63,705 nt of DNA from Alteromonadaceae bacterium (GTDB lineage: Bacteria; Pseudomonadota; Gammaproteobacteria; Enterobacterales; Alteromonadaceae), in assembly GCA_016765535.1 (NCBI GenBank), contig JAESPQ010000022.1, forward strand, positions 1-63,705, written 5' to 3'. Positions within the stretch are counted from its first letter, which is position 1, and each line of letters starts with the position of its first letter. Positions 1-63,705 of the stretch are shown in pieces. Made by a program: the position numbers and the translations under genes. The notes beneath the pieces are model-generated. The model ran no database searches, had not been told where the DNA came from, and saw only the letters and a list, made by a program, of their open reading frames with translations.

Positions 1-6
1 TTTAGA

Positions 7-1014
7 ATGAATGGCTTTGGCAACATAGCAAATGACAGCGGGGATTTACTAGCTACGGGTTGGGCCTTCGCTGGGGGCACTAGAGCCCTCGCCGGGGGCC
101 GCTTCGGCGGTAACGGGTACAAACTTAACGGTGATTCTCAAGTCCTCGTTGAGGGCGCTATAGGGAGCATCCTCTCTAACCCGCGTTGGGGTAATACTTG
201 GTGGGCTAATTGGGCGAACATCGGGGCGGATAGTAACATATGGATAATAGGGAACTTCACAGCGTCAGGTACTATGCCGAGTAGCACAACTGCGTCGGTA
301 GTAGTTAGGCTCAAGTCCGATGGAGCGTTAGAGCTGTATACCACCGGGGTACTACGCCAAACAACTGCCACAGGGGTAATAACTACTGCCACGGACCACC
401 ATATCGAAGTACGGGCTTTCGCAAGTGACGTAGGGACTGCGGACGTGTGGGTAGATGGTGTCTCTGTGTTGTCCTTCGCTGGGGATTGTCGCTTCGGTTC
501 AGCTAGCCCGACGTCATTGTTCGTAGGTGGGGGCCTGTCCACGGATTGTGTGATAGATGACCTAGTTACTATCAAAGACGATGTCACCCAGTTAAACTCG
601 CACCAGATACATGAGCTGTTACCAGACGGCGCAGGTGATAACACAGCATGGACAGGTACTTTTGCAGATGTAGATGACCCACTAGGCACCCCCGACGAGG
701 ACACAACCGTTATCACTTCCAAGACCCTAGGGGATAAGCAGGACCACAACTTCGGAGCACTCCCGGTAAGCCCGGTAATCACTACCATTCACGCGGTCGA
801 GTTAAATGCCCGTGTTCGTGTAACGCAAGACATCCCCCGTGATATAGTGCAATATACTATCTCGGGTGCAACAGAAACCGACGAGGCTACAAAGGCCGTA
901 ACGGACAGTTATGTAACCCAAGGGGACATACTTGCCCTAGACCCTAACACCGCCGCAGCATGGACAGTAGCAGCAGTAGACGCACTTAAGGTCGGCGTCA
1001 AAGTAACAACTTAA
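7..1014 (+). CDS. virion protein, lectin-like fold
   Basis: 335 aa. The first 200 residues are rich in Gly, Trp and beta-strand patterns, with the GRFGGNGYKL element typical of phage virion proteins that carry a concanavalin/LamG-like sandwich. Residues 205-335 form a second domain (LLPDGAGDNTAW ... DDPLGTPDEDTTVI ... AWTVAAVDALKVGVKV) that I recognise from many siphophage structural proteins. It lies between the capsid genes (across the presumed genome join) and the neck genes, so a capsid- or neck-attached virion protein is likely. The frame is open to the left edge, but the ATG at 7 is a good start because joining the window ends gives an ATGA overlap with the upstream gene. The exact role is unknown. 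Confidence 0.75.
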   Translation: MNGFGNIANDSGDLLATGWAFAGGTRALAGGRFGGNGYKLNGDSQVLVEGAIGSILSNPRWGNTWWANWANIGADSNIWIIGNFTASGTMPSSTTASVVVRLKSDGALELYTTGVLRQTTATGVITTATDHHIEVRAFASDVGTADVWVDGVSVLSFAGDCRFGSASPTSLFVGGGLSTDCVIDDLVTIKDDVTQLNSHQIHELLPDGAGDNTAWTGTFADVDDPLGTPDEDTTVITSKTLGDKQDHNFGALPVSPVITTIHAVELNARVRVTQDIPRDIVQYTISGATETDEATKAVTDSYVTQGDILALDPNTAAAWTVAAVDALKVGVKVTT

Positions 1015-1030
1015 CTAAGAGGTACAAATC

Positions 1031-2266
1031 ATGGGCACAATAATCACGCCAGCTTATCCAAGCGCGAGGCTCTTAGCGTCTCTCGTACCAGTAACCAAGG
1101 CGTCAGATTTATCGGGGATACTGGATAGCACTAAATTTTATTTCATAGACGGTGCAGTAGATATGGGGACTCAATCAATTGAGATACCTGCCGGGGGCCT
1201 CTTCCTCGGGGGCCTCAATGTCGAAGTCTCTAGGCTTTTTAGCACAGAGGATAACCACACGATGTTTACGTCCCCCGTGGGCGGTAGCGGTAGTTTCTTG
1301 TCAACCTTTGTCACATTCACCGAGTCCGGGGCTACCTCGCAGCTATTCAACATAGTGGGAAAAACCGGAAACGAAGCGATAGAATTTCAAAATACAATTT
1401 TCCGTGATTGCGATTCTTTGGGGACAGTAGATAACTACCGACAAGGTTTGGAAACGATAACCAGCCGCTTTGGTCGGACGCCTACATTAACCCTTAAAGG
1501 TGCTTGGGCCGGAGGGTACAGGGCGACTACCACTCTTGTTCGTAACCTTGCCGCGGGAATGACAGACCCGATATTTAAAGCAGGCGCAGGCTTCATAATG
1601 CAGAGTCGATTCTTAACGGATGTGAACGTAGACTTACCTGCGTTAGCCCCGCTCTTTGACTTTGCCCCAGCGAATTTCCCCAACGTAGGTACAGTGTTAT
1701 TGGATAGGTGTGTGATAACTCGGGACGGCGCAGTAGACGCTAATGACCCTAACATAACACCTAATCTCGCTGCCGGGGACTTAGCTAGCTTTTGGACAGG
1801 TAACAACGGCATAGCTAACACCCTTGTCGGTGGTGCCAGCGTTATTACCGTCGAAGCGGTAACGACCATTACTGCACAAGACGCTTTTGTAGCACTAGCG
1901 GGTACTTGGACGCCCTCGGCACTCCAACATTTTGACGCACCCGCTAATGGTCAGTTACGACACAAGGGTAATGTCCCCCGGGAGTATGTGGCTATCATAG
2001 ATTTAGTAATCGCTGGGACACAGAACACAGAAATTACCGTCAGGTTAAAGATGTGGGACGATTCCACATCTTCCTTTGTAACAGTTCATGACCAAACAAG
2101 GCCCGTCCTTAACCAACCCGGGGGCACGAATGTAGCGTTTTTCGGCTTGTCTCATGACATAACATTAGATATTAACGACTTCGCCTTTTTCGAAGTAGCT
2201 AACCGCTCGGGAACACAAAACGTAACGGCACAGTTAGAAGGGGCCCTCATTTTAAACGGCAGGTAA
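1031..2266 (+). CDS. virion protein, beta-helix plus beta-sandwich
   Basis: 411 aa, start preceded by AAGAGG. Residues 1-270 have short repeated beta-strand turns with polar/hydrophobic alternation, suggesting a right-handed beta-helix. Residues 285-411 (starting near AGTWTPSALQHFDAPANGQL) look like a jelly-roll sandwich found at the end of phage fibre or decoration proteins. It sits between the first virion gene and the neck genes, spaced 16 and 3 bp. It could be a head fibre or an accessory receptor-binding protein. Placement in the virion block is firm; the adhesion role is inferred. Confidence 0.6.
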   Translation: MGTIITPAYPSARLLASLVPVTKASDLSGILDSTKFYFIDGAVDMGTQSIEIPAGGLFLGGLNVEVSRLFSTEDNHTMFTSPVGGSGSFLSTFVTFTESGATSQLFNIVGKTGNEAIEFQNTIFRDCDSLGTVDNYRQGLETITSRFGRTPTLTLKGAWAGGYRATTTLVRNLAAGMTDPIFKAGAGFIMQSRFLTDVNVDLPALAPLFDFAPANFPNVGTVLLDRCVITRDGAVDANDPNITPNLAAGDLASFWTGNNGIANTLVGGASVITVEAVTTITAQDAFVALAGTWTPSALQHFDAPANGQLRHKGNVPREYVAIIDLVIAGTQNTEITVRLKMWDDSTSSFVTVHDQTRPVLNQPGGTNVAFFGLSHDITLDINDFAFFEVANRSGTQNVTAQLEGALILNGR

Positions 2267-2269
2267 TAT

Positions 2270-2656
2270 ATGGCTAAACATGAATCCGCGGCAAGCGTCG
2301 CGCTACAGCTAAAGAACTTTACAGAGGACATCATCCAGCAAGTGACATTGGAAGTGACCGCGGTACTTGGAGAAGATACCCCGGTCGATACTGGGTGGGC
2401 TCAAGCGAACTGGGTCCCTAATATTGGGGCTTCCCACACGGGGACAGTAGGGACAAAAGAGAGCGTAACCGCCACGGCGAAAGAAGAGGGAATCGCTAAG
2501 GTGTTGGCACTTTACAAATTACCCGCTATAGTTTTTGTAACGAACAATGTCCCGTATATCGAGAGGCTAAACTCGGGTCACTCAGACAAAGCACCGTCGG
2601 GCTATGTACAGCTCGCGATATTAAAGGGGATACAAGCAGTAGAAAACAGGGTATGA
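2270..2656 (+). CDS. HK97 gp10-like neck/tail-completion protein
   Basis: 128 aa, starting 3 bp after the previous stop. It has the family's characteristic N-terminal helix followed by TPVDTGWAQANWVPNIG (residues 40-56), the 'vDTG.lr.sW' signature of HK97 gp10 / lambda gpZ-type tail-completion proteins. C-terminal residues 92-110 (FVTNNVPYIERLNSGHSDKAPSG) match the usual 'Y...lE.G.S.qAP.G' ending. Such proteins sit at the head-tail joint. The next gene is the tail terminator, as expected. Confidence 0.8.
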   Translation: MAKHESAASVALQLKNFTEDIIQQVTLEVTAVLGEDTPVDTGWAQANWVPNIGASHTGTVGTKESVTATAKEEGIAKVLALYKLPAIVFVTNNVPYIERLNSGHSDKAPSGYVQLAILKGIQAVENRV

Positions 2657-2677
2657 TAACCGAAAGGCAGGTATATT

Positions 2678-3085
2678 ATGGCAACAATTAACGAAGCCCG
2701 GAAGCTGATTTATGATAAGTTTATCAGTGAATGGGGTGCTACGACATTGATTGACACCGATAACGGCGATTTTACAGAGCCCGAGTCGGACCCTTGGGTT
2801 CGTGTAGTATCCCGGGGGCAAGAAGGCGGACAGTCTTCAATAGGCAAGAAAGGTAACAGACGATATGAACGAAAGGGCATATTTTTTGTGCAAGTGTTCA
2901 CCCCCGTATTAACGGGTACATCGCAGTCAGATATATTAGCGCAATTGGCTATGGATATTCTAGAAGGCGAGAGGTTGTCAGGTCAAGTATGGACGGGCAA
3001 CTCAGTTAACCGCGAAGTCGGGGCGCAAGGTAAGTGGTACGCCACAAACGTTGAAACCGAATTCACTTATGAAGAAATTAAATAG
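2678..3085 (+). CDS. tail terminator protein (DUF4128/gpU-like)
   Basis: 135 aa, preceded by AAAGGCAGG. The sequence pattern (N-terminal helix, 'DTDNGDFTEPESDPWVRV', then 'RYERKGIFFVQVFTPVLTGTSQSDILAQ' split by the usual turn) fits small tail-terminator proteins that cap the tail tube and join it to the head. Size and position between the gp10-like gene and the tail tube are typical. The assignment rests on pattern and order. Confidence 0.7.
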   Translation: MATINEARKLIYDKFISEWGATTLIDTDNGDFTEPESDPWVRVVSRGQEGGQSSIGKKGNRRYERKGIFFVQVFTPVLTGTSQSDILAQLAMDILEGERLSGQVWTGNSVNREVGAQGKWYATNVETEFTYEEIK

Positions 3086-3096
3086 GAGCCCGACAC

Positions 3097-4584
3097 ATGG
3101 GTAGAGTATTAACGAACAACACGTCACTAGCAGTGGCGATTGAAGCCTCTTTAGGTGTCCTTCCGGGTACACCAGAATGGGACCTCTTAGAACCTAACTC
3201 GATTGGTGCTTTTGGTGCGACTATTACAACGGTAGCCCGTAGCCCTATTTCACGTAACCGACAGCGCCGTAAAGGCACGATTACAGATTTAGATAGTGTA
3301 GTAGATTTTGACGCAGATTTAATCGTGTCTCACTTCGACGTTTTCGCAGAAGGCTTCGTCTTCGCGAACTTCTTGGGTGAAATAGACCGTGCGCCGTCAG
3401 CAGTAACCGCGACGCAATATACGGTAGACTCGGGAACGACTCTGCCTGTGGGCTCCTTGGTCCGTGGCGTAAACTTCGGTGTACCGGGTAACAATGGTCT
3501 GCATCTAGTTAATGGCGTACCAACAGCGACAGCGATTACCGCAGCAGGTCTAGCGACCGAAGCGACACCACCTACAAACGCCCGCGTTGAAGTGGTAGGC
3601 GTTGAAGGCACGACAGGTGATATTACTATCACTAACTCAGGCGGCGTAATCACTCTAGGCAGTACTGCGCTAGACTTTACAACGTTACCTATGCAAGTGG
3701 GTGAGTTTATCTTTCTTGGCGGCACAGCGTTGGCTAATCGCTTCTTTGCGTCACCAAGTCTGGATAACTCGGGTTATGCTCGTATTGTTTCTATCGCGGC
3801 TAGCGCAGTTGTCCTCGACAAGGTGACAGAAACCTTCGTTACTGATTCGGGTACAGGTAAACTAATTCAAATCTTCTTTGGACGCTTCCTTAAGAACGTG
3901 CCAACAGATGACGCGAACTTCTTAGAGCGTTCGTATCAGTTCGAATTAGAATACCCGGGTCTAGCGACTAATGGCGTTGATTCGAAATTCTCTTACGCAG
4001 CAGGTAACTTCGCTAACACTATGGCTATATCAATGCCATTAGCGGATAAAGCGGGCGTGTCTTTTGCCTTCATTGGTACAGACACCCTACCACCAACAGA
4101 AACCCGTAAAGCCGAAGCAGTAAACGCAGTCGAGCCCGCACGTACGAGCGCGTATAACACTACCACCGATTGTGCGCGTTTGCGTATCACTAAGGTAGAC
4201 GAAACGGGTCTAACGACGGACTTTAAATCGTTAACGGTTACGCTGAATAATAACGTGTCACCAGAAAAAGTACTTTGTAACCTCGGTGCGAAGTTCATGA
4301 ACTTTGGTAACTTCGAAGTTAATATCGAAGCGCAACTAGTGTTTACTGATAGTGCGGTTATTGACGCGGTCCGTAATAACGAAACGGTAGCAATGGACTT
4401 CGCTGTTAAGAACGATGATGGTGCTATCATGTTCGACATCCCTGCAATGACGCTAGGCGGTGGCGACACAGAGTTCCCGGTCAATGAGTCAGTGCTGATT
4501 AATATCACGTCTGAGGCGTTCCAAGACCCAACGACGGGCAACTCGATTGGTATCTCAGTGTTCCCATTTGTACCGACGCTCTAA
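3097..4584 (+). CDS. major tail tube protein
   Basis: 495 aa, SD AGGAG just upstream. The N-terminus (NTSLAVAIEASLGVLPGTPEW) and 'SPISRNRQRRKGTITDLDS' are typical of a long tail-tube family in siphophages, where the tube fold is assembled from N- and C-terminal segments with an insertion between about residues 110 and 240 (Gly/Thr-rich, possibly Ig-like or bound to the tube surface). It is followed by a strong terminator, fitting a highly expressed structural gene. Codon choice here is AAC/GGT-rich, as in the capsid gene, consistent with high expression. Confidence 0.75.
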   Translation: MGRVLTNNTSLAVAIEASLGVLPGTPEWDLLEPNSIGAFGATITTVARSPISRNRQRRKGTITDLDSVVDFDADLIVSHFDVFAEGFVFANFLGEIDRAPSAVTATQYTVDSGTTLPVGSLVRGVNFGVPGNNGLHLVNGVPTATAITAAGLATEATPPTNARVEVVGVEGTTGDITITNSGGVITLGSTALDFTTLPMQVGEFIFLGGTALANRFFASPSLDNSGYARIVSIAASAVVLDKVTETFVTDSGTGKLIQIFFGRFLKNVPTDDANFLERSYQFELEYPGLATNGVDSKFSYAAGNFANTMAISMPLADKAGVSFAFIGTDTLPPTETRKAEAVNAVEPARTSAYNTTTDCARLRITKVDETGLTTDFKSLTVTLNNNVSPEKVLCNLGAKFMNFGNFEVNIEAQLVFTDSAVIDAVRNNETVAMDFAVKNDDGAIMFDIPAMTLGGGDTEFPVNESVLINITSEAFQDPTTGNSIGISVFPFVPTL

Positions 4585-4629
4585 TATGGATATTGAACTT
4601 TGGCCCGGTGCCTAACATAACCCCTACGA

Positions 4630-4654
4630 CTCGGCCGCTTCTTGCGGTCGTTTT
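4630..4654 (+). terminator. rho-independent terminator after tail tube gene
   Basis: Stem CGGCCGC (4632-4638) / GCGGTCG (4644-4650) with loop TTCTT, followed by TTTTG. One pair is G-T. It should limit read-through from the tail tube gene into the chaperone and tape-measure genes. Confidence 0.75.
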
Positions 4655-4675
4655 GTATCTGCATTAAAATAATAT

Positions 4676-4703
4676 TTGCATTAATTCGAAACTCGTCTAT
4701 CCT
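4676..4703 (+). promoter_or_regulatory. possible sigma-70 promoter before tail chaperone gene
   Basis: TTGCAT (4676-4681), 16 bp, TATCCT (4698-4703), located between the terminator and the chaperone gene. The 16-bp spacing is the same as in the minus-strand promoters. The -10 match is modest. Confidence 0.4.
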
Positions 4704-4754
4704 TAATTTAAGTCAAGAAGACTTACCCCCTCATAATTATTGGAGCACTACCAC

Positions 4755-5177
4755 ATGGCTAACTTTTCTCATTTAAAAAAGCTGGAAGTATCTGGCAACA
4801 AGACAGTCGATTTTACGATCTTTCAAATTGAAGGCGAGCCGTCCCTGCATGTTGTAGCCGCGTCGGAAAGTAACCGCGGTTATTTTAACGAACTGCTACG
4901 CAAAGGTGGCAAGCGTCAAGCGAAGAAGAAAGTAGATGCTGCAACGGTTAAAAGCAATCGCGAAGAAGACCGCGTGTTATATGCAAAGCACATTGTCAAA
5001 GGTTGGTCAGGTGTTAACGATGACAAAGGCAAGCCCGTTGAATTCACTGAAAGCGATTGTCTTGGTTTCTTATCAAGCCTACCCGATTGGTTGTTCGATG
5101 AACTCCGCACATTTGCTTCGGACATTCAGAACTTTATTGAAGCACCTATCGACGTAGAGGAAAAAGCAAAAAACTAA
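4755..5177 (+). CDS. tail assembly chaperone, short form (gpG-like)
   Basis: 140 aa; ATG at 4755 with GGAG at 4742-4745 (a TTG at 4740 in the same frame is less likely). Sequence begins MANFSHLKKLEVSGNKTVDF. Lambda gpG-type chaperones coat the tape-measure protein during tail assembly and lie between the tail tube and tape-measure genes, as here. The frame ends GCA AAA AAC TAA, which contains a canonical -1 slippery heptamer directly before the stop, giving a longer gpGT-like product. Confidence 0.8.
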   Translation: MANFSHLKKLEVSGNKTVDFTIFQIEGEPSLHVVAASESNRGYFNELLRKGGKRQAKKKVDAATVKSNREEDRVLYAKHIVKGWSGVNDDKGKPVEFTESDCLGFLSSLPDWLFDELRTFASDIQNFIEAPIDVEEKAKN

Positions 5178-5533
5178 GTGAGCGTCTAGTTTGGGACTTA
5201 CGTTACGCACGGGACGGCTTCTCTATCGAGGCGTCCAAACGTAAGAATAGACAGCTCCCCGAGTGGTACTTGGATGAACCGGAAATAGAATCACAGGATA
5301 TATTCTACCTAAAAGCCTTTTACGATTTAAACACATGCCGAGCGGGTGGTATGGGACTCTGTCCTATCCCTTGGCGTGACATTGTCCACTATGCAGAGTT
5401 TTATCAACTAGATTGTGATATAGTGGAGGCGTTTATAGACATTATCCGTGAAATGGACGGGGCATATATGGAATGGCAGAACGATGAAGCCGAACGTAAA
5501 AAGCCTAAACCCAAGCCACCACCACCAAGATAG
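4755..5533 (+). CDS. tail assembly chaperone, -1 frameshifted long form (gpGT-like)
   Basis: Ribosomes slipping -1 on A AAA AAC (5168-5174) continue from 5174 in the other frame as LSERLVWDLRYARDGF and so on to a stop at 5533, with no stop codon in between. The product is about 259 aa. The extension includes an acidic, Tyr/Asp-rich part and ends in a Pro/Lys tail (KPKPKPPPPR). The part from 5174 to 5270 has no start codon of its own but reads as normal protein, supporting the fusion. In lambda and many siphophages the G:GT ratio is set this way. No search for a downstream pseudoknot was possible. Confidence 0.8.
5168..5174 (+). promoter_or_regulatory. -1 programmed frameshift site A AAA AAC
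   Basis: X XXY YYZ heptamer in the zero frame (AAA 5169-5171, AAC 5172-5174), followed at once by the zero-frame stop TAA at 5175-5177. A AAA AAC is a classic efficient tRNA slippage sequence. Confidence 0.85.
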
Positions 5534-5547
5534 AGGGCAAGTACATT

Positions 5548-8349
5548 ATGGCAGATTTTCGAATACGCGTCATAGTGGACCCGTCGCAAGCAACAGCAGG
5601 AACCGACAAAGTGCGTCGGGGCCTGACAGATGTAGAAAGAAGCGCGAACAAATTGAGAGATACAATTGCTCGCGCTTTTAGCTTTGCGGCCGTTTCATTT
5701 GGCATACAACAAATACTAAAACTAGCAGATGCTTACGTGACTCTAACGAACAGGGTCAAAGTAGCGACTAACGGTGCTGCGTTCTCGGGTCAGATATTGG
5801 ACCGGGTATTTAAGATTGCAAATAACGCTAGGGCACCCGTTGCACAATTAGCGTTCCTCTACCAACGTATATCTGTGGCATCCGATGAACTCGGCGCGTC
5901 ACAAGAAGATGTACTCAAATTCGTAAACGCAACAGCGCAAGCACTAGCGGCCCAAGGCGGTACAACTGCGGAGGCGGCAGGCGCACTCATTCAGTTATCC
6001 CAAGCCCTAGGTAATGCCAACATTCAAGCGCAGGAATTTAACTCGCTTGTTGATGGTGCGTTCCCCTTAGTTCAAGCAGCAGCCCGAGGAATTGACGAGG
6101 CGGGTAATTCCGTGTCGCGTTTACGTGGGTTAATCATTAAAGGTAGAATTACTAACGAACAATTCTTTAAAGCGGTACTGAGCCAAGCTGATTCATTGGA
6201 AGCAGCCTTCGCTCGGACTACTCCAACAATCGCACAGGGCTTCGTGGTCCTGACTAACGCAATGACACAGTTTATCGGTGAAGCAGATAGCGGCCTCGGT
6301 GTAACTAGTTTAATTGCAGGCTCACTACTCAAGCTAGCGTTCAACTTGGACACAGCCGCGAAAGCAGCAGAGGCTCTAGGGTTGTTCCTTGGTGTCGGTG
6401 GTCTAGTTAAGGTGCTACTCCTCGTTAAAGCAGGCGTAATCGGACTGACAGTAGCAATTGCAGCGAACCCTCTAGGTGCCTTACTTATTGGCGCACTAGC
6501 TGTTATATCGGTGCTGATAGCCTTTAAGGACGAGATTAAGTTCACTGAGAATGGCGTTTCGACGTTTACCGATGTAATCACGGTCCTAATGTCTAGAGCC
6601 CGTATAGAAATTGAGAACTTTAAAGCAGCGTTCTTAAATATCGGTAATTTCATTGGCGACCAGTTTGGACCGATTATCGGCCTACTTACCCCGGTGTTTA
6701 ATGAAATAAAGGAATTCTTCGCAGACATCGAGTTCTCGTTCGCGGGCATCATCATCGCGGCAGCACGTACGATTGATAAGATTATCGGAATATTCAGCGG
6801 GGGCATTAAAGTTATCGCGTCGTTGTTCCAGACACTTCCGGGCATCATGAAGGAAGTCGGTATCAATATTGCTAATTCCTTATTGGAATCTATCGGCGGC
6901 GTTGTTAATCAAATAATCACGAAGCTAAACTCTATTGGTGACTTCGTAGGCTTGGACCCTATTGACCTAATCAGCGCACCACAGTTAGAAGCAGTAACAG
7001 GGGCGACGTTCCTTGATGTTGGTAAAGCAGCTCAAGAAGCGTTTATGAAGGGCTTCAACAGGACACAACTCGAAGACCTCGTACGTGGCCTAGTGGAAGA
7101 GGTAGAAAAAGTGGGTCAAGCGCGTATAGCTAATGCACCTAAGACAGAAGCCGGAGTAGACTTAACGGAAACGCCGTTTAAGCGCATAACTATCGACCCA
7201 GCAGTTCAAGGCGAGATTGATAGCATTGAGAAGAGAACGGCAGCACTAAAACTTAACACCCGTGAGCGTGAGGTACAGCAATCGGTGTTAGCTTTAGAAT
7301 CAAAACTACGCCGTGAGTTAAACGTCTTAGAAGAGAACGCGTTGAAATTTACTTTACGTCAGAATCAGGCGCAGAAGGACCGAACAGATATACTCGACCG
7401 TTTGAATGGCACCATGAGTGAATTAGCGATTAGGCAGGCGACACTAAACGAACTTTTAAACACAGGTTCAATATCCGCGAGTCAGTTTAAAAACGAAATG
7501 ATTGCATTACGCCTAGAACAAGCTAACCTTAATATAGAACTGGGTGACGCTACTTTTGTTGACGGCTTCCTTGTTGGCATAGAAAGTATGCTAGATGCGG
7601 TTAGGAACTTCCAAGCCGAAGCGGGTATGGTATTCGGTGAGTTCTTTACTAGTACTTCGGAAGGTTTCGCAACGGCAGCAGCAGACGCGATTATCTTTGG
7701 TGATAGTTTCCAAGACGCCATTGGTGATGTAGCACGAAAAGCGTTACGTGACTTACTAGCAGGGATTATCCAAATAGGCATACAGTTTGTGCTCAACTCG
7801 GCTCTAGCGAACACCCTTGGCGCGGCATCCGTTGCATCGTCAGTAGGTCAAGCGGCAGCAGTGGGCTCGGCATGGGCAACACCAGCGGCGTTAGCGTCAT
7901 TGGCTACCCTTGGTACTAACTCCGCGGCGGCAAGTACAGGTATTCTCGCTACGGTAGGTTTGGCAGAAGGTCTAGCAGTTGCAGGCTTCGCTAATGGTGG
8001 TGACGTTCGTGGACCGGGTGGCCCTCGTAGCGACTCTATCCCAGCGATGTTATCTAACGGGGAATTCGTGGTTAATGCTAAATCAGCAGCGCGGTTCCGT
8101 CCTTTACTTCAACAAATTAACAACCCGTCATCGTTCCAAAACGGCGGTAATGTTGGTACAGGTTCTTCGGATACTGGACGAGCAACACCACAAAACGGAC
8201 CAGACGGCAACGGTGGTATTCGCATTGTGAATGTAATAGACCCGTCAATGGTAGAAGACTTCCTAACTAGCTCAAGCGGTGAGAAAGTTTTGATTAACAC
8301 TATTGAGCGTAACGCAAGTTCGCTTAACCAGATATTAAGGAATAACTAA
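5548..8349 (+). CDS. tail tape measure protein
   Basis: 933 aa. Residues about 50-180 match the tape-measure N-terminal domain ('QILKLADAYVTLTNRVKVAT', 'AVAQLAFLYQRIS'-type repeats, QALGNANIQAQEFNSLVDG). There are hydrophobic helices around 250-330 and 370-440, a coiled-coil-like segment around 560-680, and an Ala-rich C-terminal segment. The end (FANGGDVRGPGGPRSDSIPA ... NGEFVVNAKSAARF) is the common C-terminal motif of these proteins. The protein sets tail length and enters the cell with DNA. At about 1.5 angstrom per residue it predicts a tail near 140 nm. Confidence 0.93.
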   Translation: MADFRIRVIVDPSQATAGTDKVRRGLTDVERSANKLRDTIARAFSFAAVSFGIQQILKLADAYVTLTNRVKVATNGAAFSGQILDRVFKIANNARAPVAQLAFLYQRISVASDELGASQEDVLKFVNATAQALAAQGGTTAEAAGALIQLSQALGNANIQAQEFNSLVDGAFPLVQAAARGIDEAGNSVSRLRGLIIKGRITNEQFFKAVLSQADSLEAAFARTTPTIAQGFVVLTNAMTQFIGEADSGLGVTSLIAGSLLKLAFNLDTAAKAAEALGLFLGVGGLVKVLLLVKAGVIGLTVAIAANPLGALLIGALAVISVLIAFKDEIKFTENGVSTFTDVITVLMSRARIEIENFKAAFLNIGNFIGDQFGPIIGLLTPVFNEIKEFFADIEFSFAGIIIAAARTIDKIIGIFSGGIKVIASLFQTLPGIMKEVGINIANSLLESIGGVVNQIITKLNSIGDFVGLDPIDLISAPQLEAVTGATFLDVGKAAQEAFMKGFNRTQLEDLVRGLVEEVEKVGQARIANAPKTEAGVDLTETPFKRITIDPAVQGEIDSIEKRTAALKLNTREREVQQSVLALESKLRRELNVLEENALKFTLRQNQAQKDRTDILDRLNGTMSELAIRQATLNELLNTGSISASQFKNEMIALRLEQANLNIELGDATFVDGFLVGIESMLDAVRNFQAEAGMVFGEFFTSTSEGFATAAADAIIFGDSFQDAIGDVARKALRDLLAGIIQIGIQFVLNSALANTLGAASVASSVGQAAAVGSAWATPAALASLATLGTNSAAASTGILATVGLAEGLAVAGFANGGDVRGPGGPRSDSIPAMLSNGEFVVNAKSAARFRPLLQQINNPSSFQNGGNVGTGSSDTGRATPQNGPDGNGGIRIVNVIDPSMVEDFLTSSSGEKVLINTIERNASSLNQILRNN

Positions 8350-8351
8350 AA

Positions 8352-9347
8352 ATGGCCTTTGAAAATGCAACAGCAACGGGACCAGCGGATTTACTCGCTA
8401 AGTTCCGAACGTTCATCACAACACACCCTGACTTACTAGACCCGGCGGGGGATTTATCTATCCCGTCACACGCATGGACTATCCTTAAGCAAGTAGTTAA
8501 TGGCAGCGACGAAGAACTTTACTTAAGCGGTCCCGGGAATAACGCGGACCAAACCATTTACGTCAACACGGCCTTCGGGCCGGACTTGGCCGCAGGTTCC
8601 GACGCGTTCTCTTGGGACACCCGCGGGGCTACCGCGTTTAACACTAACGACACGTTCGTAGCGCAACCGGGGATAGACCCGAACAGTAAGGTGATGCCTT
8701 TACAAGACCAAGCGGTACAGTATTGGTTCTTCGCCAACGGCCGCCGTTATATCATCATCGCGCAAGTCACAGTATCAGTCTACACTAGTACTTATGCTGG
8801 GTTCATTAGCCCATTCGAACCTGTGAGTGCAGCGTTAGCGTACCCCTACCCGCTGTACATTGGTGCGAGCATGGGTCAACTAGGTTTACGTTTCTCTAGT
8901 GAATCAAATGCGCTTCACCGTTCTTTTTGGAACCCCGCGTTTAACACAACTACTACAGGTTCGGCAGCGGTGTTCTCCTCGGGTAACGTATGGAAGGGCC
9001 TCGCTAACTTCGTTAGTAACGGCACTAACGAAGCGGACTTAGCAGTTCCACCACTTGTCGGAGGCACGGAACCGTATAGTAACGCTAATGGCGTCGGGGC
9101 TTTCCAAGTGGACAACGTAGAACCCCTACTCGGGGGCGACTATCTATTAACAGATGTGGAAGTGTCCTTCGGGGACAAAGACGTAGGCAACTACCGTGAA
9201 CGCTTCGGGGTACTTGATGGTGTCGCACACATTACGGGTATTTCACAAGCGGTACTAAATGAGGTTACAATAGGCGGGGATACCTATATAGTATTCCAAG
9301 AAGCCTTTAGAACAGGTCAAGGCAATTTCGTAGCAATTAAAAAGTAA
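8352..9347 (+). CDS. distal tail-associated virion protein A
   Basis: 331 aa, 2 bp after the tape measure. It begins with a helix (TATGPADLLAKFRTFITTH) shared in style with the next gene (SATDPIDLLDKLRLFCIAQ). A central FFANGRRYIIIAQVTVSVYTS ... FISPFEPVSAALAYPYPLY segment is known to me from siphophage tail modules that encode two consecutive proteins of this kind. The two are probably ancient paralogues. Likely part of the baseplate or tail tip; biochemical role unknown. Confidence 0.6.
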   Translation: MAFENATATGPADLLAKFRTFITTHPDLLDPAGDLSIPSHAWTILKQVVNGSDEELYLSGPGNNADQTIYVNTAFGPDLAAGSDAFSWDTRGATAFNTNDTFVAQPGIDPNSKVMPLQDQAVQYWFFANGRRYIIIAQVTVSVYTSTYAGFISPFEPVSAALAYPYPLYIGASMGQLGLRFSSESNALHRSFWNPAFNTTTTGSAAVFSSGNVWKGLANFVSNGTNEADLAVPPLVGGTEPYSNANGVGAFQVDNVEPLLGGDYLLTDVEVSFGDKDVGNYRERFGVLDGVAHITGISQAVLNEVTIGGDTYIVFQEAFRTGQGNFVAIKK

Positions 9348-9356
9348 GGGCACAAC

Positions 9357-10304
9357 ATGGCACATGAAACAGGCAGCGCAACAGACCCGATTGACTTACT
9401 AGATAAACTTCGATTATTCTGCATCGCTCAAGGCTTAACAGTTAATGAATTCCGCAACGAAGGCGTAGCACCGGGCAAGTTGTTATCAGTATCGTTTAAC
9501 GGCGGGTTCTTTAGTATCGGCTTCGTGGTTAACGCTACCACAGGGTTCGAAGGGTATGTGCTAACTCAAGCCTCGGGGTTTAACGCTTCAACCGCTTGGG
9601 GCTCGCAACCGAACGAAACATCTCCGACGACCTCGCAGAAAGTAGTATGCTTCGGGATACTAAACGGCGCGGCAATCAGTGATTACCATTTTGCATTCTT
9701 TACAGGTGGGGTAGTAATGGTGTCCCTTAATACCGTCGCGGGCTCTTGGAGACATTTTTGTTTTGGCGATATTGAGAAGTACGGAACGTATACAGGGGGT
9801 GCTATTATTCTGGGGCACTTCATCGAATTCAACGCGGGCCTAGATAACCCCTTCTCAGCAGACAACGTACCCTTTGGTTATATGCCCAGCAGTATCGCCA
9901 CGCAACAACGTGGTGGCTTTGTTCGCGTTGACGACATAAGCGGGATTAAGTTCCGTAAGATGGCGACAACGGGCCTAGTTTCCGCAAGTATTAGGATGTC
10001 GAGTAACCAGACGATACTTGAAGCAAGCAGAAACCGTATACACAACACGTCACCCTCGACGCCTACACAAGCATCGTCGCTGCACCCTATTGCGTTCGCG
10101 GTCCCTATCGCGGACGGTTCAGCTAAGTTCTCCCCTATCGGGGTACTGCGCGACGTGCGCTTCTGCAACATACAGCTTTTGGATAACGAGCAGGTATTCG
10201 ATACTGACTGGCTAGCGTTTAGCCAAGGTGTTAAAAATAACCCTGACGCCCGACCGGGAACAGAAAATACCGGGTTCTTGGGCATAACTGTTAAGGTGCT
10301 TTAA
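9357..10304 (+). CDS. distal tail-associated virion protein B
   Basis: 315 aa. N-terminus resembles the preceding gene product (…TDPIDLLDKLR…), and the segment FAFFTGGVVMVSLNTVAGSWRHFCFGDIEKYGTYTGGAI aligns in pattern with its FFANGRR region, so the pair looks like a diverged tandem duplication. Its place between tape measure and tail-tip genes points to the distal tail. No catalytic motif seen. Confidence 0.55.
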   Translation: MAHETGSATDPIDLLDKLRLFCIAQGLTVNEFRNEGVAPGKLLSVSFNGGFFSIGFVVNATTGFEGYVLTQASGFNASTAWGSQPNETSPTTSQKVVCFGILNGAAISDYHFAFFTGGVVMVSLNTVAGSWRHFCFGDIEKYGTYTGGAIILGHFIEFNAGLDNPFSADNVPFGYMPSSIATQQRGGFVRVDDISGIKFRKMATTGLVSASIRMSSNQTILEASRNRIHNTSPSTPTQASSLHPIAFAVPIADGSAKFSPIGVLRDVRFCNIQLLDNEQVFDTDWLAFSQGVKNNPDARPGTENTGFLGITVKVL

Positions 10305-10306
10305 CT

Positions 10307-11956
10307 ATGGCAGATATTTTCGTAGGTGTTGATTTAAGCACAGAGGGCCCCGCTAATGGGGCTAACCCCGTTTTAGAACTAAGGGACCCGATACCAGCAC
10401 AGATACCCTTTAGCGTCTTGGGGTTACAACAGCAGGGGCCGTTAGTTAATAACTTCCCTGTGTCTTGGGCTACCGTCGTTAGTGCCGCTGAGAGCGCGTT
10501 AGACTACCGGGACGACTTCTATAACCGTATCCGCTATCTACCGGAACGCATAGACCTTGGCGCGTTAGTGAGCGGCCAAACCCGGGACTTAGTGATATGG
10601 AACCAACACCCCGACGCAAGGGTACTAACATCCTTAACGCTGATTAACGGCGATGGCATTGAGTTCACAGGACCGACTAGCTTTACGTTGGCCCATAACG
10701 GTTTCCAAACGTACACCATTACGGTTAGTGCCGATGGTCCTCCTACCGTTAATGCACAACTAGCCTTCGACTGGGTGGCACCGACAGAAGACAACTCAGT
10801 AGCGATTATCGGGTCCCGTGTTGTACCGTTCCCGTTCTTATACGGACAAGGCGCGGTCGAGACGTTAAAATGGCAGACACAGGTTATTACCAGTAACGAC
10901 GGCAGCGAACAACGTATCAGAGTTCGGAACCATCCACGACAGGGCTTCGCGGTCACTGCGTTTATCCCGCGTCCCTTACTAGCGTTCGCTGATAACTTGC
11001 TCTATGGGTGGCGTAGTAACCTTTGGGGCATACCTGTTTTTGCTGAATGTCGGACGCTTAACACCGCTACAACTATTGGCTTAAGCACCGTAGATGTAAA
11101 CACCGACTTCGCGCAATTCGTAGTAGGTGAGCTAGCTATAATCTATAACAATGCTACCGACTTCGAAATTATTCAGATATTCTCATTTACGGCTAACGAG
11201 ATAGTCACCAAGTCACCACTAACGAAAGCGTTCAATACTAACGCCGTGGTCACACCTATGCTATCTTGTCGTATGCTTGGCAACCCTATTCGTCAGACCA
11301 CGGGTTTTGGTGCGTTCATAACGGCGGATTTTGAGGCTGTTAAAAATAGCTCATTACCGTCAATTGCTAGCCCTATTCAGTTCCTTGGTGACGACGTATT
11401 CTTAGACGAGCAGTTAGCGATAACGGACGGGGTACAAGACACATACACAAGCCGGGTAGACACCCTAGACTTTGCATCATCAAACGTAGCGATTTTCGCC
11501 CCGTGGGATAACACTAAGAAGTCTCGTGTATTCGGTCAGCAGTTAACGAGCCAAGAGGAGTTATGGAACTTTAGACTTTTCCTACACCGTAGAGCTGGAC
11601 GACTTAGACCCGTTTGGATGCCAACGCATGAAGTAGACTTTACCTTCACAAGTACAGGGACAGTGAACACGACCTTGTTAGTCCGTGATGATGGTCAAGT
11701 GCTTTACTCTTCGGCCCGCACACACATACGGATTCTAACTAAAACTGGGGACGTACTCGCGACCATCAATTCAATGGTGACGGACGGTTCCACAATTACA
11801 ATGGTTATCGACGTAGACTTAAACCGCGACGCTAGCGAGTTACTTCATGGTCAGCACTTAGGCTTACAACGCCTATCTTCGGACCGCATAGAGCTAAGTC
11901 ATGGGTCAAACTTCGATTCAGATGTTAGTGTCCCAATTATTGAATTAAAACCATAG
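10307..11956 (+). CDS. distal tail / baseplate protein
   Basis: 549 aa. Residues 90-180 look like an Ig-type beta-sandwich (LGALVSGQTRDLVIWNQHPD ... TITVSADGPPTVNAQLAFD). Around residue 190 comes 'ETLKWQTQVITSNDGSEQRIRVRNHPRQ', a motif I associate with Dit-like/baseplate proteins of siphophages ('E.L.W.TDv..s.dGsEqR..lR..PRq'). It lies directly before the BR0599-type gene, the normal order. Likely forms the ring at the end of the tail tube. Function inferred from order and motif. Confidence 0.6.
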   Translation: MADIFVGVDLSTEGPANGANPVLELRDPIPAQIPFSVLGLQQQGPLVNNFPVSWATVVSAAESALDYRDDFYNRIRYLPERIDLGALVSGQTRDLVIWNQHPDARVLTSLTLINGDGIEFTGPTSFTLAHNGFQTYTITVSADGPPTVNAQLAFDWVAPTEDNSVAIIGSRVVPFPFLYGQGAVETLKWQTQVITSNDGSEQRIRVRNHPRQGFAVTAFIPRPLLAFADNLLYGWRSNLWGIPVFAECRTLNTATTIGLSTVDVNTDFAQFVVGELAIIYNNATDFEIIQIFSFTANEIVTKSPLTKAFNTNAVVTPMLSCRMLGNPIRQTTGFGAFITADFEAVKNSSLPSIASPIQFLGDDVFLDEQLAITDGVQDTYTSRVDTLDFASSNVAIFAPWDNTKKSRVFGQQLTSQEELWNFRLFLHRRAGRLRPVWMPTHEVDFTFTSTGTVNTTLLVRDDGQVLYSSARTHIRILTKTGDVLATINSMVTDGSTITMVIDVDLNRDASELLHGQHLGLQRLSSDRIELSHGSNFDSDVSVPIIELKP

Positions 11957-11966
11957 GATAAACATT

Positions 11967-12803
11967 ATGTCTTTTGATAGCATTGAGGTTTCGGAGTTTG
12001 GGAACCACCCAATAGAAACGTACGAGTTTCAACGGGGCCCTACCTTTTTTCGGTATACATCGAGCGACGAGAGCTTCTTCCCTACCGCGGGTCTAGAGTT
12101 CCCGGCCATACAGATAAAGCGTTCCCGTATTCTTGGGACGCAGGATATTGGTAAGACTAGCTTAAAGATTACAATATCTCGCCGTGCGGATGTACTTAAC
12201 CAGTTTATCGCTACGTCCCCGACGGATATTATTACGATTAAGGTTACTCGCTTCCACGCGGGCGACCCACTAAATAGCGCGATTATCTTTAACGGCCGTA
12301 TTGTTAACGTCAAGTTCTTGGAGAATGAGGCAGAGATAACATGCCAGCCTATCTTTTCCGCGTTAAAGCGTCCGGGCTTACGTCGAGCGTACCAGACTGC
12401 TTGCCCACATGTTCTATACGGCACCGCATGTTTGGCGAACAAGTCGCTATTTAACGTAGACGCAGTACTAACGGACGTGTCCGGGAACTTAATAACGAGC
12501 CCGGACCTTATTGTGTCCATTAACCCTACCTTTGATGCGGCCCATTTCACAGGTGGCTTTGTGGAGTTCGTAAACAATAACAACACCGACCGCCGATTTA
12601 TCACAGACTTTAATAATGTCTCCGGGACGCTAACGCTAAACCTCCCGTTTTCAGACTTAGTCTCGGGAAATACCGTTAAGGCTTTCGCCGGGTGCAACCA
12701 TACAACAGAAGTTTGTGACGGTAAGTTCATAAATCTGGTAAACTATGGTGGTTTCCCATTCATACCACAGAAAAACCCGATGGACGGGACCAGTATCTTT
12801 TAG
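11967..12803 (+). CDS. tail tip protein, BR0599/DUF2163 family (gpL-like)
   Basis: 278 aa. The N-terminal half is a barrel-like 'IKRSRILGTQDIGKTSLKITIS' region. The C-terminal half has the family cysteine pattern: TACPHVLYGTACLA, then FAGCNHTTEVC, followed by FINLVNYGGFPFIPQKNP, matching 'C.H.L....C ... C..tf..C...F.N..NFGGFP.iP..NP'. Lambda gpL, in the same position, binds a 4Fe-4S cluster; the cysteines here could do likewise (inference). It belongs to the tail tip complex together with the gpJ-like protein downstream. Confidence 0.8.
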   Translation: MSFDSIEVSEFGNHPIETYEFQRGPTFFRYTSSDESFFPTAGLEFPAIQIKRSRILGTQDIGKTSLKITISRRADVLNQFIATSPTDIITIKVTRFHAGDPLNSAIIFNGRIVNVKFLENEAEITCQPIFSALKRPGLRRAYQTACPHVLYGTACLANKSLFNVDAVLTDVSGNLITSPDLIVSINPTFDAAHFTGGFVEFVNNNNTDRRFITDFNNVSGTLTLNLPFSDLVSGNTVKAFAGCNHTTEVCDGKFINLVNYGGFPFIPQKNPMDGTSIF

Positions 12804-12813
12804 GAGGAATACC

Positions 12814-13038
12814 GTGGAATATTTAATTTACATTATCATTGTTATTATTATTGCAGTGGCGCTACAGCCAAAACCACCGGGGGCGAAGCCCGCTACGTTA
12901 AGCGAAGTTGACGCACCCACAGCACAGCAAGGCAAGCCTATTCCTAAAGTGTTCGGGACGTGGGTTGTACAGAGCCCTAATATTGTATGGTACGGTGACT
13001 TAAGCTACACCAAAATCTTTTCAGAGGGTGGCAAGTAA
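12814..13038 (+). CDS. tail tip protein, N-terminal part (split gpJ-like)
   Basis: 74 aa from GTG at 12814, which has a perfect AGGAGG at 12802-12807; a longer in-frame ORF from 12745 overlaps the upstream gene and lacks such an RBS. It starts with a membrane-like helix (YLIYIIIVIIIAVAL) followed by PKPPGAKPATLSEVDAPTA and GKPIPKVFGTWVVQSPNIVW, the usual opening of gpJ-like central tail proteins ('APTAeeGr.iPvvFGT..v.gPNvvWyGDl'). Here it is a separate gene, ending in TAATG overlap with the next small ORF. Confidence 0.75.
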   Translation: MEYLIYIIIVIIIAVALQPKPPGAKPATLSEVDAPTAQQGKPIPKVFGTWVVQSPNIVWYGDLSYTKIFSEGGK

Positions 13039-13223
13039 TGATTATCAAACCCCAACACGTTCGGGACGTCTTGTTTTGCTTCAAAGGGACACGGGCGTTT
13101 TTTGCTAAGTACAACTTGGACTATTCAGACTTTTTAAAGAATGGTATAGATGAACAAAAGCTATTAGACCTAAACGACTCTATGGCTAACAAAGTAGTAA
13201 GGGCAGCACATGGGCGGAAGTAG
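13038..13223 (+). CDS. small conserved tail-module protein
   Basis: 61 aa, starting in the TAATG overlap and ending 14 bp inside the next gene. Sequence MIIKPQHVRDVLFCFKGTRA then FFAKYNLDYSDFLKNGIDEQ resembles a small protein family I have seen beside tail-tip genes ('v..AgfCarGtraWfarhgLD...FlrnGi'). Its function is unknown. It separates the two parts of the gpJ-like protein, so it may help in tip assembly. Confidence 0.65.
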   Translation: MIIKPQHVRDVLFCFKGTRAFFAKYNLDYSDFLKNGIDEQKLLDLNDSMANKVVRAAHGRK

Positions 13224-15528
13224 CAAGCAAGTAATCGGTTATAGATACTATCTCGGGTTACACATGGCTATTTGTCATGGACCAGTAAAACAACTCAATA
13301 GGATTCTAGTCGGCAAGCGTGAAGCTTTTGTCGGTATGGTATCAGCCAGTTCAACGATAAACATCTTCAAGCCGGAACTGTTCGGGGGCGATAAGAAGGA
13401 AGGCGGTATCGTGGGCGTCGCTGATATTATGTTCGGGGAGAACAGCCAAACAGAAAACGCGTACTTACAAAGCCAGTTAGGCACGGATATTCCCGCCTTT
13501 CGTGGGGTGCTAACAGCGGTGTTTCGTGAGGGTGCCTTCACGGAAACGGTCGTAGGCTTTCTTCCCGGTGGTGGCTTAGGTGAGTTCATAGTACCTATTT
13601 ACACCTCCGATGGTAACGGCGGCTTTATCGCGTCAATGTCACCATACCCGAAACCGTGGGCCTTTGAGGTTCTAGACTTACCGGGGGGTACATTCGCCCC
13701 GACTAAGCAGGACATTAATAGCGGCTCCGCTAATGGTGCCCATATTCTCTATGACACGCTAACTAATGCCGAGTGGGGTCTAGGTCTGCCTGTGGGTGAA
13801 TTGGATACAGCATCGTTTGAAGCCGTGGCTGATACGCTCTTTACTGAAAACTTCGGGCTGTCTCTTGTCTACGCGCAACAAAGTTCCGTTGAAGAATTCG
13901 TTAAGCAGATACTAACGCTAATAAACGCAGTGCTGTACCCAGACAGAGTGACAGGTAAATTTCGATTGTCGCTTATCCGGGACGACTTCGACCCAAACAC
14001 TCTACCCGTATTCGACGAGTCGAACATATCTTCGTTAAAGTCTTTCGAGCGCCCTGCTTTTGCGGAGTTAGTTAACGAGATTGTCCTCACCTACCGTAAG
14101 CGTGGTGACTTGGATGACACGACCATTACCGCGCAGGACCTAGCCTCGGTTCAAGCCCAAAATGGTATCATCTCCCAGACTAAAGACTTCACCGGGGTAG
14201 ACACCGCGGATATAGCGGCTAAAATCGCCGTCAGGGAGTTACGTCAGTCATCTACGCCATTGGCAAGGGTAAGCTTTAAAACGGACCGTACAGGCTGGGA
14301 CGTGAACCCGGGGGACGTTATTAAGCTATCTTGGGCAGCTTATGGCATAGTACAAGTGGTAATCCGCGTAACAGAAATAGATTACGGCGCATTAGAAGAC
14401 GGCGAGATAGTAATCGAGGGCGTAGAAGACATCTTCGGTCTGCCTGCGAACGCTTATATAACCCCTTCGGAAACAGAGTGGAACGAGGAAGTAGTGGACC
14501 CGTTACCTGCGTTATCGTCAGAGTTAATGGAGTTACCCTTCTATGTGATAGCTACGACGTTTACTTCGGGCGACTTCGCGGCGATTACGGACACGTCAAC
14601 GTTTGTACAAATGGTGGCACGTAAACCGCTACAGGCTACCTTTGGTATGCAACTATGGACACGTACAGGTACTTTAGTATATGAGTTCGCCATTGATGGT
14701 AAGTGGACACATTCAGCTCTCTTAACAAGTAACCTTGACCGCATTGACGCTACGGCCATTTCTATTAACACTTTCGTAGGTTCGACAAGTGAAATAAGAC
14801 CGGGCGGGTATGCGTACATTGACGACGAAGTTCTACGCATCGACGCAGTGGACACAGTACTATTGACCATAACCGTCGGGCGTGGTGCTTTTGATACGGT
14901 TCCTGTAGCGCATACGGCGGGTGCAGTTATCTACTTTGCAGATGGTAACGACGCAGTAGACCCGTTTGAATTCGCACCGGGCATTACTGTAGATGGTAAA
15001 GCTGTTACGCAAACCAGTATCGGGATACTAGATATTGCTGACGCTACGGAAGTGTCCCAAACACTAGTAGGGCGTCAGTTTAAGCCTTACCCGCCGTCAC
15101 AGGTGCAGATACATGGCGACCTGTTCCCCGCGGCCGCGGGATTCTTCCCAGTTAAGGTTATTGGCGCGGAGGTTATTGTTACTTGGAAGCATCAAGATAG
15201 ACTCCAACAGGTAGCAAATATCGAAGATTGGTTCAATGTTGCCCTTGGTTCTCAGGAAGCGGGTGTAACGTACACCATTCGGACGTATAACGACGACACA
15301 GCGACTTTGTTATCAACTGATACAGGAATAACCGCGGCGACGTTTACGGTCGTTACGGGGCAGCCTGCGGACACTGTGTTTAATATGCGGGTAGAGATTG
15401 AAGCTGTTAGGGGTGGCGAGGTTAACTTCCAAACTTTTCAACACATCTTTATATATGAATCTACCAATCAAACGCCTATCAATGTCACCCAACAGACTAT
15501 AGACGTCTTGACGGACTTCACACCTTAG
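13210..15528 (+). CDS. central tail tip / host specificity protein, main part (gpJ-like)
   Basis: 772 aa, starting inside the preceding small gene. The first residues (KQVIGYRYYLGLHMAICHGP) are the known continuation of the split N-terminal gene product. Residues 220-420 carry the phage tail-tip beta domains (SVEEFVKQILTLINAVLYPD, YRKRGDLDDTTITAQDLASV, TDRTGWDVNPGDVIKLSW) and the C-terminus has FNIII-like strands. It is expected at the tip of the tail, contacting the receptor. It ends 75 bp before the membrane protein genes; no separate tail-fibre gene follows, so host range probably resides here or in the two large virion proteins at 7-2266. Confidence 0.85.
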   Translation: MGGSSKQVIGYRYYLGLHMAICHGPVKQLNRILVGKREAFVGMVSASSTINIFKPELFGGDKKEGGIVGVADIMFGENSQTENAYLQSQLGTDIPAFRGVLTAVFREGAFTETVVGFLPGGGLGEFIVPIYTSDGNGGFIASMSPYPKPWAFEVLDLPGGTFAPTKQDINSGSANGAHILYDTLTNAEWGLGLPVGELDTASFEAVADTLFTENFGLSLVYAQQSSVEEFVKQILTLINAVLYPDRVTGKFRLSLIRDDFDPNTLPVFDESNISSLKSFERPAFAELVNEIVLTYRKRGDLDDTTITAQDLASVQAQNGIISQTKDFTGVDTADIAAKIAVRELRQSSTPLARVSFKTDRTGWDVNPGDVIKLSWAAYGIVQVVIRVTEIDYGALEDGEIVIEGVEDIFGLPANAYITPSETEWNEEVVDPLPALSSELMELPFYVIATTFTSGDFAAITDTSTFVQMVARKPLQATFGMQLWTRTGTLVYEFAIDGKWTHSALLTSNLDRIDATAISINTFVGSTSEIRPGGYAYIDDEVLRIDAVDTVLLTITVGRGAFDTVPVAHTAGAVIYFADGNDAVDPFEFAPGITVDGKAVTQTSIGILDIADATEVSQTLVGRQFKPYPPSQVQIHGDLFPAAAGFFPVKVIGAEVIVTWKHQDRLQQVANIEDWFNVALGSQEAGVTYTIRTYNDDTATLLSTDTGITAATFTVVTGQPADTVFNMRVEIEAVRGGEVNFQTFQHIFIYESTNQTPINVTQQTIDVLTDFTP

Positions 15529-15602
15529 ACTTTATCTCGGGGTTTATGTTAAGCTCAGTCACCAAGACGTCTTAGCATAGACCCACAAACGAGGTAAACC
15601 CG

Positions 15603-16058
15603 ATGACAATGTTCTCGCTCTACACACTAATTGCAATATGTACTTTATCAATATCTCTAGCGGCCCAGACTAAGTCTCTGTGGCGCGTAGGGGTGTTGTT
15701 CTCCTTGAACTGGGCCACACTAGTTCTAATAAGCTCCGACGTAACCCCCGCGTTTCTAGCGACCCCGTCAGCCCTCGCGACGATATATATGGCAAACACA
15801 CTACTAAACTTCAAGTTCTACTTACAGCACCGATGTACCACAGGATTAGCGATAGCCTCTTTACAAATACTAAGCGTTATGTTTAACGGCTATTCACAGG
15901 ACACCCTAAATAGTGTTAGTATCAATTTCGTACTTAGCGCATTGATAATCATTGCAGTTTCACTTTCACATGTTCTACCTGTGGAGTTAAAAAACTACAA
16001 GAGCAGGGCGCAGGGCAAAACAGATAAGGATGAAACACAAACAAACGCAGGGTCATAG
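15603..16058 (+). CDS. multi-pass membrane protein, candidate holin
   Basis: 151 aa. Three to four hydrophobic segments (about residues 3-20, 28-46, 78-100, 108-128) and a charged C-terminal tail (KSRAQGKTDKDETQTNAGS). Located at the end of the late operon with another small membrane protein, a common site for lysis genes. No endolysin is next to it, so the holin role is only a suggestion. Confidence 0.55.
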   Translation: MTMFSLYTLIAICTLSISLAAQTKSLWRVGVLFSLNWATLVLISSDVTPAFLATPSALATIYMANTLLNFKFYLQHRCTTGLAIASLQILSVMFNGYSQDTLNSVSINFVLSALIIIAVSLSHVLPVELKNYKSRAQGKTDKDETQTNAGS

Positions 16059-16096
16059 AGTTGTGTTGTACTAGACCCCCTTGAGGAGCAGGACCG

Positions 16097-16354
16097 ATGA
16101 CAGATAACGTAAACGTAACTTTAACAGAGGCGCAATTACGGGACTTAATTCAACAAACCATCACGCAGACGTTAACAACCATTGGCGTAGATGCCACGGA
16201 CCCACATAAGATGCAGAAGGATTTTATCCACTTGCGGGAAATGCGGGAGTCTGGGGAAGCAATGAAGAAGAAGACACAGGTAACGTTGTTGGGTATTTTC
16301 ATTACAGGCGCTATAGCCGCGATTGCGTTAGGCATTAAAGAGTACTTCAAGTAG
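16097..16354 (+). CDS. small C-terminally anchored membrane protein
   Basis: 85 aa with TTGAGGAG RBS. An amphipathic N-terminal helix (LTEAQLRDLIQQTITQTLTT), a charged segment (DFIHLREMRESGEAMKKK), then one hydrophobic span (TLLGIFITGAIAAIALGI) near the C-terminus. The arrangement resembles small phage membrane proteins of the lysis/superinfection type. Last gene before the convergent terminator. Confidence 0.6.
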   Translation: MTDNVNVTLTEAQLRDLIQQTITQTLTTIGVDATDPHKMQKDFIHLREMRESGEAMKKKTQVTLLGIFITGAIAAIALGIKEYFK

Positions 16355-16369
16355 TAAGCAGCACATAAT

Positions 16370-16395
16370 AAAAAAGGGCCTTCATTGGCCCTTTT
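16370..16395. terminator. bidirectional terminator between convergent operons
   Basis: AAAAAAGGGCC (ending 16380) / GGCCCTTTT (16387-16395) with loop TTCATT. U-tracts occur in both directions, so it can end the plus-strand late transcript and the minus-strand early transcript. Confidence 0.85.
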
Positions 16396-16433
16396 GCTTA
16401 TCTGCTATTTAGTACTATGGCCCTACCATCTTA

Positions 16434-16646
16434 TTAAAGTTCATACGGCAGACCATCCAGTGTTACGGTGCGGATTTCGACTTCGCTTTCCTGTTCCTGC
16501 GCGTCGTCGGGCTCAAGATTACATTCGAGGTTTTCGCGGTTGAAGTCCCCCATTTCGTCCGAAGGCCAATCAATCGTTTGCGTTAGCGTACGGGTTTGTG
16601 TATACGTCACTTTGATACTAGCCACAGAGCACATCCTTATAGTCAT
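16434..16646 (-). CDS. hypothetical protein
   Basis: 70 aa (66 aa from an alternative ATG at 16634). Last gene of the minus-strand operon, overlapping the end of the upstream gene by about 29 bp. Beta-rich start (VTYTQTRTLTQTIDW) and an acidic centre (ECNLEPDDAQEQESEVE). Not recognised. Confidence 0.55.
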   Translation of the reverse strand: MTIRMCSVASIKVTYTQTRTLTQTIDWPSDEMGDFNRENLECNLEPDDAQEQESEVEIRTVTLDGLPYEL

Positions 16647-17304
16647 CTACTGCGTTAACGAGGTCCATTGGGTCGCCGTTAAGTGTAGAGGCCATTAAGA
16701 CATCTATCGTTAGTGGTGACTGAGGGAAGCGGCGCATATGGTCCGAGCGTAGGTCAGAAGCCCACAGGGTAGAGACTGCTTGGTTATGGTGCTCTATGCC
16801 TAGGTAAGCTTGGCCTATCTCTAACTGGATGTCTCCCAGCTCTACAGGAAGGCCGCGGCTACGAAGACCTAAACAGATGTAGGCCCCCAATACCGATAGC
16901 TCTACAGAGCGGCGGGAGACGTCGCCCCAAATGTCCACGGCACATAGTGACGCGATGCAATGCAGCTCATTACCAATTACTACGAAGCGTATCTCCGAGT
17001 AAGGCGTACTTGGTATGTACAGCGTGGCATTAGAGTGTAGTTGGTCCTTTTCTAGACAGTCAATGATGTTACACAGTTGGCGTGGAACGTTACCAAACCC
17101 ACGTAGAAACGTCTGTGTGTTACAAAGAAGGTCAGCGTAGTACGTTGGTGACGCATGAAAGAAAGTAACCGCAGGGTCGCGCATAGGTACGTTGTATTGC
17201 ACGTCTTCACGAAACGTGGTTTTATCGCGGCCTGTCCCTACCAAATGGCTGAGAACGTTTAACCACATTTTGTTAGCTTCTGAGATACTAGTTTTATTGG
17301 TCAT
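16618..17304 (-). CDS. thymidylate-synthase-fold-like protein, apparently without active-site Cys
   Basis: 228 aa, RBS AAGG. Residues 80-175 can be aligned by eye to the core of thymidylate synthase: helix IIDCLEKD, strand before the nucleophile, then FVVIGNELHCIASLCAVDIWGDV against TS 'FyV.dGkLsCqLYQRSaDvFLGlP', and GDIQLEIGQAYLGIEHHNQA against TS 'GDfvwt.GDtHLYsNHmdQ'. The TS motif PCH is replaced by TPY, so dUMP methylation is unlikely. It could be a dCMP hydroxymethylase relative, an inactive paralogue or a partner of the dNMP kinase encoded 11 bp upstream. The alignment is mine and unverified. Confidence 0.4.
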   Translation of the reverse strand: MTNKTSISEANKMWLNVLSHLVGTGRDKTTFREDVQYNVPMRDPAVTFFHASPTYYADLLCNTQTFLRGFGNVPRQLCNIIDCLEKDQLHSNATLYIPSTPYSEIRFVVIGNELHCIASLCAVDIWGDVSRRSVELSVLGAYICLGLRSRGLPVELGDIQLEIGQAYLGIEHHNQAVSTLWASDLRSDHMRRFPQSPLTIDVLMASTLNGDPMDLVNAVDDYKDVLCG

Positions 17305-17315
17305 ATATTTACCTT

Positions 17316-18482
17316 TTACATTGTGGGCGTAATGCCCTTGAGTTCAGCGATACGCTGCATTAAAAGAGCATAGTCGCCGTCGATGTCCACGTCAAAGATA
17401 CACGCCCGGAGGCTTCCGAGTGCGTCATCTTCTTCGGGCCAAAACTTACCGAGTAAATTAGGGCGGTGGTCCTCGTCGAATCGGAAGGGGGTAAAGTCTT
17501 GGATGTCGAGCGCGTCCCCTTCTTGGATGCCGTCATCTTGGTTGAGGGACAAGTCCGGGTCCGTGTGGTCTTGGTCCGGGTCTACTGCGGGTAATTCGTC
17601 GTCGGCTAGGGCCTGTGCATGTTTGATGCCAAAGACGAAACATTGATACGCCTCGACAATCTTCTCCATCTCTAGGTACATCTCGCCGCCGTTACCAGCG
17701 CGTTCTAAAAAGCGTTCGCGGTGCTTCGCTACGTTCTTGGCACCGAAGGGCATACAGAATACATAGATGGCGTCGTTAGCCATTAGCTCCATGAAGCCAT
17801 CTTCTGCTAGTTCCGGCCAACTTGTGCCCCCGCGGAACACGTCTGCGTAGATAAATTCGCTAACCCAGCTACGGTCAATAATGACTAGGCCGCCAGCGTC
17901 CGCGATGATTACTGCTTCTGCAATTTGTTCCATGATTATAGTGTGCTGGACTTGTTCGGCTTCTTCGCTCCAAGTGCCGTGAATATATTTCGCGCCGTAA
18001 GTGTCTACGAAGTGGTTGGCTAGCGTGGTCTTCCCGGTACAGTCTGGGCCTTCCAGAACGATGATACCCTTAAGGGGCATGATGTCCTGTTCTAAGTACT
18101 TAAAGGTGTCATGCTTCCCGGTGTATGAGTTGCTTAGGAACTTGGGCCACGAGTAGTCTTGTTGAAACCCTTGGTACGCGCTAACAGTGCCCGCAATACC
18201 TTGGAGGTTCATAAGGTGCCCGAGCTGGTTCGCTAGTGCCGCGGGTTCGCCACCGTCAGTGCGTAGGTCGGCATTGTGTAGCATATCTAATAAACTATCG
18301 TGACACGGTTCTTCGCTAAGGATAGGTCCCAAGTCGAAGACGCTATCGCTGTAGTTCAGCAGGGCTTTGTACATCTCTTCGATGACCCCGAGGTGTGCAG
18401 ATTTGGATAGTGGACGGGGGAAGCTTGGTGCCACTTCGCCTTGATGCACTAACAACTTTTTCATTGCGTTAAATTCACTCAT
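17316..18482 (-). CDS. thymidylate/deoxynucleotide kinase-like P-loop protein
   Basis: 388 aa. Walker A EGPDCTGKTT at residues 144-153, followed by the kinase-type DRSWVSEFIYADVFRGG near residue 200 (compare DR. ..S in thymidylate kinases) and a lid-like KHRERFLERAGNGGEMYLEM. Residues 1-130 are an extra N-terminal region of unknown role, and the last 90 residues are acidic. It should phosphorylate a deoxynucleoside or dNMP for replication. Gene order with the TS-like protein suggests a nucleotide-metabolism pair. Confidence 0.7.
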   Translation of the reverse strand: MSEFNAMKKLLVHQGEVAPSFPRPLSKSAHLGVIEEMYKALLNYSDSVFDLGPILSEEPCHDSLLDMLHNADLRTDGGEPAALANQLGHLMNLQGIAGTVSAYQGFQQDYSWPKFLSNSYTGKHDTFKYLEQDIMPLKGIIVLEGPDCTGKTTLANHFVDTYGAKYIHGTWSEEAEQVQHTIIMEQIAEAVIIADAGGLVIIDRSWVSEFIYADVFRGGTSWPELAEDGFMELMANDAIYVFCMPFGAKNVAKHRERFLERAGNGGEMYLEMEKIVEAYQCFVFGIKHAQALADDELPAVDPDQDHTDPDLSLNQDDGIQEGDALDIQDFTPFRFDEDHRPNLLGKFWPEEDDALGSLRACIFDVDIDGDYALLMQRIAELKGITPTM

Positions 18483-18493
18483 TGGATTCTCGC

Positions 18494-18814
18494 TTAACGG
18501 TACTTAGGATTGTTTCGTTTGTGACGTGCTTTCGCTTTCGATGCGTCCTTACGACGTTTGGCCGTAGCCATCATGTACTCGCGTTTGTCTAAAGTCTTCT
18601 GACCGACGCCGGACTCCCCAACATACATCGCCTTTCGCTCTTTGGAGATAAGACCGTCACGGAACAGCGCCGCGGCATAGTGCTTAATGCGTTTAGACAT
18701 ATCGCGATGGTTACGGCCGAAGTTTTCTTTTAGTGCATAAAGGATATTCGCGTGACTGCTTCCGGCTTGAATCATGCTTTCGCATACGTTCTTAATGGTG
18801 GGAGAGTTGGACAT
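18494..18814 (-). CDS. hypothetical basic protein
   Basis: 106 aa, strongly basic C-terminus (TAKRRKDASKAKARHKRNNP). The N-terminal half is helical and may be a helix-turn-helix (SSHANILYALKENFGRNHRD). A nucleic-acid-binding role is plausible. It has its own promoter (18847-18874) at the head of the TS-like/kinase group. Confidence 0.6.
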   Translation of the reverse strand: MSNSPTIKNVCESMIQAGSSHANILYALKENFGRNHRDMSKRIKHYAAALFRDGLISKERKAMYVGESGVGQKTLDKREYMMATAKRRKDASKAKARHKRNNPKYR

Positions 18815-18846
18815 TGGTATTACCTCTAATCGTTGGGTTCTACTTA

Positions 18847-18874
18847 ACTATAGTCGGAAATGGCAGGACTGCAA
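18847..18874 (-). promoter_or_regulatory. conserved early promoter
   Basis: -35 TTGCAG (18869-18874), 16 bp, -10 TATAGT (18847-18852) followed by TAAG; AAATAAA lies just upstream. Drives 18494..18814 and the genes below. Confidence 0.7.
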
Positions 18875-18896
18875 ACTTTATTTACAGCCCTGCGGT

Positions 18897-19163
18897 CTAT
18901 GCCTTCTCTGGGTAGCAAGAACATGGCAGCGGTAACGACGCAGGGGCGTTATGGATACCACAGTCGCTAAAGTGTGCGCCTTCCTGCGTGAGGTGTACGT
19001 GTTCCACGGCTATCTCATGCGCTGATATGCCACGCGTGACACTCAGTGTTTCACATAGGCCCACGAGACAGTCATAGTCATCGGGGTTTAAGCTATCAGC
19101 ACCTATGTTTAGCACCCGGGCTAGTACCTGTGCTTCTTCGGTCTTAGTTATATTTAATTTCAT
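18897..19163 (-). CDS. hypothetical protein
   Basis: 88 aa; its ATG overlaps the stop of the helicase gene (ATGA-type junction). Cys and His residues cluster near the C-terminus (HFSDCGIHNAP ... PCSCYPEK). Not recognised. Confidence 0.55.
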   Translation of the reverse strand: MKLNITKTEEAQVLARVLNIGADSLNPDDYDCLVGLCETLSVTRGISAHEIAVEHVHLTQEGAHFSDCGIHNAPASLPLPCSCYPEKA

Positions 19164-20695
19164 CGTTTATTCCTCTTCTTGCGTTTCGCACGTTCTGCGG
19201 TGATTTTTCTCTTCAAGTGCTTGGATAGCAGTCTAAAGAAGTCTTGTTGTTTGCCGTCCTTAATCTGTAGGCTATGGTAGATTACCTCGTCAATGCTCCC
19301 GCGTATCATGAGGAAATGGTTACGCACAGTTTTGGTCGCACCCTGACGCCATAGACGCTTAATGAATTGGTCGAATATCTCCAAGTCATATATGAGACTG
19401 AACCAACAAACGTCGCCGCCTGCACCTTGGAAGTTAAGGCCATGGGCTACCGACGCGGGCTGTGCTAAGAGGACCGGGATTTTCCCCGAGTTCCAATTCT
19501 TCTCGATTGATATTGCTTCACGGTCAGAGGTCTTAGAGTTGAGAATAACTATCTTGCGCTTCTTGGCTTTGAAGTACTTCTCTATCTCGATTAATTCGTG
19601 GTGATACCAGTAGGCAATAAACAGCGGCTTGCCCTGTAGCTCCTCGATTAATTCGTCTAACGCGGCCATCTTCTCCTTGTGTAATTGGAAGTACGGGCGC
19701 TTGCTCGATGACGGGATGGCACCCATATCTTCTACGTCCCAATCTTCGTACAGATTACCGTTACAGATTTGGTGTAGCTTCTGCGCTACCGACGCCGCTG
19801 TAGGGGGGTAAACGTCTTTGCCCTTGATGGTGACAAAGTGCTCCTTCCGTAGGGTGTCATAAATCTTCTGGGCCTTCTTGGGCAGGTCTATCATTATCTT
19901 GTTTTCTATCAGCGGCGGAAGCTTTAAATTGTCCTCGGCAGATAGTCGGATAATGAATGGCGCAATCTTCCTATTGATACGCTTCTCCGCGCCCACTTGT
20001 AACTCGAATTGCTTAAACTGCGGGTTCCCGTATTGGCGGAAATACTCGTAGCGGAAGTGTCCTATCTTCGTACCCAGCGAGCGGCCTTCATCCACAATTT
20101 GCATTTGACCGAACAACTGCATATAGCCGTTAGGTATTGGCGTTCCTGTTAGGATGTAGCGACGGGCGAACCGGGGCACAATTTTCTTCATCATCTTGAA
20201 GCGGGCAGACTCGTGGTTCTTGAACATCGTGGATTCGTCCACCGTCAGCATATCGAACGGCCATGAGGTCGTGCGCTTGCCCTTCAACTGTTCCATGAGC
20301 CACGGTAAGCCTGCGGGATTAATAACGTGTATGTCGGCGTCTAGGTTCCCCCAAAGGTCCTTATTGTCACCGTGCATAACATTTACTTTCATGTGTTCAA
20401 AGTTAGACCATTTCTTTGTCTCCAAAGGCCACACAAGATGACAGACTCGAATGGGGGCGATGACTAGCATACCCCGCACCTTGTCGTGCATCTTGAGCAT
20501 CTTATAGAGCTGTAGAATAATGGTGGTCTTGCCTAGCCCCGGGTCGAGGAAGAAGCCGATAAACTTCTGCATGAACCCCCGGGAAATACACATACGTTGG
20601 TAGCTGTGACCTTTCCACCGCGGCTTAGGCTTTGCGATGCGCCTTGATTTCCGCTTTGAAAGTGCTAATCGCTTCTGCTTTATTGTCGATAACAT
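19160..20695 (-). CDS. SNF2-family DNA helicase/ATPase
   Basis: 511 aa. Q-motif region KGHSYQRM, Walker A DPGLGKT (51-57), motif II DEST (153-156, in place of DEAH), motif III LTGTPIPNGYMQLFGQM, and C-terminal RecA-like domain with VLLAQPASVAHGLNFQGAG and an Arg-finger-like QFIKRLWRQGATKTV. Short SNF2 ATPases of this kind form a conserved module with VRR-NUC, family A polymerase, DUF2815 and DUF2800 genes in many phages; they are thought to remodel or unwind DNA during replication. The only usual start codon before the Q-motif is the ATG at 20695, which forces a 71-bp overlap with the VRR-NUC gene. Confidence 0.88.
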   Translation of the reverse strand: MLSTIKQKRLALSKRKSRRIAKPKPRWKGHSYQRMCISRGFMQKFIGFFLDPGLGKTTIILQLYKMLKMHDKVRGMLVIAPIRVCHLVWPLETKKWSNFEHMKVNVMHGDNKDLWGNLDADIHVINPAGLPWLMEQLKGKRTTSWPFDMLTVDESTMFKNHESARFKMMKKIVPRFARRYILTGTPIPNGYMQLFGQMQIVDEGRSLGTKIGHFRYEYFRQYGNPQFKQFELQVGAEKRINRKIAPFIIRLSAEDNLKLPPLIENKIMIDLPKKAQKIYDTLRKEHFVTIKGKDVYPPTAASVAQKLHQICNGNLYEDWDVEDMGAIPSSSKRPYFQLHKEKMAALDELIEELQGKPLFIAYWYHHELIEIEKYFKAKKRKIVILNSKTSDREAISIEKNWNSGKIPVLLAQPASVAHGLNFQGAGGDVCWFSLIYDLEIFDQFIKRLWRQGATKTVRNHFLMIRGSIDEVIYHSLQIKDGKQQDFFRLLSKHLKRKITAERAKRKKRNKR

Positions 20696-20927
20696 AGACG
20701 TTAAACCCCAGTTTCCTTAACTTGCGATGCCAGTATAATTGGTGCGGCTTTGCTTTCTCCCCGAGGCGTTTCAGCTCCACGAAAAAGATTAGTCCGCCCC
20801 GGCCTATTACGGTCCTGTCCGGGAAGCCTGACCGGGAGAGCGCCACGAGCTTAATTGATAGTAACTTAAGTTTCGCAGCCTCCCGGTTGAAGGTTTTCTC
20901 TAAGGACGATTCCAGTGCTTTAACCAT
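20625..20927 (-). CDS. VRR-NUC domain nuclease
   Basis: 100 aa, the usual size for stand-alone phage VRR-NUC proteins. PD-(D/E)XK core visible: E6 (N-terminal helix), GFPDRTVIG with Asp, IFFVELKR with the ExK pair, and QLYWHRKLRKLGFNVYVIDN. Structure-specific nucleases of this family act with the adjacent SNF2 helicase. Its stop lies 71 bp inside that gene. Confidence 0.88.
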   Translation of the reverse strand: MVKALESSLEKTFNREAAKLKLLSIKLVALSRSGFPDRTVIGRGGLIFFVELKRLGEKAKPHQLYWHRKLRKLGFNVYVIDNKAEAISTFKAEIKAHRKA

Positions 20928-21283
20928 TAATAACGCTTGCCGCCATCTTTTGCGCGGTTCTCTGGTTTGTGGTCCAGACGGGCAGCGTTGAATACCATTT
21001 TTTCATCTAGCGCACCACCTAAGTCGAGGCCCATTGCCCCCGCTAAATCGAAGATGCGGATTACTGCGTCAGCCAATTCAACTTCAACCATTTTACGGTG
21101 CGGTAGTTTATCATCCATACAGTCCTTGCGGTCCCCTTCCATCGCTTCGGATACTTCCGAGTGGATTAAGCCCAGCTTCGCAGGGATAACGAATGGTGCG
21201 AAGACGTCAACGTTAGTCCACCACCCCGCCTTTACTTGGGCGTTATGACAGATTTGGACACATGCGTTTATTGAATTTTTCAT
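20927..21283 (-). CDS. MazG-like / all-alpha NTP pyrophosphatase
   Basis: 118 aa. Helical, with the metal-binding pattern LIHSEVSEAMEGDRK (ExxE) and VEVELADAVIRIFDLAG (ExxD) typical of MazG/dUTPase-like pyrophosphatases. It would hydrolyse a (d)NTP, for example to keep nucleotide pools or alarmones low. Start overlaps the VRR-NUC region by one base (ATG/TAA). Confidence 0.75.
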   Translation of the reverse strand: MKNSINACVQICHNAQVKAGWWTNVDVFAPFVIPAKLGLIHSEVSEAMEGDRKDCMDDKLPHRKMVEVELADAVIRIFDLAGAMGLDLGGALDEKMVFNAARLDHKPENRAKDGGKRY

Positions 21284-21300
21284 AGTTCTTGTTACCTTTT

Positions 21301-21768
21301 TTATAAATCGGTGCCATTGCGTAGGTAGTTCAGTACTCGTACTTCAAGTGCTAACTGCCCTGCATGGTTGGTAGATGCCCACAGCTTACGGAGTGGGCGC
21401 AATGTTTCGAGTACACAGGTCTTGTCGTTCTTCGCTTTCTTAACCTGACTAGCCGCGGTGAGCTGTGTCTCTGCCGCTTCGTGTTCTAGCCGGATAACGG
21501 TGCAAGCCTCTTCACCTACTAGGGTCCCAGTGAACTTCGCGGTTTGGTCCCGTACAGACATAATGCCGCCACCTTCATCGAGGGCAATATCCATGGTATA
21601 GACGCCTGTAGGGAACACTTTTTTCATGTGGGCAAAGTAGGCAGGGTCGCCATAAGGTTCCCCTTGTATATCCAGTAGGCGGATAGCCGTTAATCGTTTG
21701 GACCCTAGCCCAACGCGGGTGCCTAGGCATAGTACGCTTACTGGTTGAAAGTCTTTTTTATCGCTCAT
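21301..21768 (-). CDS. hypothetical protein
   Basis: 155 aa, beta-rich N-terminal half and helical C-terminal half (QVKKAKNDKTCVLETLRPL). Sits between polymerase and the MazG-like gene. A possible -10 (TATACT, complement of 21800-21805) is just upstream. Not recognised. Confidence 0.6.
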   Translation of the reverse strand: MSDKKDFQPVSVLCLGTRVGLGSKRLTAIRLLDIQGEPYGDPAYFAHMKKVFPTGVYTMDIALDEGGGIMSVRDQTAKFTGTLVGEEACTVIRLEHEAAETQLTAASQVKKAKNDKTCVLETLRPLRKLWASTNHAGQLALEVRVLNYLRNGTDL

Positions 21769-21799
21769 GTTCCCGGCCTTCTTCGCTGAATGAAATTTA

Positions 21800-21828
21800 A
21801 GTATAGACTACTATTTACGATACCGCTT
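21800..21828 (-). promoter_or_regulatory. possible weak promoter
   Basis: -10 TATACT (complement of 21800-21805) followed by TAAAT, like the other early promoters, but no good -35 at 16-17 bp; it overlaps the 3' end of the polymerase gene. Confidence 0.35.
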
Positions 21829-23808
21829 GCCCTCCCAACCTTCGGCCTCAATTGGACAACCTTTAGCCCACTTCGGAGAGACACACATTAGGTCTTCATA
21901 TTCCTTAACAGACCCCTCGCCTATCTTGGCTAGACTGACCCCTTCATCGTGTACAGTGAACAGGGTTTTATACACACCGCTAGCTTCACAGTTCATAAGC
22001 CCTACGGCCATGTAGTCACGGGCTGCGGCTTGTGTGAAGTTCTCCGTCAGTTTCCCGCCCCAAGTGTCCAGCTCACGCCACTTATTTGTATATGAGCAAT
22101 GACCATCATAGAAGAGTTTCGGCTGTGGCCCGAATCGTGTCTTAACTGTACGCACACGGGCGAATGGATAGCATAGCTCTCTACCACTAGGCAGACGGCA
22201 ATATAAGTGCTTACCGCGCTTCTGGTACGATATTTTCTTGTAGGTGAATCGCTTCATGGGAACAAGCACAGCCCTGATAGCCGCTTTCTCTACTTTCTCC
22301 CACAGGATAGGCACCATTTTGTAACGTTCTTTGTAGCCTTCAATCGCCTTCTTGCCCAGCGCCGGACTAACTACAATCCCGCCTTGGTCCCAACACGAGG
22401 TAACGAACTTACGTGGGCCCATGCCGAAGCCAGCCCCGAGGACGGTAGATTTACCGATGTCACGTTCGAAAGAACCTTTTTTAATCATCTCCTTCTTAAC
22501 ACCATAAATCTGTGCGGCCATACCTTCGTACACTTTACCGTCGCCGCCAAAATCTTCCAGCCCTACAGGGTCATCGGCTAACCAGAAAATGAACCGCGCT
22601 TCAATTTGAGAGTAATCGGCAGATACGAATTTATACCCCTTGGGGGCACAGATAGCGCCACGTAAACACCCAGCCAATACTTCCATTGGGTCGCCGTACT
22701 TCTTAAGCAATTTTAGCTTACGCTTCTTAACGACTTTGATTACTTCTTCCCAATCCAAATGGTACACAGTCTTGCCCGGTTTAGGGAAGTTTTGAATCTG
22801 TACACCACGCCCACCCCATCGTCCTGTGCGAGCAATGTGATACTTGAGGAAGCCATGTAGCCAGCCATTGTTATCAACGCCATCGGCCATGCGTACATAC
22901 TTAGCCGTTGAAGCCTTCGCGGCCTGTGTGCGTAGCTGTAGAATGGTCCGGCATTTCTTAGGGATGGTCTTCATTGAATCGCCTAGCCACTCCGCGATAA
23001 CATCCTTCTGCATGTTCGGTATGTCACAGCCATTAGCGTTTAGCCAATCCTTCACCTTAGCGGTTTGCGTTAGGAACTCGAAGCCACAGTCGGGCCCTGC
23101 GAGGCGTTTAGCTTTCTTGTTGGCGTATACTTGGAATTGGCCTACCAACTCAAGCGCCGCGCTCACGAGGTCACGGTCAATCGGCAGCCCTAAAACGTTC
23201 ATCCGCTCGGTCATGAGAAAAACTTCGTGCTCGAAGGGTGATAGCAGTTCGGACTTGTCCGCGATAGCCATTTGTGTCGCCACATCGTCATCACAATAGT
23301 CGATAAACTTCTGGAACTTCTCGGGGTGGTCATGTGGACAGCGGAAGCCTTTGCCGTTCGCTTGGGGTTTACTAAACCAGTTAATTAAGATCATACCGCC
23401 CGGGTCTTTAGTTACCTTGGCTTTAATCGCCGCTCCGGCTTTCTCTAACGACGCGGGAAACGCCATAGCGCATGACATAGCCATGGTGTCATAAAACTGT
23501 TCTACGGGCACCTCGGGCCACCCAAATTGACGGGTCGCAACTAAGTTGGTCATCCAGTACTCGAACTCGCTATTGTGAGCACGGATAATCCACCCACACT
23601 TGATTAGCGCGAGTAGTACGTGGGGTGCTGATGCTTTGCTGGTAAAAGGATTCCAGTTATAAACGGTGCGGCCATTGTACGAGAAGCTAACCATCATTAT
23701 CTCAGTGCTCGGATGCTCTGCGTATTTCATGGCACCGACCTTCGTGATGTCCGCTTCTGACCTCGCCTCGTAATCTATATCTAGGAAATGTTTGGGTGTT
23801 TCTATCAT
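21811..23808 (-). CDS. DNA polymerase, family A, with 3'-5' exonuclease domain
   Basis: 665 aa. Exonuclease motif FLDIDYEARS (residues 8-17) and later Exo elements (AHNSEFEYW, YCDDDVATQ). Polymerase: TGRWGGRGVQIQN (328-340), motif A DYSQIEAR (398-405), motif B RDIGKSTVLGAGFGMG (449-464), motif C TVHDEG near the C-terminus. This is the replicative polymerase of the phage, of the short Pol I type found with VRR-NUC, SNF2 and DUF2815 neighbours. A strong hairpin terminator lies 23 bp before its start, so expression depends on read-through or on a promoter I did not find. Confidence 0.96.
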   Translation of the reverse strand: MIETPKHFLDIDYEARSEADITKVGAMKYAEHPSTEIMMVSFSYNGRTVYNWNPFTSKASAPHVLLALIKCGWIIRAHNSEFEYWMTNLVATRQFGWPEVPVEQFYDTMAMSCAMAFPASLEKAGAAIKAKVTKDPGGMILINWFSKPQANGKGFRCPHDHPEKFQKFIDYCDDDVATQMAIADKSELLSPFEHEVFLMTERMNVLGLPIDRDLVSAALELVGQFQVYANKKAKRLAGPDCGFEFLTQTAKVKDWLNANGCDIPNMQKDVIAEWLGDSMKTIPKKCRTILQLRTQAAKASTAKYVRMADGVDNNGWLHGFLKYHIARTGRWGGRGVQIQNFPKPGKTVYHLDWEEVIKVVKKRKLKLLKKYGDPMEVLAGCLRGAICAPKGYKFVSADYSQIEARFIFWLADDPVGLEDFGGDGKVYEGMAAQIYGVKKEMIKKGSFERDIGKSTVLGAGFGMGPRKFVTSCWDQGGIVVSPALGKKAIEGYKERYKMVPILWEKVEKAAIRAVLVPMKRFTYKKISYQKRGKHLYCRLPSGRELCYPFARVRTVKTRFGPQPKLFYDGHCSYTNKWRELDTWGGKLTENFTQAAARDYMAVGLMNCEASGVYKTLFTVHDEGVSLAKIGEGSVKEYEDLMCVSPKWAKGCPIEAEGWEGKRYRK

Positions 23809-23830
23809 AAGATTCTCACGATATTTAGTG

Positions 23831-23857
23831 AAAAAAAAAGCACCCCATGTGGAGTGC
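23831..23857 (-). terminator. terminator/attenuator between SSB and polymerase genes
   Basis: Minus strand: GCACTCC-ACAT-GGGGTGC (23840-23857) followed by nine U (23831-23839). Strong by structure, yet inside an operon. Confidence 0.85.
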
Positions 23858-23879
23858 TTGGGTTCAGCTTACTTGAGTG

Positions 23880-24647
23880 TTAGCCGATTAGTTTGTTTAA
23901 CGCTTTCGCTACGTCATCGTACTCGTCTTCGTCGAGTTCTTTGATTGCTTCAACATCGAATTTGGCTAAAACTTTCTTAGCTTTTTTCTTGCTTGTTTCC
24001 GCTACCGCTTCTTTGTAAAGCGACTGTAACTCTTTTTTCGTGATGCCGTCATCATCATCGTCATCATCGTCATCATCATCGCTATCTGTAGCATAGTCAC
24101 CGAAGTCACTTTCCGCAGAGGCCGAACCATCAAGACGTTCACCCGTTTTCTGGAACATAAGGTTATTCAATTCAGCACGAACACCTTTAGATTCATTGTC
24201 GAAGCCTTTCATCGTAACGGAGAACAGGAAGTAGTTACCTGACACCATCATTTCTTCGAGTTCTTCGGGGTCAATCACACGTTGGCCGGACTTGTCCACG
24301 AGCTGTGGAACTTTATAACATGAGGTTGATAACATCCACATGCCTTTAGCTTCTTCGCCTACAGTGTAATCTTCGTCTTCAAACATTTCAGTACCACAAC
24401 GAAGTGGGCTTAAATATTTGCCGCCTAACTTGAACTTGTCACCGAACTTTTTCTTGCCCGCAGCAAGGATGGCATCGTTAACTTTCTTGGTCATCTTTTT
24501 ATCTGACTTCGGAAAGAGAATTGCACATTTACCTTTTGCTGAACCTTCGCCGTCTTCTGGTTCTTTTAGAACACGACAGAACATGAATGTAGAACGACCG
24601 GGGTTTTTGTTAGTACCGACGATTACTTTAGCGTTATTTTGAGCCAT
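23880..24647 (-). CDS. ssDNA-binding protein, DUF2815 family
   Basis: 255 aa. OB-fold-type core (residues 1-165; GRSTFMFCRVLKEPEDGEGS, LRCGTEMFEDEDYTVGEEAKG) typical of DUF2815, the SSB of the polymerase/DUF2800 module. It continues into an acidic linker with 11 consecutive Asp and a 55-residue helical domain (ITKKELQSLYKEAVAETSKK ... DEDEYDDVAKALNKLIG). That same domain appears twice in the poly-Asp protein at 27344..28126. Acidic C-termini in SSBs recruit partners. Followed by a terminator. Confidence 0.8.
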   Translation of the reverse strand: MAQNNAKVIVGTNKNPGRSTFMFCRVLKEPEDGEGSAKGKCAILFPKSDKKMTKKVNDAILAAGKKKFGDKFKLGGKYLSPLRCGTEMFEDEDYTVGEEAKGMWMLSTSCYKVPQLVDKSGQRVIDPEELEEMMVSGNYFLFSVTMKGFDNESKGVRAELNNLMFQKTGERLDGSASAESDFGDYATDSDDDDDDDDDDDGITKKELQSLYKEAVAETSKKKAKKVLAKFDVEAIKELDEDEYDDVAKALNKLIG

Positions 24648-24761
24648 AATTTTCTATTACCTTTTATCTATTGAGTTGTAGTCTAGGAGACTGTTAGTTC
24701 TTAAAGGCTTTGGGGGCGTTTACTTCCCGGGTGATGCCTGACCCTCTTGCTTACCCAACTA

Positions 24762-24789
24762 ACTATAGACTAGTTAGCGGGTATTGCAA
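24762..24789 (-). promoter_or_regulatory. conserved early promoter
   Basis: -35 TTGCAA (24784-24789), 16 bp, -10 TATAGT (24762-24767) followed by TAG. It lies at the 3' end of the DUF2800 gene region and drives the SSB gene. Confidence 0.7.
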
Positions 24790-24792
24790 TTT

Positions 24793-26040
24793 TTATTTTT
24801 CGATGAATTCCGCGAACTCGTCAGCGGCAGTGTCACAGCGGTACATAACGTAGCCATTCTGTGTGCGTGTGGTGGCCTGCTTCATGAATTTGGCTACTTC
24901 GTCCTTGTTCCAGCCTTTAAGCGCGTTAACGTACGCCTCAAGCTCTGTAACCGTCATGATGCGTTCTTCCTTGGCGATGGTTACTTCTTCCGGGCCGATG
25001 CCTTTCTTCTGTAGCAGTGGGGTGATTACCGCCATGGAAACAAGCTTGCGATTGCCCCACTTAGGCGTAACAGTCCAGCCATCAAGAGCCCCGCGGTCTT
25101 CTGCCATGAGCCCTAAAGCATGTGCCTTGGCGTCTTGGTAGAACTTAATTACGCGGTCCCCGTCATCTACGATATGTTGTAGCTGTTCCCGTGACAATTG
25201 GTGCATCTCAGGTAGCGTGTTAATCGTAGTCGTTGGGATGATGTTAGCCATAACCTTACTGAGCATTTTAGGCTTGTTCTTTAAGTACGCTTCGCAATGC
25301 GGTTTAGCCTCACACCAAAAGCATTGGTCCTTGCCCGGGACTAGTTTGCCCTTCTTCGACACAACCTTTTTAAGTGCAGGTACAAGCGTTTTTTGTTCCC
25401 ACTTCAACAGGGCTTTAACCGAGACAGTTTGCGAACGGATTGCGCCGTCTACATGGTTGTCGTTTGGCTGGACCACCGTGACTTTAATCTTCTTGAACTT
25501 ATACTTTTTATGGAAGCGGTAGAACGCCCCGAGAGCATAGATTCTAAGCTGTGAGTTATCGTTCACATCAACGGACATACGGCCATTTTTGTAATCAATA
25601 ATGTGGAGGGTTCCGCCAAATTCAATAATAGTTATATCGGCAGTCCCGCCCATTGGAGCGTTATAGATTTTGGTCAGGTCGTACTTGCGTTCGGGGAACA
25701 TCTTGACCTTCTTCCCGTTGGCCTTTTTCTTGGTGCGCTTGTACTCTTCCTTCACGTACTTGATACAGATTCGGGCACAGGCTAATTCATGCTTAGAGAT
25801 AAGCACTTCGTCCTTCATGCCGTCCTCTAGAATCATATCACCGAGGAACGATTTTAGTTTACGTTTTTTAAGCAGTACTTGCTCGACCACGAAGTGAACC
25901 GCGGTGCCGAGTTGTGATGCTGCGTTATACGTTCGCTGGGGTATCATCTTGGAGGCTTTCAAGTGCTCAATCAGTTCAACAGAACCGAAACACTTTAGCC
26001 AACGCGACGAGCCCGATGCAGATATTCGATGGTGCCCCAT
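24793..26040 (-). CDS. DUF2800 PD-(D/E)XK (RecB/Cas4-like) nuclease
   Basis: 415 aa. Begins MGHHRISASGSSRWLKCFGS, with GTAVHFVVEQVL, nuclease core ITIIEFGGTLHIIDYKNGRM (D..EYK-type DYK) and QLRIYALGAF. Four-cysteine element CFWCEAKPHCEAY plus the early Cys17 could hold an Fe-S cluster as in Cas4/AddB-type nucleases. DUF2800 is a constant partner of the DUF2815 SSB and family A polymerase in phages, presumably in recombination-dependent replication. Confidence 0.85.
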   Translation of the reverse strand: MGHHRISASGSSRWLKCFGSVELIEHLKASKMIPQRTYNAASQLGTAVHFVVEQVLLKKRKLKSFLGDMILEDGMKDEVLISKHELACARICIKYVKEEYKRTKKKANGKKVKMFPERKYDLTKIYNAPMGGTADITIIEFGGTLHIIDYKNGRMSVDVNDNSQLRIYALGAFYRFHKKYKFKKIKVTVVQPNDNHVDGAIRSQTVSVKALLKWEQKTLVPALKKVVSKKGKLVPGKDQCFWCEAKPHCEAYLKNKPKMLSKVMANIIPTTTINTLPEMHQLSREQLQHIVDDGDRVIKFYQDAKAHALGLMAEDRGALDGWTVTPKWGNRKLVSMAVITPLLQKKGIGPEEVTIAKEERIMTVTELEAYVNALKGWNKDEVAKFMKQATTRTQNGYVMYRCDTAADEFAEFIEK

Positions 26041-26041
26041 G

Positions 26042-26353
26042 CTATTTAGCTCCTTTACATTGCGCTCGTGCTTCTTTAGTCACGAACATTGGTTCGCCGC
26101 AGTGTACACAGAACTGACGCCCCGGGTATCGCAACTCGTGGCCTGTGTCGCGGTTCAATATCTGCTCTTTGGCGTCCCAGAAGTGGGAATTGACTCTATT
26201 CGACTTCAACGCAGGGTCTACGTCACGCGCACCCTCATGGTAGCCAAAGTATAGGAAGTCGTAGCCCAAGGTCGCTGCGTACGTTTCAGCGGCTTTTAGC
26301 GATACACATTGCTCTATACCGCGTAGGTCAATACTGTTCGGTGCTTGTTCCAT
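26042..26353 (-). CDS. hypothetical protein with zinc-ribbon-like end
   Basis: 103 aa. FCVHCGEPMF near the C-terminus plus a later Cys suggests a zinc site. The first residues (MEQAPNSID) match the start of the 167-aa protein at 26772..27275 (MKQTPNSID). Ends 1 bp before the DUF2800 gene. Not recognised. Confidence 0.55.
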   Translation of the reverse strand: MEQAPNSIDLRGIEQCVSLKAAETYAATLGYDFLYFGYHEGARDVDPALKSNRVNSHFWDAKEQILNRDTGHELRYPGRQFCVHCGEPMFVTKEARAQCKGAK

Positions 26354-26355
26354 AG

Positions 26356-26514
26356 TTATACACTCTTTACGTTGTGAAATGCGTAGCTACTTGAGTAGCC
26401 CTTTGCTGCGACGAATACCCGGACGTCAAAAGGGTCCCCGGGTTTGGCCCTCTCCACGTAGCCAACTTCGCCATGTACTAAGACCATTTGGCCCGGGATG
26501 AATACCATTAGCAT
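26356..26514 (-). CDS. small SH3-like hypothetical protein
   Basis: 52 aa, shorter than usual ORF cut-offs. Its ATG directly follows the TAA of the upstream gene, with GGAG just before it, so translation is probably coupled. Sequence FIPGQMVLVHGEVGYVERAK has the pattern of a small beta-barrel (KOW/SH3-like). Fills an otherwise empty 160-bp gap. Confidence 0.6.
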   Translation of the reverse strand: MLMVFIPGQMVLVHGEVGYVERAKPGDPFDVRVFVAAKGYSSSYAFHNVKSV

Positions 26515-26676
26515 TTACTCCGGGTAGTCTGCAACCATGAATGAGTTTTCTGCGAGTACTGCTTCGAGGTTCGCGATGTTAACAACTGCATACGGTTCGT
26601 GCTTTTCCGTACTCTTCGCCATGTGCTGTAGGACGAACGCGCAGTCATCGTATTGTTGTTGTGTTGGTTGTGCCAT
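26515..26676 (-). CDS. hypothetical protein
   Basis: 53 aa from ATG at 26676 (MAQPTQQQYDDCAF), which has AGGGGC upstream; a longer ORF to 26736 lacks an RBS. Helical. Not recognised. Confidence 0.5.
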   Translation of the reverse strand: MAQPTQQQYDDCAFVLQHMAKSTEKHEPYAVVNIANLEAVLAENSFMVADYPE

Positions 26677-26686
26677 GTGCTGCCCC

Positions 26687-26803
26687 TTATAGGTCGCGGA
26701 AGTCGTCGTCGTTAGGATGTACAGGGAAGTCTTCATTGGCCCCGTAGTAGTTTTGGAATTCGTCGTCGCAATTAGTGACGTGCTTGATGGCGCGTAAGTT
26801 CAT
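26687..26803 (-). CDS. very small hypothetical protein
   Basis: 38 aa (MNLRAIKHVTNCDDEFQNYY…), acidic C-terminal half. GGAG 9 bp before its ATG; it overlaps the end of the upstream gene by 32 bp. Coding status is a judgement from RBS and packing. Confidence 0.4.
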   Translation of the reverse strand: MNLRAIKHVTNCDDEFQNYYGANEDFPVHPNDDDFRDL

Positions 26804-27275
26804 ACGGGTGTACTCCATACTTGACCGCAGGGCCCTTGACAGGGTCGTGGACACACACTGTTAGGATTACGAAGCCTTCATCACTAAGCGCGTAGCCATA
26901 CAGTTGCACAGGGCTTGAGTCACCTGCTAAGTGGTACGTGTGCTTAGGTGGGTATTGGTCCACTACATCTTTAACCATTTGTTCTAGCCCTGCATACCAA
27001 AGGTCGTAGTCTTCTTCATTGGCTAACTGGATGTCGGACAAGTCCACTTCTTCGCCATTGGCACGATAGATGGCCTTAACGATGTATTGGAGTTCGTCGC
27101 CGTCCATTTCGTAGGACTCGACAATTTTAACACAGGCGGGGCCTAGACCTGCTAACATCAATTTGCTACAGAATTCTTCACGGGCAATGCTAATCTGTTC
27201 GGCCATTTGTTTCTTAAGGCCCTCGACTATCGCTTGGTTCATTTCAGCATCAATGGAATTTGGGGTCTGTTTCAT
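26772..27275 (-). CDS. hypothetical protein
   Basis: 167 aa, helical and acidic (IQLANEEDYDLWYAGLEQMV). N-terminus MKQTPNSID resembles the product of 26042..26353. Downstream of the terminator that follows the poly-Asp gene. Not recognised. Confidence 0.6.
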   Translation of the reverse strand: MKQTPNSIDAEMNQAIVEGLKKQMAEQISIAREEFCSKLMLAGLGPACVKIVESYEMDGDELQYIVKAIYRANGEEVDLSDIQLANEEDYDLWYAGLEQMVKDVVDQYPPKHTYHLAGDSSPVQLYGYALSDEGFVILTVCVHDPVKGPAVKYGVHPYELTRHQARH

Positions 27276-27294
27276 AATAGGGTACTCTAGGATT

Positions 27295-27318
27295 AAAAAA
27301 GCCCCCGTGAGAGGAGGC
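27295..27318 (-). terminator. terminator after poly-Asp gene
   Basis: Minus strand: GCCTCC (27313-27318), loop TCTCAC, GGGGGC (27301-27306), then six U (27295-27300). Confidence 0.8.
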
Positions 27319-27343
27319 TATAAAAGATCATTAAACGGGGTGA

Positions 27344-28126
27344 TTATTCGTCGTCAACAATTTCAAGTAACGCGTCGTACAAGTTAGCTAAATCGTCTTC
27401 ATCTTCCGCAAGTTTTTTCAGACCACGGATAGTGTTTAGACCTGCTGCTTTCAACGCTTTTTCAGTTTGCTTTTTGCTTTCTTTACGAGCGGCGGTATAC
27501 GCGTCTTTGACTTGGTCAATGGTAACGGGTTCGTCATCGTCGTCATCGTCATCATCATCGTCATCGTCGTCGTCATCGTCGTCGTCATCATCATCATCGT
27601 CGTCGTCATCGTCGTCATCGTCATCATCATCATCGTCGTCGTCATCATCGTCATCGTCATCATCATCGTCGTCGTCGTCATCATCATCGTCATCATCGTC
27701 GTCATCATCATCGTCGTCGTCATCGTTATCCAACAACTCAGCAATTTCTTTCGCAATTTCGGCATAGTCGTCTTCATCCACTTTTTTAGCATTTTTGTAA
27801 TCATGCTCGGCTAGAATCGTCATGACTTCTGCTTTACTTGATTCAGCGATTGCGGCTTTAACCAACGCTAAGAATTCTTTCTGCGTCATTTCAACTTCTG
27901 GGGCCGTTTTCTCTTTCTCTTTTTCTTTCAATTTCGCCGCGGCTTTTTCGGCTTTAGCGATAGCTTTCAGCTCTGCTTTAGTTGGCTTCTTGTCAGACTT
28001 GCCTTTAGGCTTCTTATCGGCCTTCGCTTCTAATCCTTCTGCGACTGCGCCCAGTGCTTCCGCGATTGCGAACGCTAGAGATTTAATAGAGGTTTCGCAT
28101 AATGTTACTGTTTGAACTTTAGCCAT
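27344..28126 (-). CDS. poly-aspartate protein with duplicated SSB-tail domain
   Basis: 260 aa from ATG 28126, which has AAGGAA upstream (the ORF extends to 28198 without RBS). Order: N-terminal segment (MAKVQTVTLCETSIKSLAFA), Lys/Ala/Glu-rich helix, helical domain 1 (MTQKEFLALVKAAIAESSKA…), a run of 64 Asp encoded by mixed GAT/GAC (27533-27724), then helical domain 2 (VTIDQVKDAYTAARKESKKQ…). Domains 1 and 2 resemble each other and the C-terminal domain of the DUF2815 SSB. The acidic rod may mimic DNA or act as a binding platform at the replication fork. Function unknown. Confidence 0.75.
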   Translation of the reverse strand: MAKVQTVTLCETSIKSLAFAIAEALGAVAEGLEAKADKKPKGKSDKKPTKAELKAIAKAEKAAAKLKEKEKEKTAPEVEMTQKEFLALVKAAIAESSKAEVMTILAEHDYKNAKKVDEDDYAEIAKEIAELLDNDDDDDDDDDDDDDDDDDDDDDDDDDDDDDDDDDDDDDDDDDDDDDDDDDDDDDDDDDDDDDDDDEPVTIDQVKDAYTAARKESKKQTEKALKAAGLNTIRGLKKLAEDEDDLANLYDALLEIVDDE

Positions 28127-28204
28127 TTGATAATTTCCTTGAGGCCGTAGCCTCGATAATTTAAAGATTAAAAGTACTGTTCGGGTTTTCTTGTTCACCC
28201 CTTA

Positions 28205-28232
28205 AGCTTAGGGGAAATTTGCAATAACGCAA
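28205..28232 (-). promoter_or_regulatory. early promoter, proximal copy
   Basis: -35 TTGCGT (28227-28232), 16 bp, -10 TAAGCT (28205-28210). Second of two tandem promoters before the poly-Asp gene; its -10 is weak. Confidence 0.5.
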
Positions 28233-28299
28233 CTTTTATTTTTGTTTATTTCGGCACGTTCTTTCTCCTGTAAAGTTGTTCGTTCTCGTCATACAAATA

Positions 28300-28327
28300 A
28301 GACTAGTAGAGTATCCGAGAACTGCAA
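28300..28327 (-). promoter_or_regulatory. conserved early promoter, distal copy
   Basis: -35 TTGCAG (28322-28327), 16 bp, -10 TAGTCT (28300-28305). AAATAAAG upstream. Drives the poly-Asp gene; lies just past the primase stop. Confidence 0.65.
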
Positions 28328-28333
28328 CTTTAT

Positions 28334-30778
28334 TTATAAAATAGTTTGGTATGCTTCTGCTACTTCTTCTTCGCAGCGTTCAAGCTTGCCAATGATCTTA
28401 GCCTTGTGCTTGGCATCCAGCTCCATCTCAGTCGTCTTAGGCATTACCCATGCTGACTGACGCTTACCATTTACACGTAGGCGACCATCTGACGACCCGG
28501 GTACTTTCAATTCGTGGAAGCCCGCGTCGTTGAGCGCATGTTTTAGCTCTGACGTCTTCTTGGATGCTGTGCCGAGAATAGCCTCGTAAGGGCTCACGTT
28601 GCCCCCATTTTGGTGCATCTTTAATAAGAACATTTGGCACAACGATTTCCACGTCATGTAAGTGTACTTATTCAGCATAGACTCGTCATCGTCCAGTTCA
28701 TCTTTAACCAATGCTTCGGCCCAATCCAGTGATGAACGCATAACCTGCTTGGTGTACTCAGTCTTCGGCAAGTTGTAAATATCAATGGTAACTATTTTCA
28801 TGTGCTTAAAGAAGTACGCGATAGCTGGTATGTTAGCGTCTAGGTACTTAACCAACTTGGCATAGTACTTCGCGTCCCGGGGCATAACTTCACAACGCAG
28901 CATACAGAATCGACGTTCATCCGCTGTTACGAAGAGTGCATCCTCGTGGTTGGTGAAGGCAAGCATATTAGTAACGTTTGGAAGCGTCACATAATCTTTT
29001 TGCATGGCCCTGATTTTTACTGTGTCCTCTGTGATGAATGACTTCAAATTTTCGGTAATCGTTTTACGCGCCTTGGCGGCATACAGCTCGTGAATTAGTA
29101 CTAACTGTGAACCAGACTGCCAAGAGTTAAACTTCTCTTCTAGTGGCTGCGTGGTGTTCAATTCATTCACGTTCTTAGCACCGAAGATAGGCTTAATTAT
29201 CTTGGCGGCGATGATTGATTTACCGATACCTTTACGACCTTTAATAATCGGGGCCCACATAATCTTTTTACCGGGGTTCTGGTAATTGTATGCTATGAAC
29301 TCCAACACGATTGCACGTTCATAAGCGTCTGGGAACAAGTACTCAAAATGTTCACGTAACGGCTTAGTCTTGCCCTTCTTCGGTTTCACATCTGACGCGC
29401 AATAAGTGTTAAGCAATTTACTACGTTTATCCAGTGGGTCCCGGAACGTTCTTTCATGCGCCGGGGAGTAGCGACGAGCATCAACCTTCTGCACCGCGCC
29501 AATATCTGTCAAGATTTTGAACGGGGACAATTTGGTATAGCCGAAGTCTTCATTCATCTCAGTGTTCTTGGTGTTGAAACCTTCCGGTTTATACTCCAAT
29601 TCAGCACGTCGATTATAGATAATATTTTCACTGGCAATATAGTAAAAGTCGTCAAACTCCCGGATGTACTTATCAATTACCGGGCCGTCTAAATCGCTAT
29701 CAATATCTAAGCGTTCTTTCGCTTCGGTCTTCTCGACTTTCTGCGTTTTAATCTTAGACTTAATTTCGCTCTTAAGGTCAGCGAGTGAGATGTCCTTCAC
29801 CCGGGCGCTAATCTTTTTAAGCATTGAGTTAAGTTGAATAGGACTCGTCTTGTTGGACTGCACACTCGCAGCGGCCATGGTCAAGATATGGTCAACGTCA
29901 CTCTCAAGCGATTCTGATTTTTGAATACGCTCTACGATTTGGTCGTGGGACCATTCCAAGTCATTATGATTACGTGAGTGCGACTTCCATACCGACTTAA
30001 CGGTGGTTTTAATCTCGCTCAGTTTCATTGGTGGGCTGAACTTAAGTTCGTTAATCTCCCAGCAAAAATCCATAATCTCTTGAAGCGGTTTGCCCTGACC
30101 AATTAATGTCCCTGCAACCTTCGCGATATGGTCATTACGGCCGCCTTCCGTCAGCTCCGCAGTAATATCGACCTTCTCGTTTATCGAGTTGTTTAGCTCC
30201 TCCTGCTCCCATAGCAGTTCGGGCGGGACTTCGATTTTCTGTTCTGGGTCAAGTAACGCCTTTTGCTCAGTGGCGTAGTAGTAAAAATGTTTCTCCATTT
30301 CTCGTGGACAGGCAGGCAGATACATTGGTCGTGATAAAGCTTTGGCTGATGTATCGACGCCTGTACTGCCAAACAGGTAATTAAGATAGATAGTCGTTTC
30401 AACGTGCTTGCCTTTGCTAACAGGTTCGATGTAAGGGATAACCACACGATAGCGGTTGCCCTTGCCTTCCATCTTGTGACTATGCGTGGTGTATATGCAG
30501 TAGCGACACTTGAGCGGCTTAAGGACCTTACGGATACCCTTTGGCGTAATGTTCGAGTTATCTAAATCGAGCGTGGCCCCATAGTAGAACTTGACTGCAC
30601 TCGCGTTACGCTTCTCACCCTTGAAGGATGCGAAAACGAAGTACGGGCCGTCTTTTTTCTTACGACGTACCGCAGTCTCTAAGTTCTTAAACAGTTTATC
30701 AATGCTAAGTTTCTTTTGCACAATCTTAGAATTGAATACGGATGAACCAAGCGCGATTACTACTTTTTTCTTCGCCAT
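28334..30778 (-). CDS. primase-helicase (primase-polymerase/PriCT plus SF3-like helicase)
   Basis: 814 aa. N-terminal primase-polymerase core: ATLDLDNSNIT (DxD), YTTHSHKMEGKGNRYRVVIP. Then a PriCT-1-like segment (GGRNDHIAKVAGTLIGQGKP). The C-terminal half is a D5/VapE-type SF3 ATPase: Walker A IKGRKGIGKS (about residue 535), Walker B LVLIHE, and TNMLAFTNHEDALFV with sensor Asn. It primes and unwinds DNA for the family A polymerase. No separate replicative helicase was seen apart from the SNF2 protein. Confidence 0.85.
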   Translation of the reverse strand: MAKKKVVIALGSSVFNSKIVQKKLSIDKLFKNLETAVRRKKKDGPYFVFASFKGEKRNASAVKFYYGATLDLDNSNITPKGIRKVLKPLKCRYCIYTTHSHKMEGKGNRYRVVIPYIEPVSKGKHVETTIYLNYLFGSTGVDTSAKALSRPMYLPACPREMEKHFYYYATEQKALLDPEQKIEVPPELLWEQEELNNSINEKVDITAELTEGGRNDHIAKVAGTLIGQGKPLQEIMDFCWEINELKFSPPMKLSEIKTTVKSVWKSHSRNHNDLEWSHDQIVERIQKSESLESDVDHILTMAAASVQSNKTSPIQLNSMLKKISARVKDISLADLKSEIKSKIKTQKVEKTEAKERLDIDSDLDGPVIDKYIREFDDFYYIASENIIYNRRAELEYKPEGFNTKNTEMNEDFGYTKLSPFKILTDIGAVQKVDARRYSPAHERTFRDPLDKRSKLLNTYCASDVKPKKGKTKPLREHFEYLFPDAYERAIVLEFIAYNYQNPGKKIMWAPIIKGRKGIGKSIIAAKIIKPIFGAKNVNELNTTQPLEEKFNSWQSGSQLVLIHELYAAKARKTITENLKSFITEDTVKIRAMQKDYVTLPNVTNMLAFTNHEDALFVTADERRFCMLRCEVMPRDAKYYAKLVKYLDANIPAIAYFFKHMKIVTIDIYNLPKTEYTKQVMRSSLDWAEALVKDELDDDESMLNKYTYMTWKSLCQMFLLKMHQNGGNVSPYEAILGTASKKTSELKHALNDAGFHELKVPGSSDGRLRVNGKRQSAWVMPKTTEMELDAKHKAKIIGKLERCEEEVAEAYQTIL

Positions 30779-30857
30779 AATCTCGCCTTAGCTTGCTTTG
30801 GTTAGTGTTGGATTAATCATCGTCAGTGTTTCCCTCCCTATGGTTAAGGGGTGTGCA

Positions 30858-30886
30858 ATATTATGCTGAAAAGCTAGGACTGTAAA
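30858..30886 (-). promoter_or_regulatory. promoter of primase gene
   Basis: TTTACA (30881-30886), 17 bp, TAATAT (30858-30863): closest of all to the sigma-70 consensus, though spacing differs from the 16-bp family. Confidence 0.65.
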
Positions 30887-30900
30887 CTAGTATTTTAGCT

Positions 30901-31221
30901 CTAGTGTACGGTGTCCTCATTCTCGTTATATATTTCGACCACTTGGAACACCCCAACTTCGATAGCTAACGCGTCTTCAAAAAGAACGGTCAAGTTTTCT
31001 GTTTGGCTCTCACTGAGAAGTCTCCGACCCCAACAAGCATTAATAGAATCTGTGAAGTCATTCGCCTTTTCGTTTAAATCTTCGACTGATTCTTGGTCGC
31101 GCATAAAGGTTAGTTTTACCACGAGTTCTTGTTCCAGCCCGGGGCCTAGTTTCCAGATTACCTCGTTAATGTCTTTCCAGAATTCGTCGCGTTCAATGAA
31201 GTCTTTAGATAGTTGGCTCAT
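30901..31221 (-). CDS. hypothetical acidic helical protein
   Basis: 106 aa, almost entirely helical and acidic (VEDLNEKANDFTDSINACWG). Not recognised. Confidence 0.55.
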   Translation of the reverse strand: MSQLSKDFIERDEFWKDINEVIWKLGPGLEQELVVKLTFMRDQESVEDLNEKANDFTDSINACWGRRLLSESQTENLTVLFEDALAIEVGVFQVVEIYNENEDTVH

Positions 31222-31225
31222 AAGA

Positions 31226-31540
31226 TTATTTCCTGCTGTAGTCTTCGAGAGATAAGATACCCGTAAAGCTCTTGTGGGTCATTCCTACTGTGCCGTCGCA
31301 TCGAACTAGATAACCATCTTCGGCATTGGTAATCCACCGGGCATGTACCCAGCCTGTGTTATTAAGTTTAATCCATACGTTGCCCGAAGACCAACGGTAC
31401 ACCTTGAAGTTAACAACGGCCTTTCCTAGCCGTGTACACTGCTTGGTTAACAGTTCCCGTAGCTCTACAGTCGTTAACCCTTTACGCTTGAGGTATACCG
31501 CTAACGCGATACTGACTAGCAATGATATTATGTGAATCAT
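31226..31540 (-). CDS. hypothetical protein with N-terminal membrane anchor
   Basis: 104 aa. One hydrophobic segment at residues 2-17 (IHIISLLVSIALAVYL), then a beta-rich part (VNFKVYRWSSGNVWIKLNNT). Probably inner-membrane anchored. Start overlaps the next upstream stop by one base. Confidence 0.55.
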   Translation of the reverse strand: MIHIISLLVSIALAVYLKRKGLTTVELRELLTKQCTRLGKAVVNFKVYRWSSGNVWIKLNNTGWVHARWITNAEDGYLVRCDGTVGMTHKSFTGILSLEDYSRK

Positions 31541-31782
31541 TATTTACCTTCCACACTGTCCCAAGGACAGATAAAAGCTTTGTCGGGATTGCCCAGTTTA
31601 TTAAGTTGTTTTGCTACGTCCTCAATGTCCGTCGTTCGTACGTTAAGCACCACACCGTATACATGCCATTGGTAGCATACCTCCGGGTCCTTAGCGGCCC
31701 GCTTAGGCCCTGCAATCGAGTATAAAACAAATGTGGCTACTACCGCGATGTAACATACTATACTGATAAGGTGCTTATTCAT
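31540..31782 (-). CDS. hypothetical protein with N-terminal membrane segment
   Basis: 80 aa from ATG 31782 (GAGG upstream; longer ORF to 31815 rejected). Hydrophobic LISIVCYIAVVATFVLYSIAG then a small soluble domain with two Cys (EVCYQWHVYGVVLNVRTTD ... AFICPW). Confidence 0.55.
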   Translation of the reverse strand: MNKHLISIVCYIAVVATFVLYSIAGPKRAAKDPEVCYQWHVYGVVLNVRTTDIEDVAKQLNKLGNPDKAFICPWDSVEGK

Positions 31783-31793
31783 GCTGCTGGCCT

Positions 31794-32147
31794 CTAGGCT
31801 TTGATGTAGGAACACATAGCCGGGTACATTTCCTCGACTAAACTTTTAATTGGTACTCCTTGCATTTTAGACAACTTTTTCAAAAGCGCCACAGTTTCTT
31901 TTACTTCCTTCTCAATCATCGCCATGTTTTTGCCAGTACTGGTCGTTAAAGCTATGAAGATTTTCGCGTCTTCGGGCTTGTCCAACTTGTTCGCGAACAG
32001 GGCACACGTTAGGTGGTTAGCAAAAGAGGAGCCATAGCGCGGCGCTGCTTCGGCGTTCAGACTCACTAGGGACGTGAAGGCCCCCAGTAGAAGCACAGTT
32101 AGGACAAAGGCTATTACATTTTTCATTTTGGTTGATGGCTTTTTCAT
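31794..32147 (-). CDS. putative secreted protein
   Basis: 117 aa from ATG 32147 (GGAG upstream). Signal-peptide-like start: MKKPSTKMKNVIAFVLTVLL, then …SLVSLNAEAAPRYGSS, with likely cleavage after AEA. The mature part is helical with two Cys (HLTCALFANK, PAMCSYIKA) that may form a disulfide. Periplasmic role unknown; superinfection or lysis functions are possible guesses. Confidence 0.55.
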   Translation of the reverse strand: MKKPSTKMKNVIAFVLTVLLLGAFTSLVSLNAEAAPRYGSSFANHLTCALFANKLDKPEDAKIFIALTTSTGKNMAMIEKEVKETVALLKKLSKMQGVPIKSLVEEMYPAMCSYIKA

Positions 32148-32406
32148 CTTGATTAACTCCGTTGAGTTGGTCTTCATGTGCCTGCGCTTCTGCTAGAAGT
32201 TCGGGCGTAAGGTCTATCTTATTCGAGTGTATCTGTTCCGGGTGTAAACCGAGTTGGAATAGTATCTCTGAGTCGAGGACTATGCCGCTGCTATGCGCCC
32301 AACGTAGGTAGCTCGGGCCCGTTTCTTTTCGTAGTACTTGGGCCCCGGTCAAATAACGGAAGCGTCCAAAACTTAAGTAACGGTTCAAGTGTATATGTGA
32401 GGCCAT
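32017..32406 (-). CDS. hypothetical protein
   Basis: 129 aa, of which the last 43 are encoded in the 131-bp overlap with the secreted-protein gene. Residues 1-85 look like normal protein; the overlapped tail (CNSLCPNCASTGGLHVPSES) may just be read-on to the first stop. Not recognised. Confidence 0.5.
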   Translation of the reverse strand: MASHIHLNRYLSFGRFRYLTGAQVLRKETGPSYLRWAHSSGIVLDSEILFQLGLHPEQIHSNKIDLTPELLAEAQAHEDQLNGVNQDEKAINQNEKCNSLCPNCASTGGLHVPSESERRSSAALWLLFC

Positions 32407-32410
32407 GGGA

Positions 32411-33097
32411 CTACTCCTGTATCGGTTGAACTTGCTGGGCTAGAACGCGGTATATCTCTAGGCTCGCTTCGGGCTGGATGTGCGCGAGAATACTGTTAGT
32501 TTCGACGTATGTTTCAACGTCTAGGACTCGACACCGGGTTCCCTTCTTAACAACTAGATTGTCTATGTTGTTAGGGCGCTTAACGTCGATGTCTACGATG
32601 GCTACAACCAAGTCGCCTTTTTCTACGGGCTTGCTAAGGAACTGGGTATTTACTGGGTGGAATGGCTTGGCCGGGAGTAAGCCCCCGACTTGTGCTTGGT
32701 TAGCCCCCGGGCCTTCGAGGTAAACGCCTTGGTTGTTCAACTTCTTCTCGATGACTTCAAGGTCCTTAATCACCCACTCTTTAATCATCGGGAGAATCTG
32801 GGTTATTTGGTCCGCGAACAGCTCCGTAAGGACCATCTTATTACCGACGGATAGTTCCAATTGGCATGGGGGCACATGCTCCGGCTCGTTGTCACCGACG
32901 TTCATGCAAAAGTCACACAGGTCATCATCTTCGTCATCGGTACAGTGGCAACCGTCATCGACAACAGGGTTGCTAGTCGTCTGTGTTTCTAGCCAAAGGA
33001 GGCTACGCAATTCAGCGCCCTTGTCGTTAAGTTCTTTCAATAATGCTTTGATGTTCGCGCCGCTCGCAGGGCTGGTAAATCGTTCTAAGTTGTTCAT
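32411..33097 (-). CDS. hypothetical protein with Cys cluster and C-terminal barrel
   Basis: 228 aa. CHCTDDEDDDLCDFC (residues 50-64) could bind zinc. The C-terminal 80 residues (EKGDLVVAIVDIDVKRPNNI … VVKKGTRCRVLDVETYVET) look like a small beta-barrel. Driven by its own promoter. Not recognised. Confidence 0.55.
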   Translation of the reverse strand: MNNLERFTSPASGANIKALLKELNDKGAELRSLLWLETQTTSNPVVDDGCHCTDDEDDDLCDFCMNVGDNEPEHVPPCQLELSVGNKMVLTELFADQITQILPMIKEWVIKDLEVIEKKLNNQGVYLEGPGANQAQVGGLLPAKPFHPVNTQFLSKPVEKGDLVVAIVDIDVKRPNNIDNLVVKKGTRCRVLDVETYVETNSILAHIQPEASLEIYRVLAQQVQPIQE

Positions 33098-33128
33098 GGG
33101 GTCATTCCTATTTTCTTCTGGTAATTTA

Positions 33129-33156
33129 AAGATAGTATAAAATTTACATACTGCAA
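33129..33156 (-). promoter_or_regulatory. conserved early promoter
   Basis: -35 TTGCAG (33151-33156), 16 bp, -10 TATCTT (33129-33134) followed by TAAA; AAATAAAG upstream. Drives 32411..33097. Confidence 0.65.
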
Positions 33157-33158
33157 CT

Positions 33159-34046
33159 TTATTTCGATGGTGGGTTTAATCGCTCCCACTCTACACGCAC
33201 TAAGTCTGTAACTTCGGCCGTTGGTAACGGGGTGTTGAACTTCTTGTTTTTAGTGAGTGCTAGCTTAAGAACTCCTGCGCGGTTCTCACCGTTCTTGAAT
33301 GCCTTAACGATCTTTTTATGTATACGGGTGTTGCGACTGCCTTTGTCCGACTTAGTCTTCTTGGTCTTGGCAGGCTTCTCGTTCCCGACTGTCTCTTTAT
33401 CCGCACCTGACATACTGGACGTGTCCAACCAATCTTTAGCAGCACACAGCTCGTTAAGGATGTCCATAATGTGTGCATCACCGAGCGGTACTTCCATCGT
33501 TATGTTGAACTTCTTCGCTTTCAGTATCGTCGCTGCGGGAGTCATGCCGCTGATAAGGGACACACGGATATGGTCGCTCATTATCGTCAGGAACTTCTTG
33601 GCAGGTTTAACGTCTTTTTTAGATACGGCCTTCTTTGCTTTCTTCGCAGCCTTGACTAATTTCTTAGCGGCTTTCATCGCGGTCACGTCGGTTAGGTAGT
33701 CGTTGTATGCTTCTTCCGCTGTGTCACCGAAACCACTTGGTGAGTCTTGGAGGTTTTCAAACTTCGGACCTACGCAGCACCATGAACCACCATCGCGGAA
33801 GACGCGGCATTTTTTAGATACGGGGACCGGGACTAGCGCACGATAGTTAACTTCAAAGGCTGCGTGAACGCTGCCGTAAGTTTTAACGTGTACCATATCT
33901 TTCGATACTGCGTGGACCGATACTCTCGTGCCGCTAGCAATGGTGATTACTGGCTGATACTTCGGGCTGAACACTACGTCTTCTTGCAGTAGCATATCAG
34001 TGCCGACTTTTGCTTTAACGCGGCGGTTGTCTTTAGACTTGGACAT
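33159..34046 (-). CDS. lysine-rich multi-domain hypothetical protein
   Basis: 295 aa. A beta-barrel start (residues 15-75); then a domain of the type 'vyrdGgsWC.vg..feNlq.sp.GFGdTaeeAy.dyl' (residues 80-120), which recurs in phage early proteins; a Lys/Ala-rich histone-tail-like linker (KKLVKAAKKAKKAVSKKDVK); then a helical C-terminal part with another Lys-rich stretch. DNA binding is plausible. Not otherwise recognised. Confidence 0.6.
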   Translation of the reverse strand: MSKSKDNRRVKAKVGTDMLLQEDVVFSPKYQPVITIASGTRVSVHAVSKDMVHVKTYGSVHAAFEVNYRALVPVPVSKKCRVFRDGGSWCCVGPKFENLQDSPSGFGDTAEEAYNDYLTDVTAMKAAKKLVKAAKKAKKAVSKKDVKPAKKFLTIMSDHIRVSLISGMTPAATILKAKKFNITMEVPLGDAHIMDILNELCAAKDWLDTSSMSGADKETVGNEKPAKTKKTKSDKGSRNTRIHKKIVKAFKNGENRAGVLKLALTKNKKFNTPLPTAEVTDLVRVEWERLNPPSK

Positions 34047-34079
34047 ATCACTTACCTTCTTGTGTGTGGGATTACTCTA

Positions 34080-34108
34080 AGACTAGTTGGCATCTTTGAG
34101 ACTGCCAA
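34080..34108 (-). promoter_or_regulatory. conserved early promoter
   Basis: -35 TTGGCA (34103-34108; or TGGCAG one base in, giving 16 bp), 17 bp, -10 TAGTCT (34080-34085). AAATAAAAG upstream. Drives 33159..34046. Confidence 0.6.
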
Positions 34109-34115
34109 CTTTTAT

Positions 34116-34730
34116 TTATATTATTTTTACTCCCGGGCTAACGTTGTATAAAAGGCCCACGACTTTCTCCATATAGAAAGCGTTCTTAACTTCGAATAAG
34201 TCCGAGTGGCCTTCCAGTATCCCGGTTAGGTCAATGTTCATTACTCGTGGGTCTGAGCCTTCGTAACCATAGGCCCCCATAGCGCCCCAAGCGTTCGGGA
34301 TGATAAGGCCGATAAAAGGTATGCGGTCAAACCAACGGGCCACCCGGGTCGGGACATCGTCTTCGGTGTGAACTACTATCACCTGTCGGATGTTCGGGGG
34401 GAAGACAGTATCTACATTGAGCGCGGGATTAATTAGTAGAAGCGTCTTAAACTCCATGCCTAACTGGGCCGCTCGTAGCAGTATGGCGCATCCATTGCTG
34501 TGACCAACCGCATAGCATGGCGACACGGGATAAACCTGTGCATGGGCCATAGCGAGGCGTTTAGCCACAATCTTGTTTTTGAACAGCACTGAGAGCAGGC
34601 CGAACCACCCATACTTCCACGATTTAACCGTAGTGCTCCCGGGGTGCTCTCGTAGGAACGGTCGCAGCATCTCCACGGTATCCGCGCCCCCGTCCCTAAC
34701 GTTAAATCCATGTAGTAGATATGTCTTCAT
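34116..34730 (-). CDS. alpha/beta-hydrolase (esterase/lipase-like)
   Basis: 204 aa. Oxyanion-loop start LLHGFNV, nucleophile elbow GHSNG (Ser78), candidate acid in HTEDDVPT (Asp124 or 125) and candidate His in LEGHSDLFE (His175): the full Ser-Asp-His triad in the right order and spacing. No signal peptide. Substrate unknown; possibilities are lipid or ester cleavage in host takeover or lysis. Encoded among early genes, 6 bp from its upstream neighbour, so not obviously a late lysis enzyme. Confidence 0.75.
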   Translation of the reverse strand: MKTYLLHGFNVRDGGADTVEMLRPFLREHPGSTTVKSWKYGWFGLLSVLFKNKIVAKRLAMAHAQVYPVSPCYAVGHSNGCAILLRAAQLGMEFKTLLLINPALNVDTVFPPNIRQVIVVHTEDDVPTRVARWFDRIPFIGLIIPNAWGAMGAYGYEGSDPRVMNIDLTGILEGHSDLFEVKNAFYMEKVVGLLYNVSPGVKII

Positions 34731-34736
34731 AGTGTG

Positions 34737-35015
34737 TTAGTCCTCTTTGCAATGGATGACGTATTTCGCCATGAGTTCAGACATACGCGCTTTAATAAAC
34801 TTCTTGCATATGCCATCGGTTTTAAAGTCTTCGTTTAGCATGAGGAGGTTGAACCCTTCCCCCGGCCTAACGATATGTAGTTTAATCTTCCAGTAGCTAT
34901 GCTGGGCTTCACCCGTTGGCGCTATGATGATACCGCAGACAACGTCGTTAACCTTTATCTGTATGTCCGGCCGCTGCTTCTTGGAATTAAACTTTACATT
35001 GATGGTGGTTGCCAT
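34737..35015 (-). CDS. hypothetical protein
   Basis: 92 aa from ATG 35015 (MATTINVKFNSKKQRPDIQI). Beta-rich N-terminus then helix. Overlaps the upstream gene's end by 22 bp. Not recognised. Confidence 0.55.
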   Translation of the reverse strand: MATTINVKFNSKKQRPDIQIKVNDVVCGIIIAPTGEAQHSYWKIKLHIVRPGEGFNLLMLNEDFKTDGICKKFIKARMSELMAKYVIHCKED

Positions 35016-35341
35016 GCGCAATCCGTCCATTTTACAGGGGTATCGCTGGACTCTAAATTGATAGCGACACGAAGTTGCTTACCTAGCCCGAACATTGGGA
35101 TGTTGGTGTACTTGTCGATAGTGAAGAAAAACTCGGTCCCGGTTTCGCCTTCTTCTTGGCGCTCCCATATATGGTTAGTCATAGACGCTGCAATGCGGGT
35201 CATAGCAACTACCCATTCGCGGCGTAGACTAATTGGGTGGATTCGCATTACGTCCGTGTCTAACGCGCCCGTTGCTTCTTTCAGTTGGCGTAGAACTTCT
35301 GCGAAAGCTACTCGGTTCGGTGTTTCATTTTGTTGGTGCAT
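34994..35341 (-). CDS. hypothetical protein
   Basis: 115 aa; helical first half (VAFAEVLRQLKEATGALDTD), beta-rich second half ending in WTDCAWQPPSM. Not recognised. Confidence 0.55.
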   Translation of the reverse strand: MHQQNETPNRVAFAEVLRQLKEATGALDTDVMRIHPISLRREWVVAMTRIAASMTNHIWERQEEGETGTEFFFTIDKYTNIPMFGLGKQLRVAINLESSDTPVKWTDCAWQPPSM

Positions 35342-35352
35342 ATTAACCTACC

Positions 35353-35544
35353 TTATTGCATGTGCTCTGGGGCACGTTCTATTAGTTGCCCGTTAGGGTG
35401 GTCGGTAATCATAATCAACGTGCCCGCACTGTCACGCAGGTACTTAACTTTAGCCGTGCGGACCTTTGTGTTTCTAGCACGTTCGAGGTTAGCCGCTTTA
35501 CGCTTTAACTTAGCACGTTGATTACGTTTATTTGATGAAGCCAT
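35353..35544 (-). CDS. small basic hypothetical protein
   Basis: 63 aa, N-terminal Arg/Lys-rich helix (NKRNQRAKLKRKAANLERAR) suggests nucleic-acid binding. Start overlaps the upstream gene by 17 bp. Confidence 0.55.
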   Translation of the reverse strand: MASSNKRNQRAKLKRKAANLERARNTKVRTAKVKYLRDSAGTLIMITDHPNGQLIERAPEHMQ

Positions 35545-35887
35545 ATTTTATCGCCATTTGGTTGATAGGGGTTAACCACAGGTTGTGCTCTGTGATTAGT
35601 TTCATGGTGTTCTTCTTGAGCCATTTGACTGCGGCTGTAGAGGAACGAAACTTGATGCTGTGCTGTACTTGTCGTTCTAGCCCTGAGTCGAATCCGTCGA
35701 TGTTATCTGGGTAGACCCAGAACTTAACCACCCAGAACACCTCGCCTAGCCATTCCCGGGGGCACTGGACGATTCCACATGCCTTGGCCCCGTACTTGAT
35801 GAAGAGGCTACGCTCCGAGTTCTTAAACTCTGTTTGGCCCGGCATAAGGTCGAACTTGCGTGTGGTGAACTCTGTTACGTCTTTCAT
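35528..35887 (-). CDS. hypothetical protein
   Basis: 119 aa from ATG 35887 (MKDVTEF…; GAGG upstream). An ATG at 35917 is unlikely because it lies upstream of the transcription start predicted from the -10 at 35919-35924. Contains aromatic-rich EVFWVVKFWVYPDNIDGFDS. Not recognised. Confidence 0.6.
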   Translation of the reverse strand: MKDVTEFTTRKFDLMPGQTEFKNSERSLFIKYGAKACGIVQCPREWLGEVFWVVKFWVYPDNIDGFDSGLERQVQHSIKFRSSTAAVKWLKKNTMKLITEHNLWLTPINQMAIKYGFIK

Positions 35888-35918
35888 ATCAGCGGCCTCG
35901 GTTTGTTTCCATACCATA

Positions 35919-35946
35919 ACTATAGGCCATAACTCACGAACTGCAA
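35919..35946 (-). promoter_or_regulatory. conserved early promoter
   Basis: -35 TTGCAG (35941-35946), 16 bp, -10 TATAGT (35919-35924), AAATAAAT upstream. Drives 35528..35887 and downstream genes. Confidence 0.75.
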
Positions 35947-35965
35947 ATTTATTTATCGCAGACGC

Positions 35966-35988
35966 AAAAAAGCCGCTATAAAAGCGGC
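35966..35988 (-). terminator. terminator after lipoprotein gene
   Basis: Minus strand: GCCGC (35984-35988), loop TTTTATA, GCGGC (35972-35976), six U (35966-35971). It separates the 36046..36297 gene from the promoter at 35919-35946. Confidence 0.8.
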
Positions 35989-36045
35989 CGTTTGGTGATC
36001 GTTAAAACTGGGGTTATTTCTCTGGGGCAATCGCTGTCTCGTTAG

Positions 36046-36297
36046 CTAAGTATCCGGGACTGGTAAGGTCAGGCGATTATCTTCATCATGTTCTCTAGGA
36101 ATTTTAACACATACCCCAGCGGAGTATGAGGGCGAGTCAGCTTCGTCGATTAGGCTGTTGTTCGGGGTTACGGTTTCCTTGTGTACACAAAGAGTCGTAT
36201 CCGTTTCATCGAAAGCAATGGTGGCCCACTCCGGCCATGATACTGTCGAACAGCCTATCAACATAAGAGACAACGCGAACGCTATTAAAAGCTTCAT
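36046..36297 (-). CDS. small lipoprotein
   Basis: 83 aa. Type II signal MKLLIAFALSLMLIGCS with lipobox LIGC and Ser at +2 (outer-membrane sorting in E. coli rules). The mature part is acidic with two Cys. Could act in superinfection exclusion or, less likely, as an outer-membrane spanin; no inner-membrane partner is next to it. Flanked by terminators on both sides, so it is a single-gene unit. Confidence 0.65.
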   Translation of the reverse strand: MKLLIAFALSLMLIGCSTVSWPEWATIAFDETDTTLCVHKETVTPNNSLIDEADSPSYSAGVCVKIPREHDEDNRLTLPVPDT

Positions 36298-36321
36298 TCG
36301 TCAGTTCCTTTTGTTGTAGTC

Positions 36322-36346
36322 AAAAAAGAGGCCCCTATAAGAGGCC
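36322..36346 (-). terminator. terminator upstream of lipoprotein gene
   Basis: Minus strand: GGCCTC (36341-36346), loop TTATA, GGGGCC (36330-36335), then TCTTTTTTG. Ends transcription from 36470..36724. Confidence 0.75.
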
Positions 36347-36469
36347 GACTTTCATTATTAGATTGATCACCCCCTTCAAGTGCGGCGAGTCCCGCAATAA
36401 ATTCGGCTTAGGTTTTCCGTCTAATTGAGTAACACAGTAAACCCGTTTATTAATTAAGTACAGTAGTTT

Positions 36470-36724
36470 TTAACTTTCTTTTACTTGCGTAATGGTCATC
36501 GTTTCTAAGTCGCAGTTAATGATAGCTAATACCGGGCCACAATCGCTTGCTGCGTCCGCTGATGGGATTAACTCACCTTCCAATATCGTTGGTAACACTT
36601 CGGCAAACTGCGTCATGATGATGTCGAGAGCGTAGTAATAGAAGTTCCCCTCGAACAGGATGATGCAGTCGTTATCCCCAACGGGGTCTATGTCGTCATA
36701 AACGGTTACAGTGATATTATTCAT
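36470..36724 (-). CDS. hypothetical acidic protein
   Basis: 84 aa, acidic (MNNITVTVYDDIDPVGDNDC). Overlaps the upstream gene by 8 bp. Not recognised. The 36347-36469 stretch beyond it holds no gene that I can support. Confidence 0.55.
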   Translation of the reverse strand: MNNITVTVYDDIDPVGDNDCIILFEGNFYYYALDIIMTQFAEVLPTILEGELIPSADAASDCGPVLAIINCDLETMTITQVKES

Positions 36725-37046
36725 TGGGGAAGTCCTCTTCGTCTAGCCCTGCGTAGTCCAACGGTTCGAAGACGATGTAATCGTGCATATCGGGGACAGG
36801 TGCTAACTGTAGTATTAAATTGGCACCTAATGTCGCGTCTAGCTCATTAGTGAAGCCTTCGGATAGTATGACTGACGGTTCACGGAACCCAGCGCCTACG
36901 CCCGCTATGTGCGTTTTGACGGTGGCAACAAAGAACTTGCCCCGGTCTTGGATGACCGTAGGGAGGGACAACACAAAGACTGTGTCACCTTCGTAGTTGA
37001 TAGCCCGGGGGCATACTAGAATTGGTCCAATAAATTTAATCATCAT
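36717..37046 (-). CDS. hypothetical protein
   Basis: 109 aa, beta-rich (DTVFVLSLPTVIQDRGKFFV) with an acidic C-terminus. Overlaps both neighbours by 8-11 bp, so a coupled three-gene set. Not recognised. Confidence 0.55.
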   Translation of the reverse strand: MMIKFIGPILVCPRAINYEGDTVFVLSLPTVIQDRGKFFVATVKTHIAGVGAGFREPSVILSEGFTNELDATLGANLILQLAPVPDMHDYIVFEPLDYAGLDEEDFPNE

Positions 37047-37266
37047 TCCACCTTAAATCATTGTATACGGCATGTAACAACGCTTCCTGTAGCCCTTCCG
37101 CATGTAGCGGGTAATCGGACCTTAGAGCTATTGTTAAACTCTGTATTAGTCGTTCAAGCCGGGGCACTGTGAGCAGGTCTGTTTTAGCTATGCTTTGCTC
37201 TCGTGTGCGTTTGGCAATGTGTTTGGCTGCGCGGTCTATCGCGATAGTTAATCTCTGTTTGCTCAC
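37036..37266 (-). CDS. hypothetical helical protein
   Basis: 76 aa, basic N-terminal helices (RLTIAIDRAAKHIAKRTREQ). First gene of the three-gene set ending at 36470. Not recognised. Confidence 0.55.
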   Translation of the reverse strand: MSKQRLTIAIDRAAKHIAKRTREQSIAKTDLLTVPRLERLIQSLTIALRSDYPLHAEGLQEALLHAVYNDLRWNDD

Positions 37267-37303
37267 TAGGTCCCCCGGTGGCTAAAGTTGGTTATGTCCA
37301 ATG

Positions 37304-37335
37304 ACTATAAACCAAGTGGGGGCAGAACGGTACAA
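37304..37335 (-). promoter_or_regulatory. possible early promoter, poor spacing
   Basis: -10 TATAGT (37304-37309) is like the family; the best -35 (TTGTAC, 37330-37335) is 20 bp away, so strength is doubtful. Confidence 0.35.
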
Positions 37336-37347
37336 TTATTTTTTTTT

Positions 37348-37647
37348 CTATACGGCCTTTGCTAGCTCTTTTTGCTTACCCGGCTTGACGTTGTTCGAGT
37401 TCTTACAGTCCGAGTACTTGAGCTGTAATCCAAGGGCTAGGCATTTCTTTCTAATCGTCGCGCCGTTCCTGCCTAGAGCGACCCCGGCTTCGGCCGATGT
37501 GTGTGTAGCGTGGTTGGCCTTCATCCACTCTATCTCTTCCTCGGTGAAACGCTTTACTGTGCGACGGCCCGGGCTGCGTGAGTGCGATTCTGCTGCGTCT
37601 GCTGCGTGGGTGACTTTGCTTAAGTTCAATAGTTGGGATAAGTCCAT
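37348..37647 (-). CDS. Myb/HTH-like DNA-binding protein
   Basis: 99 aa. RRTVKRFTEEEIEWMKANHA … EAGVALGRNGATIRKKCLAL is a SANT/Myb-like or HTH pattern ('fteeE...l......s...ia..lgRs..aV..k...LGL') also found in phage regulators. Basic C-terminal tail. Its upstream region carries a copy of the repeat that is arrayed at 42.6 kb, so it may bind that element (inference). Confidence 0.6.
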   Translation of the reverse strand: MDLSQLLNLSKVTHAADAAESHSRSPGRRTVKRFTEEEIEWMKANHATHTSAEAGVALGRNGATIRKKCLALGLQLKYSDCKNSNNVKPGKQKELAKAV

Positions 37648-37667
37648 AACTGCCTCTCAAAAAATAC

Positions 37668-37697
37668 ATGCGGCCTACCTTTCAAAAAATTAACACG
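37668..37697. repeat. two divergent units of the 42.6-kb tandem repeat
   Basis: AAAAAATACAT-GCGGCC-TACC-TTTCAAAAAATTAAC-ACGGCC: the same elements as the array at 42607-42785, including AAAAAATTAACACGGCC, which is identical to its right-hand flank at 42596-42612. Confidence 0.7.
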
Positions 37698-37700
37698 GCC

Positions 37701-38144
37701 TTACTTGTTGGCGAAGAACCTTGGGTACTTCTCGTGGTATCGACGTTTCGCTTGTTCCTTGGTTGGGTGAAGGTACGCGTATTGCTGCGCTAGGTCCGTT
37801 AGGTCTTGGACGGATACGCCGGGGCTGCCCGGGTCATAAAACCAAAATTTAAAGTAACCTGTTGTCGGTTGTGATAGGTGGTCCTGTAGCGACAAGTCTG
37901 CTTGAATGGGCCCATGGTTTAAGAACTTGGCGAACTCGTGGAAGTCCATTACTGCGCCCTTTGCTGCTTTGGCTACGCGGTTAAACGCTGCGGCGACTTT
38001 TTCGTTTGGTGCTACCATCATGCTAACTAATTTTTGATGTGCGCGGGTTTCTTGTACTGCTTGGTAAGGTGCTAGACCTCTACGGCTTCCGAATAGTTTA
38101 AGTGCTTTGGTACTGCCTAGTTTATCACTGCGATTTGTATTCAT
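37701..38144 (-). CDS. hypothetical protein
   Basis: 147 aa from ATG 38144 (MNTNRSDKLGSTKALKLFGS); the longer ORF to 38204 would start inside the promoter. Helical N-terminal part and 'GYFKFWFYDPGSPGVSVQDL' in the middle. Not recognised. Confidence 0.55.
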   Translation of the reverse strand: MNTNRSDKLGSTKALKLFGSRRGLAPYQAVQETRAHQKLVSMMVAPNEKVAAAFNRVAKAAKGAVMDFHEFAKFLNHGPIQADLSLQDHLSQPTTGYFKFWFYDPGSPGVSVQDLTDLAQQYAYLHPTKEQAKRRYHEKYPRFFANK

Positions 38145-38175
38145 CTTATTGTGTCCGTTTGCTTCTGATAACTTA

Positions 38176-38204
38176 AGAGTAGTTGACGCTTTCCAAAACG
38201 CCAA
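38176..38204 (-). promoter_or_regulatory. conserved early promoter
   Basis: -35 TTGGCG (38199-38204), 17 bp (16 if TGGCGT), -10 TACTCT (38176-38181) then TAAG. Drives 37701..38144. Confidence 0.6.
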
Positions 38205-38216
38205 CTTTTATTTTAA

Positions 38217-39194
38217 TTAATGGCTAATAGGTGTTGAGCTTAGTATCACGTTGTCAAAGCTTACCCGTGAATCAACACTCGGGGCCCACGATGAAGACGA
38301 GCCACCATGCCAGAAATAAAACATCATGTGATTAATATCATAGATGCGGTTCTCTCCCAGCATCATATCGGTGCGCTCTAGGACTAGCTGACCGTTGACC
38401 CATATTCTAACGATGCCGTTTGATTCATTGGCGTCATTCATCTGGGCGTATGTTTCCACGTAGTAGCTAACCCCGCGCTGGAACTTGAACGGTTCCCCGT
38501 TGTGTATGTAGTCTATTTCTTCGCCACAGTAACCGTTATGCAAGGGGTTATCTTGGTGGTAGAAGTAGCCAATAGCTCGGCCATCCTCACGGAACATTGA
38601 GCGCAGACTAAATCCTTCGTCGGGGCCTTGACCGTAGGCGTTACAGCCATCGGGGTACACCTGATTACCATTAGACTTTTTAAGGTCCTTGTTCAGCCCT
38701 ACGAGCCCGGGAAGTTTACCCCCTGTGGAAAAGTCATAGCCCGGGTGGAACTCTATCTCATATCCGAAGTAAACCGACTCAGTGGGTACGATGTCCTTTG
38801 CTGCGTGGACCCCCTTCTTAATCTGGTCCTTTGGTATGAGCATTTCCCAACGTCCATTAACGATTGTTGAGGCTTTGGCGCTGATTGTCTCCCATTGGAA
38901 GTGGAAGTCCCCGTCTGCGACGTTGTCCGTGTAAGTAGTACCGTTGCTATGGTTTTCGAAGTCAACGACCCACAGGGCCCCGGACGTGTCCAACGGTGGC
39001 AAGGTGTGGATGTCAGCGGGGACAATAACTACATCGTCGCCCTCGTCTTCATCCGCTGGGGGTATAATAACTACATCGTCGCCAACGTCTACCACCTTAA
39101 TCGGTTCGTAATCGTCGGGAACAGTTAGCCCTATTTCAAATTGACAGGCTACTAATAACAAACTGGCAGTGATGCCTATTAGTACTTTTTTCAT
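38217..39194 (-). CDS. polysaccharide lyase 14-like lipoprotein (alginate/glucuronan-lyase type)
   Basis: 325 aa. Type II signal MKKVLIGITASLLLVACQ with lipobox VAC and Gln at +2, an acidic Val/Asp/Pro linker (residues 25-70), then a beta-jelly-roll catalytic-type domain. Diagnostic parts: YFGYEIEFHPGYDFSTGGKL-PGLVG, GFSLRSMFREDGRAIGYFYH, GVSYYVETYAQMNDANESNG-IVRIWVNGQLVLE, and FYFWHGGSSSSWAPSVDSRV-SFDN. These match the PL14 pattern ('kGGKLPGL.gG ... R.mWR.dG...Y.Y ... G.vrvwvnG..v ... t.fGGsd.sWAp..d.ya.FDnf'). Known PL14 enzymes cleave alginate or glucuronan. Made early as a lipoprotein, so not a tail depolymerase. May act on the host's exopolysaccharide, or be a moron gene. Confidence 0.65.
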   Translation of the reverse strand: MKKVLIGITASLLLVACQFEIGLTVPDDYEPIKVVDVGDDVVIIPPADEDEGDDVVIVPADIHTLPPLDTSGALWVVDFENHSNGTTYTDNVADGDFHFQWETISAKASTIVNGRWEMLIPKDQIKKGVHAAKDIVPTESVYFGYEIEFHPGYDFSTGGKLPGLVGLNKDLKKSNGNQVYPDGCNAYGQGPDEGFSLRSMFREDGRAIGYFYHQDNPLHNGYCGEEIDYIHNGEPFKFQRGVSYYVETYAQMNDANESNGIVRIWVNGQLVLERTDMMLGENRIYDINHMMFYFWHGGSSSSWAPSVDSRVSFDNVILSSTPISH

Positions 39195-39203
39195 GGTTTA
39201 CCT

Positions 39204-39650
39204 CTATCGTTTTTTGTTGAGTTCTAATGATGCTTGGTGGAGCTTTTCACGTACGCCACTATGGGAGCTATTGCCCAGCGGTAGCAACTGCATGAGCGCA
39301 TGAATATCCGAGGCGTTTACTATTAGTTCCGTGGTGGTCCGCTCTAGGTGTAACGCCTCTGCTACACGTTGCGGGTGTTGGGTGTTGCTATGCCGCTTCT
39401 CGCTATTCTCAAGCAAGCGGCCTAACGCGAAAGCCGACGTGTCCGTGTCGTTGATAACCATCATGCCAATGACGTTCTTGCCATCGAAAATTAGCTCTGC
39501 TTTGCGTAGCGATTGTTCGATTAGACGCAGCTCACGCCATGTGGTCTGCTCCTCTATCTGGGCTATCGTAAAGAAGTCCCCATCGCTGTGCGCGGCGTCG
39601 CTAAATGTGCCGTGTGTTTCGCGGTCATACCCGCAGACTGTGAATTTCAT
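39204..39650 (-). CDS. hypothetical protein
   Basis: 148 aa, mixed alpha/beta (MKFTVCGYDRETHGTFSDAA). Its ATG overlaps the stop of the upstream 58-aa gene (ATGA). Not recognised. Confidence 0.55.
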   Translation of the reverse strand: MKFTVCGYDRETHGTFSDAAHSDGDFFTIAQIEEQTTWRELRLIEQSLRKAELIFDGKNVIGMMVINDTDTSAFALGRLLENSEKRHSNTQHPQRVAEALHLERTTTELIVNASDIHALMQLLPLGNSSHSGVREKLHQASLELNKKR

Positions 39651-39823
39651 AGGTTTTCTGCCTTAACTTTTGGTGACGGACCCACAGCCCACGTACCGTC
39701 GTGCTTGTGGTACATCTGACCTGTTAGCTTGCCCTTCCATTGAATAACTGTGTAGTACGTTGTCATGTACTGCGCGTGGGTAGGCTTCATCCACCCGAAG
39801 AATATTTCGATAAACTGGGCCAT
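39647..39823 (-). CDS. small hypothetical protein
   Basis: 58 aa (MAQFIEIFFGWMKPTHAQYM…). Preceded by AGGGGGTCAC and ends in an ATGA overlap with the next gene. A 65-aa ORF in another frame here (39663-39860) reads less like protein and lacks an RBS. Confidence 0.6.
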   Translation of the reverse strand: MAQFIEIFFGWMKPTHAQYMTTYYTVIQWKGKLTGQMYHKHDGTWAVGPSPKVKAENL

Positions 39824-39831
39824 GTGACCCC

Positions 39832-39924
39832 CTATAAGTTCTTGGCGATGTAACAGCCAACTATGAAGCCCGCAAGGGCTGCGATGACGTTAAGCAATAC
39901 TTCTGCCATTGTTAATGTTTCCAT
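39832..39924 (-). CDS. 30-aa single-span membrane miniprotein
   Basis: METLTMAEVLLNVIAALAGF then IVGCYIAKNL: one hydrophobic helix with AGAGGA RBS 6 bp before the start, 3 bp after the upstream stop. Small size makes it uncertain, but it fills the gap exactly. Confidence 0.5.
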   Translation of the reverse strand: METLTMAEVLLNVIAALAGFIVGCYIAKNL

Positions 39925-39927
39925 AGT

Positions 39928-40134
39928 CTAATCCTCTTCTGCGTCGAGTGCTTCCACGACTGCGATTGCACAGTTTGGGGCGCTACATGGGTTACTTTTG
40001 CCGTGGCTGTAGACGTCATCTAGTAGTGCTTCGTAACGTGCTAATTTAGCCTCTAGGGCTGCGACGTATTCTTGGTTGGCCCGAGCGTCGCAGGTCGTAC
40101 CGCAACACTCGTTTAGCCCTGATGGTTTAGTCAT
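39928..40134 (-). CDS. hypothetical protein with coiled coil
   Basis: 68 aa from ATG 40134, overlapping the ParB-like gene's last codons (GATGACTAA), so coupled. Short coiled coil (EYVAALEAKLARYEALLDDV) and five Cys in total. Not recognised. Confidence 0.55.
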   Translation of the reverse strand: MTKPSGLNECCGTTCDARANQEYVAALEAKLARYEALLDDVYSHGKSNPCSAPNCAIAVVEALDAEED

Positions 40135-40912
40135 CCAAGTATAGGTCAAGTAGTTCGAGTAGCGCGTCGCTTAGTAATGCGCGGTCCATCGCTGCGATTA
40201 GTTCCATTGCTTGACGGCCGTGTGAAGGTTTGAAGGTCTTAAGAACAACCTTGGTGCTTTTCTTGCCTTTGCCTTTGGGTGCGTCTTTGGCTACTTCTTT
40301 AGCCGCTTTAACTTTTTTAATGATCTTAGCCGGGGCCGCGTTGCCACCTTTACGCACTGCCTTGATTACTTCCGAAGAGCTAACCGTACCCGCTTTAACT
40401 TCCGCGATTACTTCATCACCCGCAGATAGTAAGATTAAATGGTTGTCTACGTCTTTACGTGAACGGTGGACGGCTTCGGCTACTTCGCCCTTGGTCATGC
40501 CTTGGTTAATCATACGTTGGTACGCCTGCGCTCGTTCTACGGGCTCTAACTGACGGCCTTGGCTTGACGTAATCATGAATGATAGTTCTTCGAGTTTTGA
40601 CCCGGTGAATTCTTTCACTTCAAGGCGTGTACACTCGGCTTGCATTGCCGCTAAGTAACGGTGATGACCATCAATGATTTTAAAACCGTCTGGGGTGGTC
40701 TTAATCATGATATTCGGTAGCTGTGCGCCTGCTGCATACGCTTTAGCTAACTGGTCTACGTGGTCTTGGTCGATGTCACGAACGTTAAAGCCTTCTTCAA
40801 TGAAGATATGTTCCATTGGTACGAAGAAAGTCTTAGTTACTTTGATGCCTAAGTCTTTGTCTTTAGCGTATGCAGAACCTACTGAGATGCCCGTTACTGT
40901 TGTGTTTGTCAT
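40127..40912 (-). CDS. ParB-like protein (ParB/Srx fold plus HTH)
   Basis: 261 aa. ParB N-terminal motifs: VPMEHIFIEEGFNVRDIDQD, LPNIMIK, and IIDGHHRYLAAMQ (GHHR at 82-85, in the position of ParB's CTP-binding GERR box). HTH-like part QAYQRMINQGMTKGEVAEAV-HRSRKDVDNHLILL. Then a Lys-rich linker and helical C-terminus. No ParA is encoded nearby. In phages such proteins may regulate transcription, nick DNA, or bind repeats near the origin. It has its own promoter and is near the repeat clusters at 42.6-43.6 kb. Confidence 0.8.
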   Translation of the reverse strand: MTNTTVTGISVGSAYAKDKDLGIKVTKTFFVPMEHIFIEEGFNVRDIDQDHVDQLAKAYAAGAQLPNIMIKTTPDGFKIIDGHHRYLAAMQAECTRLEVKEFTGSKLEELSFMITSSQGRQLEPVERAQAYQRMINQGMTKGEVAEAVHRSRKDVDNHLILLSAGDEVIAEVKAGTVSSSEVIKAVRKGGNAAPAKIIKKVKAAKEVAKDAPKGKGKKSTKVVLKTFKPSHGRQAMELIAAMDRALLSDALLELLDLYLDD

Positions 40913-40957
40913 GTGATACCCTTACTTGGTTTGATGTGCTTCGTTGTTGATAACTTA

Positions 40958-40985
40958 AATATAGTACGTGTTCGTGAGAGTGCAA
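40958..40985 (-). promoter_or_regulatory. conserved early promoter
   Basis: -35 TTGCAC (40980-40985), 16 bp, -10 TATATT (40958-40963) then TAAG. Leader TTAAGTTATCAACAACGAAG is shared with the promoter at 41365-41392. Drives the ParB-like gene. Confidence 0.75.
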
Positions 40986-40989
40986 ATTT

Positions 40990-41325
40990 TTATTTAATAA
41001 ATTGGTAAAAAGTTTTCATCGGGTACACTTTCTGGGTGATGTCTTCGATGGTGAACCAATCATCTGAGTGCGGTAGTTGACCCTTGTTAAACTGCTGGAC
41101 CATTTCCAATAGTTCTTTAAATGAGATTACTTCGTGCTCGCCCACTTGGTCGGGGCCGTTCATCGGTGTGATAAGGTATTCTTGCTGAGACAGTTCACGG
41201 TGTAGCTTGCGACGTTTCCCTTCCATTTCGAGAACCATGCCGAGTAAGTCTGACGCTGTGTTGCTTGCTGGGGCGTCTAATTCGTTCGCTGCCTGTAATG
41301 CTACTTCGGGGTTAAATGTTGTCAT
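40990..41325 (-). CDS. hypothetical protein
   Basis: 111 aa. Helical first half (DLLGMVLEMEGKRRKLHREL). Own promoter. Not recognised. Confidence 0.55.
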   Translation of the reverse strand: MTTFNPEVALQAANELDAPASNTASDLLGMVLEMEGKRRKLHRELSQQEYLITPMNGPDQVGEHEVISFKELLEMVQQFNKGQLPHSDDWFTIEDITQKVYPMKTFYQFIK

Positions 41326-41364
41326 GTTACCGCCTAATCGTTGTGCTTCGTTGTTGATAACTTA

Positions 41365-41392
41365 ACTATAGTAGACGGTTCCAAGAGTGCAA
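41365..41392 (-). promoter_or_regulatory. conserved early promoter
   Basis: -35 TTGCAC (41387-41392), 16 bp, -10 TATAGT (41365-41370) then TAAG. AAATAAAT upstream. Drives 40990..41325. Confidence 0.75.
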
Positions 41393-41398
41393 ATTTAT

Positions 41399-41638
41399 TT
41401 AGATAATTTTTTTGAGTATCATCGAACCGCTGCGGAAAGAGAAAGTGCTCCCCGGGGCTGTCTGGGCTGTGACCTTGTAGAAGTGTAGACGAATTGGGAA
41501 CGGATACCAGTTGGTTATCTCCATAAGGTAAGTGTACTTGGTTTCCCCAATGAGGGTAGCGGGATACTTCCCCCCATTGTAGAAGCATGTGACGTAATGG
41601 CTAGCCACTAGGACTTGTCCCGACACGTTGGGCAACAT
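41399..41638 (-). CDS. hypothetical protein
   Basis: 79 aa from ATG 41638 (MLPNVSGQVLVASHYVTCFY), beta-rich. Overlaps the zinc-finger gene by 31 bp. Chosen over an 84-aa ORF in another frame (41334-41588) that would run through the promoter. Confidence 0.5.
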   Translation of the reverse strand: MLPNVSGQVLVASHYVTCFYNGGKYPATLIGETKYTYLMEITNWYPFPIRLHFYKVTAQTAPGSTFSFRSGSMILKKII

Positions 41639-41865
41639 ACACCCGTTTGGACGTCGTCCGATGCGATACACCAATTGTAATCCTTTGTCGCAATTAGTGC
41701 CGCCACTTCTGGGTCATCTTCCACAATACTTATCTCAAACATACACCACGCACACTTAAACATCTGTTCCGTAGTGACATCGTTCGCAAGGTCTGCGGCG
41801 TGGTTGTCTAGGTCTGCGTACCAGTCGCTACCCTTCTTTAAAATCTTTCCGTTTGGTCCCGGCAT
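41608..41865 (-). CDS. putative zinc-finger protein
   Basis: 85 aa with CAWC (residues 38-41) and CCPTC near the C-terminus, a possible C2-C2 zinc site. Not otherwise recognised. Confidence 0.55.
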   Translation of the reverse strand: MPGPNGKILKKGSDWYADLDNHAADLANDVTTEQMFKCAWCMFEISIVEDDPEVAALIATKDYNWCIASDDVQTGVCCPTCRDKS

Positions 41866-41874
41866 AATTTACCC

Positions 41875-42579
41875 TTACTGTGTTGTTTGAAAGTTGTTGT
41901 GAATTGCCATTAACTCGTCAATAAGACACGGGTTTATCGTTTCGGTGAAGCCATGTGGTAGCTCCTCCCGACCTAAGTACCAAGTGTCTAGTTTCTGTTT
42001 AACTTCTAGCTCAAGGGCCGCGGCGTTGCTCCCTATGCTAAATTCTGTTTGTGCTATGATTATATGTTCATACTGGGACCCGTTAACATGCTCTTTCATG
42101 CGCTCTTTTGGGTCCCGGTTTGTGATGCCAAATTTATACGCTTTTACCTGACCATCTTGGATTAGTGCCTGCACATAAAACCACCCTTTTAGCTGGGGAT
42201 TAAAGCCCCGCATTGAGCGTCCTGTGGAAGGGTCCATCACACCCCCTTTTCTTATGTTGCCACCCTTCACGTAGTAGCTGTACCCTGAGCCTAAGAACTC
42301 TATCTTAATCTTGTTGCAATGGACGTACTCCACGATTTTAAAATCCCCTGCGCCATTGGACGGGTGGACACTCCCCACGACTAGCGACGGTAGCTTAGTA
42401 TTATCTATCACACGCCCTTGACGCAGTAGCATCGCTGACGTGCTGCGCTTACACCCGGAGAGGATAAACTCTACGTCTATACGCGACGAGTTCACTACCG
42501 CTAGGACTTTGACGGGGCCCCATTTTAAAGTTGGGAATTCTTGCCCGACAAATATGCTTTTATATTTTGGTGTAGCCAT
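41875..42579 (-). CDS. GIY-YIG-like protein with duplicated DNA-binding-type barrel
   Basis: 234 aa from ATG 42579 (GAGGAG 8 bp upstream). Two copies of a small barrel motif: FPTLKWGPVKVLAVVNSSRI-DVEFILSG and HPSNGAGDFKIVEYVHCNKI-KIEFLGSG. I know this element from phage homing-endonuclease-type proteins. Then GWFYVQAL … YKFGITNRDPKERMKEHVNG, a GIY-YIG/T5orf172-like core ('Yv..l...vKiGit.r...R...h'). Possibly a homing or regulatory nuclease. The 23-bp tandem array lies directly upstream, within its presumed 5' region. Confidence 0.6.
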   Translation of the reverse strand: MATPKYKSIFVGQEFPTLKWGPVKVLAVVNSSRIDVEFILSGCKRSTSAMLLRQGRVIDNTKLPSLVVGSVHPSNGAGDFKIVEYVHCNKIKIEFLGSGYSYYVKGGNIRKGGVMDPSTGRSMRGFNPQLKGWFYVQALIQDGQVKAYKFGITNRDPKERMKEHVNGSQYEHIIIAQTEFSIGSNAAALELEVKQKLDTWYLGREELPHGFTETINPCLIDELMAIHNNFQTTQ

Positions 42580-42606
42580 GGGAAACACTCCTCTGAAAAA
42601 ATTAAC

Positions 42607-42785
42607 ACGGCCGACCTTTTAAAAAAAGGATACGGCGGACTTTTAAAAATACATACGGCGGACTTTTAAAAATACATACGGCCGACTTTTAAAAATACAT
42701 ACGGCCGACTTTTAAAAATACATACGGCCGACTTTTAAAAATACATACGGCCGACTTTTAAAAATACATACGGCCGACTTTTTAT
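42607..42785. repeat. tandem array of 23-bp units
   Basis: Six head-to-tail 23-bp units (42632-42769), each ACGGC(C/G)GACTTTTAAA followed by AATACAT, flanked by a diverged 25-bp unit (42607-42631) and a partial unit (42770-42785). Units 1-2 have GCGG where the rest have GCCG. The unit contains a CGGCCG palindrome and TTTTAAAA. It lies between two minus-strand genes. Confidence 0.95.
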
Positions 42786-42792
42786 GTCATTT

Positions 42793-42871
42793 CGCTAAGT
42801 CATTGATTTTAGGTCATTTTCGCTAAGTCATTGATTTTCGCTAAGTCATTGATTTTAGCTAAGTCATTGAT
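42793..42871. repeat. four direct copies of TAAGTCATTGAT
   Basis: Perfect copies at 42796-42807, 42824-42835, 42842-42853 and 42860-42871, mostly within (C)GCTAAGTCATTGATTTT. The same 12-mer recurs in the 50-51 kb non-coding region. Confidence 0.9.
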
Positions 42872-42879
42872 TCTAAAGC

Positions 42880-43278
42880 TTAACGCCCTGTAACACCAAA
42901 GACCGCAGGCCCGCCCATAATGCTGTAAATGTCCTCTATTTCAAGCGTTAAGAGGTTTTTAATTGCTAGCCTTAGTCTCACATTGGCTAGCTGTGCGCGG
43001 TACATCTGCGACGCTGTGCCGAACGTGTGGAACTCTTGCCCTGTGTAGCTGTGCTGCGCCGTCACCCGGGCGATGAAGGCCACATACCCGGCCTGTGATT
43101 CGACCACGGCCCCGGCTAGTAATTCATCGGCTACCATGCGAGCCGCTAGACATTGTACTTCGGTATACATAGGACACTCTAGGCGGGCCGCTGGGGCTCT
43201 TTGTTCCTTAGCGACCCCAGTGCTAGGGGTACTAGCATTAAACGGCGCTATGGGCTTTCTAGGGGGTGTATATTTCAT
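42880..43278 (-). CDS. hypothetical protein
   Basis: 132 aa from ATG 43278 (GAGG upstream). Pro/Ala-rich N-terminus, then helical (ECPMYTEVQCLAARMVADEL). Not recognised. It separates the two repeat clusters. Confidence 0.55.
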   Translation of the reverse strand: MKYTPPRKPIAPFNASTPSTGVAKEQRAPAARLECPMYTEVQCLAARMVADELLAGAVVESQAGYVAFIARVTAQHSYTGQEFHTFGTASQMYRAQLANVRLRLAIKNLLTLEIEDIYSIMGGPAVFGVTGR

Positions 43279-43634
43279 GTTGTGTGCCTCGTTTCGGTTT
43301 GTTGGGTGTACTACTGCCAAAGGAGCCACAGAGGCCCCAGATTAAAATCAGAATTGTGCGCCATACAGGGCAAAAATTACCGCCCGGGCAAATTATTAAC
43401 CGCGTTTAAATCTTGCGGGCTTTTGAGTTTTGAAAATATCAATTTTATAGGGTGAAAAATTCGCTCCCAGACTTTTTATAGGTCGGAAAAATTCACCCCA
43501 GAAAATTATTATCTCGAAAAAATTCGCCCCGGGTTTTGACTGTCTCGGAAAAATTCCCCCCAGACATTCACAGGTAGCAAAATTTTCATTTTTAGAGCTG
43601 TCTAGGGCCTATGATAGCACCCCTGATAATCGAC
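43279..43634. repeat. non-coding stretch with iteron-like repeats
   Basis: No gene seen. Four direct repeats of GAAAAATTCNCCCCAG start at 43454, 43486, 43516 and 43548, i.e. 30-32 bp apart or about three helical turns; a weaker fifth (GCAAAATTTTC) follows near 43577. The block is A-tract rich. This looks like a protein-binding iteron set, as in replication origins or operators. Confidence 0.75.
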
Positions 43635-44066
43635 CTATAGGTAGGTGTGTTGCTTTGCTATATCGGTTATAAATATGACGTCTTGACCATCGTGTCGGGA
43701 ACCGCTCGCGCATTTGGGCGCAGTGTCGCAACCTTCACCCAATTGGAACGCACACCCGGCGCATTGATCTATGACGTTGGCGGGGTCTTGGCGCTTGGAT
43801 AAGTCCACGGGAACCACTAAGGCTATAACACCATTAGCAATCGTATAACGTGGTTTTTGGTGGCTCTCTAGCGGCGTTAATAAATAGACCTGCTCATAGC
43901 TAAAAAACCATGTTGTCGATACTCTCGCGAGTGTGCCGACCGGGTGTGGAAACGTTACAAGGAATCCGCCCGCGTCGGGCTTGTGGTCGCCGTATAGTGT
44001 CGCGCCCTCCCATGTGCTAGAGAATGAAAAATTGCTTTTTAAAAGTATTAGGCGTTGCTTAGACAT
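43635..44066 (-). CDS. hypothetical protein with C4 cluster
   Basis: 143 aa from ATG 44066 (GGAG upstream). C-terminal CAGCAFQLGEGCDTAPKC then RHDGQDVIFITD matches a phage/prophage pattern 'C.gCaF....C......C...gR.Dg..ViF', probably metal-binding. The N-terminal part is beta-rich. Confidence 0.6.
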   Translation of the reverse strand: MSKQRLILLKSNFSFSSTWEGATLYGDHKPDAGGFLVTFPHPVGTLARVSTTWFFSYEQVYLLTPLESHQKPRYTIANGVIALVVPVDLSKRQDPANVIDQCAGCAFQLGEGCDTAPKCASGSRHDGQDVIFITDIAKQHTYL

Positions 44067-44136
44067 GGGGCTTACTCCGTTAAAATGTGCTGATACCACC
44101 AAAGGCCGCAGAAGCGGCTTGTGAGGGTGTTTAATA

Positions 44137-44451
44137 TTAGTCGTGTTGGTAACTGGAATACATCGCGTTATCTCGTATCTGTGCGTTGTAGTGGGCTAGG
44201 GTGTGAATCGCCGCGATTGCTTCCGAGTCTTCGAAAGTTGCCACAACCGCCGACTCGTTAAGCGTTACTATTTTGCCCGGTTCCGTGGGCTTGAACGCTT
44301 GTTCTATTAGGTACGTTGTGCGCCTGTGCTCTATCAGAGCGGATACTGTGCGGAGGGTCTTAAAAATCCACCAACCGCGGCTAGCTGTGCGAGTTTCCAA
44401 AGTGTACCCGCGGACCGTTGACGCTTTTATATTCCGTGTGAGTATTGGCAT
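44137..44451 (-). CDS. hypothetical protein
   Basis: 104 aa from ATG 44451 (GGGGGTCAC upstream); a longer ORF to 44688 covers the 50-aa gene below and is not credible. Basic N-terminal half (LTRNIKASTVRGYTLETRTA). Not recognised. Confidence 0.55.
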   Translation of the reverse strand: MPILTRNIKASTVRGYTLETRTASRGWWIFKTLRTVSALIEHRRTTYLIEQAFKPTEPGKIVTLNESAVVATFEDSEAIAAIHTLAHYNAQIRDNAMYSSYQHD

Positions 44452-44459
44452 GTGACCCC

Positions 44460-44612
44460 CTAACCCATAGCCGCGGCTAGGTTTAAAACTGAATATGAAA
44501 CGCTTGTTGTAAGTTCTAACGCTGCGTATACGATTGTTGCTAATGCAACGCCTAATTTTACTAGTGTTTCGCCTGTTAATTCTGAGATGAAGTTGCTGAT
44601 TGATGAAAACAT
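44460..44612 (-). CDS. 50-aa hydrophobic protein
   Basis: MFSSISNFISELTGETLVKL then GVALATIVYAALELTTSV: membrane-prone helix. RBS CGGAG and leader AACAAATT-ATG are identical to those of 48403 and 49856 genes. First gene after promoter 44657-44684. Confidence 0.6.
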   Translation of the reverse strand: MFSSISNFISELTGETLVKLGVALATIVYAALELTTSVSYSVLNLAAAMG

Positions 44613-44656
44613 AATTTGTTACTCCGTTGTTTGATTGGGTTTGCCTTACACAACTA

Positions 44657-44684
44657 AGAATAGTACACCGTTGGCAAACCGCAA
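44657..44684 (-). promoter_or_regulatory. conserved early promoter
   Basis: -35 TTGCGG (44679-44684), 16 bp, -10 TATTCT (44657-44662) then TAG. The leader from -10 to ATG is nearly the same as that at 49857-49906. Confidence 0.65.
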
Positions 44685-44697
44685 ACATTATTTAAAA

Positions 44698-45180
44698 TTA
44701 AATCATACAATGCCCGGGAGGCTTGAGACTAAACTCCGCATAGCGTCCGACCACGTCGCCGGATGTTGGGCCCGGGTCAACGTCGTGGACCACTCGCAAA
44801 AGTTCCACCGTGGGGGCGTCGCATAGGCTGTGTTCTAGTTCCATTAAATCCCAAAGGCGGGCAATGGTCGCCAATTGGTTATAGGTCCACCGTTCGCCCT
44901 TTGGCAGGCTGTCCACATAGGCGGTTAACTCCGCGTTCATAGATGAAAGGCGGCTTACTAACTCCGCTTGTGTTTGGTCGCAGGGGTGGAGCTGTCCGGG
45001 GTGGAATGGTCCCGGGTCTATCTCCGACACGCTGCCCGCATCCAGTACAAAACCGGGGACCTCTTCCGAGCCATAAGGGGCAGCCATTATACGACTGGCA
45101 GACATTGAACGGCGGCCCGTCTTGTGATGCGGGATGTGTGGCGCTAGGGCCGTTTTATAAAATTCTAGTTGATTGTTCAT
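44698..45180 (-). CDS. hypothetical protein
   Basis: 160 aa; Pro/His-rich N-terminal half, then a helical part (DLMELEHSLCDAPTVELLRV). Not recognised. Confidence 0.55.
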   Translation of the reverse strand: MNNQLEFYKTALAPHIPHHKTGRRSMSASRIMAAPYGSEEVPGFVLDAGSVSEIDPGPFHPGQLHPCDQTQAELVSRLSSMNAELTAYVDSLPKGERWTYNQLATIARLWDLMELEHSLCDAPTVELLRVVHDVDPGPTSGDVVGRYAEFSLKPPGHCMI

Positions 45181-45195
45181 GTGGTGGTGTCCTTT

Positions 45196-45465
45196 TTACT
45201 GAGTTAAAAAATGTTGTTCGTGGGCGTTAATTTCGCGACGCAGGGCCCGGGCACTAGGGCAATCAATTATAACTAGGTCCCCTTCACAATATGAATATAA
45301 GTGATTGTCGCCGCGGTTCACGTAGCAGGCTGTTAAACCGTCATCATAGATTCTTTCGTGTGCGGCGTTGGCGTTGGTAAACCCTATAAAATGGTCGTGG
45401 CTGGGACAGTGTGAACGCTGTATAAGTGCGCCCGCTTTTGTGTGTTCAATGTTAGCTTTTAACAT
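45196..45465 (-). CDS. hypothetical His/Cys-rich protein
   Basis: 89 aa with scattered His and Cys (RSHCPSHDHF … CYVNRGDNHLYSYCEGD). Not recognised. Confidence 0.5.
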   Translation of the reverse strand: MLKANIEHTKAGALIQRSHCPSHDHFIGFTNANAAHERIYDDGLTACYVNRGDNHLYSYCEGDLVIIDCPSARALRREINAHEQHFLTQ

Positions 45466-45522
45466 GGGGGGTTATCCTTAAATGATTTGAAAGGGGGGCC
45501 ATTTTGACCCCGGGCCGGGCGG

Positions 45523-46068
45523 CTATTTATTCCAAATTACAGAAGCGTGAGCGCCGTTGCCTACGTGGTATTCTAGCGCGGTTAAACCTTGTTCGCCTTC
45601 TAAGTGGCTATAAAAACAAACGCCTTCCTCGTCTTCTTTGTCGTGTACTGCCCAACCGTGACAAGTACCCGCGCTCACTGTTACTTTACCCTCGTAACCT
45701 TCGTCTAGTGCTGTATCAATAAGGTGTAAAATGTTTGTCGCTATTTCGTTTGCAACGTCCGCAGCTAGAGAGCTAAAAGCTTGCCCAACAATTTCCCCGG
45801 CTTGTCTCATTACGGCTTGCATTGCGTCTGTACAACCTTCTAAATCATACTCGCTTTCGGTGTACTCATCCCAATCACTACCGCCGATAATGGCCCACGC
45901 TTCGTGGTAGTATGTCACGTCTGCGGTGCTGTCTTCTATTTCGCGGATTAGTTCTAAAACCATTTCGCTTATATCGTCGTGGTCTAAAGACGTATCAATA
46001 GTGAGGGTTGAAAGGTCAATGCTTGATTCAATGTTTGCGTAAAGGTTCGCGGGTGTGAAATCTGACAT
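45523..46068 (-). CDS. hypothetical acidic protein
   Basis: 181 aa, strongly acidic (IDTSLDHDDISEMVLELIRE; IGGSDWDEYTESEYDLEG). Early single-gene unit with its own promoter. The charge and expression would fit a DNA-mimic or anti-host protein, but no family is recognised. Confidence 0.6.
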   Translation of the reverse strand: MSDFTPANLYANIESSIDLSTLTIDTSLDHDDISEMVLELIREIEDSTADVTYYHEAWAIIGGSDWDEYTESEYDLEGCTDAMQAVMRQAGEIVGQAFSSLAADVANEIATNILHLIDTALDEGYEGKVTVSAGTCHGWAVHDKEDEEGVCFYSHLEGEQGLTALEYHVGNGAHASVIWNK

Positions 46069-46112
46069 AATGTTGTACTCCGTTGTGGTGTTGGTTTGGT
46101 CTTACACTTTTA

Positions 46113-46140
46113 AATATAGTCTGCTTTTCCGAGAGTGCAA
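46113..46140 (-). promoter_or_regulatory. conserved early promoter
   Basis: -35 TTGCAC (46135-46140), 16 bp, -10 TATATT (46113-46118) then TAAA. AAATAAAG upstream. Drives 45523..46068. Confidence 0.75.
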
Positions 46141-46188
46141 ACTTTATTTGAAAATGACCCGGAAGCGTCCCCCGGGCCGGGTGTGGAA

Positions 46189-46392
46189 CTAGCCGCCTAC
46201 GACGACAATCGAATCACCTTCTTTCGCGATGTACTGACTGTGTCCAACATGTTCTAGCGTAACCCCGCGGCAACCGTAGCGGCTAACCTCGCTATCTGCT
46301 TCTACTTGTACCGCCTCTTCTGTGCCAATGTAAATAGTTTCGTTTTGATTGCCGTTAACGGTGGTAAACGTTGCTCTGAATATTGAAGACAT
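46189..46392 (-). CDS. small beta-rich hypothetical protein
   Basis: 67 aa (FRATFTTVNGNQNETIYIGT…). Leader ...CGGAGTACTAAATT-ATG resembles those of neighbouring genes. Not recognised. Confidence 0.55.
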   Translation of the reverse strand: MSSIFRATFTTVNGNQNETIYIGTEEAVQVEADSEVSRYGCRGVTLEHVGHSQYIAKEGDSIVVVGG

Positions 46393-46407
46393 AATTTAGT
46401 ACTCCGA

Positions 46408-46761
46408 TTAATTTAATTGAACTAGTAAAGCGTTTAATTCTGCGCGTACTCGTGGCGGTGTGGTCGATTGCATAACGAGATATACTAGCGCGTCGCGTTG
46501 GCTTGTGCTGACTCGTACCGACGTAAAGCGGGCGAATGTTGGCACTACTTCCGAGTCGATAAAATCATAGTTGTGAGCGGCTTTGATGGCGTTGTTAACG
46601 TACTCGGTTTTCGTGTCGTAACGTGCGCCGCGTTGCTCGGTTTCTTTGGTGCGATTATTCATAATTACATAAGACCAAATAGAACCCCAGCGAACAATTA
46701 AAAATGATTCGGTCGCGGATTGTGCAACTAATACTTTAGCGTCAAAGTCTGAAATATTCAT
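46408..46761 (-). CDS. hypothetical protein
   Basis: 117 aa, alpha/beta (FLIVRWGSIWSYVIMNNRTK). Own promoter and CGGAGTA RBS. Not recognised. Confidence 0.55.
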   Translation of the reverse strand: MNISDFDAKVLVAQSATESFLIVRWGSIWSYVIMNNRTKETEQRGARYDTKTEYVNNAIKAAHNYDFIDSEVVPTFARFTSVRVSTSQRDALVYLVMQSTTPPRVRAELNALLVQLN

Positions 46762-46805
46762 AGGGTGGTACTCCGTTTAATTGATGATATTTGCCTAACA
46801 ATTTA

Positions 46806-46833
46806 AGTATAGTTAAGGATGGCGAAACCGCCA
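46806..46833 (-). promoter_or_regulatory. conserved early promoter, TGGCGG class
   Basis: -35 TGGCGG (46828-46833), 16 bp, -10 TATACT (46806-46811) then TAAAT. Drives 46408..46761. Confidence 0.7.
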
Positions 46834-46846
46834 CCCGGTAACGCAA

Positions 46847-47119
46847 TTAAACTGTAAAATTAATATTATGGTCGGGCTGCATAAAGTGGCGCTGCATTTG
46901 GAAGACAGGACACACCGCCCCGGCAAACATTTTCATGCCGGACATATTAAGCGGCGTTAACGTCATCGGGTCGCGGCTCTTAACTGAGTACACGCCTTTA
47001 ACGGTCGCGGGTAGGTTTTCGGAGAAGTCAAAAGCCCGGGCGTGTGTTGCAAAATATGTGCTTTCGTAGCCTTTGTGCCCGTGGTGCAATACTACATAGT
47101 TAACTGTGAATTTTCGCAT
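46847..47119 (-). CDS. hypothetical protein
   Basis: 90 aa from ATG 47119 (GAGGG upstream). Start MRKFTVNYVVLHHGHKGYES has the pattern of a small alpha/beta fold. Not recognised. Confidence 0.55.
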   Translation of the reverse strand: MRKFTVNYVVLHHGHKGYESTYFATHARAFDFSENLPATVKGVYSVKSRDPMTLTPLNMSGMKMFAGAVCPVFQMQRHFMQPDHNINFTV

Positions 47120-47172
47120 AATAAAACCCTCTAATGATTTGGATAGTGTGGACCCTTCCGGGCCCGGGTGGA

Positions 47173-47517
47173 CTAACAACGGCGGTCTTGCATTTGGCAG
47201 TAGAAACCATGTTCTACCCACGACCCCGTTTTTATTGTAACTAGTGAGCCATCGCGAAAATCTATGGTTAGGAATTCGCCTGTGCTGCTTATGTGGTGGA
47301 CCTCGTTTATATACTCGTTAACAAGGCAATCAAAAGCGACCTGAGCGGATGTTGTATAGCCTATGATGCTATTACGTTGCATATCTTTAAAGTGGGCTAG
47401 AGCGCGTCCGCCTGTAAATTTGAGGTCGTGCGCCGCTTGTTCAATGGCTTGTTTAGCAAGGATGCTTTCGAGGGTGGTGATTTGTGCGTTAATCACTTCG
47501 GGGGTGTAGTTGCTCAT
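47173..47517 (-). CDS. hypothetical protein
   Basis: 114 aa; N-terminal helices (VINAQITTLESILAKQAIEQ), C-terminal beta strands. Own promoter. Not recognised. Confidence 0.55.
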   Translation of the reverse strand: MSNYTPEVINAQITTLESILAKQAIEQAAHDLKFTGGRALAHFKDMQRNSIIGYTTSAQVAFDCLVNEYINEVHHISSTGEFLTIDFRDGSLVTIKTGSWVEHGFYCQMQDRRC

Positions 47518-47562
47518 AGTGTCGTACTCCGTTTGATTGATGTTGTTTGCCTTACCTAACTA

Positions 47563-47590
47563 AGTATAGGCGACGATTCCGAAACCGCCA
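47563..47590 (-). promoter_or_regulatory. conserved early promoter, TGGCGG class
   Basis: -35 TGGCGG (47585-47590), 16 bp, -10 TATACT (47563-47568) then TAG. Drives 47173..47517. Confidence 0.72.
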
Positions 47591-47594
47591 CATT

Positions 47595-47786
47595 TTATTT
47601 TAAAAGGTTTTTCTTTGCTGCCTTGTACACTGGGGACACGACGACCCAAACAAGCGCGATTAATAGCCCCGCACCTATTAGCACGTCCACAAAACGCCAC
47701 GCTAACCAGAGTGCAACCACAAGCGCAATATTGCCGGGTGCGTCCCCTTTGCGAGCCCTGCGGGATATGCCCGCATAGCCGCTCAT
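47595..47786 (-). CDS. small membrane protein
   Basis: 63 aa. Basic start, then two close hydrophobic spans (IALVVALWLAWRFVDVLIGA, LLIALVWVVV). Start overlaps the upstream stop by 1 bp. Confidence 0.6.
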   Translation of the reverse strand: MSGYAGISRRARKGDAPGNIALVVALWLAWRFVDVLIGAGLLIALVWVVVSPVYKAAKKNLLK

Positions 47787-48403
47787 TAGCTAGCCCCTTT
47801 ACACTGTGCCACGGTCCAAGTAAACGACGCCTTGGCTAACTCTACAACGCTTTGTTGTATGAGTCTATCCATATCCTTTTTTGCTACCGGGTGCCCTGCG
47901 CTATACGCTTGTATCACTATTTCGGGCGTGGTGTTGTTGTGTGTGGCGAATAGCTCGGTTGCTTCTTTCAATATCGCGGCCATTGCATCAGGTGTATTAA
48001 TGATGGTTAGACAGCGGGTGACTAGCATCGCGTTAGCTGTGCTCTGTACTTGCTCATTGGTAAGGTTTAACGCGTCGCCTGCTGCTTTCATATTGGCGGT
48101 TGGTGCAGTTCGTGCCGCAGTCTCTAGGGCTTCCTGATAACGTAGGAATACAGTGTATAAACCGTTAATTTCACGGGCTGACCATACACATTGATATGAT
48201 TCGCACATGCTAGACAAGTAACCGCAGTTTTCAACGTCAAACTCGTTTGTTAAAAGGTCTGTGAGGTTAGCGTGTGCGCTTGTTCCTTTGTTGGCACAGG
48301 CTAACATGCCTTTTAAAATCGTTTCCTCTTCTGCGTTGTGGATGCCATCAATAAAGTTTTGAAGAGCGGCTAATTTAGTTAGTGAGCTTTGCGAATATGA
48401 CAT
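47786..48403 (-). CDS. hypothetical helical protein
   Basis: 205 aa, all-helical (QNFIDGIHNAEEETILKGML…). RBS CGGAG with AACAAATT leader. Not recognised. Confidence 0.55.
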   Translation of the reverse strand: MSYSQSSLTKLAALQNFIDGIHNAEEETILKGMLACANKGTSAHANLTDLLTNEFDVENCGYLSSMCESYQCVWSAREINGLYTVFLRYQEALETAARTAPTANMKAAGDALNLTNEQVQSTANAMLVTRCLTIINTPDAMAAILKEATELFATHNNTTPEIVIQAYSAGHPVAKKDMDRLIQQSVVELAKASFTWTVAQCKGAS

Positions 48404-48446
48404 AATTTGTTACTCCGTTTGTGTGTGTTGTTTGCCTAACAATTTA

Positions 48447-48474
48447 AGTATAGGACACTTCCCAGCATCCGCCA
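48447..48474 (-). promoter_or_regulatory. conserved early promoter, TGGCGG class
   Basis: -35 TGGCGG (48469-48474), 16 bp, -10 TATACT (48447-48452) then TAAATTG. Drives 47786..48403. Confidence 0.72.
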
Positions 48475-48482
48475 CTAAATAA

Positions 48483-48680
48483 CTAAATTAGGTCCGCCAT
48501 GGTGGCCGGGTGACACTTCCGCCAATCGGCAAAGTCAACCAAGTCTGACACCGTGAAACCGTTCTCTAGCAATTTATCACACGCCTCGTCAAAGGTTAGG
48601 CCCGCTTTAAAATGTCGCACTGTTTGCGCTCTGATACGTTCGTTAATGGTCCCCGGGGGAACTAGTGTTAGTGATGGCAT
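48483..48680 (-). CDS. small hypothetical protein
   Basis: 65 aa. Helical, possible HTH (LTFDEACDKLLENGFTVSDL). Not recognised. Confidence 0.5.
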   Translation of the reverse strand: MPSLTLVPPGTINERIRAQTVRHFKAGLTFDEACDKLLENGFTVSDLVDFADWRKCHPATMADLI

Positions 48681-48689
48681 GTGATACCC

Positions 48690-48881
48690 CTATATAAAAG
48701 AATTGGAATGGCTAACCCAACATTGAACCCACACTATTGACGGGTGACGGTCGCGGATTGTTAACGCCCTTAATCGGGCTTGTTCGCGGTTCTGTGGAGT
48801 CTTAAAAAAGACCTCTTTATTAGTGCGCCCGGTACGATGAAATAAAATGCTTGTGACGTCGTTTTTGTCTTGGTTTCGCAT
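48690..48881 (-). CDS. small basic hypothetical protein
   Basis: 63 aa, basic (FHRTGRTNKEVFFKTPQNRE). 9 bp after its neighbour. Not recognised. Confidence 0.5.
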   Translation of the reverse strand: MRNQDKNDVTSILFHRTGRTNKEVFFKTPQNREQARLRALTIRDRHPSIVWVQCWVSHSNSFI

Positions 48882-48884
48882 GGT

Positions 48885-49856
48885 CTATACCCCGCCTTGT
48901 AAGTCAATTAAATAAGCGTTAATAACATCGTAGTCACCGTGTATAACGTAATGGCCTAGGCAATCATATAGCGCCCGGGTATCGAACCCACGGCGCAGGT
49001 TAACAATGTAATAGCCTAACGTGTTTATGATGGCGTTAGGGCTACCCGGGCGGCCGTTGTTTGGTTGGTACGCAAACAGGTTACGCGGTAGCTCTTTTAG
49101 TGTTGGCGTGAAATGGTAGCCCGGGAGATGGCCCCCAATATAATTCATCTCTAACACGCTTTCAATCATCGCCTGTCTTCTGCGGTTCCCGTCGATTAAA
49201 GGGCGCATATCTATTACGATTTTACAATCTATCCCGGTTAGTGTGGCGCTCAGTGCGTTCTCTTCTGCGGTGGCGCAGTCGATACATATTAGAGCTGTTA
49301 CCCACGCGCTAGCGGTCATCTCGTCGGTTTTACAATAGCCCTCACATGCTGGGCAGAAGTGCGGTGCGTCGTGGTCGTTAATGGTGTCTAACGCTTTCGG
49401 TGGGTTGGCTTCATAGTCTGCTTTATCGCTCGCGCAGTCTGGGCAAATCAACATATCCCAGTCAGTGGAGAACGTTAGGCCGTTGCTGTGACATTCACAG
49501 TTAAGACAGTATCCGCTTGTTGCTGCGGCTTCTCTTACTTTCACGGCTGCGATACGTGCGGCGGTGTCTGCTTTATTATGTGCAACCTTAGCGGCTATCT
49601 CTTTTTCTGTCTGTGCTACGTCGTCAGCGGTCACAGAGATAATTAACATTAGTTCGTCATTGCTCATTGTCGCTTTATGAAAACGACGTTCTAGCGAGCG
49701 ACCACCGCTTAACTCTTGCGACCACATAACATAGTAACATTTGGTTTCGCGGGCTAGTTTGCAATCAATGCTTTTACCTGTGTAAGTGTTAACGATTCGG
49801 AAGGTGTTAACCTCTGGGCTTGCTAGGGTAGATAGTGCGCGGTGGTGTAGTTGCAT
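48885..49856 (-). CDS. zinc-finger hypothetical protein, first early gene
   Basis: 323 aa. Two four-Cys sets: CLNCECH … CPDCASD and CPACEGYC … CIDCATA, suggesting two zinc ribbons, after a helix with Ala/Lys repeats. C-terminal part contains VIDMRPLIDGNRRRQAMIES and AYQPNNGRPGSPNAI. As the first gene leftward of the non-coding control region, with its own promoter, it is probably expressed soon after entry; a host-takeover or regulatory role is inferred. Confidence 0.6.
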   Translation of the reverse strand: MQLHHRALSTLASPEVNTFRIVNTYTGKSIDCKLARETKCYYVMWSQELSGGRSLERRFHKATMSNDELMLIISVTADDVAQTEKEIAAKVAHNKADTAARIAAVKVREAAATSGYCLNCECHSNGLTFSTDWDMLICPDCASDKADYEANPPKALDTINDHDAPHFCPACEGYCKTDEMTASAWVTALICIDCATAEENALSATLTGIDCKIVIDMRPLIDGNRRRQAMIESVLEMNYIGGHLPGYHFTPTLKELPRNLFAYQPNNGRPGSPNAIINTLGYYIVNLRRGFDTRALYDCLGHYVIHGDYDVINAYLIDLQGGV

Positions 49857-49900
49857 AATTTGTTACTCCGTTGTGATGATTGGTTTGCCTTACACAACTA

Positions 49901-49928
49901 ATGATAGTACAGGTATGGAAAAGCGCCA
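49901..49928 (-). promoter_or_regulatory. conserved early promoter, TGGCGC variant
   Basis: -35 TGGCGC (49923-49928), 16 bp, -10 TATCAT (49901-49906) then TAG. Most upstream promoter of the leftward transcription. Confidence 0.68.
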
Positions 49929-50363
49929 CTATATAGGCAAATAAAGTTAATCCCCTAGGGCCCGGAAGCAGGACGGACGCCCCACGGCTGCTAGGGCCTT
50001 TTTGAAACCCTTCTATATAAGCACATTTAAAACGCTCTAGGGCCTCCCGGGCCGCTTCTGTGTCGGACCCTTCCGGGGCTCTGGGGAACCTTTAACGCTT
50101 CCGGGGCTCTGAGCTAATTAAGTGTATGGACAGGCTGTTTTACACACTCCGGGGCCTATAGGGCGGCTCTCTGGGGCCTCTCTGTGCGGGGGCTGGGTAC
50201 GATCTCCAAAGCAACTAGGCCAATGGATAAGGCAGGCACATAGTCCAATTACTTCAATGACTTACATGTGATACACGCGCCCTGTGCTATGGTCATCATA
50301 AGGCCCCTGTGCTGCTTATTAGCCTTTCATGTGGTGATAGTATCTAAGGGTCTATTTCTCAGG

Positions 50364-50388
50364 TGGGAAATGGACAGAGACAGTGGAC
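50364..50388. repeat. outer inverted repeat, left arm (25 bp)
   Basis: Begins TGGGAAATGGACAGAG and ends CAGTGGAC; exact reverse complement of 50747-50771. Confidence 0.95.
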
Positions 50389-50492
50389 GCGCTAAGTGTC
50401 TGATTAGTATGGTGTTAGTGGTGGTTAATTCTTTAGCTCTCTAAAGGATTAAAAGAATAATAGTATAAGTAACAGTAAGTTAAAAGTTATTA

Positions 50493-50515
50493 GGTCTTGA
50501 GTATCATTTAGAAAA
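50493..50515. repeat. inner inverted repeat, left arm (23 bp)
   Basis: Begins GGTCTTGAGTATC and ends ATTTAGAAAA; exact reverse complement of 50621-50643. Confidence 0.95.
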
Positions 50516-50620
50516 GTATTAGATAGAGTTAGTTTATCCCTGTATAGGTCACATTCCCAATAATTAATATAGTCACAGGGCCCTAGAACGCTAACCCCGG
50601 GAGCCCTAGAGCACAGTAAT

Positions 50621-50643
50621 TTTTCTAAATGATACTCAAGACC
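50621..50643. repeat. inner inverted repeat, right arm (23 bp)
   Basis: Partner of 50493-50515; the loop is about 105 bp. Centre of symmetry at 50568. Confidence 0.95.
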
Positions 50644-50746
50644 ATGAAAGTTGTAAGTCATTGAAACCTATATGGCTATGGCTCCCAGCTCTAGAGCGTC
50701 CACCTGTGCGGGCTGTGTAACGTGTTGTAATCATTGGCGTTCGTGT

Positions 50747-50771
50747 GTCCACTGTCTCTGTCCATTTCCCA
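50747..50771. repeat. outer inverted repeat, right arm (25 bp)
   Basis: Partner of 50364-50388. Centre of symmetry 50567.5, the same as the inner pair. Confidence 0.95.
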
Positions 50772-51274
50772 GCTCTAGCACCACATCAAATGAAACCACA
50801 ATAACTATAGTAGTATCAATCACTTAGTGCTCTAGCCTCTCTGGGGCCACAGGCTGACAGGGCCACCATAACGCTAAGTGTATGATACTATTAGGTATTC
50901 TCTTTAGCAGGGCTAGGGGATAAGTGTATAAGTATCAATGACTTACCTCTTCATCACCAGGAAACCTGAGTAGTATCAATGACTTAGCATCAATCACCTT
51001 CATATCACTGTAAGTCCTTGATATATAACGATAAAACGTCAGAACCGCCCAGAATTCACCAAAAACGTCCACGTCTGCTGCCGTAAAATTCCCGGGGCTA
51101 CAGGAAAGTGTACACCTTAAGCTCTAGGGCGCTAAGAAGATGAATTCTTTAATTGACGGGAAGCAAAGGGCGGGTTAATATCTCGTGTAGATTAAAGCTT
51201 CCTGAGAAAAAGTCGCCGTAGAATTTTTTCTGAAAATTTTAAAAGCATAAATAGTCTTTGCTCTGCGTGAGGGA

Positions 51275-51304
51275 TTGGCTAGCCCGGGAAACTTGTACTA
51301 TACT
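51275..51304 (+). promoter_or_regulatory. promoter of rightward operon
   Basis: TTGGCT (51275-51280), 18 bp, TATACT (51299-51304) followed by TAAG as in the leftward promoters. Start of the gene is 30 bp further. Confidence 0.65.
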
Positions 51305-51334
51305 TAAGTTAAGCGCCACAGAGAGAACACGATT

Positions 51335-52432
51335 ATGAAGCCCTTATTTAAAGATGATAAAACCTACCCGCGAACAGTCTTCGGGATTGGCTACCAGATA
51401 GAAGGCGGTGGGTCCACGCACTACACCAAGATTTATAACCATTGGCGCGATATGCTGCGACGCTTCCTAGAGCACGAGAAAGGCTACAACACTTTAAACC
51501 TCGCGCACGGGTGGGAGTGCTTCGACACCTTCCGTGACTGGTACTTGATTAAAGAGATTGGGCTGCACAAGCTTAAGTCGCGCTACCTCGTCTTCCTCGC
51601 GCCGGAGTTCTTGCCAAAGCGTATGAAGGTCGGGGGCAAAGTCGAAATGATAGTTAGTCCGAAGTTTGGGCCGAAGACTTGCACCCTATCAATCACGAAG
51701 CCGCCGACGTGGCGTAAAGCCCGCTGGGTGGAAGCCCGGGTCAGGGATAAAGAAACCAAAGAGGTCGAAGATAAGATGGTGCTCCGGGAAGGTACAAAGA
51801 ACGCGCAGCGAACACAGTTCTTTGTACCCATGGACACAGTATTATACCGCCGCAAGAAAGCAGCTATTAAAATTTGGTCTGAATATATCGGCAGTGAAGA
51901 GGACCGAATAGCCCTCGCGTCCCTAGAGCGGACGAAGGACCGCAACACCCGGGAATTGATGCGGATAGGCCGCAGTAACTTAACCAAGGGTGCCACTCAG
52001 CACTATAATAAAATAATCGCCCCCGCACAGGCTCTACAGGGCAAACAGCTTCTTAAGGCCCGGGCGAAGGAAGCCAAACGACTTGCAGGGCTGGATGATG
52101 TCGAATTAAGAATAAAACAGCGGGGCATATATCGCGGGCTGGGCTACATCGGGGAAGGGAAATACCCTACCAGAATAAACAAGGTTAAGACCCGGGCGTA
52201 CAACCGATGGATGTGGATATTAGACAGGTGCTACAAGAATTGTGACCGCAGAGAAGACACCAACATGTACCTAGGTTATAGGCTGGGCAAAAAGTTCTTG
52301 TGCTTCCAAGATTTTGCCAAGTGGTTCGAGAAACATGACCGCCCGGGCAGCCCGCTTCCAACCTTCATCGTCAAACCCAATAGTAACGGTAAATTGGTCC
52401 TCGGGCCGAAGAATACTAAATTAATGTTCTAG
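51335..52432 (+). CDS. protein with two copies of a phage DNA-binding-type domain
   Basis: 365 aa. The C-terminal 95 residues (GIYRGLGYIGEGKYPTRINK … AYNRWMWILDRCY … FLCFQDFAKWFEKH) match a domain common in phage HNH/homing proteins ('GvGy.geGkY......k...Y..W..mL.RCY......y.g..v...W..fq.Fa.W'). The N-terminal 75 residues (VFGIGYQIEGGGSTHYTKIY-NHWRDMLRRF … WECFDTFRDWYL) are a second, diverged copy. Between them is a basic helical region (residues 115-260). No HNH nuclease motif seen. Likely a DNA-binding protein. Confidence 0.6.
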   Translation: MKPLFKDDKTYPRTVFGIGYQIEGGGSTHYTKIYNHWRDMLRRFLEHEKGYNTLNLAHGWECFDTFRDWYLIKEIGLHKLKSRYLVFLAPEFLPKRMKVGGKVEMIVSPKFGPKTCTLSITKPPTWRKARWVEARVRDKETKEVEDKMVLREGTKNAQRTQFFVPMDTVLYRRKKAAIKIWSEYIGSEEDRIALASLERTKDRNTRELMRIGRSNLTKGATQHYNKIIAPAQALQGKQLLKARAKEAKRLAGLDDVELRIKQRGIYRGLGYIGEGKYPTRINKVKTRAYNRWMWILDRCYKNCDRREDTNMYLGYRLGKKFLCFQDFAKWFEKHDRPGSPLPTFIVKPNSNGKLVLGPKNTKLMF

Positions 52433-52442
52433 GAGAACAATC

Positions 52443-52976
52443 GTGAAAAGACAAAAGTACCCAGTATCAGTAATCAACATCGGCGCGGTCATCTATGACG
52501 TGATGGCTTTCACCTACGAAGGCAAAACAGAAATAGATATTCGCCATTGGCATGTTCGTTCTATCCAGCGAAAGCGTATGTCTCGATTAGAGAAACGTTT
52601 CCTTGCGATGGGGACGCATCCCCGGGACGCGACGCAGTATGTGGGCCTAACAGCCAAGAACGAATTTACTTGGGGCCGCCTCGGGGGAATATCGCCTCGT
52701 GTCGATGGTTGGTCCAAGTCTATCAGCCGCCGGGACCGCATGAAGTTCACGGTCGGGGACGATTTACCGTCAGGTGTCTACACCACGATTCTACAGGCGC
52801 TAAAGTATGCCTTGCTCGACGCGCAGGGGGACCTAAACCGTTGGCAGGCTAGCCAAGCGGAAGTAGGCAGCCCCGAAGAGTGGCAAGAGTGGGAAGATGA
52901 AATAAACGACTGTAAACGGGAAATTCGCGCACTGAAAACACGCTTAACAAAAATAAAGAGGGGAAAGTTTGCATAA
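52443..52976 (+). CDS. hypothetical protein
   Basis: 177 aa; beta-rich start, basic centre (KSISRRDRMKFTVGDD), C-terminal coiled coil (EWEDEINDCKREIRALKTRL). AGGAG RBS. Not recognised. Confidence 0.6.
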   Translation: MKRQKYPVSVINIGAVIYDVMAFTYEGKTEIDIRHWHVRSIQRKRMSRLEKRFLAMGTHPRDATQYVGLTAKNEFTWGRLGGISPRVDGWSKSISRRDRMKFTVGDDLPSGVYTTILQALKYALLDAQGDLNRWQASQAEVGSPEEWQEWEDEINDCKREIRALKTRLTKIKRGKFA

Positions 52977-53229
52977 TCGAAAACGTATACTAGTCTTAGG
53001 TGTATCAGGACATACAACGCACATCGTGGAAATGCTTAAACGCGAAGGCCACAAGGTGATAACATTACACGACATAGAACGAGGATTAAACAATGAGTCT
53101 TTCAGCAGAATTGAACCATTTCAGAATACCGATGCTTGGGCGCTTTCTAGGCCACGCAATGCAGAACACCCACGGAAGCTTTCTCGAAGGGGAAGTCTAC
53201 GTCATCACCGCATACAATCCCCAAGATAA
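52969..53229 (+). CDS. small ORF, Rossmann-like start (uncertain)
   Basis: 86 aa from TTG 52969 with GAGGGGAAAG upstream. Residues 4-35 (KRILVLGVSGHTTHIVEMLK-REGHKVITLHD) look like a real nucleotide-binding beta-alpha-beta unit, but the second half overlaps the next gene and reads like out-of-frame sequence. Either a short real protein with an overlapping tail or a remnant. Confidence 0.4.
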   Translation: MHNRKRILVLGVSGHTTHIVEMLKREGHKVITLHDIERGLNNESFSRIEPFQNTDAWALSRPRNAEHPRKLSRRGSLRHHRIQSPR

Positions 53230-54523
53230 AACGGTGCAAACAGCAGGCCGCACCACCCGTAACCGTTGGATAGACGCCACGGCATTTGAAGTTGTTCGCA
53301 ATGCGTCATGGGATTTTGCAGAAGGGCATTGTGCGCCGCATTTGGAAGCAGCAAGTGACTTCGCCAATGACCTAACCAAGTTCGAAGACACCGGGCATGA
53401 TGACCACGTCGAAGCGATGTCATTCGACCACCGTGTGTGGATGGGTATAGATTTGGCTAACAGCCCGGACTACTCCGTAACAGGTCGCTACATTGGTGAT
53501 GCTTGGCCGGAAATGACATCGAGAATGCTGCGCCCCGCACGTCCGCTAGCCGCGGACGAAAACCAACATAAAATACTAAGCCATGACTTTACGTCACTTG
53601 AGCAAAAGGCCATGACATATGCCCGCAAAGGTAAAAGCCGTGCGAACGCACTGTACCATTACGCGACAGGTAAAGCCGAGTTCTTAGCACTAGAACGTAG
53701 AGAGCGCCGCTTCGCCATGCTCGGACCTCATGCAGATAAACTCTTCTTAGAACTGCGTCACCCCGAAGAAGCACGAGCAATGCTAAAAGAAAAGTTCGAG
53801 GCTATCAAATATTCAGCCAGTCAGGAAACGCCCCTAACAGATGATATAAGCGACGCCTTTTTAGCAGTGCAACGCTTGATGCAAGTGCCTGACCATCTAT
53901 TAGGCGAAAAAGAGTTCCATACTGTGGACTTGATGCGTAATCTCAATTGTCGCTGTGTAATTAACGATGTTCCGTATGTAACAGGCATTGAAGACGGCAA
54001 ACCGACGTACTCGAAGCCTTTTCTCCCTAAGCTAGCTAAGATGTCAGATAAGTTCGAAAAGACCATGAGAGCTCGATTAGAGCGCAGTATGAACGCGGTT
54101 CACCTTGATACGTCAGCAATGCCCGAAGTGTACAACCGTATGGTCGAATGTGAACGCGATATCGGCGCATTTGTGAAAGGTTGCACATACCGAGCAATGG
54201 TGACAGGAAGTGGCCCCGGCATAAAAGTCGAGCACCCTCATACCGCAGTGCCTATGCCTGTGCCCCGTGACTACTTTAAAACCACCGGGCCGATACCTTG
54301 TGCCGTCGATGACCGCGACGCGCCATTAGACCCGATGGGTGACTTCGACTTTGAAGGGGCTGCACAGAAGAAGGTTAACTCGCCTGACTTCCCGTTAGAA
54401 GCTGAACTCGCGGAAGAGTCCACCTTTGTACATCAATCGGCTACTCGCAAAACTCAGGAAGTGCATGTAGAAAATGAGAGCACTTCGGACCTTCGTAAAT
54501 ACCGCTTCAATCCAGAAGCATAA
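53093..54523 (+). CDS. hypothetical protein, pre-terminase
   Basis: 476 aa. No known motif seen. N-terminal beta-rich part with HGSFLEGEVYVITAYNPQDK, helical middle (RERRFAMLGPHADKLFLELR), acidic C-terminus. First large gene before the terminase genes; expression as a late gene is likely. Confidence 0.7.
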   Translation: MSLSAELNHFRIPMLGRFLGHAMQNTHGSFLEGEVYVITAYNPQDKTVQTAGRTTRNRWIDATAFEVVRNASWDFAEGHCAPHLEAASDFANDLTKFEDTGHDDHVEAMSFDHRVWMGIDLANSPDYSVTGRYIGDAWPEMTSRMLRPARPLAADENQHKILSHDFTSLEQKAMTYARKGKSRANALYHYATGKAEFLALERRERRFAMLGPHADKLFLELRHPEEARAMLKEKFEAIKYSASQETPLTDDISDAFLAVQRLMQVPDHLLGEKEFHTVDLMRNLNCRCVINDVPYVTGIEDGKPTYSKPFLPKLAKMSDKFEKTMRARLERSMNAVHLDTSAMPEVYNRMVECERDIGAFVKGCTYRAMVTGSGPGIKVEHPHTAVPMPVPRDYFKTTGPIPCAVDDRDAPLDPMGDFDFEGAAQKKVNSPDFPLEAELAEESTFVHQSATRKTQEVHVENESTSDLRKYRFNPEA

Positions 54524-54532
54524 GGCGACATT

Positions 54533-54775
54533 ATGAAAATCTACTCAACAGACGATAATGACTTAGCAGTGATAGGCATGGGCGAGAAGTGGACCATCAA
54601 AGATATAAACTTCGCGTTCGGTTGTGGTATGAATCGCTCACGACTACTTGTTAAAAAAGCACAGCGTTGTAAGGTGCTCGGGAAGCATGTAGACGAGAAC
54701 AAAGCGTTTACGGTAATTGGCAAGTACAACTATAACTTAGACACCATTAACGCCGCAGACGCGTCCATAAAATAA
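54533..54775 (+). CDS. hypothetical protein
   Basis: 80 aa. WTIKDINFAFGCGMNRSRLL is HTH-like, so DNA binding is possible. 9 bp after the previous gene. Not recognised. Confidence 0.55.
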   Translation: MKIYSTDDNDLAVIGMGEKWTIKDINFAFGCGMNRSRLLVKKAQRCKVLGKHVDENKAFTVIGKYNYNLDTINAADASIK

Positions 54776-54782
54776 AAACCAT

Positions 54783-54812
54783 TTGTTAATCGACCCCTTT
54801 ATCCTGTAGTAT
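54783..54812 (+). promoter_or_regulatory. promoter of packaging/head operon
   Basis: TTGTTA (54783-54788), 18 bp, TAGTAT (54807-54812). The -10 lies in the loop of the 54792-54841 hairpin. Confidence 0.5.
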
Positions 54813-54841
54813 GCTTTCATACACAGAATCAACAAGGGGTC
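54792..54841 (+). promoter_or_regulatory. hairpin that can hide the terminase RBS
   Basis: GACCCCTT (54792-54799) pairs with AAGGGGTC (54834-54841), followed by TTTTAT; a small GTATG/CATAC stem sits inside. The right arm is the only strong Shine-Dalgarno (AAGGGG) before terS. Could be a terminator, or a leader that blocks translation in read-through mRNA. Confidence 0.55.
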
Positions 54842-54845
54842 TTTT

Positions 54846-55241
54846 ATCAAAACTTTAGAAGAAAAAATCGAAGCAATGTGCGAAGAGATTGGGGCACCAA
54901 AGCCCTTCGAATTCCTCATGCAGGTAGCGAGCGGAACAGACCCACGTAACACCTCGCTAATCTACAATATGGTCGAAGCATTAGACGGGCAGAACGGCGA
55001 AGGCTGCGCACCCGATGACTTTGATTGGATGGAACTAGTTGACGTTATCCGCGAGAAGTACAAGGGCGCGAAAGTGTCCATCGGTGAGTCTCAGGCAGCT
55101 ACTAAACTCATTCTAGAATACACCCACTCCAAGAAGCGTCAGACTGATTTAAACGGCGCAGCGGAAGGGCAGCAAGAGATAGAAAAGCTGACAAAATCAG
55201 AAATTAGACTGTTCACTAAAAAATTCAACCACGAGTATTAA
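54846..55241 (+). CDS. terS: terminase small subunit
   Basis: 131 aa if started at ATC 54846 (6 nt after AAGGGG), or 121 aa from ATG 54876. The 10 extra residues (KTLEEKIEA) fit the family's opening helix and the ATG has only a weak RBS. Core CEEIGAPKPFEFLMQVASGT-DPRN is typical of small phage TerS proteins; the rest is helical with 'SIGESQAATKLILEYTHSKK'. It binds the packaging site and partners the adjacent TerL. Confidence 0.75.
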   Translation: MKTLEEKIEAMCEEIGAPKPFEFLMQVASGTDPRNTSLIYNMVEALDGQNGEGCAPDDFDWMELVDVIREKYKGAKVSIGESQAATKLILEYTHSKKRQTDLNGAAEGQQEIEKLTKSEIRLFTKKFNHEY

Positions 55242-55245
55242 ACCC

Positions 55246-56826
55246 ATGGCCGTAGATAAAAATAACAACGCGGTAGAGGAAGATGCGGTCAACTGGACGC
55301 GTAACGAAAAGCGTATGCTCAAGCACTTATTGCTTAATGATAACCTTGCGTATAGCCGTTACTTCTTCAAGCACCGTGAAGCAATGAAGATGCTGATTAG
55401 TCCACACCATTTGATTATGGCGGACACTTTAAGGAAAGTATTCACCGGGGAAATTAAACGACTCATTATTAACGTGCCACCGGGATACACAAAGACCGAG
55501 ATGGCCGTTATCCTGTTTATGTCACAGGGCCTAGCAATCAACCCCAAGGCCAAGTTTATTCACGCGACTTACTCCGGCGATTTAGCATTAGAGAACAGCC
55601 AGAAAACAAAAGATATTGTCATCTCTCCCGAGTTCCATGACCTCTTCGGTCTTAACGTCCGACAAGATTCTAAGTCCAAGAAGAAATGGTATACAGAAGA
55701 AGGCGGCGGTGTGTATGCGGTTGCTGCGGGTGGTGCGATTACTGGCTTCCGTGCAGGACGGTTCCAGTTAGGTTTTCAAGGTGCGTTTATCTTCGATGAC
55801 CCGATTAAACCCGATGATGCGTACAGCCCGACGAAAAGGGCCAAGATTAACAACCGATTTATGAACACCTTTAAAAGTCGTCTTGCTCTTGAGAAAGAAA
55901 CGCCGATGATTCTTATCATGCAGCGTATCCACGAAGACGACCCAAGCGGTTATTTACTTACAGGCGGTACAGGTGAGAAGTGGCACCATTTGTTATTACC
56001 TACACCAATGCCACCGGGGCCCGTAAGCAAGTGGTATCCTAAAGAGTATACCCATGGCATACCTATTGAGTATGACCTCGAACCCGGGCCGCTGTGGCCC
56101 TTTAAGCATGATGCAGAAAAGCTCGTAGAGATGGAACGGACAGACCCATATACTACATCGTCGCAGTACGGCCAACGCCCTACACCTAAAGGCGGTACGA
56201 TCTTTAAGGATGAATGGTGGAAGTATTGGACTGTGCTACCGAAAGATTTAGCGTATATGAGAATCTATGCGGATACAGCCCAGAAGAAAGAAGAACACAA
56301 CGATTACACGGTACTTCAAGCATGGGCATATTCGCCTAGCATGGGCATCATTTTAATTGAACAATTTCGTGGTAAGCTAGAGGCCCCGGAGTTAGAAAAA
56401 ACCTTTGTCGAATTCTGGAATAAAATGACGGATTGGTGTAAGGCGCAGGGCATACGTTGCACCGTGGTAAAAGTGGAAGATAAATCGTCGGGGTCGAGTT
56501 TGATTCAGACCATTAAGAAAAAGACGCTAGTACCGATTAAAGGTATCCAGCGTTCTAAGGATAAAATCACTCGTGCTTACGGTGTGGTCCCACAGATTAC
56601 AACGGGTAACGTTTGGCTACCACAAAACGCCGTTTGGATATTTGATTTTAAAGACGAGTGCCGTAAGTTCAGCCCGTTAATGGCACACAAACACGATGAC
56701 CAAATTGACCCATTGATGGATGCAGTGGAAGATATGTTAATGAATAAAAACGTCGTGCCAGTTGGCGGCGAGTCACACACGCAAACAGATGATACCCCGG
56801 GGACAGATTATGGCTACTATGGGTAA
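55246..56826 (+). CDS. terL: terminase large subunit
   Basis: 526 aa. ATPase: RLIINVPPGYTKTEMAVI (variant Walker A), later motif HATYSGDLALENSQKTKDIV, Walker B AFIFDDPI. Nuclease: RIYADTAQKKEEHNDYTVLQ (first Asp), VVKVEDKSSGSSL, and KHDDQIDPLMDAVEDML near the C-terminus. Pumps DNA into the prohead and cuts it. 4 bp after terS. Confidence 0.95.
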   Translation: MAVDKNNNAVEEDAVNWTRNEKRMLKHLLLNDNLAYSRYFFKHREAMKMLISPHHLIMADTLRKVFTGEIKRLIINVPPGYTKTEMAVILFMSQGLAINPKAKFIHATYSGDLALENSQKTKDIVISPEFHDLFGLNVRQDSKSKKKWYTEEGGGVYAVAAGGAITGFRAGRFQLGFQGAFIFDDPIKPDDAYSPTKRAKINNRFMNTFKSRLALEKETPMILIMQRIHEDDPSGYLLTGGTGEKWHHLLLPTPMPPGPVSKWYPKEYTHGIPIEYDLEPGPLWPFKHDAEKLVEMERTDPYTTSSQYGQRPTPKGGTIFKDEWWKYWTVLPKDLAYMRIYADTAQKKEEHNDYTVLQAWAYSPSMGIILIEQFRGKLEAPELEKTFVEFWNKMTDWCKAQGIRCTVVKVEDKSSGSSLIQTIKKKTLVPIKGIQRSKDKITRAYGVVPQITTGNVWLPQNAVWIFDFKDECRKFSPLMAHKHDDQIDPLMDAVEDMLMNKNVVPVGGESHTQTDDTPGTDYGYYG

Positions 56827-57070
56827 TAAACCAGACTCAAAGCTTGAGGAAATATCCAAGAGCAATAAGGTCAAGCGGGACAAGTTGAAGGTCCCAATAA
56901 AGCTAAAGAAACGTCGCTGGTTAGAGCCACTAGTCTTCTTTATCAAAATATGGTGTATACTTAGGGGCAGAGGGCCGAGCAAAGCTACTGTTAATTGGCT
57001 AGCGAAGTACGGCATCAAACAAACCATCGGAAAAGTAGGGGCAGGTAATGGCGAAGAAAAAAGTAAATAA
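56810..57070 (+). CDS. small basic hypothetical protein
   Basis: 86 aa from ATG 56810 inside the end of terL. Lys/Arg-rich with a hydrophobic stretch (WLEPLVFFIKIWCILRG), so possibly membrane-associated. Overlaps the portal gene start. Not recognised. Confidence 0.55.
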   Translation: MATMGNKPDSKLEEISKSNKVKRDKLKVPIKLKKRRWLEPLVFFIKIWCILRGRGPSKATVNWLAKYGIKQTIGKVGAGNGEEKSK

Positions 57071-58472
57071 AAAGCTCGACACAGGCGGGGGCGATAAAGG
57101 CAGTAAAAGCCTTTTTGACAATAAGGGCTCCCCCGGCTTTGCGAGTTATAACGGCTTTATCGAGGAGAAAGAGAAACACCCCTCGTTAATTGGCGCGAAG
57201 AAGTTCATAACTTATAGTGATATGCTCGCTAATACGTCCATTGTGGGCGCAGGGGTGCGATATTTCCTTAACTTAATATCTAAGGCACAGTGGAATGTAG
57301 AACCGTTTGACGATAGCCCAGAGGCGCTAGAATACGCGGAGCTGTTAGAATCGGCTATACATGATATGGAAACCCCGTGGTATCGTATTGTGCGACGTTC
57401 AGCAATGTACCGCTTCTATGGTTTCAGTATACAAGAGTGGATACTTAAACGCCGAATAGACGGTCGCTTAGGTTTCAAGGATATTGAGCCACGACCACAG
57501 CATACTATCGAACGCTGGGACCTCGAAAAGGGGCGAGTAATCGGCGTAGTACAACGCGACGCGCAAGACTTTTCAGAGGTATACCTAGACATTAACTGGT
57601 TAGTATATATCACTGATGACAGTATCACCGATGTACCAGAAGGTATCGGCCTGTTTCGTCACATTGTAGAAACGGTTGAGAAGCTAAAACGCTATGAGCA
57701 GTTAGAAGCGTTCGGCTTTGAAACAGACCTACGCGGTATCCCGATTGTTAAAGCCCCGTTAGAAGATTTAGCCGATTTAGTAAGCCGCGGTGAGATAACC
57801 CCGGCAGAGCGTAATATTATATTACAACCGCTCAAGAACTTTGTCGCGAATCATATCAAGAGTGCTAAGTTAGGCATGATGATAGATTCTAGCACGTACA
57901 AGAGCAAGGACACGGCGGAATCGGTATCACCTACGCCCAAGTGGGACGTAGAACTATTAAAGGGCTCTAGCACATCACAGGACGCCATAGCGGTAGCGAT
58001 TAACAGACTTAACCACGAGATTGCACGTTTACTCGGTGTTGAAGCGTTATTACTGGGTGCCGACGGCCGTGGTTCAGAAGCGTTATCGCGTGATAAATCA
58101 CAGAACTTCTTTTTAATTGTTGATTCTACATTAATGGAGTTGGCAGAATCTTATAAGAAGTCTATAGTTACAGTACTAGGCGAACAGAACGGCATGGACT
58201 TGCAGAAGAAACCAAGCTTTAAACCCGAAGCGATTAAATTTAAAGACGTTGAAGAAATTACAACGGCCCTTAAAGACCTTGCAAGTGCAGGCGCTCCGAT
58301 TATGGCTGATGACCCTATTATTAACGAGATACGCGATTTACTTGGCACCTCACGTATTGACGTAGTAAAGATTCTTCAAGACCTAGCGTTAAATACCGAC
58401 CACAATTCAGACCACCCAAAAGACGACGATGAAATAGCAGCAGAAGTCGATAAACTATTAGGAGGTAAATAA
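57048..58472 (+). CDS. portal protein (DUF935/Mu gp29-like)
   Basis: 474 aa. Motifs: HPSLIGAKKFITYSDMLANT, AKAQWNVEPF-type (SKAQWNVEPFDDSPEA), YGFSIQEWI, FKDIEPRPQHTIERWDL, and the C-terminal EIARLLGVEALLLGADGRGS. These match DUF935/Mu gp29-type portals. Forms the dodecameric DNA entry ring. Confidence 0.88.
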   Translation: MAKKKVNKKLDTGGGDKGSKSLFDNKGSPGFASYNGFIEEKEKHPSLIGAKKFITYSDMLANTSIVGAGVRYFLNLISKAQWNVEPFDDSPEALEYAELLESAIHDMETPWYRIVRRSAMYRFYGFSIQEWILKRRIDGRLGFKDIEPRPQHTIERWDLEKGRVIGVVQRDAQDFSEVYLDINWLVYITDDSITDVPEGIGLFRHIVETVEKLKRYEQLEAFGFETDLRGIPIVKAPLEDLADLVSRGEITPAERNIILQPLKNFVANHIKSAKLGMMIDSSTYKSKDTAESVSPTPKWDVELLKGSSTSQDAIAVAINRLNHEIARLLGVEALLLGADGRGSEALSRDKSQNFFLIVDSTLMELAESYKKSIVTVLGEQNGMDLQKKPSFKPEAIKFKDVEEITTALKDLASAGAPIMADDPIINEIRDLLGTSRIDVVKILQDLALNTDHNSDHPKDDDEIAAEVDKLLGGK

Positions 58473-59023
58473 TGGCATTAGTCGTAGGCACAAATAGTTA
58501 CGCACCCCGAGCGGACGCGGACACGTACTTCGCAGACTCTATCCGGGCAGCGCAGTGGATTGCGTTTAGCGAACCTCTACGTGATTCGGGAATGGTGGAA
58601 GCCACCCGAGTTTTCGAGCGTCAGCGTTGGCGCGGGGAGAAAGAAATTAGTACACAGACGTTAGCGTTTGGCCGTACGGGTCTAACAGGTAAAGAGGGTG
58701 AATCAGTTACACCCGCACAGTCCCTATTAGATATAAGCGAAGCCCAATTCGAATACGCGCTTGCACTGTTAGTGGACGCGTCGGTATTGGAAAGCAACGA
58801 CGCCACGGGCTCTAACGTTAAGAGGCTGAAAGCAGGTTCAGCAGCGATGGAGTTCTTCCGGGTTACGACGGGCACAAGGTTCCCGGTCATTGTTACTGAC
58901 ATTATCGGTCAATATCTGTTAGGCAGCGCAGCAGCACTCGGGGTAACTCCGTGTGTCAGTGGAACAGATGTAGAAAGTGGCTTCACTGACAAGGACGCCT
59001 TCGGCTATAGGGAACCCCTCTAA
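58472..59023 (+). CDS. head-tail connector / adaptor
   Basis: 183 aa, one-base overlap with the portal. Start MALVVGTNSYAPRADADTYF … QWIAF … EATRVFERQRWRG … PAQSLLDISEAQFEYALALL is the gp6/DnaT-like adaptor pattern seen after portals or capsid genes. It docks on the portal to continue the channel. Confidence 0.7.
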   Translation: MALVVGTNSYAPRADADTYFADSIRAAQWIAFSEPLRDSGMVEATRVFERQRWRGEKEISTQTLAFGRTGLTGKEGESVTPAQSLLDISEAQFEYALALLVDASVLESNDATGSNVKRLKAGSAAMEFFRVTTGTRFPVIVTDIIGQYLLGSAAALGVTPCVSGTDVESGFTDKDAFGYREPL

Positions 59024-59397
59024 TGTCTCATTTACCCAATATATTTAATGCGAATATCGCCCAGCTACTAAACAAGAACATGGGGCAATTAGTGTTCCCA
59101 CTTACCCTTAAAAAGGTAGTGGCGACCCGTGACCCTAGTGACTCTACAAAGCAAATAGAAGTTGTTACAGAGCACCCCGGGAGGGGCTTCGTAGATGACA
59201 ACGCACTTAGGTTCCGTAGTGGGACCACGACACAGTTCAGCGAAAAAAGTATCGCTATCTTAGGCGACAGTCTACCCGATAATATCATCCCAGAACCGGG
59301 CGACCTTATCTTCATCGAAAACGAGGACCATACAATCGCAGAAAACGGCGTAGTGCGGGACCCGGCGGGGGCGTTGTTCGAATGTGTAGTCGAGTAG
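59023..59397 (+). CDS. head closure / stopper-like protein
   Basis: 124 aa, beta-rich (VFPLTLKKVVATRDPSDSTK; EPGDLIFIENEDHTIAENGV), one-base overlap upstream. Size and place fit head-closure (stopper) proteins. Inferred from order. Confidence 0.55.
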   Translation: MSHLPNIFNANIAQLLNKNMGQLVFPLTLKKVVATRDPSDSTKQIEVVTEHPGRGFVDDNALRFRSGTTTQFSEKSIAILGDSLPDNIIPEPGDLIFIENEDHTIAENGVVRDPAGALFECVVE

Positions 59398-60380
59398 AGA
59401 AGCAGGACGACCTAGACCCACTATCGCGTATAGAGGGCCTAGTAAGTCGGTTCGAGTCGGACTTCACCGCAGCGTTCCTAGTACTCATGGGCACCATTAA
59501 AAGTGAACTAGTATTAAGCGAGATAGCGGACCTAATCGAGCAGGGCCTATTAACCCAAGCCCTCGAAAAGGTGGAACAGTCCATAGCTAAGTTCTCTGAC
59601 GTGGTGGTAACAGCTATCGCCGCGTCGGGTGCGAGTACAGCAGAGTTTCTACAGTCGGCGCTCAAGGTGGTAGTAAGCTTTGACCAGACTAACGAAAATG
59701 CTGTAAGCGCAATGCGTGATACTAAATTACGAATCATGCAGGGCCTTAGCACAACGCAGATGCAAACAATACGGGAGACATTAATCGAAGGCATTACTAA
59801 TGGCGATAACCCTCTACAACAAGCGCGACGGTTCCGGGATGCTATCGGGCTAACGCCTAACCAGAATAAAGCGGTCGCGTCGTACCGTAGAGCACTTGAG
59901 AGCAATAGCGCGGCAGCGTTAAATAGGGCGCTACGTGATGCAAGGTTTGACCGAACGGTGGAGAACGCGCTATCTTCGGGGGACCCCTTATCAGCGAAAC
60001 AAATTGATAAGATGGTCAATCGCTACATTGAACGTAGTGTAAGACACCGAGCGGAAGTGATAGCACGAACCGAAGCACTAGCGGCAGCGCACAAGGGTAA
60101 CAACCTTATGTACGACCAAGCGATAGCAACGGGCATCCTTGAAAGGGAAAGGCTGTTACGAACGTGGAACCGGGCGAAAGATGACCGGGTCCGTGATACT
60201 CACGACGGTATGCAGGGACAACAGCGGGGCTTTGGCGTAGAGTTTATGTCAGACGCAGGCGTATTGCTCATGTACCCGGGGGACGAAAACGCACCGGGTA
60301 AGGAAACGATACAATGCCGTTGTTTAGTAACGACGAGACTTTTACCAATAGGCCAAGTGGCCGGAGTAACAATACTATGA
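59382..60380 (+). CDS. minor head protein, Mu gpF / SPP1 gp7-like
   Basis: 332 aa. C-terminal HRAEVIARTEALAAAHKGNN … TWNRAKDDRVRDTHDGMQGQ … GKETIQCRCLVTTRLL is the signature of this head-morphogenesis family ('iaRTE......g.......v....W.a..D.RvR..H...hG ... p.nCRC.....'). Present in few copies inside the head, probably for DNA ejection or assembly. Confidence 0.9.
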   Translation: MCSRVEKQDDLDPLSRIEGLVSRFESDFTAAFLVLMGTIKSELVLSEIADLIEQGLLTQALEKVEQSIAKFSDVVVTAIAASGASTAEFLQSALKVVVSFDQTNENAVSAMRDTKLRIMQGLSTTQMQTIRETLIEGITNGDNPLQQARRFRDAIGLTPNQNKAVASYRRALESNSAAALNRALRDARFDRTVENALSSGDPLSAKQIDKMVNRYIERSVRHRAEVIARTEALAAAHKGNNLMYDQAIATGILERERLLRTWNRAKDDRVRDTHDGMQGQQRGFGVEFMSDAGVLLMYPGDENAPGKETIQCRCLVTTRLLPIGQVAGVTIL

Positions 60381-60811
60381 GTAATGAAAAGCAGTACAAG
60401 TCCAGCGGGGACGTGTTCAAGCAGGATGCAAACCAGCAGATTATTGGTGGGTGGTTCAGCGTGTTCAAGATAGACGGCCAAGAAGTAATGGACAGTGATA
60501 ACGAAGCCGTTGACATCGCTAGTTACCGCAAGGTATTCGTGGAGTTCTCGAAAGAGTACCGTAGCGCGAACTTTGACCACGCGGGCGAGTCAGTGGGCAC
60601 CCTCATTGATAATATCTTGATTGACACCGAAGAATTCGCTAAAATGCTAGTTCATGAAATAACAGGTATCCCAGTTGACGACATCCCAGTGCAGAAGCTA
60701 GGGCACTTCGGAAGTTTTCAAATCCCCAACGTAGACGACTACGAAGATGCTATCAAGAACAAGTTAATGTTCAGCATTGAAGGTAGTTGCACCCGAGAGG
60801 TTATAGAATAA
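60377..60811 (+). CDS. XkdF-like head maturation protease domain protein
   Basis: 144 aa from ATG 60377 (ATGA overlap upstream). IIGGWFSVFKIDGQEVMDSD and VFVEFSKEYRSANFDHAGES-VG resemble XkdF-type prohead proteases ('v.Gwa.v...dg..vd..gd ... f......... .H....'), with a His in SANFDHAGE. The next gene, fused in many phages, starts in a TAATG overlap. Confidence 0.6.
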   Translation: MSNEKQYKSSGDVFKQDANQQIIGGWFSVFKIDGQEVMDSDNEAVDIASYRKVFVEFSKEYRSANFDHAGESVGTLIDNILIDTEEFAKMLVHEITGIPVDDIPVQKLGHFGSFQIPNVDDYEDAIKNKLMFSIEGSCTREVIE

Positions 60812-62007
60812 TGGCACCACGCAAAAACGTAAACAAATTGACCCCGCATAGCGATGGATTACCCCGTCGTATGGTGATGACTAAGCTAACTGCGGTTGCC
60901 CTCACGGCCCGTGGTGCTAACCCTCACGCGGACGTTACCTTCTTTAAGTCGCACAAAGATGATACTATTAGCACAGTAGGTAAGAGCGGCGACCTAGTTG
61001 ACTTACTAACTAGTTCCGATAATGGGCATCAACATGGCATCCGTGTGCGGTTCTATGAAGATGGCCTATACTTGGATGTGGGATACGCAAGCGGTGACGC
61101 AGCGGACTCGTCGCACTTTCATTCCGTCGTTATCGACGCAGCGGGTAACTTCGTTGTAAGTGAAAACAACGGCCATACGCACGACATATCCGCAGTGGAT
61201 GTGCAAAGCTTCCTTTTAGGCTCACTAAACAAAACCTTTGATTATTTGCAAGAACATGGTAATGTTAGCGACTTGGAAGACAGTTTAATCAAGACCACTG
61301 CATTTAAAACACTTGGAGAAGACCGAATGACTTTAGAAGAGCAACTAGCGAAAGCTAAAAAAGACTTAACGGCGTCGCGAGCAGCGTTGAAAACTGCGGT
61401 AGCATTAGGTGGTCTTACGGACACCGAAAAATCGCATCACGCTAAACTTGGCGAAGCAGGTAAGGAAACGTTCTTAGGTAAATCAGCTACAGAACGTAAC
61501 ATAGACATCGAAGAAGCATTAAAAGCTGACCCGGTAGTGTATACCTCCGATGACGGTGTAGAGTTCCGCAAGTCGGATGACTCACGCATGGTACAAATGG
61601 CTAAGACGAACGACATTTTAGCTAAACGCCTTAATACCGAAATGGAAGCGGGCTCAGTAGCTAAATTCGAAAAACGTGCCGAAGACGAACTCGGTAACTT
61701 AACAGGTACAGTTGAAACACGCGCAGCCATCCTCAAGTCAATTGACGCTATCGAAGATGAAGCGGTACGCACCGAAGCAATGAAAACGCTTACTGCTAAA
61801 AACGTATCTAATAGCGGTGCATTTGTAGCTAAAGGCAAGGGCGGTCCATCGTCAGTTAGTGCAGGCGGTTCAGCCGATGACCAACTAGACGTATTAGCTA
61901 AAGAGCACATGACCGCGAACACTGGTTCATCGTTTGCGAAAAGCTATCAAGCAGTCCTAGAGACACCCGCGGGTGAAGCCCTTTACAACGAAAGCATAAA
62001 CGCTTAA
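60811..62007 (+). CDS. capsid scaffold/protease-associated protein
   Basis: 398 aa. Residues 20-45 (MTKLTAVALTARGANPHADV) look like an XkdF-type C-terminal part; residues 65-140 carry three HxH motifs (GHQHG, SHFHS, GHTHD) suggesting metal binding; residues 170-390 are helical and charged as in scaffolds (LEEQLAKAKKDLTASRAALK). Directly before decoration and capsid genes. A scaffold role is inferred from order and composition. Confidence 0.65.
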   Translation: MAPRKNVNKLTPHSDGLPRRMVMTKLTAVALTARGANPHADVTFFKSHKDDTISTVGKSGDLVDLLTSSDNGHQHGIRVRFYEDGLYLDVGYASGDAADSSHFHSVVIDAAGNFVVSENNGHTHDISAVDVQSFLLGSLNKTFDYLQEHGNVSDLEDSLIKTTAFKTLGEDRMTLEEQLAKAKKDLTASRAALKTAVALGGLTDTEKSHHAKLGEAGKETFLGKSATERNIDIEEALKADPVVYTSDDGVEFRKSDDSRMVQMAKTNDILAKRLNTEMEAGSVAKFEKRAEDELGNLTGTVETRAAILKSIDAIEDEAVRTEAMKTLTAKNVSNSGAFVAKGKGGPSSVSAGGSADDQLDVLAKEHMTANTGSSFAKSYQAVLETPAGEALYNESINA

Positions 62008-62033
62008 GTTTAACCAGATTGGAGAGTAAATAA

Positions 62034-62426
62034 ATGGCAACAGTAAACGCAACAGTCGCAATTTCGCTAATCGCATCAGCGGACTTAAAAGCAAACCAGT
62101 TCCGCTTCGTTAACGTAAATTCTAGCGGCGAAACAATCGCAATTACCGGAGTCGGTGAACGCGTTGTCGGTCTACAAGAAGACAAGCCCGGTGAAGCGAC
62201 AGGGCTAGCGGGCGAAACGTCTGAGGTATCTATCTCAGGTGTTGTAAAAGTAATCGCAGGCGCTACGGTAGCAGCGGGTCAAGAAGTTAAATGTGACGCA
62301 GTAGGTCGTGTAATCGACGCAACGAGTCGAGTAGTTACGCACTTTGTAGTCGGCACAGCATTAACAGGCGGTGCAGTGGGCGAGCTAATTGAAGTACTGA
62401 TTAGCAAATATCAGCAAGCGGTATAA
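62034..62426 (+). CDS. capsid decoration protein (DUF2190-like)
   Basis: 130 aa. Beta-rich, with 'DLKANQFRFVNVNSSGETIA', 'VGLQEDKPGEATGLAGET' and 'VSISGVVKVIAGATVAAGQE' as in DUF2190 head proteins. GGAG RBS; precedes the capsid gene. Confidence 0.8.
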   Translation: MATVNATVAISLIASADLKANQFRFVNVNSSGETIAITGVGERVVGLQEDKPGEATGLAGETSEVSISGVVKVIAGATVAAGQEVKCDAVGRVIDATSRVVTHFVVGTALTGGAVGELIEVLISKYQQAV

Positions 62427-62466
62427 ACCTAACCTAATTTAATAAGAGCTATAGGAGCTTTGATTT

Positions 62467-63462
62467 ATGAATCCAACTAAAGGCGACGTCCATGTAAACC
62501 GCCCCTTGACCAACATCTCGGTAGCGTATTTACAAGACCAAAAGAACTTTATTGCTGACTCAATCTTCCCGAACATCCCGGTAAGTAAACAGTCAGACCT
62601 TTACTTCATGTACGACCGTGGTTTCTTTAACCGTGATGAAATGAAAGAACGTGCGCCGGGTACAGAATCAGCGGGTGGTGATTACACCATCGAAGTTGAT
62701 ACACCGTACTACGCTCGTGTGTATTCGTTCCATCATGATATTCCTGACCAACGCCGTGCGAACACTGATTCGGAATTAGCCCCGGATAGAGAAGCAACGG
62801 AACTAGTTACGCGTAAAGGTTTAATCCGACGCGAAACGTTATGGGTTTCTAAGTTCTTCAAAGCAGGCGTGTGGACTAATGACCGTACAGGTGTTGACTC
62901 AGCGCCCGTTGCAGGTACTTCTACACTGCGTTGGAATGATGACGCTAGTACGCCAATTGAAGATATTCGTGCATCGAAAACGATTGTGTTAGAAAGCACA
63001 GGTTTTGAGCCGAATACTTTGGTACTAGGTCAGAAAGTTGTTGATGCGTTATCAGACCATCCTGATATTGTTGACCGCGTTAAATACGGTCAGACTGCGA
63101 ATGGTCCCGCGATGATTGAATTGTCAGAACTTGTGGCACTATTCAAAATCCCACGTATCTTCGTAATGAAGTCTATCGTAAATACTGCGAAAGAAGGTGC
63201 CGCTAACGTGCATAGCTTCATCGGTGGTGCTCACGCATTGCTAGTGTACTCTGCGCCAACTCCGGGCCTTATGACCCCGTCAGGTGGTTACACGTTCTCA
63301 TGGACTGGCTTCTTAGGTGCCCAACCACAGGGACAACGTATTAAACGTTTCCGTATGGAGAACCTAGCGTCTGACCGTGTTGAAATTGATATGGCCTTCG
63401 ACCAGAAGTTAATCTCTGCGGACCTTGGCTTCTTCTTCGACGGTATCGTGAAAGAAGTATAA
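62467..63462 (+). CDS. major capsid protein
   Basis: 331 aa. HK97-type capsid of the family starting 'kGdvHvnrPLtnisvay.Q....iad.iFP.vpV.kqsd.Y' (seen: MNPTKGDVHVNRPLTNISVA, DSIFPNIPVSKQSDLYFMYD). Middle HPDIVDRVKYGQTANG and the C-terminal FRMENLASDRVEIDMAFDQK also fit. Followed by a terminator; codon use is biased to C/T-ending favoured codons, as in highly expressed genes. Confidence 0.92.
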   Translation: MNPTKGDVHVNRPLTNISVAYLQDQKNFIADSIFPNIPVSKQSDLYFMYDRGFFNRDEMKERAPGTESAGGDYTIEVDTPYYARVYSFHHDIPDQRRANTDSELAPDREATELVTRKGLIRRETLWVSKFFKAGVWTNDRTGVDSAPVAGTSTLRWNDDASTPIEDIRASKTIVLESTGFEPNTLVLGQKVVDALSDHPDIVDRVKYGQTANGPAMIELSELVALFKIPRIFVMKSIVNTAKEGAANVHSFIGGAHALLVYSAPTPGLMTPSGGYTFSWTGFLGAQPQGQRIKRFRMENLASDRVEIDMAFDQKLISADLGFFFDGIVKEV

Positions 63463-63484
63463 CCTGTAAAGGTTTAATGACTAT

Positions 63485-63520
63485 AGGCCCTCTACGCAAA
63501 GTTTAGGGCCTTTATTTTTT
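63485..63520 (+). terminator. terminator after capsid gene
   Basis: AGGCCCT (63485-63491) / AGGGCCT (63505-63511), loop 13 nt, followed by TTATTTTTT. Confidence 0.8.
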
Positions 63521-63541
63521 CTAAGATAAGGTAATATCATT

Positions 63542-63705
63542 ATGGCACAACGCCCAGAATTCAATAGCCGTCAAAAATTCGTAGTATTCCGTGATTTAAA
63601 ATTCGCAGGCCGTACGTTCCTAGAGGGTCAAGAGTTCCCTTGGCGTTCGATTGGCTGTAGCGTACGTCGTCTTAATCAGATGTATAAAGCGCGTAAGTTG
63701 AACAT
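63542..63705 (+). CDS. small head-tail module protein, cut by window edge
   Basis: 54 codons visible (MAQRPEFNSRQKFVVFRDLK…), running off the right edge; AAGGTAAT upstream. 'FVVFRDLKFAGRTFLEGQEF-PWRSIGCSVRRLNQMYKARKL' resembles a ~57-aa family in siphophage head modules. If joined to base 1 the frame adds three codons and stops at TGA 8-10. Confidence 0.75.
   Translation, partial: MAQRPEFNSRQKFVVFRDLKFAGRTFLEGQEFPWRSIGCSVRRLNQMYKARKLN

Follow-up and report, generated by a model that had tools for sequence, protein, structure and literature searches.

Two concentric inverted repeats in the main divergent control region of a phage, and a recurring layout of dissimilar sequence in related phages

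The window analyzed here, a 63,705-bp stretch of DNA from an Alteromonadaceae assembly, corresponds to a single unit of a phage whose map is circular and ~65.1 kb long. Between two genes that point away from each other, it carries two perfect inverted repeats, one nested inside the other and centered on nearly the same base pair. What, if anything, could keep two pairs of sequences in such a symmetrical arrangement?

The arms and their setting

The window belongs to a 219,479-bp contig (G000:C21, 1-219479) that contains ~3.4 tandem copies of the phage, belonging to two mosaic variants; variant A comes first (this is the window, to ~54.4 kb), and variant B is then repeated. The tandem copies probably arose when the assembly went repeatedly around a genome that is circular or permuted, and they are possibly real concatemers. 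Recognizable structural proteins include a portal, a major head protein, a tape measure and tail proteins, and recognizable replication-type proteins include a family-A DNA polymerase, a primase-like protein (PriCT_1, DUF5906), an SNF2-type helicase and an Enc34-type ssDNA-binding protein. Based on the terminase, the nearest named phages are the Pseudomonas phages RSP (64.0%) and KPP23 (63.6%). At the cut-offs used, terL searches of 98, 395 and 398 genomes identified the window's own phage only, except for G083 at 8e-67, and a search of genome contigs gave one distant match with 38% identity. A search with the protein encoded at 53093-54523 gave no match. Elsewhere in the window, a gene among the leftward genes (38217-39194) has a polysaccharide lyase family 14 domain, and the ORF at 27344-28198 contains a long TCATCG-type low-complexity tract (27531-27730).

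The arms and the gap that holds them are as follows.

49857..51334, no strand: gap of 1,478 bp, the main divergent control region, between genes 48885-49856 (leftward) and 51335-52432 (rightward)
50364..50388, + strand: outer arm, left, 25 bp
50747..50771, - strand: outer arm, right, 25 bp
50493..50515, + strand: inner arm, left, 23 bp
50621..50643, - strand: inner arm, right, 23 bp
50325..50340, + strand: weaker flanking block, left, TTTCATGTGGTGATAG, matching the right block at 14/16 positions, ~10 bp out of register
50775..50790, - strand: weaker flanking block, right

The gap is the window's longest stretch without an ORF of at least 80 aa, although short mechanical ORFs, seven in all and 40-70 aa long, overlap it; the largest is at 50449-50661 on the minus strand (70 aa). 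Gap DNA had no similarity match in plasmids or in a phage collection that includes KPP23 and RSP. In sequence-pattern searches from the gap, the contig of L010 was the sole match for three patterns, and the contigs of L010 and L011 were the matches for one.

The two pairs are perfect as the preliminary description reported them (25/25 positions in the outer pair and 23/23 in the inner pair), and they are the longest exact inverted repeats within 49800-51400. Their centers, 50567.5 and 50568, are half a base pair apart. When the inner pair was placed randomly inside the outer pair, the centers coincided to within 0.5 bp in 1.0% of trials, which is an after-the-fact figure. The sequence between the arms was correctly described as not complementary, with in-register matches at chance level (28/97 and 31/104) and a local alignment of the inter-arm halves no better than that of shuffles. 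The weaker symmetry reported for the flanks is real, but it is centered on 50557.5, ~10 bp off the dyad; a match of 14/16 was equaled by ~1% of shuffles, and looser scoring gave 10% for the flanks. All four arms are present in each of the three contig copies of the region, which excludes a local assembly error.

Center, motifs and promoters

Around the arms, the gap holds further features, and a second site for one of its motifs lies outside it in a tandem array.

50556..50594, no strand: central block, nearly identical in L010; on the minus strand its sequence is ACTATATTAA, which resembles the -10 of the phage's leftward promoters (by-eye reading)
50567..50573, no strand: three differences between variants A and B (50567, 50570, 50573), the sole differences within 50244-51250
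50425..50452, + strand: hairpin with a 12-bp stem and a 4-nt loop, conserved in L010
50254..50264, + strand: TCAATGACTTA motif copy
50654..50664, - strand: TCAATGACTTA motif copy
50816..50826, + strand: TCAATCACTTA motif copy
50935..50945, + strand: TCAATGACTTA motif copy
50976..50986, + strand: TCAATGACTTA motif copy
49901..49928, - strand: leftward promoter-like site (TGGCGC, 16 nt, TATCAT), by eye, resembling sites upstream of other leftward genes
51275..51304, + strand: rightward sigma-70-like promoter (TTGGCT, 18 nt, TATACT), from a consensus scan
42607..42872, - strand: second motif site, an origin-like array in which a 23-bp unit occurs 7.6 times and four TAAGTCATTGA copies come next, in 18-/28-bp units

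Over 50,244-51,250, variants A and B are identical but for three transitions located exactly at the symmetry center, within the L010-conserved central block whose minus strand resembles the -10 of leftward promoters. The near-identity of the two variants extends beyond the arms into neighboring coding sequence; because this coding sequence is almost as alike, the low divergence may reflect recent recombination rather than purifying selection. Within the hairpin at 50425-50452, L010 has A-U in place of G-C at the top pair and keeps a U-G pair, in a comparison of two sequences only. Such a pair is possible in the plus-strand RNA alone, so some transcript may still cross the hairpin.

The gap contains five copies of the motif TCAATNACTTA, with neither orientation nor spacing uniform, and the array at 42.8 kb contains four. 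The sigma-70 consensus scan found five sites in the region against 2.5 +/- 1.7 in shuffles, and it did not detect the leftward promoter-like site at 49901-49928. The pattern TCAAT..CTTA occurs nine times in the window, twice each in L010 and L012, four times in L011 and once each in L013 and L014; none was found in KPP23 (bases 1-60328) or in G807-G809. The arms provide matched sequences in this putative divergent promoter region, where they are candidate binding sites. A possible binder of the repeated motif or the arms, no more than a candidate, is the ParB-like protein encoded at 40127-40912, which has a ParB HTH domain.

Relatives with and without the layout

We scanned 19 sequences with a procedure that, for each center, sums exact complementary runs of at least 7 in one register (0.5 bp tolerance), requires at least two blocks starting at least 60 bp apart, covers 300 bp on each side and ignores the central 20 bp per side. 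Four sequences stand out: the window (48 at the reported center, with the next center at 17 and three shuffles at 17, 17 and 21), KPP23 (42), RSP (53) and the IMG/VR contig L012 (37, with a second, overlapping set scoring 28 at ~10 bp from the first). The remaining 15 reach at most 24, including lambda (23), N15 (17), Enc34 (17), YuA (23), D3 (21), F116 (22), two overlapping pieces of BgManors32 (24 and 23), JY39 (17), JustaPhage (15), a Marinobacter locus (15), L010 (15), L011 (17), L013 (16) and L014 (14). Enc34, YuA, D3 and F116 were scanned to base 50,000, RSP from base 20,000 and KPP23 to base 60,328, and JY39 (33.5 kb) and JustaPhage (22.1 kb) were scanned as parts that include the terminase gene. 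Across 40 further loci from a terminase search, among which L046 is L011's contig again, the maximum was 28, and the whole contigs of G807, G808 and G809 scored 22, 22 and 16. Because the scan was written after the KPP23 element had been seen, KPP23 is not a blind hit; the scan sees in-register islands only, and two-way repeats produce such islands more easily.

Upstream of the terminase gene, at a distance of a few kb, KPP23, RSP and L012 each have one element, which shows no recognizable sequence similarity to the window. In KPP23, the blocks lie at 40308, 40349, 40421 and 40481 around a center at 40566.5, within an 864-bp gap (40227-41090) without an annotated gene; the corresponding gap in RSP is 53018-53882. 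In L012, the blocks are at 2499, 2534, 2577 and 2600, with the center at 2686; on the right side, a 32-bp unit recurs at a distance of 77 bp, and TCAATAGCTTA has one copy on each side. The spacers between islands match at or below chance in both KPP23 (18/68) and L012 (3/27). RSP is 98.6% identical to KPP23 in the element region and is not an independent case, since it is nearly the same phage. The two differ across the element span (40302-40831) by seven substitutions and one indel; four substitutions improve pairing and three worsen it, and both of those in the main island improve it.

The KPP23/RSP gap resembles that of the window in belonging to the same terminase clade (terL 64%), in holding one concentric set of ~0.5 kb upstream of terL, in having no annotated gene, and in having a short motif repeated beside the element and again in a second array. 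It differs in that both neighboring genes are leftward, the arms are ~75% alike rather than perfect, and unannotated ORFs overlap it (in KPP23, ORFs of 106 and 129 aa cover the right half). Of the copies of the KPP23 motif GTAAAACGAA, six lie at 9.5 kb, three at 40.9 kb and four elsewhere; this two-site habit resembles that of TCAATNACTTA in the window's gap and array. The main island of KPP23 also contains a palindrome, GTCCGGAC, which has 17 sites in bases 1-60328. Eight of the 17 have TTGAC 15-17 nt upstream (chance, ~0.6% per site), a spacing that would set the palindrome between a -35 and a -10 element, as in early promoters, so GTCCGGAC looks like a regulator site of such promoters; at the main island itself the promoter is absent. 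The KPP23 genome paper mentions neither the concentric element nor GTCCGGAC (PMC4031330).

In a separate observation, KPP23_062 (L009:2723-3625) has an Acb2/Tad1 hairpin domain. This hairpin family is known from phage anti-defense proteins.

We defined the clade by terL identity of at least 61% to the terL of KPP23; within it, L011 starts inside the gap, and L013 and L014 are truncated too near the terminase gene to show the layout. Of the lineages that cover the region, the window, KPP23/RSP and L012 make three with the layout, against two without it (L010, and G807/G808 counted once). The whole contigs of G807 and G808 contain no concentric set, with nothing above 22. The closest relative that spans the region is L010 (terL 93%). 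Over the left half of the gap it is collinear with the window (74% over 50165-50593), and of the left outer arm it retains the outer part; the inner left arm and both right arms are absent, leaving no paired arms. Non-conservation of the arms in relatives, which the preliminary description had named, together with a lack of origin, transcription or packaging activity, as evidence against its proposal, is what L010 shows. The right half of L010 does not align with that of the window (422 of 500 shuffles score as well); it contains five CAGTGGAC copies, three of them at 11-bp spacing. At L010:3023-3056, the place equivalent to the right half of the window's element, ACAGTGGACAC occurs in 11-bp tandem copies.

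L011 aligns with the window's right half (score 25.0, against 2.8 +/- 1.6 for shuffles, with 0/500 as good), although the core of its outer right arm differs from the window's. Because the right half is homologous to L011 and the left half to L010, both sides of the element are old. As judged from these alignments, the arms are old in place and not in sequence. The cores of the window's outer arms match each other better than they match those of L010 and L011, which is what either template switching between the arms or selection for matched sites would leave. Indels are frequent in this DNA between relatives: four comparisons contain 19, 3, 21 and 8 gap events.

Explanations for the concentric layout

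A bidirectional replication origin, in which the arms form a cruciform or a symmetric initiator complex, is improbable in our assessment. It would agree with the presence of TCAATNACTTA in the direct-repeat array at 42.8 kb beside 23-bp tandem repeats, as in iteron origins, and with the detrended GC-skew minimum of KPP23 at 39,861, ~0.4 kb from the element's gap (in 60,328 of 62,774 bases). The corresponding minimum in the window is at 43,219, by the array and 7.3 kb from the arms; in both phages the skew curve is a broad plateau, and the raw minimum of KPP23 is at 30,745. With only 7/30 and 12/30 central positions pairing, a cruciform would have no core at the center from which to start, so the origin cruciform proposed earlier finds little favor in these data. 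The gap itself has neither the single-orientation tandem sites of an iteron origin nor a GC-skew minimum, the latter being weak evidence given the plateau, and the array at 42607-42872, near the detrended minimum, is the best candidate for the origin of this phage. The lack of a central palindrome also sets the window apart from the telomere-resolution site (tos) of phage N15, where concentric repeats likewise surround one center but a central palindrome is present. We rejected an N15-type telomere site on this basis and because no telomere-resolvase matched in the window's genome: protelomerase (PF16684) was found in 0/1 genome (a bin 86% complete), and a control search found it in one of 14 named genomes.

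A long noncoding RNA with the arms as its two helices is less probable still. The plus strand folds better than 100 of 100 shuffles (z -7.7), but the arms give this score by construction. The hairpin that L010 keeps with a two-sided change would suit an RNA, as would the 35-nt outer island of the window, where both such mismatches are G.U (G.U/A.C, 2/0). In the islands of the relatives, with borders drawn by eye, G.U is not in excess over A.C (KPP23, 7/7; RSP, 5/4; L012, 4/7), Rfam gave 0 matches up to E 1, and the long helices are missing from L010. An RNA is thus unlikely to be what is kept, given the absence of a G.U excess and of an Rfam match. Coincidence between two unrelated inverted repeats would find room in the 1.0% placement figure and in a gap rich in two-way repeats, but the equal layout in KPP23/RSP and in L012 makes it barely credible.

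A more serious alternative, possible although we lean against it, is a functionless scar, left long ago by an inverted duplication in DNA rich in repeats. Most of that duplication would have drifted or been replaced, template switching between the halves would have made short patches identical again, and the geometry would simply be inherited. The preliminary description had offered a decayed giant palindrome, and of that proposal, uniform decay of one palindrome can be rejected, as the islands are perfect and the spacers at chance level, while a scar patched by template switching fits. Two reports describe template switching that homogenizes the arms of imperfect inverted repeats in other organisms (PMC8604942, PMC8794818). 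A scar would also explain why L010 and G807/G808 do without the element, and it accommodates the mixed effect of the KPP23/RSP substitutions on pairing, including the two improvements in the main island, as well as equal spacers, which are compatible with our neutral simulation. It accounts less readily for window spacers of 104 and 103 bp that stand at chance identity even though indels are frequent between relatives, and for the occurrence of a tract of this kind, similarly placed, in three lineages whose sequences are unrelated. Two other origins for the arms were rejected: the right half is not a fresh inverted copy of the left, being homologous to L011, and a transposon-like insertion (MITE) is contradicted by L010, the one comparable relative, in which the outer end of the left arm is spanned by a conserved block of ~30 bp. 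Nor were tRNA genes found by ARAGORN in the large gap of G807 (L102).

The explanation that we tentatively place first, with confidence a little short of even, is that protein-binding sites form a dyad-symmetric array within the main control region, working through protein bridges and with arms that template switching keeps alike. The arms would be sites for one or more phage DNA-binding proteins, arranged symmetrically about the center of the control region, and proteins bound to the left and to the right copies would connect across that center. The bridged region would form a loop or nucleoprotein complex controlling the leftward and rightward transcription units and possibly acting on replication too, and polymerase template switching between the arms would keep them alike. 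Matched islands separated by spacers at or below chance are expected for sites and not for one long pairing helix, and a protein-bridged loop is accordingly the best fit among the three readings first offered for this locus. GTCCGGAC in the main island of KPP23 would likewise put a likely regulator site in the arms of that phage. The sequences show the arms, their shared center, the divergent setting and the recurrence of the layout with other sequences in KPP23/RSP and L012; protein binding, bridging, the regulatory effect and the upkeep of the arms are what we infer. Against a fixed function, L010 has no paired arms, and G807/G808 have no concentric set.

The earlier suggestion that a shared center implies selection for geometry holds in part: that the geometry is more than chance is supported by KPP23/RSP and L012, each of which has a concentric set at a comparable position, but constraint on spacing is suggested only. 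In a rough neutral simulation, in which freely drifting spacers were scored as equal if within 1 bp and the result varied with the indel rate, equal spacers arose in 7-28% of runs for the window (104 bp), in 11-52% and 14-64% for KPP23, and in 18-72% for L012. Equal spacers are therefore only mildly surprising under neutrality, which suggests constraint on spacing without proving it; as a sign of constraint, they are weak for the window alone and suggestive across all spacers. A broader version of the protein-bridged array, which we consider rather unlikely, is a clade-wide cis-element in which the sequence of the islands turns over fast and the mirror spacing is kept, as a scaffold for a phage protein pinning the two halves.

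Known systems offer partial likenesses to such an array. In lambda, a repression loop forms between the operators OL and OR, and the window likewise has matched sites flanking a control region, which a regulator could bridge; its sites differ in being putative and in consisting of a 23-25 bp perfect repeat, 105 and 358 bp apart. Cluster O mycobacteriophages have 17-bp dyad repeats of unknown function scattered over the genome (PMC4351075), which resemble GTCCGGAC in KPP23 as short dyad sites scattered in a phage genome, and differ from the window in their genome-wide scatter, not being described as concentric. In the accessible portions of the literature on nested or concentric inverted repeats in phages, we found no such element.

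If the spacing is what is under selection, a search for concentric islands would find control regions that share no sequence similarity. In that case, too, geometry would be kept where sequence is not, in a named and culturable phage, KPP23, and how far the layout of DNA alone controls a phage genome would become directly testable.
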